From Rhodoplanes sp. (GTDB taxonomy: Bacteria; Pseudomonadota; Alphaproteobacteria; Rhizobiales; Xanthobacteraceae): a DNA stretch of 64,000 nt. The position numbers and the translations under genes were made by a program. Below, piece after piece: positions 1 to 64,000 of the stretch. The number at the start of each line of letters is the position of its first letter. Within the stretch, counting starts at the first letter, position 1. The DNA lies in assembly GCF_013377085.1 (NCBI RefSeq), contig NZ_JACAAX010000021.1, positions 1 to 64,000 on the forward strand, read 5' to 3'. The notes beneath the pieces were generated by a model. The model saw only the letters and a program-made list of their open reading frames with translations, was not told the DNA's origin and did not search any database.

Positions 1-63
1 CAACCCCAATCCTGCGCTACTTCAAACGCGATTCCCCTGCCCTCCAGGGGGAGGTAAAGACCT

Positions 64-561
64 TCAGTCGCTCACGCCCGGAAAAGCGAACACGCCGGCG
101 ATGCGGCGGCGCCACCAGGGCGCGATCGCCACCTCGGCGACGCGGGCACCGTCGTGGGCATGCACCATCGTGTCGTCGCTCGTGACGATGGCGGCGTGCT
201 TGGCCGGCAGGCCGGCGCGCCAGCGGAACAGCAGCACGTCGCCGGGCGCGAACGCGCCGAGGGCGAAAGCGCCTGAAGCGGACGCCTCCGCATCGATTCT
301 GATCAGATGCCGGATCGCCGCGTCGAGCAGCGTGTCGCAGCCGGTCGCCTCGGCCCAGTCGGGCGTATAGGGCGGCGGCGCCTCCGGCTCGCGGCCGACG
401 ACGGCGCGAAACACGCCACGCACCAGGCCGAGACAATCGCAGCCGATCCCCTTCAGCGAGGCCTGGTGGCGATAGGGCGTGCCGATCCAGCCGCGCGCCT
501 CCGCAACGATTCGTTCACGCGACGCCGGGGCTGTCGTGGAAAGGCTCATGGCGGTGCTCAC
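64..561 (-). CDS. GTA g14-like NlpC/P60 cell-wall peptidase
   Basis: Cysteine peptidase of the NlpC/P60 type, equivalent in order and content to GTA gene 14, whose product opens peptidoglycan during particle entry or release. Visible motifs are GWIGTPYRHQASLKG, then GCDCLGLVRG with the nucleophile Cys, and a KHAAIV segment with the catalytic His. I chose the GTG start at 561 because it forms a GTGA overlap with the stop of the preceding gene, which suggests translational coupling; an ATG four codons in (549) is the alternative. Length is about 165 residues, normal for the family. The last GTA gene, g15, would lie to the left of the window. Confidence 0.88.
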   Translation of the reverse strand: MSTAMSLSTTAPASRERIVAEARGWIGTPYRHQASLKGIGCDCLGLVRGVFRAVVGREPEAPPPYTPDWAEATGCDTLLDAAIRHLIRIDAEASASGAFALGAFAPGDVLLFRWRAGLPAKHAAIVTSDDTMVHAHDGARVAEVAIAPWWRRRIAGVFAFPGVSD

Positions 562-1409
562 GCGTGGCTGATCACGTAGTCGTTGCCGGGGATGTGCGGA
601 AAACCGCGAAAATTCGCGGCGTTGCCGAAGCGGTCGCGGCAGGTGGCGAACTGCTTGTCGCAGCCGGCCGTGATCACGAAGGTGTCGCCCGGCGCGATCG
701 GCTCGGGCATGGCCTGCCACAGCGTCACGGTGACGCCGCCCGCATCGGCGGTGTGGCGCTTCACCTCGCAGGCGACGCCGGCATTGGCGCCGCTGGTGAA
801 CACCAGCCGCCCGGCCATGAACCAGCCCGTCGCATAGACGTCGCAGCCGGCGACGCGCAGCACCGAGGTGCCGGCGAGCGCTGCGACGCTGCCGCTCACC
901 CGGAACGCCGCCGCCGAGAGATCGACCCGGCAGCGCCCATCGCCGAGATCCACCGTGCAGGCGCCGGTGTAGAGGCGCCCGCTCTCCTGGCCGAGCTTTT
1001 GGGCGAGCGAGCGCAGCTCGGCCGTGAAGGCGGCGCCTTCCCGCCTCACCTCGCCGAGCGTCGCCGCCGCCAGAAGCAGGCGCTCGCCCGGCGCGGTCCA
1101 GTCGACCAGCCAGGTTTCGATGGCGGCGCCGTCGAAGCGGCCGGCGGCCAGATCGGCCTCGGACAGCGCGTCGTCGGCGAGCGCGCCGAAGACTTCACTT
1201 CCGTCGACCTGCAGGCCGAACCGCGCCGTCGCCTCCGAAGCGTCGAGCCCGCTCGCGGCCCGACAAAGCGTGGCACCGAGCAGAAGATCCTCGTCGTGAT
1301 CCGTGAAGCCGAGCAAAAGCCCGTCGGCGCGGCGGATCAGCCAGCAGCGGCACAGCGTGGTGACGCCGGTGTCGAGCGCGGCCTGCAGGCCCGCCGGAAT
1401 GGTGCGCAT
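558..1409 (-). CDS. GTA g13-like DUF2163 tail/baseplate protein
   Basis: This 283-residue protein belongs to the DUF2163 (phage BR0599-like) family, GTA gene 13, a distal tail/hub component. Family-typical stretches are the start MRTIPAGLQAAL, the LGFTDHDEDLLL segment, and a cysteine-bearing region near residues 150-260 (YTGACTVDLGDGRC, TAGCDKQFATC). In hub homologues such cysteines suggest an iron-sulfur centre; that part is inference here. It lies 30 bases after g12 and overlaps g14 by four bases, so the three are probably cotranscribed. Confidence 0.88.
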   Translation of the reverse strand: MRTIPAGLQAALDTGVTTLCRCWLIRRADGLLLGFTDHDEDLLLGATLCRAASGLDASEATARFGLQVDGSEVFGALADDALSEADLAAGRFDGAAIETWLVDWTAPGERLLLAAATLGEVRREGAAFTAELRSLAQKLGQESGRLYTGACTVDLGDGRCRVDLSAAAFRVSGSVAALAGTSVLRVAGCDVYATGWFMAGRLVFTSGANAGVACEVKRHTADAGGVTVTLWQAMPEPIAPGDTFVITAGCDKQFATCRDRFGNAANFRGFPHIPGNDYVISHA

Positions 1410-1439
1410 GGTGATGCTCTCGGATGAAGGGCCGGACCG

Positions 1440-2075
1440 TCACGGCCGGATCTCGATCAGCGGAATCTTGGGGATCGCCCCCGCCGCGAAGGCGGTGAGG
1501 TCGACCTCGAGATAGTCGGTGTCGAACCGCACCGGCACGTCGAACAGAAAGCCCGCCGTCACGGCCGCCCCGGCCGCCGGCACATGGCCCGCCAGGAAGG
1601 TGACGCGCCCGCTCGTCGGGTCGCAGGTGAAGTGCGTGCTAAGAATCTGCTCGACCCCGCCGACCGCGACCCGCACGCTGCCGGCGACCGGCTTTGCGAT
1701 CGGCCGGCGATAGGGCGCGTGGATCGTCCCGTAGACCTTCACCAGATCGAAGGCCGCAGTCGTGCCGTCGCCGGTTCCGAGAGTCTGGTCGAGTGGCCCC
1801 GGGGCGCCGGCGGCGGAGGAATGGTCGAGCCGATCGCGCCAGCGAAAGCCGTAGAGGCGGCCGCGCCGCTCCTCGAAGAACGCCACCACGGCCGACAGCG
1901 CCGCGACGCTCTTCACGCCGTAGCCGGCGTCGAAGCGCCGGCGCGCATGCGTCCAGCGGGCGTTGCGCTCCTCGCGTCCCGATCCGAGCGCGACGATCTC
2001 GGTCCTGCGCTCCGGCCCGCCGGCGCTCTTCAGTGCGATGTCGAGCGGGAACAGCACCTCGTGAAAGGCGGCCAT
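1440..2075 (-). CDS. GTA g12-like DUF2460 tail protein
   Basis: A 211-residue protein of the DUF2460 family (GTA gene 12, distal tail). It begins MAAFHEVLFPLDIALKSAGG, and the family-typical WTHARRRFDAGYGVKS and FRWRDRLDH segments follow. No membrane segment or signal peptide is visible, as expected for a particle protein. Downstream it runs into g13 with a 30-base gap. Upstream, a palindromic repeat occupies the space before g11, so a compact phage-like arrangement is interrupted there. Confidence 0.88.
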   Translation of the reverse strand: MAAFHEVLFPLDIALKSAGGPERRTEIVALGSGREERNARWTHARRRFDAGYGVKSVAALSAVVAFFEERRGRLYGFRWRDRLDHSSAAGAPGPLDQTLGTGDGTTAAFDLVKVYGTIHAPYRRPIAKPVAGSVRVAVGGVEQILSTHFTCDPTSGRVTFLAGHVPAAGAAVTAGFLFDVPVRFDTDYLEVDLTAFAAGAIPKIPLIEIRP

Positions 2076-2119
2076 GGCGATGTCCGATGATGACGTGTGG
2101 TCTGGTCGACTATGCCTCC

Positions 2120-2224
2120 GTCATTCCGGGGCGCGGGCTGCAAGCCCGCGAGCCCGGACTCCATACCCCCAGACAGGGCTTATGGATTCCGGACAGCGCC
2201 GCTGCGCGGCGCTTCCGGAATGAC
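2120..2224. repeat. dispersed palindromic repeat (GTCATTCCGGGG family), copy 1
   Basis: Imperfect palindrome beginning GTCATTCCGGGGCG and ending with the reverse complement TTCCGGAATGAC, with an inner hairpin CGCGGGCTGCAAGCCCGCG. Further copies lie near 12.3, 14.2, 31.8, 37.6 and 51.0 kb. It separates g11 from g12. Confidence 0.85.
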
Positions 2225-2247
2225 GAAGAGGAAATGAACTGATCAGA

Positions 2248-2847
2248 TCACAATCCCCGCCGGCCGCGGGCGACGGCGCGGGCGATCTGGCCGGTGAGAT
2301 AGACCTCGGACCCGCGAAAACTGCCGACGTCCTGGGCCGCGATGTTGATGGTCACGTTGGCGCCGCCCGCCCCGGAGGCGGCGATGCCGAGCGTCCCGTC
2401 GGCGCCACGGGCGAGCGGCACGATCGCCTCGGGTCCGGCCTCGCCGGCGAGTCCGAGGCCGCCGGCGGCGAGCGGAAAGTAGGTCGGCGTGCCGATCACC
2501 CCGCCCGCCGCGAACGGCTTGATCGCCCCGGTCGCCGCCTTGAGATCGAGGCTGCCGCCCGACAGGCCGCCGAACAGATCCTGAAGTCCGCCGGCGAGGC
2601 CGCTGGTCAACGGCTTCAGGGCGGCCTTGAGGACCAGGTCGGAGAGACGCAGGGTGAGCGTCTTCAGCACGTCGTCGAGCTGGCGCCCGCCGCTCACCGC
2701 ACCCGTGAGCGCGCTCGTCATCGCACTGGAGAAGGCCTTGGCGTTGAGCTGGAGGTCGACCAGACGACCCGACAGCGCCTCGGCCTGCCGCTCGGTCTCG
2801 TCGAACGACGCGGTGCCGTGCGTGCCGGGATCCGTGGTGTCAGCCAT
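2248..2847 (-). CDS. GTA g11-like tail tape-measure protein
   Basis: This 199-residue protein is a short tape-measure-like protein of GTA gene 11 type. It has a helical N-terminal half (QAEALSGRLVDLQLNAKAF), a glycine-rich hydrophobic middle and the characteristic end segment FAAGGVIGTPTYFPL followed by GLAGEAGPEAIVPLARG, seen in GTA and phage tape-measure C-termini. Known tape-measure proteins set tail length; this short form matches the short GTA tail. Its start overlaps the g10.1 stop by eight bases. Confidence 0.88.
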   Translation of the reverse strand: MADTTDPGTHGTASFDETERQAEALSGRLVDLQLNAKAFSSAMTSALTGAVSGGRQLDDVLKTLTLRLSDLVLKAALKPLTSGLAGGLQDLFGGLSGGSLDLKAATGAIKPFAAGGVIGTPTYFPLAAGGLGLAGEAGPEAIVPLARGADGTLGIAASGAGGANVTINIAAQDVGSFRGSEVYLTGQIARAVARGRRGL

Positions 2848-3037
2848 CCGGATATCTCCTCATCAGATCGCCCAGGATCGTACGGGTGAGCGGCGCGACG
2901 ACACCAAGCCCGTGCGCCCGCAGTGCATGGGCGAACTCGCGCGGCGTCATCCGCCAAAAGGACTCGGGAGACAGCCGCAGGACGCCGAGGCCGAGACCGA
3001 TCGCCTCGTCCCACGGGAACGGCGCCGGGCGGCTCAC
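2840..3037 (-). CDS. GTA g10.1-like tail assembly chaperone
   Basis: A 65-residue protein of the small phage tail assembly chaperone family found between GTA g10 and g11. The typical segments are WDEAIGLGLGVLRLSPESFW and MTPREFAHALRAHG. It overlaps g10 by four bases and g11 by eight, a packed arrangement that implies coupled translation. In tailed phages such small proteins help load the tape-measure protein; the same role here is inferred. Confidence 0.85.
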   Translation of the reverse strand: MSRPAPFPWDEAIGLGLGVLRLSPESFWRMTPREFAHALRAHGLGVVAPLTRTILGDLMRRYPDG

Positions 3038-3435
3038 ACCGGGGCGACGTCCTGCGGCCGCGAAGGGTCCGGCGGATCTCCGCCCGGCGGATGCCGACCC
3101 AGCGCGCTTGCGCCTCGGGGCGCATCGTCCGTGCCGAAGGTCGCGGCCAGAAGATCCGCCGCGATCCGCACGAAGCCGGCGGCCCCGCCGGGCGTCGTCA
3201 TGGCGGCGACCTCCTGGTCTGTCACGCTCTCGCCGGCACCGCGCAGACCCGCCCCGACCACACAGACGAGATCGCGGGCCCGCAGCCGACCACCGGAGAA
3301 GCGCTCGGCGAGATCGACCAGATCGTCGGCGCCGAAGGCGGACTCGAGCTCGGCCAGTGCGCCGAGGGTGAGCACCAGCCGGCGGGTGGCGCCAGCGAGC
3401 TCCGCCTCGATCTCGCCCCGGTGACGATTAGCCAT
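3034..3435 (-). CDS. GTA g10-like tail assembly protein
   Basis: This 133-residue protein matches the GTA gene 10 family: MANRHRGEIEAELAGATRRL followed by LTLGALAELESAFGADDLVDL, a pattern shared with tail-tube assembly proteins. The last third is proline-rich (GRHPPGGDPPDPSRPQDVAPV), which is less typical. It is the first gene of the left GTA block and starts immediately beside a divergent chemoreceptor gene, so g10-g14 must use a promoter in 3436-3668 or none, because g9 lies 17 kb away. Confidence 0.85.
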   Translation of the reverse strand: MANRHRGEIEAELAGATRRLVLTLGALAELESAFGADDLVDLAERFSGGRLRARDLVCVVGAGLRGAGESVTDQEVAAMTTPGGAAGFVRIAADLLAATFGTDDAPRGASALGRHPPGGDPPDPSRPQDVAPV

Positions 3436-3668
3436 GGCCCTGCTCCTAAAAAACGTGATGATGTACGTTCCCGAGCTGAAACAACGCGATGGCGAACTGG
3501 AGCCCCACTGATTAGTTCGCTCGGGTTATGCCGTATAGAACGATTGTTTCCGTTCTGATCGATCAGGGTCCGACGGGGCATAATCTTCATGAATTGAGCG
3601 AGATTTCACGACCGGTTAACACCGGCGGATGAATATATTTGCACATTTTACAATGCGAGTTGGCCCCA
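3436..3668. promoter_or_regulatory. divergent intergenic region between GTA g10 and first chemoreceptor
   Basis: This 233-base gap separates g10 (minus) from the chemoreceptor (plus) and is visibly AT-richer than its surroundings. It should hold promoters for both directions. I cannot assign a -35/-10 pair with confidence. A partial inverted repeat, ACCGGTTAACACCGG, lies near 3611-3625. Confidence 0.4.
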
Positions 3669-5765
3669 ATGCTTCACCGTGTATCGTCAAATGTCCTGCT
3701 GAAGTCGGTCATCGCCATCATGGCAGCGATCATCGTGATCGTGCTGGCCAGCGGTGCCTTGGATGCTTGGCGCAATCTGACGACCGCGAGCCGACTCGCC
3801 GAGACGGCGGAAGTCTCGGGCGACATGTTCCGGGCGATGTCGAGCCTACGGCTCATCCGCGCGCTGACGCCACGCGCCCTCGCCTTCGATGGCGCCGTCG
3901 ATGCGGCCCAGCTCAAGCAGATCGAGGAGACCCGTGCGGTCGGGAACCCGGCCCTGAAGAACACGGCACGGCTGCTGCCCGAGATCGAATTCGCCGGGCA
4001 CGACGCGAGCGTGCGCGAGTTCATGCAGCTCGCCCAGCGCTACGAAGCGCTCGACAAGGAGGCTGCGGCCGACATCATGAAGCCCAAGGCGCAACGCCGC
4101 GCCGGCCTCGGCAATGAGATCGTCGCCACCGCCGAAGCCCTCATCGACCTGCTCCAGAAAGCCGGCACGGCCATCGACACGGCGGCCCGCAACCGCGACG
4201 CCGTCATCGATCAGATGATGCTGCTGAAGGACGCCGCCTGGCTGGTGCGCAGCGACGGCGGCGACATCTCGGTCATGCTCTCCAATGCGCTGACGAAGAA
4301 GGAGCACCTCTCCCCGGCGAACCTGAAGACACTCCAGCAGATCATCGGCCGAACCACGGCCGGTGCCGACATGATCGAGCGTGTCCGGCTCGGGCTAGCG
4401 TCCGGCTCGGCCGCCGCCATGGCGATCGAGAAGGCCAAGGCCGAATTCTTCGCGCCCGAGTTCATCGCCAAGCGCGACCGCATCATCGCGCAGCTCGGCT
4501 CCGACCAGCCGATCACCGTGCCGGTCGGCGAGTGGACGTTCGACTCGGTGCCGCGGCTCCTGCTGTTGACCAAGATGGCCGAGACGGCGCTCGACACCGC
4601 GCGCGATCACGCCCAGGCCCAGGTCGCCTCGGCCCGTACCACCCTGATCGTCCGCCTGGTGCTGCTCGCCGGCGCGCTCGCCCTCGCGACCGCCAGCATC
4701 GTGATGGTGAGCCGGCGCGTCATCGGCCCGCTGCAGGTGATCCGGGCCGCCATGGTGAAGGTCGCCGACGGCGACCTTTCGACCGAGGTGCCCTATCGCG
4801 ACCGCACCGACGAGATCGGCAGCCTCGCCGCCGCGCTCGCCACCTTCAAGCAGAACGCCGTCGAGAAGGCCCGCATCGAGCAGGAGCAGGAGCAGCGCCG
4901 CGCCCAGGCGACCCATCGCCAGCAGGCGATCGAGCGCCACATCGCCACCTTCGAGACCGGCATCGGCGAGGCCCTGCAGGCGCTCGGCACCGCGGCGACC
5001 GACATGCGCCACACCTCGGACGCGCTGTCCTCCACGGCCGACCAGACCAACGGTCAGGCACGCACGGCCGCCGTCTCCTCGGCAGACGCCTCTCAGAACG
5101 TCCAGACCGTCGCGGCCGCCTCGGAGGAGCTCAGCGCCTCGGTCAGCGAGATCAGCCGCCAGGTCGCCCATGCCGCGACCGTCGCCAAGCGTGCCGTCGC
5201 CGAGACCGAGGAGACCGACGCCACCGTGCAAGGGCTCACCGACGCAGCCCACAAGATCGGCGAGATCGTCGACCTGATCACGGCGATCGCCAACCAGACC
5301 AACCTGCTGGCGCTCAACGCCACCATCGAGGCGGCCCGCGCCGGCGAGGCCGGCAAGGGCTTTGCCGTGGTCGCCTCCGAGGTGAAGACGCTGGCCGGCC
5401 AGACCGCCAAGGCGACCGAGGACATCTCGGGCCAGGTCGGCGCCATCCGGACGGTGGCCGACCAGGCGCTCGCGGCGATGCGGCGCATCGGCAGCACCAT
5501 CACCGAGGTCTCTGCGGTGGCCAGCTCGATCGCCGCCGCGGTCGAGGAACAGGGCGCCGCCACCTCGGAGATCACCCGCAACACGCAGGAAGCCGCGCGA
5601 AGAACCCGCGATGTCTCCGACAATATCGTCGGCGTCCAGGCCGGAGCGGACGCCACCGGCACGGCCGCCGGCGGCGTCAAGTCGAGCGCCGAGGTCCTCA
5701 ATCGTCAGGCCGACAAGCTGCGCAGCGAGGTCGACGCCTTCCTGCAGAAAATCCGCGCCGCCTGA
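3669..5765 (+). CDS. methyl-accepting chemotaxis protein, tandem copy 1
   Basis: Membrane chemoreceptor of 698 residues. It has TM1 at about residues 9-31, a mainly helical periplasmic sensor region, TM2 at about 325-346, a HAMP domain starting [22 protein letters not shown], and a cytoplasmic signalling domain. The highly conserved hairpin tip ([19 protein letters not shown]) is near residue 545. I set the start at 3669 because the protein then aligns end to end with the two following paralogs ([14 protein letters not shown]). There is no CheR/CheB-docking pentapeptide at the C-terminus (it ends QKIRAA). The ligand is unknown. The gene is divergent from GTA g10 and followed by a terminator. 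Confidence 0.95.
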
Positions 5766-5787
5766 TCGAAACCCGATCGTCGTTCCG

Positions 5788-5823
5788 GAGCGCCGGCGGC
5801 CACCCGCCGGCGCTCTGCTTTTT
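5788..5823 (+). terminator. rho-independent terminator after chemoreceptor 1
   Basis: A 12-base GC-rich stem (GAGCGCCGGCGG / CCGCCGGCGCTC) with a four-base loop, followed by TGC and five T. The chemoreceptor genes are therefore probably separate transcription units. Confidence 0.75.
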
Positions 5824-5954
5824 GGGCGAACCGCTGCGGCGCGTGAATACCGCGCCTGCACGGCGCCACGACGACTCCAAATCGATCCATTCCTTTACGG
5901 GGGCTTAAGGCGGACGGGCTATCTCTGCGGGCAACGCAAATCGGGTAGCCCGCC

Positions 5955-8051
5955 ATGTTCAATCGCCTGTCCTCGAACGTCCTCCTCAAATCCGTCATCG
6001 CCCTGATGGCCACCGGCATCGTGCTGGTGCTGGCCGTGGGCGCTTGGGACGCTTGGCGGGCCCTGCAGATGGCGGGCCGCCTCGCCGACGTCGCCGACAC
6101 GTCGGGGCATCTGTTCAGAGGCATGGTCAATGTGCGTCTGAACCGCTCGCTGGTGGTCCGCGCCCTCAATCTGGACGGCGTGCCGGACCCGGGATTGGTC
6201 AAGCAGATCGACGACGTCCAGAAGGTCTCGCTTCCGGCCCTCGAGGCCGCACGGACCCTGCTGCCGGCCATCGACTTCCCGGACCGCGACCGGCGCCTGA
6301 AGGCGTTCGAGAGCGAGCTCGGGACGTACCTGCCGCTCGACAAGGAAGCGATCGCCGAGCTGGGCCGCCCGAAGAGCCAGCGCCGCGCCGGCTTGGCCAA
6401 CGAGGTCGGAGCGTCGGCCGACAGGCTGGTCGTCGTCATCGGCGAGATCGCCAAGGCGATCGACGGCGCCGCCCGCAACCGTGACGCCTTCGTGGACCAG
6501 ATGGTGCTGCTCAAGGACGCCGCCTGGCTCACCCGCGTGAACGCCGGCGACATGTCGATCCTGCTGTCCAACGGCCTCGCCTTCAAGAAACGCTTCACCG
6601 ACCAGGACAAGCAGTCGCTCGCCGGCATGCTCGGGCGCGCTGACGCGGCCTGGGAGATGCTGGAGACCATCCGGCTCGGCCTGCCGCCGGCCTCGCCCGT
6701 GTCGGCCGCGATCGAGAAGGCCCGCACCGTCTATCTGGGCCCGGACCTCACCGTGCCGCGCGACCGCATCGTCGCGGTGCTGAGCGGCAACGACCCGATC
6801 GTGACGCCGGTCGCCGAATGGCTCGGCATCGTGGTGCCGCGCCTGATGGCGTTGCCGGCCGTCGCCGAGACGGCGCTGGATGCGGCGCGCGACCACGCCC
6901 AGGCCCAGGTCACCTCGGCACGCGCCACCCTGATCATCCGCCTGGTGCTGCTCACGGCCGCGCTGGTACTCGCCGCCGGCGGCATCCTGATCGTCAGCCG
7001 GCGCGTCATCGGCCCGCTGCAGGTGATCCGCGCCGCCATGGTGAAGGTCGCCGACGGCGATCTGGCCACCGAGGTCCCCTATCGCGACCGCACCGACGAG
7101 ATCGGCAGCCTCGCCGACGCGCTCGCCACCTTCAAGCAGAACGCCGTCGAGAAGGCCCGCATCGAGCAGGAGCAGGAGCAGCGCCGCGCCCAGGCGACCC
7201 ATCGCCAGCAGGCGATCGAGCGCCACATCGCCGCCTTCGAGGCCGGCATCGGCGACGCCCTGCAGGCGCTGGGCTCGGCCGCGACCGGAATGCGGCAGAC
7301 CTCCGACACGCTCTCCGCCACCGCCGACCGCACCAACGGCCAGGCCCGCGATGCCGCCTCCTCCTCGACCGAAGCCTCGCAGAACGTCGAGACCGTCGCG
7401 GCCGCCTCCGAGGAACTCTCCTCGTCGATCCACGAGATCAGCCGCCAGGTGTCGCATGCCGCCACGGTGGCGAAGCGCGCCGTCGCCGAGACCCAGGAGA
7501 CCGACGCGACCGTTCAGGGCCTCACCGACGCGGCCCACAAGATCGGCGAGATCGTCAACCTGATCACGGCCATCGCCAGCCAGACCAACCTCTTGGCGCT
7601 CAATGCCACCATCGAGGCGGCCCGCGCCGGCGAGGCCGGAAAAGGTTTTGCCGTCGTCGCCTCCGAGGTGAAGACGCTGGCCGGCCAGACCGCCAAGGCC
7701 ACCGAGGACATCTCGGGCCAGGTCGGCGCCATCCAGACGGTCGCCGACCAGGCGCTCGCGGCCATGCGCCGGATCGGCAGCACCATCACCGAGGTCTCTG
7801 CGGTGGCCAGCTCGATCGCCGCCGCCGTCGAGGAACAGGGCGCCGCGACCGCCGAGATCACCCGCAACACCCAGGAAGCCGCGCGACGAACCCGCGACGT
7901 CTCCGAGAATATCGGCGGCGTCCGGGCCGGCGCCGATGCGACCGGGGCGGCCGCCGACGGCGTCAAGTCGAGCGCCGAGATCCTCAACCTCCAGGCCGAC
8001 AAGCTGCGCAGCGAGGTCGACACCTTCCTGCACAACATCCGCGCCGCCTGA
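5955..8051 (+). CDS. methyl-accepting chemotaxis protein, tandem copy 2
   Basis: Second 698-residue chemoreceptor: TM1 within residues 8-30 ([21 protein letters not shown]), periplasmic sensor region, TM2 at about 325-346, HAMP, signalling domain with tip [19 protein letters not shown]. The sensor region has diverged from copies 1 and 3 (for example [20 protein letters not shown]), suggesting a different ligand. From base 7118 to the stop codon it shows no difference from copy 3, which points to recent gene conversion or duplication. A terminator follows. Confidence 0.95.
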
Positions 8052-8091
8052 GACGGCGGCGTCCGCCGAGGACCCGATCGCAGAGAAGGAC

Positions 8092-8124
8092 GCGCCGGCG
8101 CTCACCCGCCGGCGCTTTTCTTTT
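8092..8124 (+). terminator. rho-independent terminator after chemoreceptor 2
   Basis: Stem GCGCCGGCG / CGCCGGCGC with a six-base loop, followed by TTTTCTTTT. It resembles the terminator after copy 1 in stem sequence. Confidence 0.75.
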
Positions 8125-8237
8125 GCAGGGTGGAATTGCTGCGCCGACGCAAATAAACGGCCCAGTCCGGCAAGTACGCTTCACTGGCACTTAATGTATA
8201 GCCCCTATCGTGCGGCATCATGCTCGGGGGGTGCCCG

Positions 8238-10334
8238 ATGTTTTCACGTCTCTCTTCCAACATTCTGCTGAAGTCCGTCATCGCCCTCATGGCCGCCGTG
8301 ATCGTGGCCGTCCTCGCGACGGGGGCCTGGGACGCATGGCGCATCCACGCGACCGCGAGCCATCTCGCCGACGTCGCCGACGTGTCGCGCGACATGTTCC
8401 GCGCCATGGCGAACATCCGGTTGATCCGGTCCCGCGCGGTGCGCGCCGTCAGTATCGACGGCATGGCAACGCCCGACGATCTCAAGCAGCTCGAGGAATC
8501 GCGGACGATCGGCATCGCCTCCCTGCAGAGCGCCCTGCTGCTCCTGCCGTCGATCCAGTTCGCTCAACGTGAGGTTGCCGTCAAGAACATCTCGCAACTC
8601 ACGACCAAGCTTCGGGAGCTCGACCAGGACATCGCACGCGACGTCACGAGGCCGAAAGGCGAGCGGCGGGGAACCCTCGCCAAGGAGATCCAGGCGACGA
8701 CGGATGCCCTGATGGAGCTGATCACGCAGATCAACGCCTCGCTCGACCTGGTCTCCCGCAACCGCGACGCCTTCATCGACCAGATGATGATGATCAAGGA
8801 TGCCGGCTGGATGATCCGCAGCGACTTCGGCGACATCTCGGTGGCGATCTCCAACGCGCTCGCATTCAAGCAGCACCTGCCCCCGGTCGCCCTGCAGAAG
8901 CTCGCCGGCTCGGTCGCCCGTGCCGAGGCCGGCTGGGACCTGCTGGACAGGATCCGTTTCGGGCTCACGCCGCAGTCGCCCGCGACCCAGGCGATCGAGA
9001 GGGCCAAGGCCGCCTACTTCGAGTCGAGCTTCACCGCCAATCGCAACCGCATCATGGCGGCGCTCGGGTCGAGCGACCAGATCGCCATTCCGTCGAGCGA
9101 TTGGAGGCTCGACTCTGTTCCGCGCCTCGACCTCGTCGCGGTCATTCCGGAAGCGGCGCTGGATGCGGCGCGCGACCACGCCCAGGCCCAGGTCACCTCG
9201 GCACGCACCAACCTGATCGTGCGTCTGGTGCTGCTCGCGGCCGCGCTGGTGCTCGCCGCCGGCGGCATCCTGATCGTCAGCCGGCGCGTCATCGGTCCGC
9301 TGCAGGTGATCCGCGCCGCCATGGTGAAGGTCGCCGACGGCGATCTTTCGACCGAGGTGCCCTATCGCGACCGCACCGACGAGATCGGCAGCCTCGCCGC
9401 CGCGCTCGCCACCTTCAAGCAGAACGCCGTCGAGAAGGCCCGCATCGAGCAGGAGCAGGAGCAGCGCCGCGCCCAGGCGACCCATCGCCAGCAGGCGATC
9501 GAGCGCCACATCGCCGCCTTCGAGGCCGGCATCGGCGACGCCCTGCAGGCGCTGGGCTCGGCCGCGACCGGAATGCGGCAGACCTCCGACACGCTCTCCG
9601 CCACCGCCGACCGCACCAACGGCCAGGCCCGCGATGCCGCCTCCTCCTCGACCGAAGCCTCGCAGAACGTCGAGACCGTCGCGGCCGCCTCCGAGGAACT
9701 CTCCTCGTCGATCCACGAGATCAGCCGCCAGGTGTCGCATGCCGCCACGGTGGCGAAGCGCGCCGTCGCCGAGACCCAGGAGACCGACGCGACCGTTCAG
9801 GGCCTCACCGACGCGGCCCACAAGATCGGCGAGATCGTCAACCTGATCACGGCCATCGCCAGCCAGACCAACCTCTTGGCGCTCAATGCCACCATCGAGG
9901 CGGCCCGCGCCGGCGAGGCCGGAAAAGGTTTTGCCGTCGTCGCCTCCGAGGTGAAGACGCTGGCCGGCCAGACCGCCAAGGCCACCGAGGACATCTCGGG
10001 CCAGGTCGGCGCCATCCAGACGGTCGCCGACCAGGCGCTCGCGGCCATGCGCCGGATCGGCAGCACCATCACCGAGGTCTCTGCGGTGGCCAGCTCGATC
10101 GCCGCCGCCGTCGAGGAACAGGGCGCCGCGACCGCCGAGATCACCCGCAACACCCAGGAAGCCGCGCGACGAACCCGCGACGTCTCCGAGAATATCGGCG
10201 GCGTCCGGGCCGGCGCCGATGCGACCGGGGCGGCCGCCGACGGCGTCAAGTCGAGCGCCGAGATCCTCAACCTCCAGGCCGACAAGCTGCGCAGCGAGGT
10301 CGACACCTTCCTGCACAACATCCGCGCCGCCTGA
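8238..10334 (+). CDS. methyl-accepting chemotaxis protein, tandem copy 3
   Basis: Third chemoreceptor, again 698 residues when started at ATG 8238, which follows a GGGGGG ribosome-binding site by about seven bases. Architecture is the same as the other two: TM1 near residues 9-31, helical periplasmic region, TM2 near 325-346, HAMP, signalling domain. The periplasmic region is distinct (for example [20 protein letters not shown]). The last 934 bases match copy 2, and the match stops exactly at the stop codon. No hairpin terminator like those of copies 1 and 2 is visible behind it. Confidence 0.95.
9401..10334 (+). repeat. 934-base direct repeat shared with 7118-8051
   Basis: Compared line by line, bases 7118-8051 (copy 2) and 9401-10334 (copy 3) show no difference. 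They cover the end of HAMP and the whole signalling domain. Upstream the two genes differ at once (first mismatch at 7117/9400), and downstream they differ directly after the stop. The spacing is 2283 bases. Confidence 0.92.
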
Positions 10335-10681
10335 CGCGGCGCCTGACGGACGCCCCGGCTTTCGTCGGCCCGGCTCCGCTCAGCGCCCGAGATCGCATAC
10401 CACCCGGATGCCGACGATGGCGCCGAGGTCGTCGGCCCGCGGCCGGCGACCGGCCGAGCCCACCGACGAGGCACCCCACGGCGCTTGTATGCATGGCATG
10501 CGACGCGATCCGGGCACCCCCTAAAAGGCCGAATGCTCAGCCGGTATGATGAGGCAGCGCCAAGCCTCGCCATTCATGCCTCCCCTCACCGAATCTGCCC
10601 AGCATTCCATCGGCGGCTGATGAAATGCTCGGCGGGCGCCCGCGCCATGGCCGATAAGCCCGCGGCAACAATCCCGCGGGG
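10335..10681. other. intergenic region, no gene recognised
   Basis: About 350 bases between the third chemoreceptor and the sigma-54 promoter. Open frames run into it from the following gene, but no start with a convincing ribosome-binding site or signal peptide is seen before 10731. An activator-binding site for the sigma-54 promoter could lie here; I cannot point to one. Confidence 0.4.
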
Positions 10682-10699
10682 GTGGCACCGATATTGCTT
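10682..10699 (+). promoter_or_regulatory. sigma-54 (RpoN) promoter of the peptide ABC operon
   Basis: The sequence GTGGCACCGATATTGCTT matches the RpoN consensus TGGCACG-N4-TTGCW with the invariant GG (10684-10685) and GC (10696-10697) separated by exactly ten bases. A transcript starting about 12 bases after the GC would have a leader of roughly 20 bases before the ATG at 10731, leaving just enough room for its GGAG ribosome-binding site. Confidence 0.75.
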
Positions 10700-10730
10700 T
10701 TCCAGCGCCGAACCCTCGCTGGAGACGTCG

Positions 10731-12320
10731 ATGCGCTTTTTGGTATCCGCCCTGTCCGTGATTTGTCTGATCGCCGGCACGCCGGCGCACGCCGAGTCGG
10801 TGGTGCGCTACGGCATCTCGCTGGCCGACATCCCCCTCACCTCCGGCCAGCCCGACCGTGGCGCCGGCGCCTATCAGTTCACGGGTTATACCTTGTATGA
10901 CCCGCTGGTGGCTTGGGAGATGGACGTCGCCGACCGGCCCGGCAAGCTCGTTCCCGGCCTCGCCACCGAATGGAAGGTCGATGCGGCCGACAAGAAGAAG
11001 TGGGTGTTCACGCTGCGCCAGGGCGTCAAGTTCCACGACGGCAGCGCCTTCGACGCCGACGCCGTCATCTGGAACCTCGACAAGGTTCTGGACGACAAGG
11101 CGCCGCAGTTCGACAAGCGCCAGAGCGCCCAGGTGAAGCCGCGCCTGCCCTCGGTCGCCTCCTGGCGCAAGATCGACGCGAGCACGGTGGAGATCACCAC
11201 CAAGGAGGTCGACTCCTTCTTTCCTTATCAGATGCTGTGGTTCCTGGTGTCGAGCCCGGCCCAGTACGAGAAGCTCGGGCGCGACTGGGACAAGTTTGCC
11301 GCGACCCCGTCCGGCACCGGCCCGTTCAAGCTCGACAAGCTGGTGCCGCGCGAACGCGCCGAACTGGTCAAGAACACCGACTACTGGAACAAGTCACGGC
11401 TCCCGAAGGTCGACCGCTTAGTGCTGATCCCCATGCCGGAGGCGCTGTCGCGCTCCAATGCGCTGCTCGCCGGCCAGGTCGACCTGATCGAGACACCCGC
11501 CCCCGACGTGGTGCCGCGCCTGAAACAGTCGGGCATGACCATCGTGACCAACGTCACGCCGCATGTGTGGAACTATCACCTGAGCATGCTGCCGGGTTCG
11601 CCCTGGACCGACGTGCGGCTGCGCCGCGCCCTCAATCTCGCCATCGACCGCGACGCCATGCTGCAGCTCCTCAACGGGCTGGCCAAGCCGGCGATCGGCC
11701 AGGTCGACCCGTCGAGCCCGTGGTTCGGCACGCCGAGCTTCAAGATCAAGTACGACGTCGCCGAGGCGAAGCGCCTGGTCAAGGAGGCCGGCTACGGTCC
11801 GGAGAAGCCGCTGAAGACCACGTTCGTGATCGCCCAGGGCGGCACCGGGCAGATGCTGTCGCTGCCGATGAACGAGTTCCTGCAGGAGAGCTTCAAGGAG
11901 ATCGGCATCGAGGTCGACTTCAAGGTGGTCGAGCTCGAGGCGCTCTACACCTACTGGCGCAAGGGCGCCAAGGACGAGATGAGCGCCGGCCTCACGGCCA
12001 ACAACATCGCCTATGTCACGTCCGACCCGCTCTACGCCATCATCCGCTTCTTCCATTCGGGCCAAGTGGCGCCGACCGGCGTCAACTGGGGCTGGTACAA
12101 GAACGAGAAGGTCGACGCCATCATCGACGAGGCGAAGCAGACCTTCGATCCGAAGAAGCAGGACGAGCTGATGGCGGCCGCGCACAGCCTGATCGTCGAC
12201 GACGCGCCGCTGGTCTGGGTGGTGCACGACACCAACCCGCACGCGCTGTCGCCCAAGGTGAAGAAGTTCGTCCAGGCGCAGCACTGGTTCCAGGACCTGA
12301 CCACCATCGGGCTGGAGTGA
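10731..12320 (+). CDS. family 5 extracellular solute-binding protein, first of two
   Basis: Periplasmic binding protein of a peptide/nickel-type ABC importer, 529 residues. I start it at ATG 10731, which has GGAG about six bases upstream and begins a clear signal peptide (MRFLVSALSVICLIAGTPAHAES). Typical SBP_bac_5 features follow: YTLYDPLVAWE, FTLRQGVKFHDGSAFDADAV, and RRALNLAIDRDAM near residues 295-310. The substrate cannot be told from sequence. It is the first gene of a six-gene operon and lies directly behind a sigma-54 promoter, which suggests nitrogen or starvation control. A palindromic repeat follows it. Confidence 0.93.
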   Translation: MRFLVSALSVICLIAGTPAHAESVVRYGISLADIPLTSGQPDRGAGAYQFTGYTLYDPLVAWEMDVADRPGKLVPGLATEWKVDAADKKKWVFTLRQGVKFHDGSAFDADAVIWNLDKVLDDKAPQFDKRQSAQVKPRLPSVASWRKIDASTVEITTKEVDSFFPYQMLWFLVSSPAQYEKLGRDWDKFAATPSGTGPFKLDKLVPRERAELVKNTDYWNKSRLPKVDRLVLIPMPEALSRSNALLAGQVDLIETPAPDVVPRLKQSGMTIVTNVTPHVWNYHLSMLPGSPWTDVRLRRALNLAIDRDAMLQLLNGLAKPAIGQVDPSSPWFGTPSFKIKYDVAEAKRLVKEAGYGPEKPLKTTFVIAQGGTGQMLSLPMNEFLQESFKEIGIEVDFKVVELEALYTYWRKGAKDEMSAGLTANNIAYVTSDPLYAIIRFFHSGQVAPTGVNWGWYKNEKVDAIIDEAKQTFDPKKQDELMAAAHSLIVDDAPLVWVVHDTNPHALSPKVKKFVQAQHWFQDLTTIGLE

Positions 12321-12338
12321 GGGCCCTCGCCCCAGCGC

Positions 12339-12439
12339 GTCGTTCCGGGGCGGCCCGAAGGGCCGAGCCCGGAACCCATAACCCCGGTCCGTGAGTATGG
12401 ATTCCGGGCTCGCGGGCTTCGCCCGCGCCCCGGAATGAC
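12339..12439. repeat. dispersed palindromic repeat (GTCRTTCCGGGG family), copy 2
   Basis: Starts GTCGTTCCGGGGCGG and ends CCCCGGAATGACG, with two internal hairpins. It lies between the two solute-binding genes, where a folded transcript could protect the upstream message or reduce read-through. Confidence 0.85.
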
Positions 12440-12524
12440 GGGCCTGATCGTTTCGACCGGCATTCGAAGACGCACGACTCCGGCCGTGCCGTGCCCTGCT
12501 CTGATCCCCGTTCAGGAGCCCGCG

Positions 12525-14132
12525 ATGACGTCCCGCAAACTGACCGTCCTGCTCGCCGCGACCCTGCTGACGCCCGTCTTCGCCGCCCTTCCGGCGCAGG
12601 CGCAAGGCACGCTGCGCATCGGCATGACCGCCTCCGACATCCCGCTCACCACCGGCCAGACCGACAATGGCGGCGAGGGCATGCGGTTCATGGGCTACAC
12701 GGTCTACGACGCGCTGGTCGACTGGGACCTCGGCTCGGCCGACAAGCCCTCCGACATCCGCCCCGGCCTCGCCGCCGCGTGGACGGTCGATCCGGCCGAC
12801 AAGACCCGTTGGACCTTCAAGCTGCGCGACGACTTGACGTTCCACGACGGCAGCGCGTTCGACGCCGACGCGGTCGTGTGGAATCTCGACAAGCTCCTCG
12901 ACGACAAGGCGCCGCAATACGATCCGCGCCAGTCGGCGCAGGGTCGCTCGCGCGTGCCGGCGATCGCCTCGTACCGAGCGATCGACAAGACGACGCTGGA
13001 GATCGTCACCAAGACGCCCGACGCGACGCTCCTCTATCAGCTCGCCTGGATCATGATGTCGTCGCCGGGCCAGTGGGAGAAGGTCGGCCGGAGCTGGGAG
13101 GCCTTCGCCAAGACACCGGCCGGCACCGGGCCGTGGAAGCTCACCGCCTTCGTGCCGCGCGAGCGCGCCGAGATGGCGCCGAACCCGGCCTACTGGAACA
13201 AGAGCCGGGTGCCCAAGCTCGACAGATTGATTCTGATCCCGCTGCCGGAGGCGAACGCCCGCGTCGCCGCGCTGCGCTCCGGCCAGGTCGACTGGATCGA
13301 GGCGCCCGCCCCCGACGCCGTCGACTTGCTGAAGAAGGCCGGCTTCGCGATCGTCACCAACGCCTATCCGCACAACTGGACCTGGCATCTCTCCCGCGTC
13401 GAGGGCTCGCCCTGGAACGACATCCGGGTGCGCAAGGCCGCCAACCTCGCGGTCGACCGCGACGGGCTGAAGGAGCTGCTCGGCGGCCTGATGATCCCGG
13501 CCCAGGGTTTCTTCCCGCCCGGTCACCAGTGGTTCGGCAATCCCGGCTTCAAGCCGACCTACGATCCGGCGCAGGCCAAGACGCTGCTCGCCGAGGCCGG
13601 CTTCAGTCCGGCCAAGCCGCTGGTGACAAAAGTGCTGATCTCGGCCTCCGGCTCGGGGCAGATGCAGCCGCTGCCGATGAACGAGTTCATCCAGCAGACT
13701 CTCGCCGAGGTCGGGATCAAGGTCGAGTATCAGGTGGTCGAGTGGAACACCATGATCAACATCTGGCGGGCCGGCGCCAGGCACCCGACCGCGCTCGGCA
13801 CCACGGCGATGAACTACTCCTACTTCATCCAGGATCCGTTCACCGGCTTCATCCGCTTCTCCCAGTGCAACCTGTCGCCGCCGGCCGGCGTCAACTGGGG
13901 CTATTACTGCGACCCGGAGATGGACAAGCTCCTCGATCAGATCCGCACCACCTTCGACAAGGCCGAGCAGGACAAGGTCTTGCGCCGGACTCACGAGAAG
14001 ATGGTCGACGACGCGCTGTTCCTGATGGTCACCCACGACGTCAACCCGCGCGCCATGAGCGCCAAGGTGAAGGGCTTCGTCCAGGCGCAGAACTGGTTCC
14101 AGGACTTTTCGCCCATCACCATGACGAAGTGA
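12525..14132 (+). CDS. family 5 extracellular solute-binding protein, second of two
   Basis: A 535-residue paralog of the preceding binding protein with the same layout: signal peptide (LTVLLAATLLTPVFAALPAQAQ), YTVYDALVDWDL, FKLRDDLTFHDGSAFDADAV, RKAANLAVDRDGL. Start 12525 is preceded by AGGAG. Having two binding proteins ahead of a single permease pair implies either two substrates for one transporter or a binding/relay pair; this is inference. The protein has two Cys in its C-terminal part (SQCNL, YYCD) that the first copy lacks at those places. A palindromic repeat follows. Confidence 0.93.
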   Translation: MTSRKLTVLLAATLLTPVFAALPAQAQGTLRIGMTASDIPLTTGQTDNGGEGMRFMGYTVYDALVDWDLGSADKPSDIRPGLAAAWTVDPADKTRWTFKLRDDLTFHDGSAFDADAVVWNLDKLLDDKAPQYDPRQSAQGRSRVPAIASYRAIDKTTLEIVTKTPDATLLYQLAWIMMSSPGQWEKVGRSWEAFAKTPAGTGPWKLTAFVPRERAEMAPNPAYWNKSRVPKLDRLILIPLPEANARVAALRSGQVDWIEAPAPDAVDLLKKAGFAIVTNAYPHNWTWHLSRVEGSPWNDIRVRKAANLAVDRDGLKELLGGLMIPAQGFFPPGHQWFGNPGFKPTYDPAQAKTLLAEAGFSPAKPLVTKVLISASGSGQMQPLPMNEFIQQTLAEVGIKVEYQVVEWNTMINIWRAGARHPTALGTTAMNYSYFIQDPFTGFIRFSQCNLSPPAGVNWGYYCDPEMDKLLDQIRTTFDKAEQDKVLRRTHEKMVDDALFLMVTHDVNPRAMSAKVKGFVQAQNWFQDFSPITMTK

Positions 14133-14156
14133 GCATCGTGTCGACGCCTCTCCACC

Positions 14157-14258
14157 GTCATTCCGGGGCACCGCGAAGCGGCGAGCCCGGAATCCATACT
14201 CACAGACAGGGATTATGGGTTCCGGGCTCGCGGGCCGCAGCCCGCGCCCCGGAACGAC
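14157..14258. repeat. dispersed palindromic repeat (GTCATTCCGGGG family), copy 3
   Basis: Starts GTCATTCCGGGGCACCGCG and ends GCCCCGGAACGAC. It sits between the second solute-binding gene and the permease genes. Confidence 0.85.
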
Positions 14259-14308
14259 GGCGCTGAGAACCGCCACGATCGCTGTCGCCGAGGACCGAAA
14301 GCGCCACG

Positions 14309-15262
14309 ATGCTCGCCTTCCTGCTCCACCGCCTGCTCTACGTGACGCCCGTGGCGATCGGCGTCACCGTGGTGTGCTTCCTGCTCGTCCATCTCACACC
14401 GGGCGATCCGCTGACCGCCATCCTGCCGGCCGATGCGACGCTCGAGCTGCAAGAGCAGATGAAGGCCGCCTACGGCTTCGACAAGCCGCTGCCGGTGCAG
14501 TACGCGCTGTGGTTCTGGAAGGTTCTGCACGGCGATCTCGGCCACTCGATCGCCACCGGCCGCCCGGTGCTCACCGAAGTGATGCGGGCGGTCAAGAACA
14601 CGCTGATCCTGGCCACGGTGGCGACCGCGATCGGCTTCACGTTCGGCACCCTGTTCGGCTTCGTGGCCGGCTATTTTCGCGATTCCTGGCTCGACAAGCT
14701 GGCGTCCTTCGTCTCGGTGCTGGGCGTCAGCGTGCCGCACTATTGGCTCGGCATGGTGCTGGTGATCATCTTCTCGGCGCAGCTCGGCTGGCTGCCGCCG
14801 ACCGGCGCCGGCCCGGACGGCTCGGGCGACTGGCGGCCCGACGCCGCGCATCTGCGCTACCTGATCCTGCCGGCCATCACCATGTCGGTCATCCCGATGG
14901 GCGTCATCGCCCGCACCGTGCGGGCGCTGGTCGGCGACATTCTCTCCCAGGATTTCGTCGAGGCGTTGCGGGCGAAGGGCATGAGCGAGTTCGGCGTGTT
15001 CCGCCACGTCGTCACCAATGCGGCGCCGACCGCGCTCGCCGTGATGGGCCTGCAGCTCGGCTATCTGCTCGGCGGCTCGATCCTGATCGAGACGGTGTTC
15101 TCCTGGCCGGGCTCCGGCTTCCTGCTCAACGCCGCGATCTTCCAGCGCGACCTGCCGTTGCTGCAGGGCACCATCCTGGTGCTGGCGATGTTCTTCGTCG
15201 CCCTCAACCTCGCCGTCGACGTCCTGCAGACGGCGCTCGACCCGCGCATCAAGCGGGGCTGA
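14309..15262 (+). CDS. peptide-type ABC transporter permease (DppB/OppB family)
   Basis: Inner-membrane permease of 317 residues with six predicted membrane spans. The first is LLYVTPVAIGVTVVCFLLVHL near residues 8-28, followed by the family-typical HLTPGDPLTAILP and TLELQEQMKAAYGFDKPLPVQY. The coupling motif is in VEALRAKGMSEFGVFRHVVTNAA. It pairs with the next permease, 14 bases downstream, to form the membrane channel that receives substrate from the two binding proteins. Confidence 0.95.
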   Translation: MLAFLLHRLLYVTPVAIGVTVVCFLLVHLTPGDPLTAILPADATLELQEQMKAAYGFDKPLPVQYALWFWKVLHGDLGHSIATGRPVLTEVMRAVKNTLILATVATAIGFTFGTLFGFVAGYFRDSWLDKLASFVSVLGVSVPHYWLGMVLVIIFSAQLGWLPPTGAGPDGSGDWRPDAAHLRYLILPAITMSVIPMGVIARTVRALVGDILSQDFVEALRAKGMSEFGVFRHVVTNAAPTALAVMGLQLGYLLGGSILIETVFSWPGSGFLLNAAIFQRDLPLLQGTILVLAMFFVALNLAVDVLQTALDPRIKRG

Positions 15263-15275
15263 CCGTGAGGCCGAC

Positions 15276-16169
15276 ATGACCGTCCTGGCAGAACCGGCCG
15301 CAGAGACGGTCCGCACCGCGAGCCGCCTCGGGCGCGGCTATTGGGCCGGCGTCGTCCGCCGCCTGGCGCGCGACCCGGTCGCCCTGGTGGCGGCCGCCAT
15401 CATCCTGACCATCGTGCTCGCCGCGATCTTCGCCCCCTGGGTGGCGCCGGCCGATCCCTACAAGAGCTCGATGATCCGCCGGCTCAAGCCGGTCGGCGAC
15501 GCCGTCTATCTGCTCGGCTCCGACGAGCTCGGCCGCGACATGCTCAGCCGGCTGATCTACGGCGGCCGGCTGTCTCTGGTGATGGGCGTGCTGCCCGTGT
15601 TCTTCGCCTTCGTGGTCGGCTCGATGCTCGGCATCATGGCCGGCTATGCGGGCGGCTGGCTCAACACGCTGGTGATGCGCACCGTCGACGTGTTCTACGC
15701 CTTCCCGTCGGTGCTGCTGGCGATCGCATTGTCGGGCACGCTCGGCGCCGGCATCCTCAACGCCATCGTGGCGCTCACCATCGTGTTCGTGCCGCAGGTG
15801 ACGCGTGTCGCCGAAAGCGTCACGACGCAGATCCGCAACCGCGACTATGTCGAGGCGGCCCGCGTGAGCGGCGCCCGCGCGCCGACCATCGTGCGGGTGC
15901 ATGTGCTCGGCAACGTGCTCGGGCCGATCTTCGTCTACTCGACCAGCCTGATCAGCGTGTCGATGATCCTGGCCTCCGGCCTCTCATTCCTCGGCCTCGG
16001 CTCCAAGCCGCCGGAGCCGGAATGGGGCCTGATGCTCAACACGCTGCGCACCGCCATCTACACCCAGCCGATGGTGGCCGCCCTGCCCGGCGTGATGATC
16101 TTCATCACCTCGATCTCGTTCAACCTCTTGTCGGACGGGCTGCGCTCGGCCATGGAGGTGAAGGCGTGA
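15276..16169 (+). CDS. peptide-type ABC transporter permease (DppC/OppC family)
   Basis: The second permease, 297 residues. It has the DppC-type N-terminus (LARDPVALVAAAIILTIVLAAIF), the LLGSDELGRDMLSRLIYGGR segment and a coupling helix around YVEAARVSGARAPTIVRVHV. The C-terminal SFLGLGSKPPEPEWG is diagnostic of the family. Its stop overlaps the GTG start of the ATPase gene (GTGA), so translation is probably coupled. Confidence 0.95.
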   Translation: MTVLAEPAAETVRTASRLGRGYWAGVVRRLARDPVALVAAAIILTIVLAAIFAPWVAPADPYKSSMIRRLKPVGDAVYLLGSDELGRDMLSRLIYGGRLSLVMGVLPVFFAFVVGSMLGIMAGYAGGWLNTLVMRTVDVFYAFPSVLLAIALSGTLGAGILNAIVALTIVFVPQVTRVAESVTTQIRNRDYVEAARVSGARAPTIVRVHVLGNVLGPIFVYSTSLISVSMILASGLSFLGLGSKPPEPEWGLMLNTLRTAIYTQPMVAALPGVMIFITSISFNLLSDGLRSAMEVKA

Positions 16170-17251
16170 CCGTCCTCGCCCATGATCTCGCCCACGATCC
16201 CGCTTTCCCGGATCCCACGTTGCGCGATCGCGGCGGCCCGGCGCAGCCTCTGCTTTCGGTCACCGGTCTGGTGAAGCATTTCGGCGGCAAGCGGCGCTGG
16301 CGCGGCGAGACCAAGGGCGCCGTGCGGGCGGTCGACGGCGTCGACTTCGCCATCGCCAAGGGCGAGACGCTCGGCATCGTCGGCGAGTCCGGCTGCGGCA
16401 AGTCGACCACGGCGCGCCTCGTCATGCAGATCATTCCGCCCGATGCCGGCGAGATCGTCTTCGACGGCGAGGAGGTCGGCTCGCGTGCCCTGGACCTCAC
16501 GGCCTATCGCCGCGAGGTCCAGATGGTGTTCCAGGACAGCTATGCCTCGCTCAACCCCAGGCTGACGGTCGAGGACACGATCGCTTTCGGCCCGCGCGTA
16601 CACGGCACTCCGCGCCGCGAGGCGACCGGCCGAGCGCACGACCTCTTGGCCCGCGTCGGGCTCGAGCCCGGCCGCTTTGCCGGCCGCTACCCGCACGAGC
16701 TCTCGGGCGGACAGCGCCAGCGCATCAACATCGCCCGCGCGCTCGCCCTGCAGCCGCGCCTGGTGATTTTGGACGAAGCCGTCTCGGCGTTGGACAAATC
16801 GGTCGAGGCGCAGGTGCTCAACCTGCTGCTCGATCTGAAAGCCGAGTTCGGCCTCACCTATATGTTCATCTCGCACGATCTCAACGTGGTGCGCTTCATG
16901 GCCGACCGCGTGATGGTGATGTATCTCGGCAAGGTCGCCGAGGTCGGTCCGTCGGACGTGATCCTCAACAACCCGAGCCATCCCTACACGGCGGCGCTGC
17001 TCGCCTCGATGCCGTCGATGGACCCGGACAACCGGACCGAGGAGGCGCCGCTCTACGGCGATCCGCCGAACCCGATCGATCCGCCCCCGGGCTGTCGCTT
17101 CCACACCCGCTGCCGCTTCACCTCGGCGATCTGCGCCAACCGGGAGCCGCCGCTCGCCGCGGTCGCCGGCCCGCATGCGGTGGCGTGCCTGATGACGCAG
17201 CCGGGCTCCGGCCATCCGCAGGCGGCCGCATCCCGCGAGGTCGCCGCATGA
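16166..17251 (+). CDS. peptide ABC transporter ATP-binding protein (DppF/OppF-like)
   Basis: ATPase subunit of 361 residues, started at GTG 16166 to give the four-base GTGA overlap with the permease gene. Visible motifs: Walker A GESGCGKST, Q-loop VFQDSYASLNPRL, signature LSGGQRQR, Walker B LVILDEAVSALD, switch His in FISHDL. The C-terminal extension with CRFHTRCRF is the oligopeptide-type (oligo_HPY) region found in Dpp/Opp ATPases. It works with the next ATPase as a heterodimer. Confidence 0.95.
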   Translation: MTVLAHDLAHDPAFPDPTLRDRGGPAQPLLSVTGLVKHFGGKRRWRGETKGAVRAVDGVDFAIAKGETLGIVGESGCGKSTTARLVMQIIPPDAGEIVFDGEEVGSRALDLTAYRREVQMVFQDSYASLNPRLTVEDTIAFGPRVHGTPRREATGRAHDLLARVGLEPGRFAGRYPHELSGGQRQRINIARALALQPRLVILDEAVSALDKSVEAQVLNLLLDLKAEFGLTYMFISHDLNVVRFMADRVMVMYLGKVAEVGPSDVILNNPSHPYTAALLASMPSMDPDNRTEEAPLYGDPPNPIDPPPGCRFHTRCRFTSAICANREPPLAAVAGPHAVACLMTQPGSGHPQAAASREVAA

Positions 17252-18285
17252 GCAGCCTTTCGCCCGCCGGCGCGCCGCTTGTCGAGACCAAGAACCTCAC
17301 CGTCGACTTCGTCGGCACGGGAAAACCGGTGCGCGCAGTCGCCGGCGTCGATCTCACGCTGGCGCCCGGCGAGGTGGTGGCGCTGCTCGGCGAGTCGGGC
17401 TCGGGCAAGAGCGTCACGCTGCGCGCCCTGATGCGTCTCCTGCCGGAGAAGCGCGCAAAGATCGGCGGATCGATCCGGGTCGACGGCCGCGACGTGACGG
17501 CGCTGTCGCGCCGCGAGCTCTCGGCCTTCCGCGGCAGCACCGTGGCAATGATCTTCCAGGAGCCCGGTCTCGCCTTCGATCCGGTCTACCGGGTCGGCGA
17601 CCAGATTGCCGAAGCGGTGGTGCGCCACGAGCGCGTGTCGCGCGCCGCCGGACGGGCGCGGGCGCTCGCGCTGTTCGAGCGCGTCCGCATCCCCTCGCCG
17701 GAGCAGCGGCTGGACAACTATCCGCACGAGATGTCCGGCGGCATGCGCCAGCGCGCCATGATCGCGCTCGCCCTCGCCTGCCGGCCCAAGGTGCTGCTCG
17801 CCGACGAGCCAACGACGGCGCTCGACGCCACCGTGCAGATCCAGATTCTGCTCCTGCTGCGCGAGTTGCAACGTGAGCTCGGGCTCGCCGTCATCTTCGT
17901 GACGCACGATATCGGGGTGGCCACCGAGGTGGCCGATCGCATCGCCGTGATGTATGCGGGCCGCATCGTCGAGAGCGGAGCCTGCCGCGACGTCATCCGG
18001 GCGCCGGCGCATCCTTACACGCGCGGGCTGCTGGCCTCGCGGGCCGATCACGTCTTCACCAAGGGCACGCGGCTGGAGACGATTCCCGGCGCTCCGCCCG
18101 ATCTCACCGCTCTGCCGCCCGGCTGCGCCTTCGCGCCGCGCTGCGCGCAGGCGCGCCCGGCTTGCAACGCCGGCGTGCCGGAGGAGCGCACTGCGTCTCC
18201 TCATCACGTCGCCCGCTGCTTGCTCCTGCCCGCGCCGGCAGAGGACGGCGCCTGTCACCGCGCCGACGCGACCGCGGCGGCCTGA
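17248..18285 (+). CDS. peptide ABC transporter ATP-binding protein (DppD/OppD-like)
   Basis: Second ATPase subunit, 345 residues, whose ATG overlaps the previous stop (ATGA). Motifs: Walker A GESGSGKSV, FQEPGLAFDPVYRVG, signature MSGGMRQR, Walker B VLLADEPTTALD, FVTHDIG. The C-terminal region PPGCAFAPRCAQARPAC is the oligopeptide-type extension. It is the last gene of the operon; no clear terminator follows directly. The usual D-then-F gene order of dpp/opp operons is reversed here. Confidence 0.95.
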   Translation: MSSLSPAGAPLVETKNLTVDFVGTGKPVRAVAGVDLTLAPGEVVALLGESGSGKSVTLRALMRLLPEKRAKIGGSIRVDGRDVTALSRRELSAFRGSTVAMIFQEPGLAFDPVYRVGDQIAEAVVRHERVSRAAGRARALALFERVRIPSPEQRLDNYPHEMSGGMRQRAMIALALACRPKVLLADEPTTALDATVQIQILLLLRELQRELGLAVIFVTHDIGVATEVADRIAVMYAGRIVESGACRDVIRAPAHPYTRGLLASRADHVFTKGTRLETIPGAPPDLTALPPGCAFAPRCAQARPACNAGVPEERTASPHHVARCLLLPAPAEDGACHRADATAAA

Positions 18286-18652
18286 TCACGGCGGCCTGAT
18301 CACGGCTCGTGACAATCGCGCTGCTCGAGGACTGTGACAACTGCCCCGCGCGGCGCTGAATATGTCCTCGCGTCATCGGCAGAGCATCATCGAAAAACGT
18401 ATCGGAGGATCTGCCTGATGCACGTCCCCGCGGGGGCGATAGTGCGCACGGACCGTGCCGAAACCATGGCAGCAGCGTGTTGTTTCGGTCACCCTCGAGC
18501 GAAATCGACGAGTCACCGAAGATTGCGGAATGGGGCATTGACTCGACGTCACGACGCTCCTCTATCGTCCACCATCGGTGCGGCTGCCGACGCCCTCGCG
18601 CATGCAGGCGCGCCGTGACGAAGGACGATGTGGTGAAGGACTTGGAGGTGAA
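18286..18652. other. intergenic region before DUF992 gene, no gene recognised
   Basis: About 370 bases. A short direct repeat (GATCACGGCGGCCT / GATCACGGCTCG) opens it at 18285-18307. The rest probably holds the promoter of the DUF992 gene. No recognisable motif or supported reading frame is present. Confidence 0.4.
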
Positions 18653-19123
18653 ATGTCTCGGTTGAAAGTGGCTCTGTTGCTCGCCGGCGGTGCAGTTCTC
18701 GCGTGCTCGCCCGCGTCCGCTCAGACAGCCGTCAATGTCGGCACGCTGGCGTGCCAGGTGTCCCCGACGGTCGGCATGGTGCTCGGCTCCAACCAGCAGG
18801 CGCATTGCGTGTTCACGCCGAACCGCGGCCGTCGGCAGGCCTATGCGGCGGCGATCTCGCGCGTCGGTGTCGATGTCGGCGTCAGCCAAGGCGGCCCGCT
18901 GGTGTGGTCCGTGTGGGTGCCGGGTCCGGTGAAGCGCATTCCGCGCCACGCCCTCGCGGGCAACTATTCGGGCGCTTCGAGCTCGCTCGCGGTCGGCGTC
19001 GGCCTCGGCAGCAACTTCCTGGTCGGCGGCGCCGGTCGCTCGATCTCGCTGCAGCCGGTGGGCCTGCAGAACTATGTCGGCGTCAATGTCGCGCTCGGAA
19101 TCTCCAGCCTGACGCTGCAGTGA
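18653..19123 (+). CDS. exported DUF992 family protein
   Basis: Exported protein of 156 residues. ATG 18653 has GGAGG six bases upstream. A signal peptide (LKVALLLAGGAVLACSPASAQ) is followed by the DUF992 pattern: VGTLACQVSPTVGMVLGSNQ with a paired Cys (AHCVFTPN), then a glycine-rich C-terminal half ending LQPVGLQNYVGVNVALGI. The family is common in Hyphomicrobiales and has no established function. It stands alone between the ABC operon and the toxin-like pair. Confidence 0.85.
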   Translation: MSRLKVALLLAGGAVLACSPASAQTAVNVGTLACQVSPTVGMVLGSNQQAHCVFTPNRGRRQAYAAAISRVGVDVGVSQGGPLVWSVWVPGPVKRIPRHALAGNYSGASSSLAVGVGLGSNFLVGGAGRSISLQPVGLQNYVGVNVALGISSLTLQ

Positions 19124-19150
19124 ACTGCTGATCACGAACGCTCATCGTAT

Positions 19151-19189
19151 CGATCGGCCGCGGCGGCAGCGCCGCGGCCGATCGCGTTT
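19151..19189 (+). terminator. hairpin after DUF992 gene, probable terminator
   Basis: A perfect 14-base stem CGATCGGCCGCGGC / GCCGCGGCCGATCG with a six-base loop, followed by CGTTT. The T tract is short, so it may work weakly or serve both converging transcripts. Confidence 0.55.
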
Positions 19190-19236
19190 GGAGCGGCAGA
19201 GCGAGGTCGACGAGCTCCGATCATCGATCTCTTCGT

Positions 19237-19632
19237 TCAATCGCTGGCCGTTCCCGGTCGGCTTCCCTCGTAGCGGAGATCCCGGAACGCCTCTGGTAAA
19301 TACTGCCGTTGCAATCCGTCGATGATCTCGTGGGCGCGTACGATCAAGCCCATCGGTGGCCATTCCGTCTCTTTCCCGCGAACGTCGACGGCGACGACGA
19401 TCTTCCAGTCCGGATACTCACGGAGCAGCCCCTGCAGCTCCTTCACGATCGGCGGCCTCAGCATGGCGAGATTGTTGATCTCGACCCTCTGTTCCGGCCC
19501 GCCCCAATTGTCGTCAAACACGAAATAGTCTGCCCGGGCATGGGGGTCCTCGGTGCCGTGACGCTGCAGCACGGCGGCGATCCTGTCGTACAGCTCGGCC
19601 CAGAGTCTCGCCTGCTCATCATCGTCAGTCAT
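19237..19632 (-). CDS. small acidic protein, candidate immunity partner
   Basis: A soluble 131-residue protein rich in acidic residues (begins MTDDDEQARLWAELYDRI) with no signal or membrane segment. I do not recognise a named family; the middle section (YFVFDDNWGGPEQRVEIN, then DWKIVVAVDVRG) has the alternating pattern of a compact alpha/beta protein. It begins 12 bases after the stop of the nuclease-like gene on the same strand. Small, acidic, directly downstream of a putative toxin: this is the usual place and make-up of an immunity gene, so I propose that role by context only. Confidence 0.6.
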   Translation of the reverse strand: MTDDDEQARLWAELYDRIAAVLQRHGTEDPHARADYFVFDDNWGGPEQRVEINNLAMLRPPIVKELQGLLREYPDWKIVVAVDVRGKETEWPPMGLIVRAHEIIDGLQRQYLPEAFRDLRYEGSRPGTASD

Positions 19633-19644
19633 CGCGATCGCCGA

Positions 19645-20349
19645 TCATTCGTTGCCGCGGAAGATAAATCGATTTCTGTAGCCGTAAATCAACTCCCGCA
19701 TTCTGATCATTCGATTGAAGTTTCGTATTCTGTGATCTGCGGACTCTTCGATCTCTCTGAGGAAGGTTCGCGCCTGATCAGGGGTCATTCTCTCGACGCT
19801 GATTCCATTCACGTCGATGAACTTTTCAAACCTCTCTTCGACTGCGTCTCTGTATGTCCGATGCGCCTTGTCCCAGGCGTTGTTGCCTTCGTAGTACAAA
19901 GGGCCCGTCTTCGCATCTTCAAAGACTTTACGCGTTTCGTCGGGTAGCGAAAGCTTGCGAAACACACTTTGAGGCATGAAGTGATGTCCGCTGGCCCTCG
20001 ATTTCGAGGCTGCATACTGCGTCCCCGGACTCCATTCGTTGTCGGGCGTCGCATCGGAGAGGACACGCGGATCGTCGCCGCCGCCGCTCGTCCACTGGCC
20101 ACCGTCCGGGCTTCCGGCCGGCAGGCGCGGTTGGTCCGGGTTGAAGCCGGCCTTGCAGCACGTTTCTGCGTAGCGCCTGAGCGTCGCGAGACAATGTGCG
20201 AAGGCGGCGTCCGAGGAGGCGGCAAGCGCTTGGCGGCGTTCGCGCGCGAGCCGAAGGTGCAGCCGCAGGAGCTTCACCTCGACGAGAAGCGCACCAGTGG
20301 AGATGCGCAACCGAGAGAGCTCCGCGGCGACGGAGGAGTCCTGCAACAT
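19645..20349 (-). CDS. putative nuclease-type toxin with GHH motif, behind GTA g9
   Basis: A 234-residue protein in three parts: a helical N-terminal region (residues 1-65), a linker with the motif FNPDQPRLPAGSPDGGQWTS at 69-88, and a C-terminal domain. The linker resembles a recurrent junction in alphaproteobacterial phage- and toxin-associated proteins. The C-terminal domain has GHHFMPQSVF at 121-130 and NNAWDKAHRTY at 156-166, so two His-containing motifs typical of HNH/AHH-like nuclease toxins. There is no secretion signal. The gene lies 95 bases after GTA tail gene g9 in the same direction and is followed by a candidate immunity gene. Nuclease activity and toxicity are inferred. Confidence 0.6.
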   Translation of the reverse strand: MLQDSSVAAELSRLRISTGALLVEVKLLRLHLRLARERRQALAASSDAAFAHCLATLRRYAETCCKAGFNPDQPRLPAGSPDGGQWTSGGGDDPRVLSDATPDNEWSPGTQYAASKSRASGHHFMPQSVFRKLSLPDETRKVFEDAKTGPLYYEGNNAWDKAHRTYRDAVEERFEKFIDVNGISVERMTPDQARTFLREIEESADHRIRNFNRMIRMRELIYGYRNRFIFRGNE

Positions 20350-20443
20350 CGGATGATCCGGAACGAAGATGGGGCAGCGGCAGTGGGCCGACCCGGACAG
20401 GCCGATAGGAGACGGCCCGGCGGCAACTGGGGACCGGTCGGCC

Positions 20444-20851
20444 TCACGCCGCCGCGAACGTCAGCGCGCCGGCCGACTCGAGCGCCAGGTCGTACGTCAC
20501 CTCGCCGTTGTGCTCGCCGGCAAATTCGAGGCTCACGATCTGGAACAGACCCGTCACGGTGCCGAAGTCCGGGATCACGAGCTGACAGGTCCGCACGGCG
20601 CCGTCGAAGAAGGTCTGGCGCAACAGCGCGTCGGAGGCCGCGTCCTTGAACAGGCCGCGCCCCGACACCGAGGCGCGCTTGACGCCGGCGCCGTCCAGAA
20701 GCTCGCGCCAGCGCTCGGCGGATTCGGCGTGGGTGATGTCCACGGTCTCGGCGTTGAAGGCGAGCTTTCGCGAGCGCAGGCCCGCGACCGTCACGAAACT
20801 CGCGCCGTCGAGCACCTTCAGCAGCAGATCCTTGCCTTTCTGGGCGGCCAT
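20444..20851 (-). CDS. GTA g9-like major tail protein (TP901-1 family)
   Basis: This 135-residue tail-tube protein begins MAAQKGKDLLLKVLDG, followed by FVTVAGLRSRKLAFNAETVDITHAES and a C-terminal FAGEHNGEVTYDLALESAG. That is the standard pattern of the phage major tail protein TP901-1 family (GTA gene 9). It polymerises into the tail tube. It is the last gene of the g6-g9 block; the next GTA gene, g10, is 17 kb away. Confidence 0.92.
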   Translation of the reverse strand: MAAQKGKDLLLKVLDGASFVTVAGLRSRKLAFNAETVDITHAESAERWRELLDGAGVKRASVSGRGLFKDAASDALLRQTFFDGAVRTCQLVIPDFGTVTGLFQIVSLEFAGEHNGEVTYDLALESAGALTFAAA

Positions 20852-20875
20852 GATGTCTCTCCGTATTTTTCTGGG

Positions 20876-21283
20876 TCAGGCCGGCTCGGTGACGGCGCGG
20901 AAGCGGACGAGCGCGTGATGGGTTCGCCCGTCGCTCTCCCGGCGCACGTCGGCGAGCGAGAAGCGCAGATTGACCAGGCGATGACCCGACAGCGTCAGCG
21001 GCGCGTCGTCGAGCGCCTGCAAGAGCGCGCCGGCGATCAGATGCGCCTCGCGATGCCCGCCCTGTCGCGACCAGGCATGCAGCGTGAGCTGATGCTCCTC
21101 GCCGGGCGCCTCGTCGGCCGAGAAATCGGTGACGCGCGCCTCGCCGAGCGTCACATAGGGAAAGGCGACGTGACGCGGCGGCGCGTCGTAGACACGTGCC
21201 CCGCCGAGCAGCGAGACGAGCGCCTCGTCGGCGGCAAGGGCGGAGTGGACGGCGCTGCGCAGCGCCACGGCAGCCGTGGACAT
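20876..21283 (-). CDS. GTA g8-like DUF3168 tail terminator
   Basis: Started at ATG 21283 (GAGG seven bases upstream; an in-frame ATG at 21295 is the alternative), the protein has 135 residues of the DUF3168 family: ALRSAVHSALAADEALVSLLGGARVYD, FPYVTLGEARVTDFS, HAWSRQGGHREAH. In GTA particles this is the tail-terminator/head-tail joining component. It is followed after 24 bases by g9. Confidence 0.9.
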   Translation of the reverse strand: MSTAAVALRSAVHSALAADEALVSLLGGARVYDAPPRHVAFPYVTLGEARVTDFSADEAPGEEHQLTLHAWSRQGGHREAHLIAGALLQALDDAPLTLSGHRLVNLRFSLADVRRESDGRTHHALVRFRAVTEPA

Positions 21284-21334
21284 GATGAGCCTCATGACGA
21301 TGCGATGTGACGCGGAGAAGTGTCGCCCCGTGGT

Positions 21335-21436
21335 TCCCTCCCCCCTTGTGGGGGAGGGACAGGGAGGGGGGTAAGCCACCCGCCGCAGAGCAAGATCCCC
21401 CCCCTTCCCGACCCTCCCCCACAAGGTGGGAGGGAG
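21335..21436. repeat. palindromic repeat between GTA g7 and g8
   Basis: Two outer arms, CCCTCCCCCCTTGTGGGGGAGGG at the left and CCTCCCCCACAAGGTGGGAGGG at the right, flank a spacer containing AAGCCACC. It resembles other dispersed intergenic palindromes of the region and opens a gap inside the GTA head-tail block. Confidence 0.75.
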
Positions 21437-21475
21437 CAGGCTGCGGAGGCGGCACGGCCGAACAAACCGATCTGA

Positions 21476-21799
21476 TCAGTCGGTGCGTTCCTCGGCGTCG
21501 ATCGCCAGGAAACGCCCGGCCGGGTCGAGGTCGCGGACGCCGGCGATGCGGAACAGGCGGGGGCCGAGACGCAGCCGATGGCGCGTCGTGATCTCGGGTC
21601 CGGACCGCACCACGATGCGATGCGTGACGGCGGCGCCCGCCGCATCCGCCTCGACGTCGTCACGCGCATTGCGCGACGTGACGGCGCTCCACAGGGTCAC
21701 GACCGCCGTGTAAGTGATCAGCACCCCGCCGGCGTCGTCGGCGGTCTCCACCGGCGCCTCGAGCACGAGGCGGCGGCGGAGGCGTCCGGGATCGATCAC
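21476..21799 (-). CDS. GTA g7-like head-tail adaptor
   Basis: Small head-tail joining protein of 107 residues. I start at GTG 21799, which overlaps the stop of g6 (GTGA). The sequence VIDPGRLRRRLVLEAP, TLWSAVTSRNARDDVEADA and RLFRIAGVRDLDPAGRFLAI is characteristic of phage head-tail adaptor proteins (GTA gene 7). Coupled to g6 upstream; separated from g8 by a repeat. Confidence 0.88.
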   Translation of the reverse strand: MIDPGRLRRRLVLEAPVETADDAGGVLITYTAVVTLWSAVTSRNARDDVEADAAGAAVTHRIVVRSGPEITTRHRLRLGPRLFRIAGVRDLDPAGRFLAIDAEERTD

Positions 21800-22359
21800 G
21801 GCGCCAGCACCCGATAGGGCGCGACCAGCGCGGCGACCGCGGCCGGCGGGCCGGTCTCGGGCTCGACGCCGCGGTGCTCGTAGAAATGCGCCAGCCACAA
21901 CCGCACGGCCTGCACCAACGGGGCCGGCACGGCCACCGCGTCGGCGCCGTAGCCGACCACGGCATCGAGCGCGATCCCGGCGACTCTCAGGCCCGGCGCC
22001 GGGACCGCCGGCAACGCGAAGGCGATCACGCCCGGGGCCGCGGCAATGTCCAGTGTGAACACCGACGGGTCGATCGCATGCGGCATCCCGTCCGCATCGT
22101 AGACACGCGCCGCAGCGACGGCGCACAGCGGCGCCGGCAGCACTTTTATGCGACCGCCCGCCGGCCAGGCGTCGCGCACGAGCCGCCAGGTCTGCGTCAG
22201 CAGAGCGCGACGCGTCGCCGTCTCCACCAGCTTTCGTGCGCCGGCGACGAGCGACCCGATCAGCGCATCGTCGTCGTCGTGGTCGACGCGCAGATACAGC
22301 TTCGCCTCGGCGAGCGTCAGCGGCTCGGCCGCGGGCGGGACGAGAAGCATGGAGGACAT
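21796..22359 (-). CDS. GTA g6-like head-tail connector protein
   Basis: This 187-residue connector (GTA gene 6, phiE125 gp8/gp6-like) starts at ATG 22359. The N-terminal PPAAEPLTLAEAKLYLRVDHDDDDALI is the standard family signature; RRALLTQTWRLVRDAWP and the C-terminal QAVRLWLAHFYEHRG follow. It opens the g6-g9 block. Its start lies only 51 bases from the divergent start of a protease gene, leaving little room for a promoter. Confidence 0.92.
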   Translation of the reverse strand: MSSMLLVPPAAEPLTLAEAKLYLRVDHDDDDALIGSLVAGARKLVETATRRALLTQTWRLVRDAWPAGGRIKVLPAPLCAVAAARVYDADGMPHAIDPSVFTLDIAAAPGVIAFALPAVPAPGLRVAGIALDAVVGYGADAVAVPAPLVQAVRLWLAHFYEHRGVEPETGPPAAVAALVAPYRVLAP

Positions 22360-22410
22360 CGCGGTCTCCGCTCGGTTGACAATTTTTTCGCCGTGCGGCT
22401 CATCGTGCGG

Positions 22411-23202
22411 ATGCGAAGCATCCCCGCCGCCCTCGCCGGCCTCTCGGCCCTCGTCCTGATGCCGGTCTCGTCGCTCTTGCCGTCGCCCGCCGCCGCCATG
22501 GTCGGCGACGCGCCCCCGGCGTCGGCGTCGATCGCCCGCCATGTCGTGATGATCGTCGGCTCGCACGGCACCTCGTGCACCGGCACGCTGATCTCGCAGA
22601 GCGTGGTGCTCACGGCGGCGCATTGCGTGCAGCCTGGCTCCGACTACAAGCTGGTGAGGTTCGATGCGGCGCGGAACCCGACGCTGCTGCCCGTCGCGAC
22701 GATCGCGCGGCATCCCGGGTTCGAGATGGCGGCGCTGCTCGGGCACCGCGCCACCGCCGACGTGGCGCTGCTGAAGGCCGAGTCGCCGCTGCCCGCGAGC
22801 TTCGCGCCGGCGCCGCTGGCACGCCGGACCGAGATCGCGGTCGGCGACGCCTTCACGGTGGCCGGCATGGGGGTGGCGGTGCGCGGCGATGGGCGCAGCG
22901 GCGGCACCGTGCGGGCGGCGTCCCTGGTCGCGACCGGCCAGCCAGGCTCGTTGCAGCTCCGTCTGGTCGATGCGGCGACCAAGGGCGAGCAGCCCGGCCG
23001 CGGCGCCTGCACGGGCGATTCCGGCGCACCGGCCTTCGCCGAGGAGGACGGCCGGTTGGCCGTCGCGGGCGTGGTGAGCTGGTCGACAGGGCCGAAACTC
23101 ACCGCCGGCTGCGGCGGCCTCACCGGGGTGACGCCCCTCTCCCGCTACCGCTCCTGGATCGCCGAGGCGGCCCAGAAGCTCGGCACCAGGCTCGCCCCCT
23201 GA
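22411..23202 (+). CDS. exported trypsin-like serine protease (S1 family)
   Basis: A 263-residue secreted or periplasmic protease. Signal peptide at residues 1-29 (ends PSPAAA), then the complete S1 triad: His71 in LTAAHC, Asp117 in TADVALLK and Ser204 in CTGDSGAP. The conserved Cys pair around His71 is present. ATG 22411 was chosen because it begins the signal peptide; a GTG at 22393 is possible. It is inserted divergently between GTA g6 and the terminase block. Substrate unknown. Confidence 0.9.
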   Translation: MRSIPAALAGLSALVLMPVSSLLPSPAAAMVGDAPPASASIARHVVMIVGSHGTSCTGTLISQSVVLTAAHCVQPGSDYKLVRFDAARNPTLLPVATIARHPGFEMAALLGHRATADVALLKAESPLPASFAPAPLARRTEIAVGDAFTVAGMGVAVRGDGRSGGTVRAASLVATGQPGSLQLRLVDAATKGEQPGRGACTGDSGAPAFAEEDGRLAVAGVVSWSTGPKLTAGCGGLTGVTPLSRYRSWIAEAAQKLGTRLAP

Positions 23203-23367
23203 GGGCGCCGGCCGCGGCTCGTCAGCGTCTTTCCACAGGCGACGGAACTCACTAGGGCCCATCGCGTTGGCATCGATGCGAAGCCCGCCGAGCCAGACGG
23301 GCGGCACCGCTCAAGACCGGCCCCCAAAACCTGCCCGGAGCCTCCGGACGCCGACTCTCTTCGGATC

Positions 23368-25752
23368 ATGAAACTGAGCACCCCCGGCCCAACCCGCCAG
23401 ACCAGCGCCGACCAGCATTTCCATCTGCTGGTCGACGCCGTGACGGACTATGCGATCTCGATGCTGGACCCGGATGGGACGGTGACGACCTGGAATGCGG
23501 GTGCCCAGCGCATCGAGGGCTTCTCACCCGCGGAGGCGATCGGCGTGCCGATCGCCCGCTTCTTCACGGCTGAGGACCAGGCCGCCGGCGTGCCGCACCG
23601 GCTGCTCGACTCCGCGCGCAACGACGGCCGCGCCGAAGCGGAGACGTGGCGGCTGCGCAAGGACGGGACGCGATTCTGGGCCTCGTCGGTGATACGGCCG
23701 GTTCACGACGGCACCAAGCGGCTGATCGGCTTCGCCCTCGTCACCCGCGATCTCTCCGAGCGCAAGGCGGCCGAGACTGCGCTGCACGCCAGCGAGCGCA
23801 ACTTCCGCCTGCTGATCGACAGCCTGTCCGACCACGCCATCTACGTGCTCGATCCGAGCGGGGTGATCACCAACTGGAACGCCGGTGCCGAGCGATTGAA
23901 GGGCTACACGGCCGACGAGATCCTCGGCCAGCACTTCTCGCACTTCTACACCCGTGAGGACCGGCTCGGCGGCGTTCCCGTGCGGGTGCTCGACACCGCG
24001 CTGCGCGAGGGCCGCTACGAGGCCGAAGGCTGGCGCATGCGCAAGGACGGCAGCCGCTTCTGGGCCTCCGTGGTGGTCGAGCCGATCCGCGCCGAGGGCG
24101 GCAAGCTCATCGGCTTCGCCAAGATCACCCGCGACGTCACCGAGCGCCGCGCCGCCCAGGAGGCGTTGCGCGAGAGCGAGCGCCAGTTCCGCCTGCTGGT
24201 GAAGGGCGTCACCGACTACGCGCTCTACATGCTCGATCCGAACGGCATCATCAGCAACTGGAACGCCGGTGCCGAGGCCATCAAGGGTTATGCGGCGGAC
24301 GAGATCGTCGGCCAGCACTTCTCGCGTTTCTACACCGAGCAGGACCGCGCCACCGGCGCGCCGGCCCGCGCCCTGCAGACCGCGGCCAGCGAGGGCCGCT
24401 ACGAGGCCGAGGGCTGGCGCGTGCGCCGCGACGGCCGGCTGTTCTGGGCCCATGTGGTGATCGACCCGATCCGCGACGAGCGCGGCGCCCTGATCGGCTT
24501 CGCCAAGATCACCCGCGACATCACCGAGCGGCGCGAGGCCCAGAAGGCGCTGCAGCAGGCCGAGGCCCAGCGCGCCCGCGCCCAGAAGATGGAGGCGCTG
24601 GGTCAGCTCACCGGCGGGGTCGCCCACGACTTCAACAACCTGCTGATGATCATCGGCGGCCACCTCGGGACACTGCGCAGCCTCGCCGGCACCGAGCCGA
24701 AGAGCCTGCGCGCCGTCGAGGCGATCACCATCGCGACCCGGCGCGGCGAGACGCTGACCCGCCAGCTCCTCACCTTCTCGCGCCGACAGACGCTCAATCC
24801 GGTGGTGATCCGGGTCGACGAGCACCTCGACGGCTTCCGCACCATGCTGGAAAGCTCGATCGGCGGCACCGTCACGCTGGCGCTGGACGTGCGCCGCGCC
24901 GTCTGGCCCGTGAAGGTCGATGTCAGCGAGCTCGAGCTCGCGCTGGTCAATCTCACCGTCAATGCGCGCGACGCCATGACGAACGGCGGCATCATCACGA
25001 TCGTCTGCGAGAACGTCCATCTCGCCACCGGCGACACGCCGCATCCGCTGACGGGCGAATTCGTCGCCATCTCGGTCGCCGACACCGGCACCGGTATCGC
25101 GGCCGACATCCTGGCCAATGTGTTCGATCCCTTCTTCACCACCAAGCAGGCCCAGCAGGGCACCGGCCTCGGCCTCTCCCAGGTGCACGGCTTCGCCCAT
25201 CAATCGGGCGGCACCGTCACGATCGACAGCAGGCTGAATGCCGGTACCACCGTCACGCTCTATCTGCCGCGCTCACATGAACGGATGCGCGAGAGCGGCA
25301 GCACCCCACCGGCCACCGCCGCGCCGGACAGCACGGCCCTGCTGGTCGAGGACAATCCCGACGTCGCCGAGATCAGCGCCGCCATGCTGGTCGAGCTCGG
25401 CTACCAGGTGGAGCGCGCAAGCAACGCCGCCGGCGCGCTGGCGATCCTGGCCGAGCGCGACTTCAACCTGATGGTCAGCGACGTGGTGATGGCCGGCGAC
25501 ATGGACGGCTTCGCGCTCGCCCGCACGATCCGCCAGCGCCGGCCCGACATGCCGATCGTGCTGGTGACCGGCTACAGCGAGGCTGCCGCCAAGGCCGCCG
25601 CCGAATTCACGGTGGTGCGAAAGCCGTTCCAGCTCGCCGACCTCAGCCGCGCCACCGCCAAGGCGATCGTCGAGGCCGGCGAAGGCGCGCCGAGCAATCT
25701 GGTCCGGCTCAGCAAGGCACGCCGCCGCCCGCACGGCGACGACGAGGCGTGA
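23368..25752 (+). CDS. soluble hybrid histidine kinase with three PAS domains
   Basis: A 794-residue sensor kinase without signal peptide or membrane segment, so cytoplasmic. Order: three PAS domains at about residues 20-130, 145-255 and 268-380; a HisKA-like dimerisation region with phospho-accepting His420 in GGVAHDFNNLL; an HATPase with NARDAM and DTGTGIA; and a C-terminal receiver at about 650-765 with phospho-Asp705 in VSDVVM. The PAS units are strongly alike, with repeated WNAGAE and FAKITRD segments, which indicates internal duplication. No cognate response regulator gene is adjacent. Confidence 0.93.
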   Translation: MKLSTPGPTRQTSADQHFHLLVDAVTDYAISMLDPDGTVTTWNAGAQRIEGFSPAEAIGVPIARFFTAEDQAAGVPHRLLDSARNDGRAEAETWRLRKDGTRFWASSVIRPVHDGTKRLIGFALVTRDLSERKAAETALHASERNFRLLIDSLSDHAIYVLDPSGVITNWNAGAERLKGYTADEILGQHFSHFYTREDRLGGVPVRVLDTALREGRYEAEGWRMRKDGSRFWASVVVEPIRAEGGKLIGFAKITRDVTERRAAQEALRESERQFRLLVKGVTDYALYMLDPNGIISNWNAGAEAIKGYAADEIVGQHFSRFYTEQDRATGAPARALQTAASEGRYEAEGWRVRRDGRLFWAHVVIDPIRDERGALIGFAKITRDITERREAQKALQQAEAQRARAQKMEALGQLTGGVAHDFNNLLMIIGGHLGTLRSLAGTEPKSLRAVEAITIATRRGETLTRQLLTFSRRQTLNPVVIRVDEHLDGFRTMLESSIGGTVTLALDVRRAVWPVKVDVSELELALVNLTVNARDAMTNGGIITIVCENVHLATGDTPHPLTGEFVAISVADTGTGIAADILANVFDPFFTTKQAQQGTGLGLSQVHGFAHQSGGTVTIDSRLNAGTTVTLYLPRSHERMRESGSTPPATAAPDSTALLVEDNPDVAEISAAMLVELGYQVERASNAAGALAILAERDFNLMVSDVVMAGDMDGFALARTIRQRRPDMPIVLVTGYSEAAAKAAAEFTVVRKPFQLADLSRATAKAIVEAGEGAPSNLVRLSKARRRPHGDDEA

Positions 25753-25766
25753 GCTCGATGCAGAAT

Positions 25767-25850
25767 GTAGGGTGGGCAAAGGCGCGCAACGCGCGCCGTG
25801 CCCACGCAGACGATTACGCGACGGTGGGCACGCGTCGCCTTCGACCCTAC
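25767..25850. repeat. palindromic repeat with GTAGGGTGGGC ends
   Basis: Begins GTAGGGTGGGCAAAGGCGCG and ends CGCCTTCGACCCTAC. It contains the GCGCGCAACGCGCGC hairpin. It lies between the hybrid kinase and the end of the terminase gene, which converge here, so it may act as a bidirectional terminator. Confidence 0.75.
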
Positions 25851-25863
25851 GGCGAGCCTCGAT

Positions 25864-27132
25864 CTACAGCCGCCGCACCCGTGGTCCCCCGCGAGACCCT
25901 GCGGTCAGCGACGTGACGGCCCAGACCAGGGCGTCGAGGCGGTCGGGGGAGCGGCCGGAGGAGAGGCCGTCGAGGCCGAAATCGGCCATCTCGTCCTCGA
26001 GCGCCGGAAAGGCGCCGACATGCTTCACCCGGCCCTGCTCGTAGAGCGCCGCGACCGGCTCGGCCCGGAGCCACTTTCCGCGCGTCGCATGCACGGCCTT
26101 CACCGGCACGGCGGGATCGACCTCGCGCAGCACCGTCCTCACCATCTCGCCGCCCATGTTGACCTCGGCCACGATGGCGTCGGCCTCGAGCCGGCGGACC
26201 AGCGCGACCGCCCGCGCCGCCCAGGCGGCCGGCGTCAGCCCGGCGCTGGAGGCATCCTCCAGCACGTAGACGACACCGCCCTCGCCGCGTCCGGCGGCGA
26301 CGATGCCGCAGGCGTCGGCGCCGCGGCGCGACGAGCCGGGCGGATCGAGCCCGACCACGATGCGCGACAAGGCAGGCGCGCTCCGCACCCGGCAGGCCTC
26401 GATCAGGGCGCGCGACCACAGCGCATCGGGGCGATCCTCGATCAGCTCGCCGTCCAGCTCCTGGCGTCCGAGGCGGGTGCCGGCGTAGCGCGCGACCACC
26501 GTCTCCAGGAACGCCGGCGAGAGGTTGGCGCCGTTCGCCGCCGTGCCGGCCCGCGTCAGGCGCGTGTGCGGATCGGCGATCAGTCTCTTGATCAGCGGGA
26601 TCGGCCGCGGCGTCGTGGTGATCATTTGGCGCGGTCTTGGGCCGAGGCGCAGGCCGAACTGCAGCATGTCGAAAGCCTGTTCGGCATAACGCCACTTGGC
26701 CAGCTCGTCGCACCACGCGGCATCGAACTGCGGGCCGCGCAAAGAATCCGGGTCGTCGGCCGAGAACACCTGGGCGACGGCGCCGTTGCGCCATTCCAGC
26801 CGGCGGCGGGTCGGCACCCACAGGGGGCGCTGCGCCCGCGGCGACGTCTTCAGGATCCCCGAAGGCCCCTCCACCATCACGTCGCGGGCGTCCCGCTCGC
26901 TCTCGCCGACCAGCGCCAGCGCGCCGTAGCGATGCGCCGCCCAAGGCGGCGTGCCGTGCACCAGGGCCCGCACCCATTCGGCGCCGAGCCTGGTCTTGCC
27001 GGCGCCGCGCCCGCCCAGCACCAGCCAGGTGATCCACGGCGTGCCGTCCTGGCCGGCCTCGGCATGCTGCTGGTGCGGATGGGCGAACAGCGCGAAGTCG
27101 TCAGCGAGCCGCCTCAGGATCGCCGGCGGCAT
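25864..27132 (-). CDS. GTA g2-like terminase large subunit
   Basis: DNA-packaging motor of 422 residues, from ATG 27132. Walker A GGRGAGKT lies at residues 40-47, the Walker B region is in FDAAWCDELAKW, and the motor coupling segment MITTTPRP follows. The C-terminal nuclease half shows VGLDPPGSS and an acidic DEMADFG. In GTAs this protein packages random host DNA. Its start overlaps the preceding small-terminase-like gene by 32 bases. The pair sits between capsid and g6 instead of ahead of the portal gene. Confidence 0.93.
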   Translation of the reverse strand: MPPAILRRLADDFALFAHPHQQHAEAGQDGTPWITWLVLGGRGAGKTRLGAEWVRALVHGTPPWAAHRYGALALVGESERDARDVMVEGPSGILKTSPRAQRPLWVPTRRRLEWRNGAVAQVFSADDPDSLRGPQFDAAWCDELAKWRYAEQAFDMLQFGLRLGPRPRQMITTTPRPIPLIKRLIADPHTRLTRAGTAANGANLSPAFLETVVARYAGTRLGRQELDGELIEDRPDALWSRALIEACRVRSAPALSRIVVGLDPPGSSRRGADACGIVAAGRGEGGVVYVLEDASSAGLTPAAWAARAVALVRRLEADAIVAEVNMGGEMVRTVLREVDPAVPVKAVHATRGKWLRAEPVAALYEQGRVKHVGAFPALEDEMADFGLDGLSSGRSPDRLDALVWAVTSLTAGSRGGPRVRRL

Positions 27133-27652
27133 CTCCCGCAGGAGCGTCGTCGTCAGGCCGGTCGCGCACGAGCTGCTCAATGCGGCGCGCAAGCACGCGA
27201 CGGAACTCGTCGATGTCTCGGGGCATGTCGTCATCGGGGTCCTGCGCGGCGTCGGGCTCGCGCATGCGGCGCACTTTTGCGAGCGTGTCGGTCAGGCGTT
27301 CGAGGCTGCGGACGATACGCTCGCTGTCGGTCGCCGAGGCGATCTTGCGCACCTTTCCGGCGCGGGCCTTCTCGATGGCGGCGAGCTCCTTCGCCACCGC
27401 CTGCTCCAGGCGCCGGATCAGCGTGTCCGGCGCGCCAGGTCGCTTCGGCGAAGTAGGCGCATCGCCCATGTCGCCGGCCGGTCTGTCGCGCCTCAGCCAT
27501 CCCTGCTTCTCGACCAGATTGTGAAAGGTCGACACCGGGAGATCGAAGGCCAGCGCAATCGCTGTCTTCGACTCGTCCGTCTCCTCGTAGCGTCGGCGCA
27601 GCGCCTCGAGGACTTCGGGACTCCAGATACGCTTGGTGAACCGGTCCCGCAT
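27101..27652 (-). CDS. GTA g1-like terminase small subunit, HTH protein
   Basis: A 183-residue protein with an N-terminal helix-turn-helix (WSPEVLEALRRRYEETDESK, then AIALAFDLPVSTFHNLVEKQ, residues about 9-55) and long charged helices after it (LIRRLEQAVAKELAAIEKAR, ERIVRSLERLTDTLAKVRRM). A DNA-binding head plus coiled-coil, placed directly before the large terminase and overlapping it, fits a small terminase subunit. The sequence family itself is not one I recognise with certainty. Start 27652 was chosen; an upstream ATG in frame lacks support. Confidence 0.75.
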   Translation of the reverse strand: MRDRFTKRIWSPEVLEALRRRYEETDESKTAIALAFDLPVSTFHNLVEKQGWLRRDRPAGDMGDAPTSPKRPGAPDTLIRRLEQAVAKELAAIEKARAGKVRKIASATDSERIVRSLERLTDTLAKVRRMREPDAAQDPDDDMPRDIDEFRRVLARRIEQLVRDRPDDDAPAGDAAGDPEAAR

Positions 27653-27915
27653 GGCGGCCCCGCTGGGTCGATCGATGGAACGGGAGAGCAGCAGGCGCGG
27701 CACAGGCGCCGGCGCTGCGGGCGCGCAAAGTCGCGTCGCCCGGCCTGGCGCGATCCGCCACCGGATCATCAGTATCGAGGCCGGCTCATGCGGAAGCCCG
27801 CCTCACCGTCCGGGCGAAACCCGAACGCCCATCGACGCCGAAGGCCGGCCGCGGCAGGCCCTGCCCCCGGCCGAGGAGCCGGGTCCGGGTCCGAGGCGCC
27901 GTCCGGGCGTCCGTG

Positions 27916-28146
27916 TCACTTGGTGACGACGACTTCCTTGCAGTTCTGGCCGCCGAAAATGGTCCGGACGCATTCCCGAACCGTAACGGGCTTGGGAGCC
28001 TCGGCGGGCTTCGCGTCCGACGTGCCCTTGGCGATCGCGGCCTGCTGGGTGGCCGACGGCAGCGGATGCTGCTTACCCGGGAACGGCAGCTTGCCGAGAA
28101 CGAACAGCATCACGACGATAACCAGCAAGGCAAACAACGTGCGCAT
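27916..28146 (-). CDS. small membrane-anchored protein of unknown function
   Basis: A 76-residue protein with an N-terminal membrane segment (LFALLVIVVMLFVLGKL, residues 4-20) and a short exported or periplasmic tail containing two Cys (RECVRTIFGGQNCKEVV). I recognise no family. It stands alone between the terminase genes and the capsid gene. Confidence 0.55.
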   Translation of the reverse strand: MRTLFALLVIVVMLFVLGKLPFPGKQHPLPSATQQAAIAKGTSDAKPAEAPKPVTVRECVRTIFGGQNCKEVVVTK

Positions 28147-28719
28147 GACGACTCTCCAAAAGGGGCGTCCGGCTCAATCGAGATCAGCGACATCGAGATC
28201 AGCGACTGGGCGTTGGCCGGCCGCCTAAAAAATCCGTTCGAACAATTCCGTAAAAGGCGTAACCGGGGTCCCGGGCGCGGTCAAGAGGAGCCGCGCTGCA
28301 CCGGGGCAGAATGGTCGAGCCGGACCGTCTCTCCGCGGCCGTCATGCCCCCTCGATACGGCCCTCGGCGGCCCGGCACAGGTCGCCCTCCAGAACAGGAG
28401 CTTCGACAGTCGGCTCCGTCGAGCGGGCGCCGCCCCCGGCGGTGGTCGGACGCTCGGAGGCCTCGCGCGACGCCAGGCCGCCGGCGCCGAAGGTGGAGCG
28501 CCGGATCGCACCGCCTCCGACACCGAGCGGGCCCGCGCCCGCCGTTTCAGGGGCGGGCCGAGTTGCATCGAGTCGTGCATGCAGCAGCGACCCACCGCCT
28601 CCGCTCATCCCCGCGAAAGCGGGGATCCAGCGCAAAAAACTGGATTCCCGCTTTCGCGGGAATGAGCGGAGCCAAGCAGTCTCGCGCGAATCTCAGGCGC
28701 CGTCTCGGCCCCGTTGTCG
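28147..28719. other. intergenic region after the capsid gene, repeats only
   Basis: About 570 bases with several open frames on both strands. None has a ribosome-binding site or recognisable domain, and their composition (runs of Arg, Pro, Ala) is that of chance frames in GC-rich DNA. The recognisable content is the palindrome at 28601-28669. Confidence 0.5.
28601..28669. repeat. palindromic repeat, CCGCGAAAGCGGGG family
   Basis: Two arms, CATCCCCGCGAAAGCGGGGA and TCCCGCTTTCGCGGGAATG, flank CAGCGCAAAAAACTG and are bounded by CCGCTCAT/ATGAGCGG. It may serve as a terminator behind the capsid gene. A partial relative is visible near 31885-31910. Confidence 0.8.
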
Positions 28720-29991
28720 TCAGCTCGCCGAGAACTTCAAGAGCTTGATGGCGTCGAAATCCTGGACGCCGCCGCCGACCCGCTTGGTCGTGTAGAACAG
28801 CACGTAGGGCTTGGCGCTGTAGGGGTCGCGCAGCACCCGCACGCCGGCGCGGTCGACCACCAGATAGCCGCGGCGGAAGTCGCCGAACGCGATGGCGAGC
28901 GCACCGGCGCCGATGTCCGGCATGGCGTCGTCGGCGACCACCGGATAGCCGAGCAGCGTCGCCGGCTGGCCGGCCTGCAGGCCCGGGCTCCACAGATACT
29001 GGCCGGTGGAGTCCTTGAACTTGCGGATGACGCTTTCGGTCCTGCGGTTCATCACGAAGGCGGCGTTGCGGCGATAGCCGGTGCGCAATGCGCCGACGAA
29101 GTCGATCAGCACGTCGGCCGGGTTCGTGGCCGGGAAGGCGCCGGCGGAGCCGCTCGCCACGTATCCGAGATTGCCCCAGCTCCACGACGCGGCGGCGACG
29201 GTCGGATAGGCCAGAAAGCCCTTCGGCTTGTTGACGCCGTCGCCCGTGACGAACGCCGCCCCCTCCTGCTCGGCAAACGCCTGGTCGACCTCGGCGGCGA
29301 GCCACTCGTCGATGCTCACCATGGCGTCGTCGAGCAGCGTCGCGGTGGCGGCCGGCATGGCGTAGAGCTCCATGGTCGGGAAGCTCAGCTCGGCCAGCGC
29401 CGGCGAGCCGGTCTGCGGCCGCGCGTCGGTCTCGCCGATCCAGCCGACCGTCGGGCCGGAGGTCATGAACGGCTTCTTGTAGACGCTGGCGCTGACCGTG
29501 CGGCCGGCCGCGATGGCGCGGATGGGCGACACGTCGCCGAGCCGCCGGCCGATCTCGCGCTCGACCTCGGGCGGCACCAGATAGCCGCCGTCCGGCGCCG
29601 AGCCGACCGACAGCGCCTTGCGCTCGATGGCGAGGAGGCCGGTCGCGTCGCCGCGCCGGACATAGGTGTCGAACGCCGCCTTGTGCTCGCGCCGGCCGGG
29701 ATCGTCGGCGCCGTCGCGGCCGAGCGGCGGGCGAAAACCCTTGAGCACCAGCTCGTCGACGCGGCGCTGCTGATCGATCAGGCCGGCATCGATGCGGGCG
29801 AGACGGTCCTCGGTGAGCGGGTCGGCAGCGCCGCGCCGCTCGATCTGGCCGAGCCGCGCATCGTTGGTCTGCTTGTAGGCCTCGAAGCTGCGCATGAGAT
29901 CGTCGAGGCCCAGACGGCTCTCGAGACGGCTCTCGGGGCCGGCCTTGGTCTCCGGCGAGGCGAACGGCACGGGGTCGGTGTCGATGTCCAT
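28720..29991 (-). CDS. GTA g5-like HK97-fold major capsid protein
   Basis: Major capsid protein of 423 residues. It has an N-terminal helical delta/scaffold region (residues 1-110, DLMRSFEAYKQTNDARLGQIE), then the mature HK97-fold domain starting near KALSVGSAPDGGYLVPPEVE. Further family segments are MPAATATLLDDAMVSIDEWLA, GDGVNKPKGFLAYP and VMNRRTESVIRKFKD. The scaffold region is normally removed by the protease encoded just upstream. No frameshift is visible, so the gene appears intact. Confidence 0.95.
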   Translation of the reverse strand: MDIDTDPVPFASPETKAGPESRLESRLGLDDLMRSFEAYKQTNDARLGQIERRGAADPLTEDRLARIDAGLIDQQRRVDELVLKGFRPPLGRDGADDPGRREHKAAFDTYVRRGDATGLLAIERKALSVGSAPDGGYLVPPEVEREIGRRLGDVSPIRAIAAGRTVSASVYKKPFMTSGPTVGWIGETDARPQTGSPALAELSFPTMELYAMPAATATLLDDAMVSIDEWLAAEVDQAFAEQEGAAFVTGDGVNKPKGFLAYPTVAAASWSWGNLGYVASGSAGAFPATNPADVLIDFVGALRTGYRRNAAFVMNRRTESVIRKFKDSTGQYLWSPGLQAGQPATLLGYPVVADDAMPDIGAGALAIAFGDFRRGYLVVDRAGVRVLRDPYSAKPYVLFYTTKRVGGGVQDFDAIKLLKFSAS

Positions 29992-30036
29992 GATGGCTCC
30001 TGGGTGGACGTTTCGGAGGGGGCTCGAACGACGCGA

Positions 30037-30531
30037 TCAGCACCGCGCGACGAGGCGGCGGGACGGCATGCTCTTGACCGCGCGCACGCGGGCGCCGGCC
30101 AGCAGCGGGAACGTGACGATCGAGATCTCCCACAGATCGATCGCCTCGAGCTTGCGGATGCGGGTCGCCGGATCGATGCGGCCCCGCACGGTGCGAAAGC
30201 CGATGGAGAGCCCGTCGACGGCGCCGGCGCGCACCAGCGCCAAAACCTCGCGGGCGCGGGCGACGTCGGGGATCAGCTTTCCGCGCGCCTTCAGGCCGCG
30301 AAAATCCTCGGTGAGGTCGAGCCAGATGCCGATCGGCTCGGCCGGGTCGTGCTGGAACAGCATCGGGATGCGGCGCAGCCCGCGGGTGCGCAGCGTCTGC
30401 GCGAAGGCGCCCGGCATCACCATGTCGCGCGCCTGGTCGACCTCGCCGAACAGCGAGGCATAGCCTTCGACCGTGCCGTCGCGGTCGACAGTCGGCGCGG
30501 TGCGGAGGATGTCGGAGACGGGGCTGAGCAT
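30037..30531 (-). CDS. GTA g4-like HK97 prohead protease
   Basis: Prohead maturation protease of 164 residues (GTA gene 4). The family segments are EGYASLFGEVDQARDMVMPGAF with the Gly-Tyr-Ala start, IPMLFQHDPAEPIG containing the catalytic His, and GLSIGFRTV containing the catalytic Ser, followed by DLWEISIVTFP. It cleaves the capsid N-terminal scaffold. It lies 45 bases before the capsid gene. Upstream, a plus-strand carbonic anhydrase separates it from the portal group. Confidence 0.93.
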   Translation of the reverse strand: MLSPVSDILRTAPTVDRDGTVEGYASLFGEVDQARDMVMPGAFAQTLRTRGLRRIPMLFQHDPAEPIGIWLDLTEDFRGLKARGKLIPDVARAREVLALVRAGAVDGLSIGFRTVRGRIDPATRIRKLEAIDLWEISIVTFPLLAGARVRAVKSMPSRRLVARC

Positions 30532-30742
30532 GGCGGAGTCCGTCGGAACGAGCGACCTGAGAGAGAGGGAGAGAGACGGCTGAAAGAATCGATTCTTTGC
30601 GGGACGCGGCGCGGCCGGTGGTGCGCATGCGTGCCGGAGCCCGGCCCTTCCGGAGGCGGCACGGAGGGGCTACAAAAGATGCCCGCGGCCCGGATGACAG
30701 CCGTCACCCGCCGCCGCGTGTGAACCGTTCGCGGGCGGCGGC

Positions 30743-31354
30743 ATGCTGGAAAACCTGAAAGCCAACAATCGCGGCTGGGCCGAGCGGAAGGTCGAGAGCG
30801 ACCCGGATTTCTTCCTGCGGCTGGAGCGCCAGCAGGCGCCCGAATATCTATGGATCGGCTGCTCCGACAGCCGGGTGCCGGCCAACGAGATCGTCGGCCT
30901 CGATCCGGGCGAGCTGTTCGTGCACCGGAACGTCGGCAATCTCGCCCCGCCGCAGGACGCGAACTATCTCTCGGTGCTGCAGTTCGCCGTCGAGGTCTTG
31001 AAGGTGAAGCACATCCTGGTGGTCGGGCATTACGGCTGCGGCGGCGTGCGGTCGGCCGTCGACGGCGTCCGCCGTGGCCTGGTCGACCACTGGCTGCATC
31101 CGATCCGTGAGGTCTGGCACGAGCACCACGGCTCGCTGACCGCGATCGCGGACGAGACCGCGCGGCTCGACCGGCTGTGCGAGCTCAATGTCGAGCGCCA
31201 AGTCCGCAACGTCGTGTCCGACATCTTCGTGCAGGACGCCTGGGCGCGCGGCCAGCCCCTGTGGGTGCACGGCTGGGTCTACTCGCTGGCGAACGGGCTG
31301 ATCACCGATCTCGGCGTCACGGTCGGCGGCATCGCCGAGGCGATGCTCGACTGA
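30743..31354 (+). CDS. beta-class carbonic anhydrase
   Basis: Zinc enzyme interconverting CO2 and bicarbonate, 203 residues. Zinc ligands are Cys40 (in CSDSR, with the Asp42-Arg44 dyad), His96 and Cys99 (HYGCGG), so the active site is complete. The start MLENLKANNRGW is typical of the proteobacterial Can family. It is a housekeeping-type gene inserted on the opposite strand between GTA prohead protease and the portal-side small genes. Confidence 0.95.
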   Translation: MLENLKANNRGWAERKVESDPDFFLRLERQQAPEYLWIGCSDSRVPANEIVGLDPGELFVHRNVGNLAPPQDANYLSVLQFAVEVLKVKHILVVGHYGCGGVRSAVDGVRRGLVDHWLHPIREVWHEHHGSLTAIADETARLDRLCELNVERQVRNVVSDIFVQDAWARGQPLWVHGWVYSLANGLITDLGVTVGGIAEAMLD

Positions 31355-31370
31355 TCACTCGGACGCCAGC

Positions 31371-31544
31371 TCACTTCGCCGTGCGGCGGCGGCGCGGCTT
31401 GGTGCGCTTGGCCGGCGGCTCGCGACGGTCGCGGCGGCCGATCCGCTCGAGATGATCGAGGAACTCGCGAAACACCGCGGCATGGTCGGGCCGCGACTTG
31501 GTTTCTCCGCGCAGGCTGCGCAGCACGGCATGCAGCGTATCCAT
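31371..31544 (-). CDS. small basic protein in GTA portal-protease interval
   Basis: A 57-residue, strongly basic protein ending KRTKPRRRRTAK, with a short helical front half (MDTLHAVLRSLRGE). Its ATG overlaps the stop of the preceding 62-residue gene (ATGA), and it lies where GTA clusters carry small genes between portal (g3) and prohead protease (g4). Family not recognised; the basic tail suggests nucleic-acid contact, but that is only composition. Confidence 0.55.
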   Translation of the reverse strand: MDTLHAVLRSLRGETKSRPDHAAVFREFLDHLERIGRRDRREPPAKRTKPRRRRTAK

Positions 31545-31732
31545 CAGGGCTTGCTCCGCAGATGATCGTTGAAGCGCGACAGCGCATGGACGAAGTCGTC
31601 GAAGCGGCGCGACGCCGCGGCCAGCTCGCGCAGCGCGTAAGCCGCCAGCACGCTCGACGACGACGCCCACAGGAACAGCGCCAGATGGGCGAGATCGCCG
31701 CGCTGGGAGAAGATCGCGATCAGGTCGGTCAT
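31544..31732 (-). CDS. small membrane protein in GTA portal-protease interval
   Basis: A 62-residue protein with one hydrophobic segment (LAHLALFLWASSSSVLAAYAL, about residues 14-34) and a basic helical tail (RRFDDFVHALSRFNDHLRSK). It is coupled to the next small gene by an ATGA overlap. Position between portal and protease matches the small genes found there in alphaproteobacterial GTA clusters. Function unknown. Confidence 0.6.
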   Translation of the reverse strand: MTDLIAIFSQRGDLAHLALFLWASSSSVLAAYALRELAAASRRFDDFVHALSRFNDHLRSKP

Positions 31733-31754
31733 CACGCGTCTCCCGCCAGCGTCC

Positions 31755-31871
31755 GTCGTCCCGGGGCGGCGCGACGCGCCGAGCCCGGGACCCATACCCC
31801 CTGTGCTTCGAGAACAATCAGCACCGGGAGTATGAATTCCGGGCCCGCGCTTACGCGCGTCCCGGAATGAC
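31755..31871. repeat. dispersed palindromic repeat (GTCRTTCCGGGG family), copy 4
   Basis: Starts GTCGTCCCGGGGCGGCGCG and ends CGCGTCCCGGAATGAC. It lies between the portal gene and the small GTA genes. Confidence 0.82.
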
Positions 31872-31922
31872 GGAATTGGAAAGCGCCCGCTTTCGCGGGG
31901 ACGAGCGGCGGAGGACGTGGCC

Positions 31923-33128
31923 TCACACCCGGTCGCCACCATCGATCGGACCGAAGCCCAGCATCGCCCGCTTCTCGTTGACGGTGAGGAAGGGCGCGGC
32001 GGTGAGGCGGTCCCACAGCGCGGCGCGGTCGCCGGCCAGCGCATCGACCCGGTCGGTGTCGACCACCAGCGTGAGACGCTCGCCGAAGGCCGGCGCCAGC
32101 CACTGGGCGAGCGCACCGCCGACCCGGCTGGCCAGCGGCAGCACGGTGTGGCGCCAGAACGCCCGGTTCGCCTCCTGGAAGTTCGCATAGGTGTTGTCGC
32201 CCGGAATGCCGAGCAGCATCGGCGGCACCCCGAAGGCAAAAGCAATCTCTCGCGCGGCGCTGTTCTTGGCTTCGAGGAAATCCATGTCCTTCGGCGTCAT
32301 CGACATCGCCTTCCAGTCGAGCCCGCCTTCGAGCAGCAGCGGCCGGCCGGCATTGGCGGCGCCCTGATAGCTCGTCTCCAATTCCCGTTTCAGCCGCTCG
32401 TACTGGTCCTCGGCCAGGATCGCGCCGTCCGGCGCCGCATAGACGAGCGCGCCGGAGGGCCGCGCCGCATTGTCGAGCAGCGCCTTGTTCCAGCGCGCCG
32501 CGGCGTTGTGGGTGTCGACCGCGACGGCCGCCGCCTCCAGGGCGCCGAGGCCGTAGTGATCGTCGAGCGGATTGAAAAGCACCAGATGCAGGATCGGCGG
32601 CAGCGCGCCCGCCTGCTCGAACCGCACGGTGCGGCCCGCGGCCGTGTAGTCGTAGGCCTGCGCCCAGCCGTCCGGGCCCGGCACCACCCGCATGCGGTCG
32701 GGCCGCAGCGCATAGAGCTCGCGCACCGTTCCGTCGAGGCTGACGGCCTCGACATAGCCGTTGCCGCTGATCAGCAGATAGGCCGTGACGGCTTCGAGAA
32801 ACGCCGCCCCGTCCTGCCGCGGATTGGGCCGCGCCAAGAGATCGGTCAGCGCATGATGGTCTTGCGGCTCGCCCGCCTCGTAGGCGAGGTAGGTGAGCGC
32901 CGCGACATTTTCGGCGACCAGCTTTATCGCCCGATGCGCCACCGCATTCTTGACGAAACCCTCGCGGGCCAGCGCCGCATAGTCGCGCGGCGTCCAGCGG
33001 GCCGTGCCGCCCGACTCGATCTGCACCAGGCGGGCGACACGCGAGCTTTTCTGCTCGCGCGACAAGGGCGAGGACTCGCGCGGCGCGCGGAAAGGCGCGC
33101 GCAAGAGGCGCGTCAGACGGTTCGGCAT
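31923..33128 (-). CDS. GTA g3-like HK97 family portal protein
   Basis: Portal protein of 401 residues, the ring through which DNA enters the capsid. Family segments include the WTPRDYAALAREGFVKNAVAHRA start, LLARPNPRQDGAAFLEAVTAYLLISGNGYVE, and the C-terminal PPMLLGIPGDNTYANFQEANRAFWR. It is the most upstream GTA gene in this window. The gene appears intact. Confidence 0.95.
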   Translation of the reverse strand: MPNRLTRLLRAPFRAPRESSPLSREQKSSRVARLVQIESGGTARWTPRDYAALAREGFVKNAVAHRAIKLVAENVAALTYLAYEAGEPQDHHALTDLLARPNPRQDGAAFLEAVTAYLLISGNGYVEAVSLDGTVRELYALRPDRMRVVPGPDGWAQAYDYTAAGRTVRFEQAGALPPILHLVLFNPLDDHYGLGALEAAAVAVDTHNAAARWNKALLDNAARPSGALVYAAPDGAILAEDQYERLKRELETSYQGAANAGRPLLLEGGLDWKAMSMTPKDMDFLEAKNSAAREIAFAFGVPPMLLGIPGDNTYANFQEANRAFWRHTVLPLASRVGGALAQWLAPAFGERLTLVVDTDRVDALAGDRAALWDRLTAAPFLTVNEKRAMLGFGPIDGGDRV

Positions 33129-33342
33129 GGCGATGCTTTCGGGATGTCGGCGATGCGGGCAACGCTGCGGCCCCAGACCGTGCCGCCGCCCGACGCAATT
33201 TTCGACCGTGCCCGAGACCTACCGGACCAGCGTCACGCTGTCAAGGATTTTATTCCGTTATTAGGACGATTGTCTGACCGAGGCTGCCGAGGCCGCTTTC
33301 GCATCATTCCGCCCGGCGCGATTCCCTGTTAGGTCCTGCGGC

Positions 33343-36300
33343 ATGACCCCGCTGCAGTTCATCAAGAAGTGGAAGCCCGTCGCGCTCACCGAACGGGCTG
33401 CCGCGCATTCGCATTTTCTCGATCTGTGCGCCCTCGTCGGCCACGACGACCCGGTCACGGCCGATCCCACCGGCGAATCGTTCGCCTTCGAGAAGGGCGT
33501 CACCAAGACGGGCGGCGGCGAAGGCTTCGCCGACGTGTGGAAGAAGGGGTTCTTCGCCTGGGAGTACAAGAAGAAGAAGCGCAATCTCGACGACGCCCTC
33601 ACCCAGCTCGTCCGCTATGCGGCGGCGCTGGAAAACCCGCCGCTGCAGGTCGCCTGCGACACCGACCGTTTTCTGATTCGCAGCGCATGGACCAACGAGG
33701 TGCCGACGACCTGGGAGTTCGCCCTCGACGACCTGGCCGAGCCCAAGAACCTCGACATCCTGCGCGCCGTCTTTTTCGAGCCGCACAAGCTGCGCTCGAC
33801 CCGGACGCGCGCCGCCGTCACCAAGGAGGCGGCCGACAAGTTCTCCACCATCGCGCTGCGCCTGCAGGGCCGCGGCACGCCCGAGGAGATCGCCCACTTC
33901 GTCAACCAGCTCGTCTTCTGCTTCTTCGCCCACAGCGTGAAGCTGCTGCCGAACGATTTCTTCCCGAAGCTGCTCAAGCGGGCCGCGCAGAAGCCGCAAA
34001 ACGCCAAAGGCTATTTCGACGGCCTGTTCGCCGCGATGGAGACGGGCGGCGACTACGACCTCACCGAGATCGCCTATTTCAACGGCGGCCTGTTCGACGG
34101 GCGCCGCGCCCTGCCCCTCGATGCCGGCGATTGCGGCCTTCTGGTCGCCGCCGCGAGCCTCGACTGGAGCCAGATCGACCCGACCATCTTCGGCACCCTG
34201 TTCGAGCGCTTCCTCGATCCGGAGAAGCGCGGCCAGATCGGCGCCCACTACACCGACGCCGAGAAGATCATGATGATCGTCGAGCCGGTGGTCGTCCGTC
34301 CGCTGGCGACGGAATGGGAGGCGGCCCGCGCCGAGATCGAGGCGCTGCTCACCAAGCAGCAGAAGCCGCCGAAGCGGGCCAAGACCGGCCGGGCCATGAG
34401 CCCGGTGGAGGCCGCCGAGGAGGTGCGCTCGCGCCATCTCGAGCGGCTGCGCAACGTCTCGATCCTCGACCCCGCCTGCGGTTCCGGAAATTTCCTCTAT
34501 CTCGCCCTGCAGGCCGTGAAGGATCTCGAGCTGCGCGCAAACCTCGAATGCGAGGCGCTGGGCCTCTCGCCGCGCGCGCCCGCCGTCGGCCCCGAGATCG
34601 TCCGCGGCATCGAGATCAACCCGCTCGCCGCCGAGCTCGCCCGCACGACGATCTGGATCGGCGACATCCAGTGGGGCATCCGCAACGCCATCTACGCCCG
34701 CCCCGAGCCGATCCTGCGCAAGCTCGATGCGATCGAGTGCCGCGACGCGCTGATCACCAGGGTCGCCTCGGCCTCTTCTTCGAGCGAAACGACAGCGCAA
34801 CCGGACGCGGCCCCCTCTTCACCTCTCCCCGACGGGGAGAGGTCGGACCGCGAAGCGGTCCGGGTGAGGGGGAGCCGCCCTCTCGATACGCCCGAGCCCC
34901 CTCACCCGGAGCCGCCGCTGCGTGCAGGCTCCGACCTCTCCCCACCGGGGAGAGGTGAAGTGGAACGCTTCGTCGAGGCCGAATGGCCCGCCGCCGAGTT
35001 CATCGTCGGGAACCCGCCGTTCTTGGGCAACAAGGACATGCTGAACTCACTCGGCGAGGATTACACCAATACGCTTCGGAGCATCTTCAACCGGCTCCCA
35101 GGAAGCATCGATCTGGTGGGGTATTGGTTCGAGAAATCTCACAATTCGATTCAACAAAAATCGACTGCACGAGCTGGTCTCGTAGCCACCCAATCCATCC
35201 GGCGTGGCACCAACCGCACTGTCTTGGACCGCATAAAATCTTCTTCTGTGATTTTCGAAGCATGGTCGGACGAAGAGTGGACCGTCGATGGCGCGAACGT
35301 ACGTGTCTCATTAATTTGTTTCGGTACACACCAAGCAGACAAGCATCTAGACGGAACAATCGTTCGAGAGATCAATGCGGACCTCTCCTCAGGCGCGACC
35401 GATTTAACAACCGCAAAGCGTCTTCACCAGAACCTTCACGTTTGCTTTCAAGGACCGGTGAAGGTCGGACCTTTCGAAGTAGAAGGTTCGGTAGCTCGGC
35501 TGTGGCTCCGCGAACCTCTGAACCCCAATGGCCAGCCGAACAGCTCGGTACTATGGCCATGGGTTAATGGAGCGGACGTTGTTCGCCGTCCAGCCGGACG
35601 GTGGATAGTTGACTTTGGAGAGATGAGCTTATCGGAGGCAACCCTGTTTACGACCCCGTTCGATCATGTTCAATCGAACGTGCTTCCGATTAGAAGAACC
35701 AACAAGCGAGCACGACGCCGAGTTCATTGGTGGCAGCATGGCGAAACCGTCCCAGGCCTGAAAGCTGCTTTGCGCTCTCTGAGTCGTCACATACTCACGC
35801 CTCGCGTGGCGAAACATCGCGTTTTCGTCTGGTCACATGCAACAGTTCTGCCAGACAGTCGGCTTGTCGCGATTGCTAGAGCTGACAATACGAGTTTCGG
35901 AATTCTACAATCTCGCTTTCACGAATGCTGGTCTCTGCGACTAGGGGGCTGGCACGGTGTTGGTAACGACCCCCAATACACCCCGACCCTGGGATTCGAG
36001 ACCTTCCCGTTCCCCGAGGGCCTGACGCCGAACATTTCGGCTGAAAAATACGCCGACGATCCGCACGCCATCGCCATCGCGGCGGCGGCCAAAAGACTCG
36101 ACGATCTGCGCAACGCCTGGCTCAACCCGCCGGATCTGGTGAAGATCGAGCCCGAGGTGGTCCCCGGCTATCCGGACCGCATTCTTCCGAAGGACGTCCA
36201 CGCGGCCGTGATCCTGAAGACGCGTACGCTGACCAAACTCTACAACGAGCGGCCGCAATGGCTGCTCGACGCGCATCGCGATCTCGATGCTGCGGTCGCC

Positions 36301-36438
36301 GCCGCCTACGGCTGGCCGGCCGACATTTCGGAAGAGGACGCGCTGGCGAAGCTTTTGGCGCTCAACCTCGCCCGCGCCGCCGCCGGGGCCGCGCCGGAGC
36401 CGCCCGTCGAGGAGGACGAGGAGGCGGAGGAGGAGTGA
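33343..36438 (+). CDS. MmeI-like single-chain restriction-modification enzyme (type IIL/IIG)
   Basis: A 1031-residue DNA adenine methyltransferase that also carries a nuclease domain. The N-terminal PD-(D/E)xK site is D64 with E74-x-K76 (FADVWKKGFFAWEYKKK). Methyltransferase motif I DPACGSGNF is near 376-384 and motif IV NPPF at 557-560. Residues about 575-880 form the target-recognition region, and a C-terminal helical part ends in an acidic tail. One polypeptide can therefore cut and methylate; no separate nuclease gene is present. Residues 492-539 are encoded by a palindromic repeat inserted in frame. The target-recognition region is encoded by AT-richer DNA with different codon use. Inferred role: defence. 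Confidence 0.9.
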   Translation: MTPLQFIKKWKPVALTERAAAHSHFLDLCALVGHDDPVTADPTGESFAFEKGVTKTGGGEGFADVWKKGFFAWEYKKKKRNLDDALTQLVRYAAALENPPLQVACDTDRFLIRSAWTNEVPTTWEFALDDLAEPKNLDILRAVFFEPHKLRSTRTRAAVTKEAADKFSTIALRLQGRGTPEEIAHFVNQLVFCFFAHSVKLLPNDFFPKLLKRAAQKPQNAKGYFDGLFAAMETGGDYDLTEIAYFNGGLFDGRRALPLDAGDCGLLVAAASLDWSQIDPTIFGTLFERFLDPEKRGQIGAHYTDAEKIMMIVEPVVVRPLATEWEAARAEIEALLTKQQKPPKRAKTGRAMSPVEAAEEVRSRHLERLRNVSILDPACGSGNFLYLALQAVKDLELRANLECEALGLSPRAPAVGPEIVRGIEINPLAAELARTTIWIGDIQWGIRNAIYARPEPILRKLDAIECRDALITRVASASSSSETTAQPDAAPSSPLPDGERSDREAVRVRGSRPLDTPEPPHPEPPLRAGSDLSPPGRGEVERFVEAEWPAAEFIVGNPPFLGNKDMLNSLGEDYTNTLRSIFNRLPGSIDLVGYWFEKSHNSIQQKSTARAGLVATQSIRRGTNRTVLDRIKSSSVIFEAWSDEEWTVDGANVRVSLICFGTHQADKHLDGTIVREINADLSSGATDLTTAKRLHQNLHVCFQGPVKVGPFEVEGSVARLWLREPLNPNGQPNSSVLWPWVNGADVVRRPAGRWIVDFGEMSLSEATLFTTPFDHVQSNVLPIRRTNKRARRRVHWWQHGETVPGLKAALRSLSRHILTPRVAKHRVFVWSHATVLPDSRLVAIARADNTSFGILQSRFHECWSLRLGGWHGVGNDPQYTPTLGFETFPFPEGLTPNISAEKYADDPHAIAIAAAAKRLDDLRNAWLNPPDLVKIEPEVVPGYPDRILPKDVHAAVILKTRTLTKLYNERPQWLLDAHRDLDAAVAAAYGWPADISEEDALAKLLALNLARAAAGAAPEPPVEEDEEAEEE
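34817..34960. repeat. palindromic repeat embedded in frame in the R-M gene
   Basis: 144 bases (48 codons) bounded by CTTCACCTCTCCCC and its exact reverse complement GGGGAGAGGTGAAG, with internal hairpins including GGACCGCGAAGCGGTCC. A close copy is intergenic at 36631-36773. Inside the gene it adds a Pro/Arg-rich stretch between IECRDAL and the NPPF motif. Confidence 0.88.
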
Positions 36439-36451
36439 CACAAGTCTTCAC

Positions 36452-36585
36452 GAACTCCGACTCGTCATGCGCGGGCTCGACCCGCGCATCCATCGCTGAA
36501 GAAGAGCTTCTTTCGAAGCTCGATGGATTGCCGGGTCAAGCCCGGCAATGACGATAAGGTCGACGACAACGACCCGATGTTCCGA
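36452..36585. repeat. dispersed inverted repeat, copy 1
   Basis: Contains GGGCTCGACCCGCGCATCC, AAGAGCTTCTTTCGAAGCTC and GCCGGGTCAAGCCCGGCAATG. An inverted copy, including its flanks, is at 55962-56093. It lies directly after the R-M gene. Confidence 0.82.
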
Positions 36586-36630
36586 TCTCGGGTAAACCCG
36601 AGATCGGTGGTCGCCGGGCCGAGGCGCCCC

Positions 36631-36773
36631 CTTCACCTCTCCCCGTCGGGGAGAGGTCGACGCGCGAAGCGCGGCGGGTGAGGGGGAACCGGCCTCTCGA
36701 TACGCTCCAACCCCTCACCCGGAGCCGTCGCTGCGCGCCGGCTCCGACCTCTCCCCGACGGGGAGAGGTGAAG
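36631..36773. repeat. palindromic repeat, intergenic copy of the in-gene element
   Basis: 143 bases with the same termini (CTTCACCTCTCCCC / GGGGAGAGGTGAAG), the same orientation and the shared core CCTCTCGATACGC as the element at 34817-34960. Together with the repeat at 36452-36585 it fills the 386-base gap between the R-M gene and the membrane protein gene; nothing else is seen there. Confidence 0.88.
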
Positions 36774-36824
36774 AGGAGCGCTTCGGCGAAGCCGCCGGCA
36801 GCCGAGTGCGTCCTGCGCTCGCCC

Positions 36825-37433
36825 CTACCCCGCTTTTCGGCTCCCCGCCTCCGCCGGCACGGCGCCCGCCGCAGCGGCCGCAGCCTTCTCCGCCTGCCTT
36901 CGCACCCACTTCGGGTAGAGCGCCGTGAACTTCACGGCCAGCAGGATGGCGCAGATGGTGGCGATGATGCCCCAGCGCACCGGCACGTCGGGGCGATAGA
37001 TCAGCACCAGGTCGGCGATCACCATGATCAGGAAGGCCGCCGCCCACACGGACGTGATCACGTAGTTCGAGCGCACGAACGCCGGATCGCTCCACTGCGC
37101 CTTCGGTCGGCTTTCGCGCGCATACTGCAGCGTGAACGGCTTCTTCAGCGCGATCGAGAGAAGCACCACCAGCATCAGGCCGGCGTCGACGCGCAGCCGC
37201 ACCTCCAGCATCGACCAGGTGGTGCCGCCCAAAATCTCCCACAGCGCCAGGCCGCCGAACAGCACGATGGTGCCGGCCTCCAGCACCTTCAGGCTGCGGC
37301 CGTGCAGGAGCGAGCCGTGCACCACCATCACGATGGCGGTGGCGGCGCCGGCCGCGAGCGCGACGGTCGAGCCGACCAGCCGGTCGAGCACCGCGAACAC
37401 GATGAAGGGAAGGAATGCCAGAATGGCGGCCAT
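36825..37433 (-). CDS. multi-pass membrane protein, YciB/septation-protein-like
   Basis: A 202-residue inner-membrane protein with five or six hydrophobic segments (ILAFLPFIVFAVLDRLV at the start, then about 28-45, 52-68, 82-95, 125-145 and 150-168). It has the KKPFTLQYARE segment seen in YciB/IspZ-like proteins. The C-terminal tail is Ala/Lys-rich and variable. The exact function is unknown. Confidence 0.7.
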   Translation of the reverse strand: MAAILAFLPFIVFAVLDRLVGSTVALAAGAATAIVMVVHGSLLHGRSLKVLEAGTIVLFGGLALWEILGGTTWSMLEVRLRVDAGLMLVVLLSIALKKPFTLQYARESRPKAQWSDPAFVRSNYVITSVWAAAFLIMVIADLVLIYRPDVPVRWGIIATICAILLAVKFTALYPKWVRRQAEKAAAAAAGAVPAEAGSRKAG

Positions 37434-37584
37434 GACCGACCTCCCACGCCGGCGCGGCCGGCCCTGCAGCCCGGTGCGTATATACCGTCACCCTTAACAC
37501 CGGATTGCGGCGTCCGGCAGGCTTTCGCCGGTCGCCCCGGCTCCCGGCCGCCGGATCACCCGAAATCCGGCTGATCAGCTCTCC

Positions 37585-37686
37585 GTCATTCCGGGGCGCG
37601 GCAACGCCGCGAACCCGGAATCCAGCAACACATTCAGCGTTCTCGGCTGGATTCCGGGTCCGGCGCTCGGCGCCGTCCATACATGA
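37585..37686. repeat. dispersed palindromic repeat (GTCATTCCGGGG family), copy 5
   Basis: Starts GTCATTCCGGGGCGCGGCAA. The right arm is degenerate (CGCCGTCCATACATGAC), so this copy looks older than the others. Confidence 0.7.
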
Positions 37687-37696
37687 CGTCAAGCGA

Positions 37697-38873
37697 TCAA
37701 CCGGAATCGGTATCAGGCTTCGCCCGCGGCCCCGGCCCGGCGAGCGGGCGCTCCTCCATCCGGATCAGCGCGACGAGGCCGATGGCCAGCGTGATGGCGG
37801 CGGCGGCGAACAGCCAGCGGAAGACGTGCGCCGCGTCGGCCGAGGCGAGATGCGCGGCCGCCGTCGCCGCGCCGGCCCCGCCGCGCTCCGGCACGGCACC
37901 GAAGCCGGCCAGCACGATCGCCCCCATGGCGGCGACCAGCAGCGAGCCGGCGAGCGCCCGGATGAAGTTCATCACGCCGGTCGCGGTGCCGACCTGATGC
38001 GGGGCGACGGCGTTCTGGATGCACACGGTGCACACCGGGATCGCCGTGCCGGCCCCGAAGCTGATCACGCACAAAAGCGCGATCACCACGGCGAGCGAGG
38101 CGTCGGGCAGCGCCACCAGCGCCGCCGCCGCCGCCACGGCGGCCGCATAGCCCAGCACCGGCACCAGCTTGTAGCCGAGGCGAAACATCATGAAGCGGCT
38201 CGACAGGATCGAGCCCGGCGCCGAGACCAGCGCGATCGGCACCAGGGCGAAGCCGGCCATCGCGGCCGAGAGGCCGTGCACGGTCTCGTAGTAGAGCGGG
38301 AGAAAGATGGTCAGGCCCATCGGGGTCGACACCGCCCCGGCGCTGGCCAGCGTGCCGAGCCGCACCACCGGGTTGCTCAGGATCGCCGGCGGCAGGAACG
38401 GCTCCGCCGCGGTGGCGAGCCGCCAGACCAGCAACCCGGAGAACAGAGCCGACGCGGCGACGAGAGCAAAGATCGTCGGCGAAAACCACGGCACCCGGGT
38501 GCCACCCCAGCCGAGCGCCAGCAGGAAGGAGATCGACGCGATCGTCATCAGGGCGGCGCCGAGCCAGTCGATCCGGTGCGGGCGGTCGAAGCGCGGCAGG
38601 CGAGCGAGCGAGCGCCAGGTCGTCGCCGCGACGGCAACGCCGAGCGGCAGGTTGCTCCAGAAGATCATCGACCAGTGGCCGTGCTCGGCCAGCACGCCGC
38701 CGACCACCGGCCCGCCGAGCCCGGCCGCCACCCAGACGATGCCGATATAGGCCTGGTAGCGGCCGCGCTCGCGCGGCGCCACCACGTCCGAGATGATGGT
38801 CTGGGCGAGCGGAAAGATGCCGCCGCCGCCGATCCCCTGCAGGCCGCGGCCGACGATCAGGGTCAGCATGTCG
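37697..38873 (-). pseudogene. truncated duplicate of the DHA2-type MFS transporter
   Basis: Bases 37721-38873 repeat 40894-42046 of the intact transporter gene in the same orientation, with scattered changes in the first 100 bases and practically none after about 37822. The copy keeps the C-terminal three quarters (from [13 protein letters not shown]) and its own slightly different end (PRAKPDTDSG) but lacks about the first 115 residues with the first membrane segments. Upstream of the breakpoint the reading frame continues only into antisense of an EAL fragment. A functional transporter is unlikely. Confidence 0.85.
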
Positions 38874-38875
38874 AC

Positions 38876-39118
38876 GGCTGCGCCGGCGATCCGGCCAAGC
38901 ATGCGCTGTGCGAGGATCTGGTCCGGCAGGCGCGGCGCGCCGGCGTTCCGGCCGTCGCCGAGGGCGTCGAGACCGAGGCGGACCTTCAGGCCGTGCGCGC
39001 GCTCGGCTTCGACATGGTGCAGGGCTTCATCTATGCACGGTCGATGGACCCGAAGAAATTCGCCCGTACGCTGCCGCGCCTCGGCGTGCCGGTGCTGACC
39101 ACCCGGCCGGTCGGCTAG
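38876..39118 (+). pseudogene. C-terminal remnant of an EAL-domain protein
   Basis: In frame to the TAG at 39116-39118, the plus strand encodes a typical EAL-domain end: LVRQARRAGVPAVAEGVETE, then LQAVRALGFDMVQGFIYARS. Only about the last 80 residues exist; the ELL/EAL catalytic glutamate and the metal-binding residues are missing. The fragment begins exactly where the duplicated MFS segment ends, so it was cut by the same rearrangement. Confidence 0.75.
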
Positions 39119-39124
39119 CCGCGT

Positions 39125-40426
39125 CTAGAAGGAATACTCCAGGCCGGCCGTGGCGCCATGAAAGAGCGCTTGCGAACCGCAATCGACGCCGAGGGCGGTC
39201 ACGCTCCTCATGGACGAATAGGTTTCCTGGATCTGTCCGGGCGCCAAGGCCACCCCGGCAAACCACAGCGCCCTGTAGCCGACCTTCACCGCAAGACCGT
39301 CGGCGACCAGGTACCTCAGATGCAGTCCGAGTTCGCCGACGAAGGCCGCGTGATCCGTCGCGGCCTGCGACAGAAACACCACCTTCGCCATGCTGACGCC
39401 GGCCCGCTGCTCGGCCCTGTTCTCGAAGAGGCCGGCCTTGATCTGTCCGCCGAGCGAAAAACGGCCGTACTCCACCAGCTTCGCATCGGCGCCCACCTGC
39501 AAGCCGTAAAGATTGTTCGTCGTGCTCGCGACCCAGAAGGGCGGGTAATTGCCCGCGGCCATGCTGCCGGCCGTGATGTCGAAAAGAGTGCAGTTCAGGT
39601 TCAACGGGTTGGAGCACGGCGTCTTCCACGTCGGCGCCGTCTGATCCGCCGGCGTGAGATCACCGGAGAGATTGTCGTTGAGCTGGAACCAGCGGACTCC
39701 GGCCAGCACGGTCACGCGGCTGGACAGTTCGAGCCGCCCGTTCGCTTCGGCGCCGTAAAGACTGGTGGTGGATCGCCACACCATCGCCTGGTAGGGGAAG
39801 TCCTGCGTCTGCCAGAAGACGCCGGGAGCCTTCATCACCAGCCAGTCCGCCGGATTGTCGGGGCCGACCGCCCTGGTGGCGCCCTGGTCGAAGACATTGA
39901 AGTAGGTCAGCTCGGCGCCGTAGCCGGAATCGCCGTGATAGACGACGCTGATTCGCGGTCCGGCGGAAAAGCCATTCAGCTGATTGCTGTTCAACGCTTC
40001 GACGCCGGGGACATGCGACGTGGCGAGGAACTGTTCGGTGCCGGGCACGCGCGACACGAGAGTCCGGTCGACGCCACCCACGCGGCCCAGGCCGATGGCC
40101 TCGGCCGAGACGGTCCATCGCGGCGTGCTCCGGCTCGACGCGGCGTCCGGGCGCGTCCGGGACGACGACGCCCCTTCGCGATCCGCCGGTCGGGCGTTCG
40201 GACTCTTCTGGCCTCCGGCCGCCGCCGTGACCGCCGCCGCCGGCCGGTCGAGCAGACACGGCCCGATACAGCTCTGCCCGAATGCCGCGCCCGGCCTCGC
40301 CATCGTGGCCAGCGCCGTGGCGAGCAGAACAACGTAGGGCAGCGCGTGCTGCGGTGTCCGTGTCGGGGCGCCGGACGCCCGCACCGATCGCGTCGAGCTA
40401 CGATATCCGGGGCCGGTCTGCATCAT
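39125..40426 (-). CDS. putative outer-membrane beta-barrel protein
   Basis: A 433-residue exported protein. ATG 40426 is chosen because GGAAGAG lies just before it. A hydrophobic signal segment (ALPYVVLLATALATMA) is followed by a low-complexity region and then many short amphipathic strands (GYGAELTYFNVFDQ, VTVLAGVRWFQLNDN, LVEYGRFSLGGQIKAGLFEN). The protein ends in GLEYSF, a terminal Phe typical of barrel assembly. It resembles the BBP7-type barrels, which I state with low certainty. It sits between the two MFS copies. Confidence 0.65.
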   Translation of the reverse strand: MMQTGPGYRSSTRSVRASGAPTRTPQHALPYVVLLATALATMARPGAAFGQSCIGPCLLDRPAAAVTAAAGGQKSPNARPADREGASSSRTRPDAASSRSTPRWTVSAEAIGLGRVGGVDRTLVSRVPGTEQFLATSHVPGVEALNSNQLNGFSAGPRISVVYHGDSGYGAELTYFNVFDQGATRAVGPDNPADWLVMKAPGVFWQTQDFPYQAMVWRSTTSLYGAEANGRLELSSRVTVLAGVRWFQLNDNLSGDLTPADQTAPTWKTPCSNPLNLNCTLFDITAGSMAAGNYPPFWVASTTNNLYGLQVGADAKLVEYGRFSLGGQIKAGLFENRAEQRAGVSMAKVVFLSQAATDHAAFVGELGLHLRYLVADGLAVKVGYRALWFAGVALAPGQIQETYSSMRSVTALGVDCGSQALFHGATAGLEYSF

Positions 40427-40872
40427 GTGTCTCTTCCGCAAGTGCGCTGCGCATCGGCCGATTGCGGCCCGGCGGGTCGAAAGCCGACGACAGTCACGAT
40501 CGACGCACGCGTAACGACGACGCAGTTACGATGACCGGCGAGTGACGACGACCCGCCGCGTAACGGTGGACGCCGGCTCGGGCGAGGGATCCCGAGCGAG
40601 ACCGTGCGACGACGGGACGGAGCCGGATTCGTTCCGAACGCAACGCAGACTGCGCGCTCCGATCGCCCACGACTTCGGAATCGCGACGACTCGCACAGTG
40701 TTATTGTCGCTGCCTCGGCCACAACCTCGTCAGTCGGGGAAATACGCAATCCGGACTTTTCGCACCTCACCGGCGCATCGCCCTCCGGCGTTGTCCGAAA
40801 CGGGCCACACTCGAGCCCCCGCCGCCGGGCACCGCGCGACGCTCGCCGGTGTCGAGGGTCGGGATCAGTCCA
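40427..40872. other. intergenic region, no gene recognised
   Basis: About 445 bases between the outer-membrane protein start and the end of the intact MFS gene. It is expected to contain the promoter of the outer-membrane protein gene. A TACGATGACCGGCGAGTGACGA-like stretch with several GACGA repeats is seen near 40500-40550, but no recognisable gene or site. Confidence 0.4.
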
Positions 40873-42387
40873 TTACGGCGTGCCGTTCGCCTTGCCTCTC
40901 GGCCCCGGGCCGGCGAGCGGGCGCTCCTCCATGCGGATCAGGGCGACCAGCCCAATCGCCAGTGTGACGGCGGCGGCGGCGAACAGCCAGCGAAAGACGT
41001 GCGCCGCGTCGGCCGAGGCGAGATGCGCGGCCGCCGTCGCCGCGCCGGCCCCGCCGCGCTCCGGCACGGCACCGAAGCCGGCCAGCACGATCGCCCCCAT
41101 GGCGGCGACCAGCAGCGAGCCGGCGAGCGCCCGGATGAAGTTCATCACGCCGGTCGCGGTGCCGACCTGATGCGGGGCGACGGCGTTCTGGATGCACACG
41201 GTGCACACCGGGATCGCCGTGCCGGCCCCGAAGCTGATCACGCACAAAAGCGCGATCACCACGGCGAGCGAGGCGTCGGGCAGCGCCACCAGCGCCGCCG
41301 CCGCCGCCACGGCGGCCGCATAGCCCAGCACCGGCACCAGCTTGTAGCCGAGGCGAAACATCATGAAGCGGCTCGACAGGATCGAGCCCGGCGCCGAGAC
41401 CAGCGCGATCGGCACCAGGGCGAAGCCGGCCATCGCGGCCGAGAGGCCGTGCACGGTCTCGTAGTAGAGCGGGAGAAAGATGGTCAGGCCCATCGGGGTC
41501 GACACCGCCCCGGCGCTGGCCAGCGTGCCGAGCCGCACCACCGGGTTGCTCAGGATCGCCGGCGGCAGGAACGGCTCCGCCGCGGTGGCGAGCCGCCAGA
41601 CCAGCAACCCGGAGAACAGAGCCGACGCGGCGACGAGAGCAAAGATCGTCGGCGAAAACCACGGCACCCGGGTGCCACCCCAGCCGAGCGCCAGCAGGAA
41701 GGAGATCGACGCGATCGTCATCAGGGCGGCGCCGAGCCAGTCGATCCGGTGCGGGCGGTCGAAGCGCGGCAGGCGAGCGAGCGAGCGCCAGGTCGTCGCC
41801 GCGACGGCAACGCCGAGCGGCAGGTTGCTCCAGAAGATCATCGACCAGTGGCCGTGCTCGGCCAGCACGCCGCCGACCACCGGCCCGCCGAGCCCGGCCG
41901 CCACCCAGACGATGCCGATATAGGCCTGGTAGCGGCCGCGCTCGCGCGGCGCCACCACGTCCGAGATGATGGTCTGGGCGAGCGGAAAGATGCCGCCGCC
42001 GCCGATCCCCTGCAGGCCGCGGCCGACGATCAGGGTCAGCATGTCGGGGGCGAGCGCGGCGACCACCGAGCCGACCGTGAACACGCCGATGGCGGCCATC
42101 AGCATGATGCGGCGGCCATAGGCGTCGGCGAGCTTGCCGTAGAGCGGCGACACCACGGTGGCGGCGAGCAGATAGGCGGTGACGACCCAGGCGAGATTGG
42201 CGAAGTCGCCGAGCGAGCGGCCGATGGTCGGCAGCGCCGTGGCGATGATGGTCTGGTTGAGGGCCGCCAGAAACATGGCGATCATCACGCCGGTGATGAT
42301 GCGCTTGACCGCGGCGTCGTCGAGCGGCGGGGGATCGGCCGGCGGTTCGATCGGCGGATCGGAGACGGCGGGCGCGGCCGCGGTCAC
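40873..42387 (-). CDS. DHA2-family MFS drug-efflux transporter
   Basis: An inner-membrane proton-driven exporter of 504 residues, length and spacing consistent with the 14-span DHA2 family. Motifs: [22 protein letters not shown] (span 1, family signature), [10 protein letters not shown] (motif A), [15 protein letters not shown] (motif B/C area). The GTG start at 42387 overlaps the ycgN stop (GTGA). Substrates cannot be told. Its 3' three quarters are duplicated 3.2 kb away. Confidence 0.92.
40894..42046. repeat. 1153-base segment duplicated at 37721-38873
   Basis: Direct repeat at a constant offset of 3173 bases. The right-hand boundary is sharp, after CAGCATGTCG. The left-hand boundary is gradual, inside the last codons. 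Confidence 0.9.
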
Positions 42388-42869
42388 CTTGTCGGCAGCC
42401 GCTTCGCCCGCGGCGGGATGCGGGCCGGCCAGGAGACGATGCGGTCCTCGAGGTCTTCCTCGCCCATGGCGTCCTCGAACAGGCCGACCCGGCCGCGCAC
42501 CGAGACACCGGCGGCGTGCACGGTCTCCGGGTCACCCGACACCAGCGGGTGCCACCAGTAGAGGTCGCGCCCCTCGGCGGCGAGGCGATAGCCGCAGGTC
42601 TTGGGCAGCCATTTCAGCCGCGGCACGTTGGTGGGGGTGAGGCGATCGCAGTTGTGCACCTGAACGTGCCGGTTCGGATAGTCGCGGCAACGGCAGGTGG
42701 TGCCGTCCAGGAGCCGGCAGCCGACGTCGGTGTAGAAGATCTCGCCCGTGTCCTCGTCCTCGAGCTTGTTGAGGCAGCAGCGCCCGCAGCCGTCGCACAG
42801 GCTCTCCCACTCGGCCGCCGTCATCTCGGCGAGTGCTTTGCGCTTCCAGAACGGGAGTGGATCGGACAT
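42384..42869 (-). CDS. ycgN: YcgN family cysteine-cluster protein
   Basis: A 161-residue cytoplasmic protein of the YcgN/UPF0260 family. The conserved cysteines are in [29 protein letters not shown] and NCDRL, and [10 protein letters not shown] and WWHPLVSG follow, all diagnostic. The cluster probably binds metal; the function is unknown. It is coupled to the MFS gene by a four-base overlap. Confidence 0.93.
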
Positions 42870-43005
42870 CGCTCACCTGGCGGCCCCGTGCGGCCGGCCC
42901 GGCGGTCGAGCGCGGGTCGGGGCCCGCGCCTGAGATGTCACGCATGGCGCCGAGTTTCAACCGTCCGCTCCGCGGGAGCCCCGAATCCCGCCCCCCGAGC
43001 AGCCC

Positions 43006-43938
43006 TCAGCGCCGTTCGACGGTCCGCACCGCCGCCCGCGGCGTCTCGTCCACGGTCAGGGTGAAGACGTCGGGGCGGGCATAGTGGCCGGCGACGTCGA
43101 AGTCGAACTTGGCCCGCGCCAGCGCGTCGAAGTCGAGATCGGCGGTGAGCAGGGCCTCCCCGTCGAACACCGGGCCGGCGAGCACGCATCCCTTCGGGTC
43201 GATGATGACGCTGCCGCCGCGCATCAGCAGCGCCTCGGGATCGTCCGTGATGCTGCACCGATAGTCGGCCGGGAAGTCGCCCCGGCGCAGCACCTGGCAG
43301 GCGCTCAGCACGAAGCAGCGGCCCTCGAAGGCGATGTGCCGCATGGTCGGCAGCCAGCTCTCGCGGTCGTCGGCGGTCGGCGCGCAGTAGACCGACACGC
43401 CCTTGGCGTACATCGCCATGCGCAGCATCGGCATGTAATTCTCCCAGCAGATCACCGCGCCGAGGCGGCCGACCGGGGTGTCGAACACCGGCAGGGTCGA
43501 GCCGTCGCCGTAGCCCCAGATCAGCCGCTCGCCGGCGGTCGGCATCAGCTTGCGGTGCTTACCCATGAGGCTGCCGTCGGACCCGAAGAACAGCGCCGTG
43601 CAGTAGACGGTGCCGAGTTCGCGCTCGATCACGCCGATCACCACATGCATCCCGGCGGCAGCCGCCGCGGCGCCGATGCGCTCGGTCTCGGGCCCGGGCA
43701 CGTCGATGGCCGCGTCGAAGTAGCGGCGGAACTCGTCGCGGCCCCGCTCGGTGCGCACCCCGATGCTGATGTCGTAGTCCGACCCCTTCGGATAGCCCGG
43801 GATCAGCGCCTCCGGGAACAGCACCAGGCCGCAGCCCTCCTGCCCCGCCGCCGCGATCCACTGCTCGACCTTGCCGATGGTCGCGTCGTTGTCGAACGGC
43901 ACGGCCCCGATCTGGGCTACTCCCGCCTTGACGATCAT
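43006..43938 (-). CDS. nitrilase-family carbon-nitrogen hydrolase
   Basis: A hydrolase of 310 residues. The catalytic triad is complete: Glu43 (LFPEALIPGYPKG), Lys130 (GKHRKLMPT) and Cys164 (VICWENYMP). The CWEN context marks the true nitrilase branch (nitrile to acid plus ammonia) rather than the amidase branch. I start at ATG 43938, with GGAG six bases upstream, because homologues begin VKAGVAQIG; an ATG 33 bases earlier is possible. It follows the Liv-type transporter genes on the same strand, suggesting that the importer brings in its nitrile or related substrate. Confidence 0.9.
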   Translation of the reverse strand: MIVKAGVAQIGAVPFDNDATIGKVEQWIAAAGQEGCGLVLFPEALIPGYPKGSDYDISIGVRTERGRDEFRRYFDAAIDVPGPETERIGAAAAAAGMHVVIGVIERELGTVYCTALFFGSDGSLMGKHRKLMPTAGERLIWGYGDGSTLPVFDTPVGRLGAVICWENYMPMLRMAMYAKGVSVYCAPTADDRESWLPTMRHIAFEGRCFVLSACQVLRRGDFPADYRCSITDDPEALLMRGGSVIIDPKGCVLAGPVFDGEALLTADLDFDALARAKFDFDVAGHYARPDVFTLTVDETPRAAVRTVERR

Positions 43939-44041
43939 GTCCACTCCAACGTCCTTCCTGGCCGTCCACATCGCACATCACGCCGATTCTTTCACCCCTC
44001 CCCGCAGGCGCGGCGAGGGAGCCCGGGCGTCGTGCCGTCCG

Positions 44042-44755
44042 TCACACCATCAGATACTGCCGCTTCACCTCGGGCTGCTGCTCCAGGTCTTCGAGGCGGC
44101 CGGCGTAACGCACGCGGCCGCCCTCGATGATGTAGGCGCGCTCGGCCACCCGGGCCGCGAAGGCGAGGTTCTGCTCGGCGAACAGGATGGCGAGTCCGGT
44201 GTCCTTGAGGTGCTCGATCTGGCGCGTCAGCTCCTGCACCACCACGGGCGCCAGGCCCTCGACCGGCTCGTCGAGCAGGAGCAGCGCCGGGTTGCCCATC
44301 AGGGCGCGCCCGACGGTCAGCATCTGCTGCTCGCCGCCGCTGAGATAGCCGCCGGCGCGGCCGTCGAGCTCGGCGAGCTTGGGGAACAGCGCGTAGATGC
44401 GCTCGATCGTCCACGGCTCGAGGCCGGCCCGCGCCGCCGGCTTGACGGCGATCTCGAGATTGTCCCGCACCGTGAGGTCGGGGAAGATCAGCCGCTCGTC
44501 CGGCGCATAGCCGAGACCCAGCCGGGCGATCTGGTGCGGCGCGAGGCCGATCAGATCATGCCCGTCGAAGCTCACGGTTCCGGTGCGGTGAGCGACCAGG
44601 CCCATGATGCTCTTCAGGGTCGTGCTCTTGCCGACCCCGTTGCGCCCGAGCAGGCACACGCATTCCCCGGCCCGCACCTCGAGGGCGATCCCGAACAGGA
44701 TGTGGCTGGTGCCGTAATAGGCATTGAGATCCGCGACCTCGAGCCCGTCGCTCAT
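44042..44755 (-). CDS. branched-chain-type ABC transporter ATPase (LivF-like)
   Basis: A 237-residue ATPase of the LivF type: Walker A GRNGVGKST, Q-loop region LGYAPDERLIFPDLTV, signature LSGGEQQM, Walker B LLLLDEPVEGLAP, then ILFAEQNL. Its ATG overlaps the LivG-like stop (ATGA). It energises uptake with the LivG-like subunit. Confidence 0.95.
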   Translation of the reverse strand: MSDGLEVADLNAYYGTSHILFGIALEVRAGECVCLLGRNGVGKSTTLKSIMGLVAHRTGTVSFDGHDLIGLAPHQIARLGLGYAPDERLIFPDLTVRDNLEIAVKPAARAGLEPWTIERIYALFPKLAELDGRAGGYLSGGEQQMLTVGRALMGNPALLLLDEPVEGLAPVVVQELTRQIEHLKDTGLAILFAEQNLAFAARVAERAYIIEGGRVRYAGRLEDLEQQPEVKRQYLMV

Positions 44756-45531
44756 GCCTGCCCCCCGAGATAGATGCTCTGCACCTCGTCGTTCGCCCGC
44801 ACCTCGGCGGGCGAGCCCGACAGGATCATGCGGCCGCGATGCAGCAGCGTGATGCGCCGGGCGTGATTGAACACCACCGACATGTCGTGCTCGGTGAACA
44901 GGATGGTGAGGCCGTGCGACTCGTTGAGATCGTCGACCAGCGCCATGGTTTCGCGGGTCTCCTCCAGGCTCATGCCGGCGGTCGGCTCGTCGAGCAGCAG
45001 CAGGCGCGGCTCGCCGGCGAGCGCCAGCGCGAGCTCGAGCTTCTTCTTGTCGCCCTGCGACAGCTCGCCCGCAGGTACGTGACGACGATCGGCGAGCCGG
45101 CACAGCGCCAGGATCTCCTCGGTGCGGTCGAGCGCCACGCGGCGCGCGTCGCTGAAGAAGTCGAAGGCCCGGCCGCGGCGCACCTGCACGGCGGAGCGGA
45201 CGTTCTCCAGCACGGTGAGGCGGTTGAAGATGCTGCTCACCTGGAACGCCCGCGACATGCCGCGCCGGGCGATCTCGTGCGGCGGCAGGCCGGTGACGTC
45301 CTGCCCGTCGAACGTCACCGACCCGGCATCGGGCCGGTGGCGGCCGCTCACCAGGGCGAAGAAGGTGCTCTTGCCCGCCCCGTTGGGGCCGATGATCGCC
45401 TCCTTGGCGCCGCGCGCCAGGGTGAAGCTCACGTCGTTGGTGGCGCGCAGGCCGCCGAAGTCCTTGGTCAGGCCGCGAGTCTCGAGGATCGTGTCGGTCG
45501 CCGCGACGGTCTCGATCGGGGTCACGGTCAC
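44752..45531 (-). CDS. branched-chain-type ABC transporter ATPase (LivG-like)
   Basis: A 259-residue ATPase of the LivG type from GTG 45531, which overlaps the permease stop (GTGA). Motifs: LTKDFGGLRATNDVSF, Walker A GPNGAGKST, the LivG-typical RAFQVSSIFNRLTVLENV, signature LSQGDKKKLELA, Walker B LLLLDEPTAGMS. The signature motif has Gln in place of the second conserved Gly position (LSQGD), a variant common in this family. Confidence 0.94.
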   Translation of the reverse strand: MTVTPIETVAATDTILETRGLTKDFGGLRATNDVSFTLARGAKEAIIGPNGAGKSTFFALVSGRHRPDAGSVTFDGQDVTGLPPHEIARRGMSRAFQVSSIFNRLTVLENVRSAVQVRRGRAFDFFSDARRVALDRTEEILALCRLADRRHVPAGELSQGDKKKLELALALAGEPRLLLLDEPTAGMSLEETRETMALVDDLNESHGLTILFTEHDMSVVFNHARRITLLHRGRMILSGSPAEVRANDEVQSIYLGGQA

Positions 45532-46532
45532 GGCTCGCCCCTCCGCTTCGCCTTCAGCCATCCGTCGACGACCGACAGGAGCCCGCCGGGCAGGAACAGG
45601 ACCATGGCCAGGATGACGAGGCCGATGGTGAGCGGCCAGTAGATGGTGAAGCGCGTCACATAGGAGTTGAGCCCGGTGTAGACGATCGAGCCGACCAGCG
45701 GTCCGGCGAAGTAGCCGGCGCCGCCGATCAGCGACATGAACACCGGCACGCCCGACTGCGCCCAGCCGAGCAGCGTCGGCGACACCGAGCGGGCGAACGG
45801 CCCCCACAGGGCGCCGGCGAGGCCGGCGAAGCTGCCCGCCAGCACGAAATTGACCAGCATCACCCGGCGCACGTCGATGCCCAGGAACGCCGTGCGGGCC
45901 GGGTTGTCGCGTAAGAGCCGCAGCGTGTAGCCGAACGGCGAGCGGGTGATCCGCCACAAGAGCGCGGCGGCGAGCGCCACCACGACGAAGGTGAAATAGT
46001 AATAGACGACCGGCGATTTCAGCAGCGGCGGCGGCATCAGCCCCTGGATGCCGTCGTCGCCCTTGGTGAAGCTGTACCAGGAGAACACCACGTAGAAGAT
46101 CAGCTCGCCGAACGCCATCGACAGCATGGCGAAGTAGATCCCGGTGAGGCGCACGCAGAAATAGCCGACCACGAGCGCCCCCAGCGCCGAGACCGGCACG
46201 GCCGCCAGAATCGCCAGCAGGAACGTGATGGTCCCGAGCCCGCCCGCCGCGGTCAGCGGCTGCAGGATCAGCGCCGTCGTGTAGGCGCCGAGCCCGAAAA
46301 AGGCGGCATGCCCGAACGAGATCTGCCCCATGAAGCCGTGGATCAGGTTGAAGCTCAGGGCGAACAGGCCGAGGATCAGGATCTCGGTGCCGACCACCAG
46401 GATGAACTCGCCCGGGATCAGCGGCAGCAGCACGAACAGCACGGCGAGCACGAGCAGCACCGGGATGGAGATGTCGAGCCGGTCGCGCGCCGCGGCCAGC
46501 AGGGATGCCGACAGGAGGGATTTCTGGCTCAT
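45528..46532 (-). CDS. branched-chain-type ABC transporter permease (LivM-like)
   Basis: A 334-residue permease with eight to ten membrane segments. ATG 46532 is preceded by GAGG. The LivM signature GQISFGHAAFFGLGAYTTALI lies near residue 70, and NPARTAFLGIDVRRV near 200. It forms the channel with the LivH-like protein, whose gene ends 16 bases upstream. Confidence 0.94.
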   Translation of the reverse strand: MSQKSLLSASLLAAARDRLDISIPVLLVLAVLFVLLPLIPGEFILVVGTEILILGLFALSFNLIHGFMGQISFGHAAFFGLGAYTTALILQPLTAAGGLGTITFLLAILAAVPVSALGALVVGYFCVRLTGIYFAMLSMAFGELIFYVVFSWYSFTKGDDGIQGLMPPPLLKSPVVYYYFTFVVVALAAALLWRITRSPFGYTLRLLRDNPARTAFLGIDVRRVMLVNFVLAGSFAGLAGALWGPFARSVSPTLLGWAQSGVPVFMSLIGGAGYFAGPLVGSIVYTGLNSYVTRFTIYWPLTIGLVILAMVLFLPGGLLSVVDGWLKAKRRGEP

Positions 46533-46548
46533 GGCCGCGTCCTCTTTC

Positions 46549-47442
46549 TCACGACCGCATCTCGGTGCCGAACAACCCATAGGGCCGCCAGATCAGCACC
46601 GCCACCAGGATGACGAAGATCACGGCGAGTGCCCCGTCCGGCCAGATCAGGACCGAGAAGGAGTAGACGATGCCGACCAGCAGCGAGGCGACCAGCGTTC
46701 CGGCGATGCTGCCGAAGCCGCCGATCACCACCACGGCGAAGCACTGGATGATGAGATCCATGTCGAGGCCGAGGCCGATCGGGATGATCGGCAGGAAGAC
46801 GCCGGCGGAAAAGCCCGCGATGGCGACCCCGAGCGCGAACACCATGGCGTAGATGGTGGGAATGCGGATGCCGAGCGCCGAGACCATGTCGCGGCTGTAG
46901 ACGGCGGCGCGGACGATCTTGCCGATGCGGGTGCGGGCCAGGAACCACCACAGGAAGGTCGCGACCACGGCCCCTGACCCGATGATCACGAACAGATAGG
47001 GATTGATGAAGGAGTCGAACACCGGCCAGGCCTCGATCGGCAGCACGATGCGACGGTTCTGCACGCCCCAGATCATCTTGATCAGGTCGCCGATGATCAG
47101 GATCAGCGCGAAGGTGAGCAGGAGCTGCTCGGGCAGCTCGCGGCCGTACATGCGGCGGATCAGGAACCGCTCGAGCAGCCAGCCGACGACGAACAGGATG
47201 GCGGTCGAGCCCAGCACGGCCGGCACCAGCAGCAGCAGCGACGGCTCGAACTGCGTCGCCAGCGCCGTGTAGAGCGAGAAGGTGATGTAGCCGCCGAGCA
47301 GCCACAAAGTGGCGTGGGCGAAATTGAGGATGTTCATCACCCCGAAGATCAGCGACAGGCCCGCCGACAGCAGGAACAGCATCATGCCGCGGCTCAGCCC
47401 GCTCAGAAGCTGGATCAGGAAGCTGCCGAAATCCATGGACAT
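46549..47442 (-). CDS. branched-chain-type ABC transporter permease (LivH-like)
   Basis: A 297-residue permease. The LivH pattern GLSRGMMLFLLSAGLSLIFG and VMNILNFAHATLWLLGGY appears in the first 60 residues. The coupling region RAAVYSRDMVSALGI and the C-terminal LIWRPYGLFGTEMR follow. ATG 47442 has GAGG upstream. A repeat-filled gap separates it from the binding-protein gene. Confidence 0.95.
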   Translation of the reverse strand: MSMDFGSFLIQLLSGLSRGMMLFLLSAGLSLIFGVMNILNFAHATLWLLGGYITFSLYTALATQFEPSLLLLVPAVLGSTAILFVVGWLLERFLIRRMYGRELPEQLLLTFALILIIGDLIKMIWGVQNRRIVLPIEAWPVFDSFINPYLFVIIGSGAVVATFLWWFLARTRIGKIVRAAVYSRDMVSALGIRIPTIYAMVFALGVAIAGFSAGVFLPIIPIGLGLDMDLIIQCFAVVVIGGFGSIAGTLVASLLVGIVYSFSVLIWPDGALAVIFVILVAVLIWRPYGLFGTEMRS

Positions 47443-47708
47443 GAGGAGATCCTCGAATTGCCCGAAAAGTGCTGGACCCGATTTACCCTCCCCTGGGTTT
47501 CGCGGCTTCGCCGCGACGGGAGGGTCGGGGCGCGCGAAGCGCGCACCGGGGTGGGGTGAGAGCCCCGGGCGCAGGACTCGAAATGGGAGAAGCCCCACCA
47601 AGCCGCGCCGCTGTCACCCCCTCCCGGCGCTCCGCGCTGTCGCGCGGAGCGCCGACCTCCCCCCTCCAGGGGGAGGTGAAGACAGAGACGGCGCCCTGCT
47701 CCGCCGCG
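47443..47708. repeat. two palindromic repeats between binding-protein and permease genes
   Basis: The left-hand element (about 47480-47558) has TACCCTCCCCTGGGTTTCGC and the hairpin GGCTTCGCCGCGACGGGAGGG. The right-hand element (about 47609-47688) has TCACCCCCTCCCGGCGCTCC and ends CCAGGGGGAGGTGAAGACAG. As in the peptide operon, the palindromes follow the solute-binding gene. Confidence 0.7.
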
Positions 47709-49001
47709 TCAGGCCCGCGGCTTCTGGATCTTGCGGACCTCGTCGCAGGTCTTCGGCGTCCAGCAGTCGCGGCCCTGCACGACGATCAGGCTCTTCGGAT
47801 CGAAGATCGGGAACGGATAGTCCGGCGTGTCGACCACGGCGCCCAGATAGGACGGGCAATCGAGCTGGTTGTTGCAGTCGCGGAAGGCGAGGTTGCCGCG
47901 GCAGGTCTCGATGGTCGCGCCGGTCATCGCCTTGCGGACCGCCTCGGTCTCGATCGACCCGGTCCTGGTGACGATCTGCTCGAGGGCGTACAGCGAGTCG
48001 AAATACATGCAGGCGAAATCGTCCGGCCAGTCGTCCTTGCCGAACTTCGCCTGGTACAGCGCGATGTATTTCCGCGTCAGCGGATACTCCATCAGGGCGA
48101 AGAACGGCGCCCGGCCGAGCCCGATGATGCCGCGCGGCAGCGTCTTGCGCTGCTGCATCAGCTCGGTCACCGGCAGGAACACGCCCGGATAGGCGACCCG
48201 CTGGAAGAAGCCGGCCGGCTTGGCCTGCTGCAGGAAGGTCTCGTTGTCCTTGCCGGCGATGGCGCCGAACACGAAGTCCGGCTTCATCGCCATGATGGCG
48301 GTGATGTAGGAGGTGAAGTCGGTCTCGCCGAGCTTCGCCCAGAACTCCCGCATCAGCCTGGTCTCGGGCGACACCTGGCCGAGCTCGGAAACGAAGACCT
48401 TCTGGGCGTCGCGGCCCCATTCGTAGTCGAGCCCGATGGTCACATAGTTCTTCCAGCCCTTCTCCTTGATCATGCGGGCGACGGCGACCACGGTCGCCGA
48501 GGACTGCATCTGCGAGTTGGGGCCGAGCAGGAACGCATAGGGCGTGTAGTTCTCGTTGACGATCTTCGACGAGTTGCTGGTGGCCGCGAGCAGCAGCACC
48601 TTGTACTCGTGGACGATCTCCTGCACCGCCATGGCGACCGCCGAGGACCACGACCCGATGATGGTCTTCACCTTGTCGTTCAGGATCATCGAGCGCGCCT
48701 CGCGGGCGCCGACGTCCGGCTTGGTCTGGTCGTCGCGGAAGATCAGCTCGATCGGATGCTTGCCGAGAAACCCGCCGCGCTGGTTGATCTCGGCGGCGAC
48801 CAGCGGCAACCCCTTGATGGGCCGCTCCGAATAGTTCGCGCCGGTGCCGGTCGAGGGCAGCAGCACGCCGATGCGGTACGGCTCGGCGCCCTGGGCGAAG
48901 CCGAGCCGCGGCCGCACGGCCACGGCCCCGCTGGCCAGCGTGGCGACGACGAACTGCCGGCGGTCGATGCCGGCGAGCATGGACTTCACGTGATCGGACA
49001 T
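47709..49001 (-). CDS. Liv/amide-type periplasmic substrate-binding protein
   Basis: A 430-residue periplasmic binding protein of the branched-chain amino acid/amide/urea family (Peripla_BP_6). The N-terminus has a twin-arginine-type signal (DRRQFVVATLASGAVAV), suggesting Tat export. Then come IGVLLPSTGTGANYSERPIKG, LIFRDDQTKPDVGAREARSM and IGSWSSAVAMAVQEI. Four to six Cys occur near the C-terminus (ETCRGNLAFRDCNNQLDC). Together with the nitrilase, a nitrile, amide or amino-acid-like ligand is likely, but it is not proven by sequence. Confidence 0.92.
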   Translation of the reverse strand: MSDHVKSMLAGIDRRQFVVATLASGAVAVRPRLGFAQGAEPYRIGVLLPSTGTGANYSERPIKGLPLVAAEINQRGGFLGKHPIELIFRDDQTKPDVGAREARSMILNDKVKTIIGSWSSAVAMAVQEIVHEYKVLLLAATSNSSKIVNENYTPYAFLLGPNSQMQSSATVVAVARMIKEKGWKNYVTIGLDYEWGRDAQKVFVSELGQVSPETRLMREFWAKLGETDFTSYITAIMAMKPDFVFGAIAGKDNETFLQQAKPAGFFQRVAYPGVFLPVTELMQQRKTLPRGIIGLGRAPFFALMEYPLTRKYIALYQAKFGKDDWPDDFACMYFDSLYALEQIVTRTGSIETEAVRKAMTGATIETCRGNLAFRDCNNQLDCPSYLGAVVDTPDYPFPIFDPKSLIVVQGRDCWTPKTCDEVRKIQKPRA

Positions 49002-49018
49002 GGTCCCTTGTCCCTTCG

Positions 49019-49702
49019 CTAACGTGCCGTGAACGGCGCGAATTGCATGGTCGCGGTCGACGCCGCCGCGATGGCGTCGTGGGCCATCCCGAGGTGGCGG
49101 CGCAGGACGGCCTTGGCGGCCTTGCGGTCGCCGCGCTCGATGGCGGTGAAGATGTCGCGGTGGTCGGCCCGGAACTGATCGATCAGGGGCGTCATGGCCG
49201 CGACGTTAACGCTGACCCACCCGGTCAGGTAGAACTGCTCCAGCATGCCGAGCAGGAAGCTGTTGCCGCCGAGATCCGCGATGGCGGCGTGGAACTCCGA
49301 GTCGAGCTGGAAGGAGCGGGCGTCGTAGAAGGGCGGCGTATAGGCGAGATAGCGGTCGAGCGCCGTCGCCAGCCGGTCGATCGACCGCGACGCCCGGTTG
49401 TCGATCGCATAGTCGATCGCCAGCCACTCCATCCGGATGCGCAGGTCGTACATCTGCCGGATCTCGTCGGCCGACAGCTCGCGGACATAGAAGCCGCGGT
49501 TCTGGTGCGAGACCACGAGCCCCTCGGACTCGAGCCGGGCCAGCGCCGTGATGATCGGCGTCTTGCTCATCCCCAGCGTCTCTTCGAGATCCCGGTAGAT
49601 GATCTTCTGGCCCGGCGGCAGCCGGCGCTGGAACAACAGGTTCTTGATCGCCTGATAGGCCGCGAGGTCCTTCGAGAGCGCCTTGGGCGGGGCAGCGGCC
49701 AT
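49019..49702 (-). CDS. GntR family regulator (FadR/FCD subfamily)
   Basis: A 227-residue repressor-type regulator: winged helix at residues 10-75 (LPPGQKIIYRDLEETLGMSK, TPIITALARLESEGLV) and an all-helical FCD ligand domain with metal-binding-type residues (DSEFHAAIADLGGN, DHRDIFTAIERGD). It is the first gene of the transporter-nitrilase unit and ends 17 bases before the binding-protein gene, so it likely controls the whole unit and itself through the palindrome upstream. Confidence 0.93.
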   Translation of the reverse strand: MAAAPPKALSKDLAAYQAIKNLLFQRRLPPGQKIIYRDLEETLGMSKTPIITALARLESEGLVVSHQNRGFYVRELSADEIRQMYDLRIRMEWLAIDYAIDNRASRSIDRLATALDRYLAYTPPFYDARSFQLDSEFHAAIADLGGNSFLLGMLEQFYLTGWVSVNVAAMTPLIDQFRADHRDIFTAIERGDRKAAKAVLRRHLGMAHDAIAAASTATMQFAPFTAR

Positions 49703-49724
49703 GGTCGGCAGGTCTCCTGCGGCT

Positions 49725-49740
49725 AAATCTGATCAGATTT
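49725..49740. promoter_or_regulatory. perfect palindrome, likely GntR operator
   Basis: AAATCTGATCAGATTT, a 16-base perfect palindrome 23 bases upstream of the regulator's start codon, in an AT-rich pocket of otherwise GC-rich DNA. Its place and symmetry fit an autoregulatory operator for a dimeric FCD-type GntR protein. Confidence 0.7.
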
Positions 49741-49923
49741 CTGATGAGATACAAGATCAAAAATGGGGCAGATGCACAAGGGCGCGGCGGGTCCGCACCG
49801 CGATTATCGCTGCTCATCGATGTATCGCGATCGCGCCGGCGCCCGGCGGCATGGTGCCGCGGCGCCGCGGCGCCGCGCTCGCCGGCCCGGTGACGTCACC
49901 GGGCCGAGATCACCGGTTCCGCC

Positions 49924-50958
49924 TCACAAAAACTTCGCCGCGACGTCGAGGGTGGAGCTTCGGCCGACCTGCTCGATATTGGCGGCGAGCCAGGTTCGGG
50001 CGGCCTGGCGACCCTGCTCGTGCAGCCGGGACAGCAAGCCCCAATCGGGATGAAACTGGGTCACGGCACCGAGCTCGGCCATGTCGGCGTCGTCGCCGAT
50101 CCAGTGCATGAACATGCGGGGATGCTTGTCGGCGTCGAGCTCGTGCTGATCGATCAACCGCGTCACGAAGGCGACTGCCCGCATCTCGCGCATCAGCGAC
50201 GAGTTGAAGCTGATCTCGTTCATCCGGTGCATCACCTCGGCGGCGGTGCGCGGCAGCTCGGGCCGCACGATGGCGCCCACCTGGACGACGATCACGTCAC
50301 GGGCGCCGTCGCGATAGACCAGCGGATAGATCGCCGGATTACCGAGGAAACCGCCGTCCCAATAGTATTCGCCGGCGACCTCGACGGCCTGGTAATAGGG
50401 CGGCAGGCAGGCCGAGGCGAGCACGGTCTCGACCGTGATACGGGGCGTCTCGAACACGGCGAGTTTGCCGGTGCGGACATTGGTGGCGCCGAGAAAAAGG
50501 CGGACCGGCGCAACCGCGTTCATCCGCTCGAAGTCGATCGCCTCGAGCAGCAGCTTGCGCAGCGGGTTGAAGCGGAACGGGTTGAGCAGATCGGGCGGCA
50601 GGCTGTGGGTCAGCGCGTGCACGGCCGCATGCGAGGGCATGTATTCGGGCGGCAGCCCGAACGCCTGGGCGAGCCGGTCGAACGACGACCACGCCATCCC
50701 GAAAAGCTGCTCCATGCGCGACACCTCGCGCCAGAACGCAGCGAGCTTGTCACGCGCCCCGGTCGAGCCGCCGGCCGCGAGGCCGTCGGCGAACAGCACC
50801 GCGTTGATGGCGCCGGCGCTGGTCGCGCTGATCGCCTCCACCGACAGGCGGCCATCCTCCAGGATGGCATCGAGCACGCCCCAGGCGAAGGCGCCGTGCG
50901 CGCCGCCACCCTGCAGGGCGAGCGACACGGGTTTTTGGGCGGGGGCGGCGTCAGCCAT
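49924..50958 (-). CDS. patatin-like phospholipase
   Basis: A 344-residue lipid acyl hydrolase of the patatin family. Oxyanion loop GGGAHGAFAWG is at residues 18-28, the nucleophile Ser is in SATSAGAIN (about residue 47), and the catalytic Asp is in YWDGGFLGNP. The first Gly of GxSxG is Ala here, a variation known in this branch. No signal peptide, so it is probably cytoplasmic or membrane-associated. It stands alone between the GntR gene and the polyphosphate gene. Confidence 0.9.
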   Translation of the reverse strand: MADAAPAQKPVSLALQGGGAHGAFAWGVLDAILEDGRLSVEAISATSAGAINAVLFADGLAAGGSTGARDKLAAFWREVSRMEQLFGMAWSSFDRLAQAFGLPPEYMPSHAAVHALTHSLPPDLLNPFRFNPLRKLLLEAIDFERMNAVAPVRLFLGATNVRTGKLAVFETPRITVETVLASACLPPYYQAVEVAGEYYWDGGFLGNPAIYPLVYRDGARDVIVVQVGAIVRPELPRTAAEVMHRMNEISFNSSLMREMRAVAFVTRLIDQHELDADKHPRMFMHWIGDDADMAELGAVTQFHPDWGLLSRLHEQGRQAARTWLAANIEQVGRSSTLDVAAKFL

Positions 50959-51021
50959 CGATTCCGGCCCCGCGCTTCGTCGTCACCTCTCCCCGGTGAG
51001 AGACTCTGTAGGCTTGTCCTG

Positions 51022-51142
51022 GTCGTTCCGGGGCGGCACGCAAGCGCCGAGCCCGGACCCCATAACCCCTGTCTGTCGTGAGCCACTGATGCAGGGCGTA
51101 TGGATTCCGGGCTCGCGGGCTGCGCCCGCACCCCGGAATGAC
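51022..51142. repeat. dispersed palindromic repeat (GTCRTTCCGGGG family), copy 6
   Basis: Starts GTCGTTCCGGGGCGGCACG and ends GCACCCCGGAATGACG. It lies in the gap between the patatin gene and the polyphosphate gene; nothing else is seen in that gap. Confidence 0.85.
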
Positions 51143-51215
51143 GGGCTGTGTAAAGCGCTTCCTCGAGGAGAGGGTAAGACGCACCCGCGGCAAGCTTCGA
51201 AGGATCAAGTTCCCC

Positions 51216-52730
51216 TCACCCCTTCTTCCGGCGCTTCTTCCCACCCTGGCACTCCATCGCGTCCTCGATCGCTCCGCACAGGGTCTTCAGCACCTTGATG
51301 CGGGCGAACAGCTTGTTGTTCGCCTCGACCAGCGTCCACGGCGCCGCCGCCGTCGAGGTGCGGTCCACCATGTCGCAGATCGCCGTCTCGTAGACGCCCC
51401 ACTTGTCGCGGTTGCGCCAATCCTCGTCGGTGATCTTGAAGCGCTTGAACGCCACCTTCTCGCGCTGCTTGAAGCGGCGGAGCTGCTCGGACTTGCTGAT
51501 CGCCAGCCAGAACTTCACCACCACGGTGCCGTGGCGGACCATGGCGCCCTCGAAGTCGTTGATCTCGCCGTAGCCGCGCATCCAGTCGGCCTCGGAGCAG
51601 AAGCCCTCGACCCGCTCGACCAGCACGCGGCCGTACCAGGAGCGGTCGAAGATGGCGATCTGGCCGCGGCGCGGCAGATGGCGCCAGAACCGCCACAGAT
51701 AGGGCTGCGCGCGCTCCTCCTCGGTCGGCGCCGCGATCGAGACGGTCTGATAGCTGCGCGCGTCGAGCGCCCCGGTGATGCGGCGGATGGCGCCGCCCTT
51801 GCCGGCGCTGTCGTTGCCCTCGAACACGGTGACGACCGACAGGGTCTTGAAGCGCGGGTCGCGCACCAGGGCGTTGAGGCGGCCCTGCCAGGTCTCCAGC
51901 TCCTTCTCGTAGTCGTCCCGGCCGAGCGGCTGGTCGAGGTCGAGCGCGCTCAGCATCGTCACCTTGTCGGCCGGCACGATCAGCGGCGGCGTCTTGTCGG
52001 GCAGCGTCTTGACCGGCTTCTGGTCGAGCCGCTCGCGCAGTGAGGCGAGCAGATGGCGCCCGACCGTCAGCGAACGGAAGCGCGCGTCGGCACCCGGCAC
52101 CACGATCCAGGGTGCCTCGCCGGTCGAGGTCTCGCGCAGGAACGGTTCGCTGACCGAAACGAACTGCTCGTACTTCCGGTAGAAGGTCCATTCGTGCTCG
52201 GTGACGCGCCAGCGCGTGGCGGGATTCTTCTCCAGCGCCTTCAGCCGCTTCTTCTGCTGGTCCTTCGACATGTGGAACCAGTATTTCAGCAGCAGCACGC
52301 CCTCGTCGCACAGCATGGTCTCGAGCCGGCGGATGTCGCCGATCGCCTGGGCGAACTCGGCGTCCGAGATCTCGCCCATGGCCCGGCGCACCATCGGCAT
52401 CGTGTGCCAGGCACCGAAGAAGACGCCGATCTCCCCCTTGGGCGGCAACGCGCGCCAGAAGCGCCAGTGGTCCGGGCGCTCGCGCTCCTCGTCGGTCGGC
52501 TGGAAGAAGGCGCGGGTGTGGATGCGGCGCGGGTCCATCCACTCGTTCAGCAGATTGACGGTCTCGCCCTTGCCGGCGCCCTCGACCCCGGCGATCAGGA
52601 TCAGCACAGAGAAGCGGCGCTGCGCGGCGAGATCGAACTGAGCGTCGAGCAGCCCCTCGCGCAGCGCGGTCTCCTCGCGCTTATAGGCGACCTTGGCGAC
52701 GTGATGGCGGAGGTCGGCGGATTCGAACAT
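51216..52730 (-). CDS. pap: polyphosphate:AMP phosphotransferase (two PPK2 domains)
   Basis: A 504-residue enzyme that uses polyphosphate to convert AMP to ADP. It consists of two tandem PPK2 domains: the first with Walker A GVEGAGKGE at residues 48-56, the second with EGNDSAGKGG near 305-314 and the lid/Walker B sequence DRSWYGRVLVERVEG. The first domain has FGAWHTMP where the second has DRSWYGRV, so by analogy with known PAP enzymes the second domain is the active one. ATG 52730 begins MFESADLRH, the normal family start. The C-terminus is a Lys/Arg run. Confidence 0.92.
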   Translation of the reverse strand: MFESADLRHHVAKVAYKREETALREGLLDAQFDLAAQRRFSVLILIAGVEGAGKGETVNLLNEWMDPRRIHTRAFFQPTDEERERPDHWRFWRALPPKGEIGVFFGAWHTMPMVRRAMGEISDAEFAQAIGDIRRLETMLCDEGVLLLKYWFHMSKDQQKKRLKALEKNPATRWRVTEHEWTFYRKYEQFVSVSEPFLRETSTGEAPWIVVPGADARFRSLTVGRHLLASLRERLDQKPVKTLPDKTPPLIVPADKVTMLSALDLDQPLGRDDYEKELETWQGRLNALVRDPRFKTLSVVTVFEGNDSAGKGGAIRRITGALDARSYQTVSIAAPTEEERAQPYLWRFWRHLPRRGQIAIFDRSWYGRVLVERVEGFCSEADWMRGYGEINDFEGAMVRHGTVVVKFWLAISKSEQLRRFKQREKVAFKRFKITDEDWRNRDKWGVYETAICDMVDRTSTAAAPWTLVEANNKLFARIKVLKTLCGAIEDAMECQGGKKRRKKG

Positions 52731-52961
52731 GGGCGATACGATGCGTTCGACAGGGGTGGCGATGATCGCCGGACGGTGGTCCGGCGGACTGATCCAAATC
52801 AAGAATTCCAGCCGTTCGGAGCCTAAAGTAATAAGGGTGTGAAGAAAACACCATCACGCCGCGTGAACGCGGAACCGGTCTGGAACGACCAACTGGTTTC
52901 ATTCCGCGCCACGACCGGTATAGTCAAGCACGGGATGGGCCTGTCCGGCGAGGGCCATGCG

Positions 52962-53684
52962 ATGAGACGGTTTATGGCGACGAGACTTTTCCTGACGGCG
53001 TCCGCGACGTTCGGACTCCTCGCGATCGTGATCACGGCTCCGCTGCCGACAGCGGCGCAGAGCGGGACCGGCGTGCCGGTCGCGGTGGTCGAGGAGGTGA
53101 CGGGCAAGGCCTCCGGCCTCGAGTTCATGGACTATGTCGAGGCGGGCCGGGTCATCAAGCTCGGCGCCAAGGACACCATCGTGCTCGGCTATCTGAAGTC
53201 CTGCCTGCGCGAGACCATCACGGGCGGCACGGTCGTCGTCGGGGCCGAGCAGAGCAAGGTCCATCTCGGCACGATCGACAGCGCCAAGGTGCCGTGCGAC
53301 GCCACCGCCCAGCTCGGCGAGCGCCAGGGCATCGAGAGCGCCGCCACGGTGTTCCGCAGCATGGGTCCCGGCCAGACGCCGGCGGCGGGAGAGCCCGCCC
53401 GCACCCTGATCCTGTACGGCCGCTCGCCGGTGTTCGAGGTGAAGGAGCCCGATACGCTGACGATCGAGCGGCTCGACAAGGCGGGCGAGAAGCAGGCCAT
53501 CACGCTGCGGGGCAAATCCCTGGTGCGCGGCCGCTTCTACGACCTGGCCAAGGCCGACAAGATGCTGGCGGCCGGCGGCAGCTACGTGGCGACGCTCGGC
53601 AGCCGCAAGGTCGTGTTCCGGATCTCGCCCGACGCCAAGACGGGCGCGACCCCGGTGGTCGGCCGCCTGGTGCGGTTCGAGTAG
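52962..53684 (+). CDS. periplasmic FecR-like protein paired with the cyclase
   Basis: A 240-residue exported protein with a signal peptide (FLTASATFGLLAIVITAPLPTAAQ). The next part (VAVVEEVTGKASG, DYVEAGRVIKLGAKDTIVLGYL, ETITGGTVVVGAEQSKV) is of the FecR/ferric-dicitrate-type beta fold. The rest is unrecognised. ATG 52962 is chosen to begin the signal peptide; an ATG at 52935 is also in frame. It lies 111 bases before a CHASE2 cyclase gene, a pairing found repeatedly in alphaproteobacteria, which suggests that it contributes to the periplasmic signal. Confidence 0.7.
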   Translation: MRRFMATRLFLTASATFGLLAIVITAPLPTAAQSGTGVPVAVVEEVTGKASGLEFMDYVEAGRVIKLGAKDTIVLGYLKSCLRETITGGTVVVGAEQSKVHLGTIDSAKVPCDATAQLGERQGIESAATVFRSMGPGQTPAAGEPARTLILYGRSPVFEVKEPDTLTIERLDKAGEKQAITLRGKSLVRGRFYDLAKADKMLAAGGSYVATLGSRKVVFRISPDAKTGATPVVGRLVRFE

Positions 53685-53795
53685 GCCTTTCTCGGCGCGG
53701 CGGCGTCGGTCGCAGGCCGGCGCCGCGTCGCCGGCCATCATGCGGCGCGCCTGCGCCGTCATTGTCCGGAGCGGCTACGCCGCCCTGCAGGTGCC

Positions 53796-55955
53796 ATGAG
53801 GCGCTTCCGTAAACGCGACGTGCTTGCGGTCGCCCTCGTCGCGGTGCTGTGCGGCACGCTCGCGGCCTCGCCGGCGCTGGATCGGTTCGCCGGCGTCTCG
53901 CTCGACATTCTCACGGCGCTGCGCTGGCGCGCCTTCGGCCTGCGCCACGATCCCGCGACCGCGCCCGCCGTCGTCGTCGCCATCGACGAGGAGACGTTCC
54001 GCACCCCGCCCTTCGCCGGCTCGCCGAGCCTGACCTGGACGCGCGAGATCGGCCGCGTGCTGACCGCCGTGGTCGACGCCGGCGCCGCCGTGGTCGGCTT
54101 CGACATCGTCTTCCCGGCCTCGATCGAGCAGTCCGAGATCCCGTTCGGCGAGGCGCCGCTCGGGGCCCGGCTGCGCGGGTTCGACCGCGACTTCCTCCGG
54201 GCGCTGGCGGGCGGGGCACGGGCCGGCAAGGTCGTGCTCGGCGAGGTGCTGCACCAGGACCGGCCGGTGCGGCCGGCAGCGGCGCAGCGCATCGCGGTCG
54301 GCCAGCAGGCGAACATCCGCGCCCTCAACACCCATGCGGACCCGGACGACGTGGTGCGCCGCCTGCCGCTGTGGTTCACGGTCGGAAACCGTCCGTTGCC
54401 GTCGATGGCGCTGGAGCTCGCGGCCCGGGCGCGCGGCGTCGAGCCGCGGCTGGAGGCCGACGACACCACGGTGCTGGGCGACTATCGGGTCCCGAGCGCA
54501 GTCGCAAAAACCCAGACGCTCGCCTTCGAGGGCGGCGCCGACGAGGTGCCGACCTTCTCGTTCGCCGATCTGCGCGCCTGTGTCGACAAGGGCGACACCG
54601 ACTTCTTCCGCCGCGCCTTCGCCGGCAAGGTGGTGCTGTTCGGCACGCTCCTGGACATCGAGGACCGCAAGCTCACGTCGAAGCGCTTCGCCACCGGCAT
54701 CGAGGGCACCCGCGCGCCGCGCTGCGCCCTCCCCGCCCCTGCCGCTGCCCCGGACGCCGCGCCGACGCGCCGCTCGATCTCCGGCGTCTACATCCACGCC
54801 ACCGGCGTCAACGACCTGCTGCGCCGAGACGTGCTGGCCGAGCCGGGCCGCCTCGGCGCGACGGCGATCGCGCTGGCCATGGCGGCGCTGGCGGCGGTCG
54901 CGGCCATGATGCTGGCGCCCGGCGGCGCCGCCCTCGCAGTCGCGGGAACCGCACTCGCCTTCACGGCCGCCGCCACGCTCGCACTCCAGCACGGCCTCGC
55001 GCTGCCGCTCGTCGCCCCGCTCGTCGCCGCGCTCGCCTCGACGGCCGGCACGATCGGCTGGCGGCTGGTCGCCGCCGACCGCGAGGACCGGTTCCTGAGG
55101 AAGAGCTTCGCGCTCTATCTGTCGCCCCAGGTGATCGACCGCATGCTCGACGCCGACGAACCGCCGGCGCTCGGCGGCGAAATGCGCGACGTCACGGTGT
55201 TCTTCTCCGACATCGCCGGCTTCTCGTCGATCGCCGAGACGATGACGCCGCAGGCGCTGGTCAACTGGATGAATACCTACCTGTCGGAGATGACCGACAT
55301 CGTCGAGGGCTGCGGCGGCTATGTCGACAAGTATATCGGCGACTCGATCGTCGCCGTGTTCGGCGCCCCGGCGAACGATCCCGACCACGCCCGCAACGCC
55401 GTCACGGCGGCGCTGCGCTGCCGCGACCGGCTGGCCGTCCTCAACGAGACCGCGACCTTCCAGGGCCATCATCTGGCGCACCGGATCGGGCTCAACTCCG
55501 GCGAGGCGCTGGTCGGCAATATCGGCTCGCGCCGCCGTTTCAACTATACGGTGATGAGCGACGCCGTGAACCTCGCCTCGCGGCTCGAGGGCGCCAACAA
55601 GTATTTCGGCACGTCGATCATGGCGTCGGAAACGACGGTCTCCCGCACCGGCGACGCCTTCGCCTGGCGCGAGCTCGACGCCATCCGGGTGAAGGGCCGC
55701 ATGCAACCGGTGAAGATCCTCGAGCCGATCGCCGCGGCCGGCCACGTCACGCCCGCCCAGGCCGAGTGCGCCGCCGTGTACGCGATGGGCCTCGCCCGCT
55801 TCCGAGCCCGCGATTTCGCCGGCGCCGCCGAGGTTTTCGCCCGCATCGCCGCCGTCGACCCGCCGGCCGCGCGCTTCAAGACCCGCGCCGAGGATCTTGC
55901 CGCCCATCCCCCCGGCCCCGGCTGGGAGCCGGTGTTCACGCTGGAGGGGAAGTAG
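53796..55955 (+). CDS. CHASE2-domain class III adenylate/guanylate cyclase
   Basis: A 719-residue membrane cyclase: TM1 at about residues 8-26, an extracytoplasmic CHASE2 sensor at about 30-345 (VVVAIDEETFR, VVGFDIVFP, SGVYIHATGVNDLL), three hydrophobic segments at about 350-425, and a cyclase catalytic domain at about 455-640. Metal-binding Asp residues are in FFSDIAGFS and YIGDSIVAVFG; transition-state residues are in NYTVMSDAVNLASRLE. All key residues are present, so it should be active. A TPR-like C-terminal stretch (AMGLARFRARDFAGAAEVF) follows. Confidence 0.93.
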   Translation: MRRFRKRDVLAVALVAVLCGTLAASPALDRFAGVSLDILTALRWRAFGLRHDPATAPAVVVAIDEETFRTPPFAGSPSLTWTREIGRVLTAVVDAGAAVVGFDIVFPASIEQSEIPFGEAPLGARLRGFDRDFLRALAGGARAGKVVLGEVLHQDRPVRPAAAQRIAVGQQANIRALNTHADPDDVVRRLPLWFTVGNRPLPSMALELAARARGVEPRLEADDTTVLGDYRVPSAVAKTQTLAFEGGADEVPTFSFADLRACVDKGDTDFFRRAFAGKVVLFGTLLDIEDRKLTSKRFATGIEGTRAPRCALPAPAAAPDAAPTRRSISGVYIHATGVNDLLRRDVLAEPGRLGATAIALAMAALAAVAAMMLAPGGAALAVAGTALAFTAAATLALQHGLALPLVAPLVAALASTAGTIGWRLVAADREDRFLRKSFALYLSPQVIDRMLDADEPPALGGEMRDVTVFFSDIAGFSSIAETMTPQALVNWMNTYLSEMTDIVEGCGGYVDKYIGDSIVAVFGAPANDPDHARNAVTAALRCRDRLAVLNETATFQGHHLAHRIGLNSGEALVGNIGSRRRFNYTVMSDAVNLASRLEGANKYFGTSIMASETTVSRTGDAFAWRELDAIRVKGRMQPVKILEPIAAAGHVTPAQAECAAVYAMGLARFRARDFAGAAEVFARIAAVDPPAARFKTRAEDLAAHPPGPGWEPVFTLEGK

Positions 55956-55961
55956 TCATAC

Positions 55962-56093
55962 CGATCTTCGTTGTCCTCGACCTTTATAGTCGTTGCCGGG
56001 CTCGACCCGGCAATCCATCGAGCTTCGAAAGAAGCTCTTTTTGAGCGATGGATTCGCGGGTCGAGCCCGCGAATGACGAATCGGAGTTTGTGA
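55962..56093. repeat. dispersed inverted repeat, copy 2
   Basis: Inverted relative to 36452-36585: GCCGGGCTCGACCCGGCAATCC, GAGCTTCGAAAGAAGCTC, TCGCGGGTCGAGCCCGCGAATG, plus matching flanks (CTTCGTTGTCCTCGACC and CGGAGTTTGTGAAG). It fills the gap between the converging cyclase and slipin genes and may terminate both. Confidence 0.82.
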
Positions 56094-56101
56094 AGGCCGT
56101 A

Positions 56102-56887
56102 TCATTTCTTCGACGGTTTCGCGGTCTCCGGTTCCTTCGAAAACAGCCGGACGGCGTCCTGCACGGTCGTCATGAACTGCGCCGGGAAGATGATGGTGGA
56201 GTTCCTCTCGACCGATATTTCCGCCATGGTCTGCAGGGTGCGGAGCTGCAGCGCCACGGGATGCTCGGTGATGATGTCGGCGGCCTCGCCGAGCTTCATG
56301 GCCGCCTGGTATTCCCCTTCGGCGGCGACGATCTTGGCGCGGCGCTCGCGCTCGGCCTCGGCTTCCTTGGCCATGGCGCGCTGCATGTTGTCGGGAAGCA
56401 CGATGTCCTTGATCTCGACCGCCGTGACCACGGTGCCCCAGGGCTCGGTGTGCCCGTCGATGACATTCTTGATCTGCAGATTGATGCCGGCCGTGTCCGA
56501 GAGAAGCTGATCGAGGCTGAAGCGTCCGACCACGTTGCGCACCGTGGTCTGGCTGATCTGATTGATCGCGTTGTAGACGTTCTCGATCACGATGACGGAG
56601 CGTTCCGGATCGGAGATGTGGTAGTAGGCGACCGCGGCGATGTCGATCGAGACATTGTCCTTGGTGATGATCTTCTGTGACGGGATCTGCATGGTGACGG
56701 TCCGCAACGAGACGCGCACCATCTGCTGGATCGGGACGAACACGACTGTGAGGCCCGGTCCGCGCACGCCTTCGAATCGTCCGAGCAGGAAGACGACGCC
56801 GCGCTCGTATTGCCGCAGCACCCGCAGCGAGCCGAGGAGATACAGCACGACCACGAGGCAGAGAATGCCGAGGACATAGATCATCAT
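56102..56887 (-). CDS. slipin-type SPFH/Band 7 membrane protein
   Basis: A 261-residue stomatin-like protein with one N-terminal membrane segment ([18 protein letters not shown], residues 4-21) and an SPFH domain ([55 protein letters not shown]). A coiled-coil flotillin-like region follows ([20 protein letters not shown]). It organises membrane microdomains and usually partners with an NfeD protein, which is not present next to it here. Confidence 0.92.
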
Positions 56888-57081
56888 CGTGTTTCCATTC
56901 GACTGTCGGAACGTCGGACGTCTTCAGGGACATGCGCGGACGCCGCGACAGCAGGGGTTCGTGCGGGCACGGTTCGGCCGCTCGGCCGCCCGACGACCGA
57001 ACGCCCGGATCATGCCACGCGATTGAGCCGGCACCGTGTCGCGGTTCCCGAGGAAGCGGCGGCAGCGTATGATGGCGCCGC

Positions 57082-57765
57082 ATGACCGATCTCGCCCGCC
57101 GGACCGTCCTCGGCTTCCTCAGGCTCACGGCGTACATGACCCTGCTGGTGATCGGGCCGGCGGGGTCGCTGCATTACTGGCCGGGCTGGCTGTTTCTCGC
57201 CGCCACGCTCGCCGCCACGGCGGCGATCTCGGTGTGGCTGCTCGCGCACGACCGCGCCCTGCTGGAACGCCGCCTGACCGTCGGCCCGGCCGCCGAGCCG
57301 GACCCGGCGCAGCGCCGCATCCAGATCGTCGCCGGGTTGTGCGGCATCGCCCTGATGGTGGTGCCCGGCCTCGACTACCGCTTCCACTGGTCGGACATGC
57401 CGATGCCGGGCGAGCTGGTGATCGTCGGCAATCTCGGCGTGCTGGCCGGCTATGCGCTGTGCTTCCTGGTGTTCCGCGAGAACTCCTATGCGGCCGGCAC
57501 CGTGGCGGTCGAGGACAGCCAGCCCGTGGTCTCGACCGGTCCCTATGCGGTGGTCCGCCACCCGATGTATGCGAGCGCCGGCGCCCTGGCGGTGTTCGGC
57601 CCGCTGGCGCTCGGCTCGTGGTGGGGCTTCGTGCCCGCCGCCGCCCTGATCGCCGCCATCGCGGCAAGGCTGCTGGCCGAGGAGCGCTATCTCGCCACCC
57701 ACCTGCCGGGCTACCCGGCCTACCAGGCCGAGGTGCGCTGGCGGCTGGTGCCGGGGGTCTGGTAG
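57082..57765 (+). CDS. ICMT-like membrane methyltransferase
   Basis: A 227-residue multi-pass membrane protein of the isoprenylcysteine carboxyl methyltransferase/PEMT-like superfamily. The cofactor-binding C-terminal signature is [21 protein letters not shown] followed by [19 protein letters not shown], both complete. About five membrane segments precede it. The substrate in bacteria is unknown and is not prenylated protein in any proven case. Confidence 0.85.
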
Positions 57766-57920
57766 GCGGCTGGTCCCCCGGCATCGCTCCCGACCGTTCC
57801 GGCCCCCGCCTGTCGCCGGCGGGTTTTCACCCGGCCTCCGACGCGCTAGAACGCATCACCCGCCGGCCCGGCCGGCCACCCCGGAACAAGCCCCTCCCTT
57901 CGACCCTCGAGGAGTCGACC

Positions 57921-59771
57921 ATGCCGCAGTATCGCTCCCGCACGACGACGCACGGCCGCAACATGGCGGGCGCCCGCGGCCTGTGGCGAGCGACCGGCAT
58001 GACCGACGCCGACTTCGGCAAGCCGATCATCGCGGTGGTCAACTCGTTCACCCAGTTCGTGCCCGGCCACGTGCATCTCAAGGACCTCGGCCAACTGGTC
58101 GCCCGCGAGATCGAGAAGGCCGGCGGGGTCGCCAAGGAGTTCAACACCATCGCGATCGACGACGGCATCGCCATGGGCCACGACGGCATGCTCTACAGCC
58201 TGCCGTCGCGCGAGATCATCGCCGACTCGGTCGAGTACATGGTCAATGGCCACTGCGCCGACGCCATGGTGTGCATTTCCAACTGCGACAAGATCACGCC
58301 CGGCATGATGATGGCGGCGCTGCGGCTGAACATCCCGGCCGTGTTCGTCTCCGGCGGGCCGATGGAGGCCGGCAAGGTCGTGCTCGGCGGCAAGACCCGC
58401 GCCGTCGATCTCGTCGACGCCATGGTGATGGCCGCCGACGACCGCCAGAGCGACGACGACATCGCCGCGATCGAGCGCTCCGCCTGCCCGACCTGCGGCT
58501 CGTGCTCCGGCATGTTCACGGCGAACTCGATGAACTGCCTCACCGAGGCGCTCGGCCTGGCGCTGCCCGGCAACGGCACGCTGCTGGCGACCCACGCCGA
58601 CCGCAAGCGGCTGTTCGTCGAGGCCGGCCACCTGATCGTCGACCTCTGCCATCGTTATTACGAGCAGGACGACGCCTCGGTGCTGCCGCGCTCGATCGCG
58701 ACGGTCCAGGCCTTCTCCAACGCCATGGCGCTCGACATCGCCATGGGCGGCTCGACCAACACGGTGCTGCATCTGCTCGCCGCCGCGCAGGAGGGCCAGG
58801 TCGATTTCACCATGCAGGACATCGACAAGCTGTCGCGCCGGGTGCCGTGCCTGTGCAAGGTGGCGCCCTCGGTCGCCGACGTGCATGTCGAGGACGTGCA
58901 TCGCGCCGGCGGCGTGATGGCGATCCTGGGCGAGCTCGACCGCGCCGGCCTGATCGACCGCACCGCCGGCACGGTGCATGCGGCGACGCTCGGCGATGCG
59001 CTCGACCGCTGGGACATTGCCCGCACCAACAGCGAGGCCGTGCAGACGCTGTTCAAGGCGGCGCCCGGCGGCGTGCCCTCGATCGCGGCGTTCAGCCAGG
59101 AGAGCCGCTGGGACGACCTCGACCTCGACCGCCAGAAAGGCGTCATCCGCAGCGCCGACGCCGCCTTCTCGACCGACGGCGGCCTCGCGGTCCTCTACGG
59201 CAACATCGCCCAGGACGGCTGCATCGTGAAGACGGCGGGCGTCGACGCCTCGGTCCTGACGTTCACCGGCAAGGCGAAGGTGTTCGAGAGCCAGGACGCA
59301 GCGGTCGACGGCATCCTGGGCGGCAAGATCGTGGCCGGCGACGTGGTGGTGATCCGCTACGAAGGCCCGCGCGGCGGCCCCGGCATGCAGGAGATGCTGT
59401 ATCCGACCAGCTATCTGAAGTCGAAGGGCCTGGGAAAAGCCTGCGCGCTGATCACCGACGGACGCTTTTCGGGGGGCACCTCGGGCCTCTCCATCGGCCA
59501 TGTCTCGCCCGAGGCTGCCGAGGGCGGCGCCATCGGGCTCGTCGCGGACGGCGACACGATCGAGATCGATATCCCCAACCGCAGGATCAGCCTCGCCATC
59601 CCGGACGCCGAGCTGGCGCGCCGGCGCGAGGCGATGGTCGCCAAGGGCGACAAGGCCTGGCAGCCGGAAAACCGCGACCGCAAGGTGTCGCCGGCCCTGC
59701 AGGCCTACGCCGCCTTCACCACCAGCGCGGCCCGCGGCGCCGTGCGCGAGATCCGGCCCGTCCGAAGGTAA
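57921..59771 (+). CDS. ilvD: dihydroxy-acid dehydratase
   Basis: IlvD converts 2,3-dihydroxy-isovalerate and -methylvalerate into the 2-keto acids of valine and isoleucine synthesis. At 616 residues it has the standard length of the E. coli-type enzyme. Fe-S ligands: Cys122 (CISNCDK) and the [11 protein letters not shown] cluster near 190-200. The C-terminal [15 protein letters not shown] is complete. ATG 57921 has GAGGAG upstream. It stands as a single gene with a strong terminator behind it. Confidence 0.97.
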
Positions 59772-59793
59772 TCCGGACCAGGACGCAGCACGG

Positions 59794-59824
59794 CGGCGGA
59801 GCCCCCCGGCTCCGCCGTTTTTTT
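59794..59824 (+). terminator. rho-independent terminator after ilvD
   Basis: A ten-base perfect stem CGGCGGAGCC / GGCTCCGCCG with a CCCC loop followed by seven T. It lies between converging genes. Confidence 0.92.
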
Positions 59825-59835
59825 GTCGGGCACCG

Positions 59836-61146
59836 TCACCTCACATGGAGCCCGAGCGGGCCTTCGAAGACGGTGCGGAGCTCGTCCACGCAGTCCGAGA
59901 AGATCACCATGTGATGGCAGCCGAGCGACTCGTCGATCCGCTTCTGGGCGCAGTCGATCCTGAACCGGAACTGGGTGCGGCAGGTGTCCTCGTCGGGATT
60001 GTCGACGAACTCGGCCGGAAACAAGGTGGCTTCGCTGAACTCGTTGCCGATGCGGAAGAGCGTGGCCTTGCGCGGACCGCCGACCTCGATGCGCTGGGCG
60101 ACGCTCAACCCGGTCTCGTGATGCGTCCGCACCGTATAGTTCATCGCCTCGCTGGTGAGCCGTCTCGGCGCCGTGCAATGGACGAGATCCAGCCGGTCGT
60201 CGAGATAATAGACCGGATTGCCCATGAACACCGGCAGACCGGACACGGCCTTGCCGACGATCATCGAGACCGCCGCGTCGAGGTCGCCCTCGCAGGCCGC
60301 GATGGTGTTCGGCTGATCGTTGAGCAGCGAGAGGGCGATGCATGACGTGACGTGGAGCTGCTTCACCAGCGAGAAGCAGGAGATCGCCACGGCATTGCAG
60401 GCGTAGCGGTCCATCAGGGTCCTGACCGCCACATAGAGCCGGTACGCGTCCTCGACGTGCTGGGTCCGGGGCTCGACGCAAGCCGCCGCCGCCTGCAGAT
60501 AGTCAGCGGCAAAGGCAACGACCTCGGGGCTGCGCGGCACCGCCGCATACTCGGAGAACAGCTCCTCGAGGCCGATATGGACGGACCGGATGCCGAAGCG
60601 GTCGTCGATCCGGCGCTCGTCCACGCTCGCGGAGACCACCCAGCTCTGCGTATAGCCGATGATCAACAGTCGGGTGGCGCGGATCCGGTCCATCACGCTC
60701 GCCAGGCCGCATTTCTCCGCGAAGGAGCTTTTGTCGAAGACCCGTTCGACCTGGACCTTGCGGTTGCGCAGATGCGCCCAGCAATCCATCACGGCCGGCA
60801 ACGCGTTGCGGGACACAATGGTGCGGACGAGCGTCTCGCCCGCCGCGTCAAAGAGTCCTCCGCCGGGAAAATGCCACCACAGGAATGACCGTGGCACTGC
60901 CTTGGCGATCGACAGGAGCCACGGCTGGGTGGCGCCGGAGAGCGCGATCAGCAGCGGCACCCCCGTGTGCCCGGCGGACAGGTAGGCGTCGACGCCGCCC
61001 TGGTCCGACAGGTGGACGGGCTCCGACAGCGTTACTCCGGCGGGCAGAATTCGTCGGATGTGGTCGAGCAGCGAGGCCGCCACCGAGGCGGACAGCTCCG
61101 CCGGATAGTAGACCGGACTGACGAGGAAGACGGGCTGGACGATCAT
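59836..61146 (-). CDS. sugar isomerase-like protein (L-fucose/L-arabinose isomerase fold)
   Basis: A 436-residue soluble protein, ATG 61146 overlapping the MFS stop (ATGA). The sequence resembles the fucose/arabinose isomerase superfamily: an N-terminal Rossmann-like part (VPLLIALSGATQPWLLSIAK), a middle domain with SVHIGLEELFSEY, and C-terminal NPVYYLDDRLDLVHCTAPRR. The assignment is by general likeness; I cannot confirm the metal-binding residues. With the MFS transporter and epimerase it forms a likely carbohydrate or sugar-acid catabolic unit. Confidence 0.55.
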   Translation of the reverse strand: MIVQPVFLVSPVYYPAELSASVAASLLDHIRRILPAGVTLSEPVHLSDQGGVDAYLSAGHTGVPLLIALSGATQPWLLSIAKAVPRSFLWWHFPGGGLFDAAGETLVRTIVSRNALPAVMDCWAHLRNRKVQVERVFDKSSFAEKCGLASVMDRIRATRLLIIGYTQSWVVSASVDERRIDDRFGIRSVHIGLEELFSEYAAVPRSPEVVAFAADYLQAAAACVEPRTQHVEDAYRLYVAVRTLMDRYACNAVAISCFSLVKQLHVTSCIALSLLNDQPNTIAACEGDLDAAVSMIVGKAVSGLPVFMGNPVYYLDDRLDLVHCTAPRRLTSEAMNYTVRTHHETGLSVAQRIEVGGPRKATLFRIGNEFSEATLFPAEFVDNPDEDTCRTQFRFRIDCAQKRIDESLGCHHMVIFSDCVDELRTVFEGPLGLHVR

Positions 61147-62543
61147 GGCGACACCTCCTCGAGGATGCGGCCCTTGGTCTCGATCGCGAACGTGCCGACC
61201 ACGACGGCGGCGAGGAGCGCGACCAGGCCGAAGGTGAGGAACACCGAGCCGAGGCCGTAGCCGATCATGGTGCCGACGATGGTCGGACCCGCCATCGAGG
61301 CGAGCCGCAGCCACGCGGTCGCGGTGCTGACGCCGATCGCCCGCACCCGGGTCGGGTAGAGCTCGGGCGTGTAGAGATAGACGCCGATCGCCGCCGAGGT
61401 GGCGAAGAAGTAGGCGCCGCTGCCGTAGATCAGCACGTCCTGCGGGGTGGTCGCGCCGTTGAGCCACAGGATGAAGAGGAACACCGACGAGCCGGCGAGC
61501 GCCAGCGCGAACCAGGCCCGCCGTCCCACATAGTCGATGGTCAGAGCACACAGCGTCGCGCCGACAAAGCCGATCGCGTTGCTGATCAGGCCGTAGCGGA
61601 GCGACTGCTCCAGCGGCAGGTGGAACACGGTGCGGTAGAGGGTCGGCAGCCAAGTGCCGATCCCGTAATAGACGATGTAGCTGCCGAACCAGATGAACCA
61701 CACCACGATGGTGCGGCGCAGATAGAGCGGGCCGAACAGATCGCGCCACGACGGCGCCTGCGGCGCCTTGGCCTCCGTCACGACCACCTGCGGCAGCGGT
61801 GCGCCCGTCGCGGTGCGGGTCGCCTCCTCGATCCCGGCGAGCGTCACGTCCGCCTCGGCGAGGCGGCCGTGGCTGGCCAGCCAGCGCGGCGATTCCGGCA
61901 CGTGACGCAGCAGGAACCAGATCAGCACCAGCGGGCTGGCGCCGAGCAGGAACATGGCCTGCCAGCCGAGCGTCGGCACCAGCCAGTAGCCGAGCACGCC
62001 GGCCGCGACGACGCCGACCGAGAAGATCAGCTCGTAGAGCAGCACGAAGCGGCCGCGACCCTTGGCCCGGGTGATCTCGCTGATATAGACGGCCGCGATC
62101 GGCACCTCGCCGCCCAGCCCGAAGCCCTGGATGGTGCGGAACACCAGCAGCGACTCGTAGTTCCAGGCGAGCGAGCAGGCGATGCTCATCCCGCCGAAGG
62201 TGGCGATGCACAGCGCGATGGCGCGCACCCGGCCGATCCGCTCCGCGAGCCAGCCGAAGAACAGCGCGCCGAGGAGCTGGCCGAGATAGCCGACCGAGAT
62301 GAGTAAGCCGATCTGGGCGCCGGAGAGCTTCCACATCGGCGCCAGCACGGGCAGCACCTGGGCGATGGTGAGCGCATCGAAGGCGTCGAAAAAGGTGGCG
62401 ACGCCGATCACCAGGCGCACCTTGACGTGCCAGGAGCAGATCGGCAGTCGCTCGATGCGGCTGGCGATCTCGGCAGCCGTGGCACTGCTGCTTTGCGCCG
62501 CGGCCGGCGCGAACGTATGACTGGGCAACACATCCGACGACAT
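61143..62543 (-). CDS. MFS transporter (sugar/aromatic acid:H+ symporter type)
   Basis: A 466-residue transporter with 12 membrane segments. ATG 62543 has GGAGG five bases upstream. The signature segments are DAFDALTIAQVLPVLAP (span 1), GWLAERIGRVRAIAL (motif A) and QGFGLGGEVPIAAVYISEIT (span 4), followed by RHVPESPRWL. This pattern fits the SP/AAHS-type importers rather than drug exporters. It is coupled to the isomerase-like gene and probably imports that pathway's substrate. Confidence 0.92.
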   Translation of the reverse strand: MSSDVLPSHTFAPAAAQSSSATAAEIASRIERLPICSWHVKVRLVIGVATFFDAFDALTIAQVLPVLAPMWKLSGAQIGLLISVGYLGQLLGALFFGWLAERIGRVRAIALCIATFGGMSIACSLAWNYESLLVFRTIQGFGLGGEVPIAAVYISEITRAKGRGRFVLLYELIFSVGVVAAGVLGYWLVPTLGWQAMFLLGASPLVLIWFLLRHVPESPRWLASHGRLAEADVTLAGIEEATRTATGAPLPQVVVTEAKAPQAPSWRDLFGPLYLRRTIVVWFIWFGSYIVYYGIGTWLPTLYRTVFHLPLEQSLRYGLISNAIGFVGATLCALTIDYVGRRAWFALALAGSSVFLFILWLNGATTPQDVLIYGSGAYFFATSAAIGVYLYTPELYPTRVRAIGVSTATAWLRLASMAGPTIVGTMIGYGLGSVFLTFGLVALLAAVVVGTFAIETKGRILEEVSP

Positions 62544-62725
62544 GACGTCCTCCGACGACCGCCGTCCGGGCGCGTCATGCGCCGCTGTCACGTTCCGCGC
62601 CGGCGGTCGATCGCGGTCGTGCGTCGTCGTTCGGCGCCGGAGACCGGCGCCGTCGCAGGCCGCCGGGGGACCGGCGGCTCGTCTCGATGTCGCGGGGGCT
62701 CGTCTGCGGCCGGGACCGGCCGGAC

Positions 62726-63790
62726 TCAGAAGACTCCGGAGCGGATCTGGAACTTGCTCGGCTTGTCGTAGACGGGCTTGCCGCTCTTCACCCAGTCGGC
62801 GACCCAACGCACCTGGGTGCGCACCGGAACGACCGGGTTGCCGAGCAGATCGGCGGCGGCTTCGCAGTTCACCAAGAGACAGTCGGTCTGCTCGGTGCCG
62901 GTGAACACCGGCTCGATGCCGAGCAGCTCGCCGAAGTCGAGCGCCAGCTTGCGCACGCTGACGGTCTCGGGTCCGCCGATGTTCAGCGGCGAGGACGGCA
63001 CCTCGCAATGACGCAGCAGGCGGATGATCTGGGCCGTCGCGTCACCCTGCCAGATGATGTTGGCGTGGCCGGTGTCGAGCGGGATCGGCGTGCGCGACAT
63101 CACCCAGGAGGCGATCTCCTGCAGCACGCCGTAGCGCATGTCGATCGCGTAGACGAGGCGGGCGATGCGGCCCGGCGTGCCGAAGCGGCGCGAATAGTAC
63201 TGGAAGGTGCGCTCGCGCCCGACCACCGAGTTGGCATATTCGCCCGGCCGTGCGAAGGGCGGCGTGTCCTCGCCGGTGCCGCCGTGCAGCGGGTTCGACC
63301 ACGGATAGACGTGGATGGTCGAAAAGGCGACGATGCGGCTGCCCGCGAAGGCTTTTGCCACGATGCCCGGCGCGATAGTGTTCATCGCCCACAGGAGGTC
63401 CTCGCGGCCCTTGTAGTCGAACTTCATGCCGGCCATGTAGATGACGTTGGCGACCTTCGGCAGCGCATTCACGGCCGCCTCGTCGAGCAGGTCACAACGG
63501 ATCGTCTCGACGCCCCAGCCTTGCAGATGCGCCTCCAGCCCCTCCTCGGAGAAGCGCGCGACGCCGATCACCCGCTTGTCGGGCGCCGCCCGCTTGATCA
63601 TGCGGGCGAGGCAGACGCCGACCTTGCCGGCGACGCCGAGCACGGCGACGTCGCCCTCCAGGCTCGCCAGATCCTCGACGACGGCGAGCGTCGGCGTCGA
63701 CATGAACTCTTCGAGATGATCGACGTCGCGGAAGGTCTCCGGAAACACCTCCGGCCCCGACAGCACGTCGCTGGACTTGCTCTTCAACAT
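62726..63790 (-). CDS. NAD-dependent epimerase/dehydratase (SDR family)
   Basis: A 354-residue extended short-chain dehydrogenase. The nucleotide-binding loop is degenerate (AVLGVAGKVGVCLARMI, GxxGxxG with GVAGKVG) near residues 52-66. The active-site Ser/Thr is in FSTIHVYPW, and the Tyr of the usual YxxxK is in YANSVVGRER, where the Lys position is occupied by Arg in my reading. The Lys-to-Arg difference should be verified by alignment. It precedes the MFS and isomerase-like genes on the same strand. Confidence 0.8.
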   Translation of the reverse strand: MLKSKSSDVLSGPEVFPETFRDVDHLEEFMSTPTLAVVEDLASLEGDVAVLGVAGKVGVCLARMIKRAAPDKRVIGVARFSEEGLEAHLQGWGVETIRCDLLDEAAVNALPKVANVIYMAGMKFDYKGREDLLWAMNTIAPGIVAKAFAGSRIVAFSTIHVYPWSNPLHGGTGEDTPPFARPGEYANSVVGRERTFQYYSRRFGTPGRIARLVYAIDMRYGVLQEIASWVMSRTPIPLDTGHANIIWQGDATAQIIRLLRHCEVPSSPLNIGGPETVSVRKLALDFGELLGIEPVFTGTEQTDCLLVNCEAAADLLGNPVVPVRTQVRWVADWVKSGKPVYDKPSKFQIRSGVF

Positions 63791-63815
63791 CACCCGACCC
63801 CACCGATTGATCCGC

Positions 63816-64000
63816 TCACGCCGCGAGCGGGATGGCCTTGCCTGCATCCGACAGCCAGCGGTCGAGATTCGCCCGCACGAAGCCGTCGTCGTTCATCTCC
63901 GGATACTGTGCGTAGACGCGCTCGATCTCGGCCGCCTGCCCCTCGCTCAGGGTCTCGGCCGGATCGAGGCACCATGTGCCGCGCAAAAGCCCCTGGCGCT
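63816..64000 (-). CDS. C-terminal end of a gene running off the window
   Basis: The last 60 or so residues of a protein (GTWCLDPAETLSEGQAAEIE, RVYAQYPEMNDDGFVRANLD, ending AIPLAA). The start lies outside the window. The ending resembles some dihydrodipicolinate synthase/KDG aldolase-type family members, which would suit the sugar-acid pathway suggested by its neighbours; this is a weak call. Confidence 0.5.
   Translation of the reverse strand, partial: RQGLLRGTWCLDPAETLSEGQAAEIERVYAQYPEMNDDGFVRANLDRWLSDAGKAIPLAA

What the first reader, a model, noticed from the sequence alone, without database searches (positions are those of the whole stretch)
34817..34960. Palindromic repeat translated in frame inside a restriction-modification enzyme
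A 144-base element with exact inverted 14-base ends lies within the reading frame as precisely 48 codons. A sister copy 1.8 kb away is intergenic. The insertion lies in the linker between the region before motif IV and NPPF, without stop codons. It resembles the protein-coding palindromic elements of Rickettsia, but in a defence enzyme. It may be neutral or may alter activity.
Basis: seen in the sequence. Interest (0 to 1): 0.75.

Follow-up and report, generated by a model that had tools for sequence, protein, structure and literature searches.

The report
DNA repeat translated inside restriction enzyme
A repeated hairpin sequence that normally lies between genes has landed, in frame, in a floppy loop of a bacterial DNA-defence enzyme. 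Relatives of this enzyme in other bacteria have independently gained different repeats in the same loop or in two other loops, so these loops look like spots that tolerate, or possibly attract, such insertions.

Summary
A 144-bp composite palindrome with exact 14-base inverted ends lies in frame and stop-free (48 codons) in a 1031-residue MmeI-like (Type IIL/IIG) restriction-modification gene of a Rhodoplanes species. It is a genomic repeat: 66 core hairpins in this genome against 0 for the reversed control pattern. An 88% identical copy lies 1.8 kb downstream.

R. serenus has the same element in frame at the same place. R. elegans and R. tepidamans have an unrelated CGTC-type REP dimer there. 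A Methylocystis and a Bosea MAG have their own repeats there. Most other homologs have short linkers with no repeat. Methylocystis relatives carry in-frame repeats in two further loops of the same enzyme. AlphaFold2 shows the insert as a disordered loop between two strands before NPPF, with the MmeI fold and catalytic residues kept.

Most likely these are repeat insertions that survive because the loops tolerate them, giving a disordered peptide in a still functional enzyme. In-frame palindromes in proteins are known (Rickettsia RPEs, intragenic REPs), so this is a new member of a known kind, with unusually clear recurrence. Function and mobiliser are unproven. One feature is unexplained: the insert differs less at synonymous sites than its host gene.

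The parts
33343..36438 (+). MmeI-like Type IIL/IIG restriction-methyltransferase gene, 1031 aa
   Evidence: Pfam MmeI_Mtase, MmeI_hel, MmeI_TRD; PADLOC REase_MTase_IIG, E 5.5e-302, residues 1-1016; Foldseek best hit MmeI 5hr4
34817..34960 (.). 144-bp composite palindromic repeat, translated in frame as 48 codons
   Evidence: exact 14-base inverted ends, stop-free in the gene's frame; repeated in the genome
34821..34843 (.). left core hairpin ACCTCTCCCC-GAC-GGGGAGAGGT
34934..34956 (.). right core hairpin ACCTCTCCCC-ACC-GGGGAGAGGT
34774..34956 (+). residues 478-538: predicted disordered loop (pLDDT < 50) between strands 471-474 and 542-545, containing the insert
   Evidence: AlphaFold2 model
34468..34494 (+). 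methyltransferase motif I, DPACGSGNF (residues 376-384)
35011..35022 (+). methyltransferase motif IV, NPPF (residues 557-560)
36631..36773 (.). sister copy of the element, intergenic, 88% identical; similarity to the gene copy runs about 20 nt past the right end (16/20)
36463..36553 (.). intergenic CGTC-tagged REP dimer, by sequence the repeat kind found inside the orthologous genes of R. elegans and R. tepidamans
   Evidence: sequence; that kind is repeated in this genome; CGTC definition in PMC3733652

Best explanation
The element belongs to a genus-wide family of composite palindromic repeats (two inverted hairpin units). Copies are spread at a low rate by an unidentified mechanism. A copy that lands in a gene is normally removed by selection; the rare one that lands in frame, stop-free, in a disordered surface loop survives. 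The loop before motif IV of this MmeI-like enzyme, and two other loops in Methylocystis relatives, are such permissive places, so different local repeats accumulate there in different lineages. The result is an extra unstructured peptide in an enzyme that is probably still active. Shown: repeat nature, in-frame position, empty-site homologs, different repeats at the same loops, predicted disorder, conserved catalytic residues. Inferred: mobility mechanism, retained activity, neutrality.
For: Repeat in own genome: 66 core hairpins, control 0. In-gene copies are rare: of 56 copies examined, 2 lie in frame and stop-free between coding flanks. Most family members have a motif I-NPPF distance of 113-122; the window has 181. 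Different inserts at the same linker: the same element in R. serenus; a CGTC-type dimer in R. elegans and R. tepidamans, with 48-72 matches per Rhodoplanes genome; a Methylocystis MAG insert with 103 matches in its genome; a Bosea MAG insert with 30 matches. Further loops: in Methylocystis silviterrae, of a 721-nt query only the two insert regions recur elsewhere in the genome. Structure: residues 478-538 have pLDDT < 50 and no secondary structure between two strands; the other two sites (about 665 and 814) also fall between secondary-structure elements. Motif I, NPPF, the His of GAHYT, the Trp after motif IV and the D-X9-ExK nuclease motif are invariant or nearly so; the rest of the gene is under purifying selection, dN/dS 0.12-0.16.
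Against: The insert differs from its R. serenus counterpart at fewer synonymous sites than the N-terminal part of the gene (4.5 of 40.5 against 119.5 of 347.7, p = 0.001). Purely neutral codons should not do that; DNA-level constraint, recombination or later insertion is possible. The protein tree weakly groups R. serenus with the CGTC carriers (94/83), so replacement or transfer of the linker has to be assumed. No target-site duplication was seen by eye and no mobilising enzyme was identified. Enzyme activity is not known.
Confidence: 0.75

Rival explanations
1. The inserted DNA is kept for its RNA hairpin: a very stable structure inside the mRNA slows ribosomes between the motif I half and the motif IV/TRD half, tuning folding or expression of a potentially harmful enzyme.
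For: RNA fold -112 kcal/mol, z -9.6. Synonymous divergence in the insert is low, while nonsynonymous divergence equals that of the N-terminal part. All inserts tested fold better than every one of 200 shuffles.
Against: R. serenus broke the right hairpin with a 21-nt in-frame insertion. Most family members do without any insert. Any palindromic repeat would fold well.
Confidence: 0.1
2. Insertion is targeted: the repeat-moving machinery prefers particular DNA or genes for DNA-processing enzymes, and the hotspots reflect targeting, not tolerance.
For: Both in-frame genes found in this genome are DNA enzymes, the second a DNA ligase whose same loop carries repeat sequence or remnants in 5 of 6 Rhodoplanes genomes. 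Di Nocera et al. report many REP-decorated DNA-repair genes and different REPs at about the same site in Xanthomonas recB (PMC3733652).
Against: Different repeat families with different ends share the sites, which fits tolerance better. Only two genes were found in this genome.
Confidence: 0.08
3. The peptide itself has gained a function, such as contacting DNA or a partner, or changing cleavage or methylation.
For: The loop is in the methyltransferase domain just before the catalytic NPPF. The R. serenus peptide is similar, 92% at DNA level.
Against: At the same loop different lineages carry unrelated peptides or none. dN/dS in the insert is about 0.55 against 0.12 in the N-terminal part. The loop is predicted disordered.
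Confidence: 0.05
4. The enzyme is inactivated and the repeat sits in a decaying gene.
For: Repeats of this family normally lie between genes; activity is unknown.
Against: Full-length frame; catalytic residues kept; purifying selection; all length changes among the four Rhodoplanes orthologs are multiples of three and none breaks the frame.
Confidence: 0.04

Closest known systems
Rickettsia palindromic elements (RPE), Ogata et al. 2000, as reviewed in PMC2229807
   Same: 100-150 bp palindromic repeats, also intergenic, translated in frame inside conserved protein genes; gmk with an RPE is still active
   Different: Different bacteria; homology to any RPE family was not tested. Here several unrelated repeat families hit the same loops of one enzyme family.
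Intragenic REPs, CGTC/GTAG superfamilies (Di Nocera et al. 2013, PMC3733652)
   Same: REP dimers inside ORFs, often of DNA-processing enzymes; different REPs at about the same site of recB in two Xanthomonas species. The R. elegans/R. tepidamans and Methylocystis (third loop) inserts are CGTC-type.
   Different: The window element carries neither a GTAG nor a CGTC end. Restriction enzymes are not mentioned in the main text (supplement not read). Here three loops and several genera.
MmeI, Type IIL restriction-modification enzyme (PDB 5hr4, PMC4833311)
   Same: Domain order, fold (Foldseek rank 1, TM 0.75 by target length), motif I, NPPF, box residues
   Different: The motif I-NPPF linker is about 65 residues longer, 48 of them from the repeat; predicted disordered
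MITEs such as ERIC and Correia elements (PMC2229807)
   Same: Small non-autonomous repeats with open frames fused in frame to host ORFs
   Different: No target-site duplication or TA ends seen here; mobiliser unknown

Membership tests
MmeI-like Type IIL/IIG restriction-modification enzymes | gamma-class adenine methyltransferase with motif I then NPPF, helical spacer and TRD in one chain | tested here: met
   Pfam MmeI_hel, MmeI_Mtase, MmeI_TRD; motifs invariant in 30 homologs; MmeI fold
MmeI-like Type IIL/IIG restriction-modification enzymes | N-terminal D-X9-ExK nuclease motif | tested here: met
   D64, E74, K76 in GFADVWKKGFFAWEYK, nearly invariant, aligned with MmeI
MmeI-like Type IIL/IIG restriction-modification enzymes | methylates and cleaves DNA at a specific site | not testable with these tools
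   needs a methylome and digestion assay
Rickettsia palindromic elements | palindromic repeat translated in frame inside a conserved protein gene | tested here: met
Rickettsia palindromic elements | belongs to Rickettsia and is homologous to a described RPE family | tested here: not met
   The host is Rhodoplanes (orthologs in named Rhodoplanes species). RPE sequence homology itself was not tested. Not filed as an RPE; it works like one.
GTAG/CGTC REP superfamilies | GTAG or CGTC tag at one end of the palindrome | tested here: not met
   The window element starts CTTCACC and ends GGTGAAG. The R. elegans/R. tepidamans insert has CGTC...GACG ends.
GTAG/CGTC REP superfamilies | spread by an associated tyrosine transposase (RAYT) | tested here: inconclusive
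   One Y1_Tnp ORF in the genome; by eye it is bounded by GTGACAGTGCAC / GTGCACTGTCAC inverted repeats, not by this element
MITE | terminal inverted repeats plus target-site duplication | tested here: not met
   14-base inverted ends are present, but no direct repeat flanks the element by eye

The most novel reading that the evidence does not exclude
Loops of MmeI-like enzymes, and of a DNA ligase, are places where genomes repeatedly capture palindromic repeats because the RNA or DNA hairpin, not the peptide, is useful, for example as a translational pause between modules or a recombination point for exchanging target-recognition domains.
Probability: 0.1. Interest if true: 0.75.

Novelty: new member of a known kind. 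Interest (0 to 1): 0.5.

Why it matters
It gives a clear case outside Rickettsia of repeats becoming protein, with empty sites, an in-frame shared insertion, and different repeats at the same loops in several genera. That makes the old question of whether such inserts are merely tolerated or are used directly testable: natural variants with and without inserts exist in one enzyme family whose activity can be read from methylomes.

Tried and rejected
Rfam scan of the window: no match. A spacer-specific 18-mer pattern in the genus with 3 mismatches was too unspecific to show a sub-family. RAYT as mobiliser: the single Y1_Tnp ORF is not surrounded by this element. Gene conversion from other R. 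serenus copies as the cause of low divergence: no full-length closer copy found there. Sister copy as a duplicate that carries gene flank: the right flank is similar beyond the element (16/20, anchored score p about 2e-4) but the left is not convincing (p 0.04), so the direction of copying is left open. My count of in-gene copies uses a simple codon-usage model and covers 56 copies; the finding itself only just passes on its right side because of the atypical TRD, so 2 of 56 is a lower bound.

Full report
Observation. The element at 34817-34960 is 144 bp, has exact 14-base inverted ends, and is read without a stop as 48 codons of a 1031-codon ORF at 33343-36438. A sister copy at 36631-36773 is 88% identical and intergenic. 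The whole genome is searchable as G000 (6.48 Mb in 89 contigs). Other hits to the element score lower, and the core hairpin pattern is found 66 times against 0 for its reversed control. As RNA the element folds into one long hairpin of -112 kcal/mol, z -9.6. About half of the reading frames of such copies are stop-free (mean 3.0 of 6 over 23 copies), so a stop-free passage is not in itself remarkable.

Host gene. The protein matches Pfam MmeI helical spacer, methyltransferase and TRD families, PADLOC Type IIG restriction-methyltransferase over residues 1-1016, and MmeI 5hr4 by sequence and by fold. Motif I, NPPF and the residues aligned with the nuclease motif are conserved. The MmeI paper names His314, Trp570 and NPPF as the base-binding box (PMC4833311); H302, W646 and NPPF are invariant here. 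The genus is Rhodoplanes: orthologs at 74-76% identity over the whole protein are found in R. serenus, R. tepidamans and R. elegans.

Empty and filled sites. In most homologs of this subfamily motif I and NPPF are 113-122 residues apart, including the nearest outgroup Rhodopseudomonas AAP120 (117). The window has 181. Some lineages (Bradyrhizobium, Mesorhizobium and others) have longer linkers of 132-143 without a recognisable repeat, and a more distant subfamily has 133-164, so the linker is generally variable in length. R. serenus has the same element with the same junctions in frame, plus 21 extra bases that break the right hairpin. R. elegans and R. tepidamans have instead a CGTC-type palindromic dimer, a kind with 48 to 72 matches in each of the four Rhodoplanes genomes searched. 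A Methylocystis MAG and a Bosea MAG have inserts at the same place that match many sites of their own genomes: 103 and 30 matches, some of them opposite-strand matches at the same place. Five other Methylocystis-group homologs (L083, L084, L086, L087, L088) have no insert at this linker, so the Methylocystis insertion is lineage-specific.

More loops. Aligned against 30 family members, Methylocystis relatives show two further in-frame inserts, near window residues 665 and 814. In M. silviterrae a 721-nt stretch covering both was searched against its genome, and only the two inserts recur elsewhere. One Hyphomicrobiales MAG (L085) has yet another repeat-like sequence at 665; its repetition was not checked. 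One MAG (L066) has all three loops filled.

Structure. AlphaFold2 (mean pLDDT 83.7) gives pLDDT below 50 and no secondary structure for residues 478-538, between strands 471-474 and 542-545. Sites 665 and 814 lie in loops between secondary-structure elements of the model. The inserts therefore sit in loops, and the catalytic strand with NPPF follows the first.

How common in genes. With a codon-usage model trained on the window, 2 of 56 examined copies are in frame, stop-free and between coding flanks: the finding and a copy in an ATP-dependent DNA ligase. The window is roughly 79% coding by the same model, so in-gene copies are strongly depleted. The ligase loop carries repeat sequence or remnants in five of six Rhodoplanes genomes and is empty in R. 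serenus.

Evolution. Between the window and R. serenus the gene is under purifying selection (dN/dS 0.12 in the N-terminal part, 0.14 in the C-terminal part), while the insert has dN/dS 0.55 because its synonymous divergence is low (0.12 against 0.46 and 0.80; Fisher p 0.001 and 5e-6). The N-terminal/C-terminal protein tree weakly places R. serenus with the CGTC carriers (94/83). So either an ancestral element was replaced in the R. elegans/R. tepidamans ancestor, or the linker moved between lineages, or the DNA is constrained. This is unexplained.

Comparison. In-frame palindromic inserts are known from Rickettsia (reviewed in PMC2229807) and as intragenic REPs in many species, often in DNA-repair genes, with one case of different REPs at about the same site of recB (PMC3733652). 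The present case is therefore a new member of a known kind. Its value lies in recurrence across genera, three loops, and an enzyme whose activity can be read from methylomes.

Limits. Two of the genera rest on MAG contigs. The copy survey is incomplete and codon-model based. No activity, mobility or neutrality was measured.

Noticed in passing
L024:1149-2975 (G000:C12:93075-94898): A second in-frame copy of the repeat family lies in an ATP-dependent DNA ligase ORF; the same loop carries repeat sequence or remnants in 5 of 6 Rhodoplanes genomes and is empty in R. serenus.
   Followed up: partly
window 35047-35862 (residues 568-840): The target-recognition part differs strongly between the window and R. 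serenus (51% nucleotide identity) while the N-terminal part is 88% identical, suggesting exchange of the TRD.
   Followed up: no
L066, L083, L084, L086, L087 near residues aligned to window 665 and 814: Methylocystis homologs carry in-frame palindromic repeats in these two further loops (only the second in L086); in M. silviterrae both inserts were shown to recur in its genome.
   Followed up: yes
window 34817-34960 against R. serenus (L029/L065): Synonymous divergence inside the insert (residues 492-539) is lower than in the rest of the gene.
   Followed up: partly
window 47617-47681: A further partial copy of the repeat (78% over 67 nt).
   Followed up: no
window 30037-30531 and 31923-33128 (minus strand): From their sequence these ORFs look like a phage prohead protease and a portal protein next to the restriction gene, possibly a gene transfer agent or prophage; no family search was run on them.
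   Followed up: no
L109:1201-1863 (G000:C23, minus strand): A Y1_Tnp tyrosine transposase ORF bounded by GTGACAGTGCAC / GTGCACTGTCAC inverted repeats, by eye a TIR-type rather than REP-type arrangement.
   Followed up: partly
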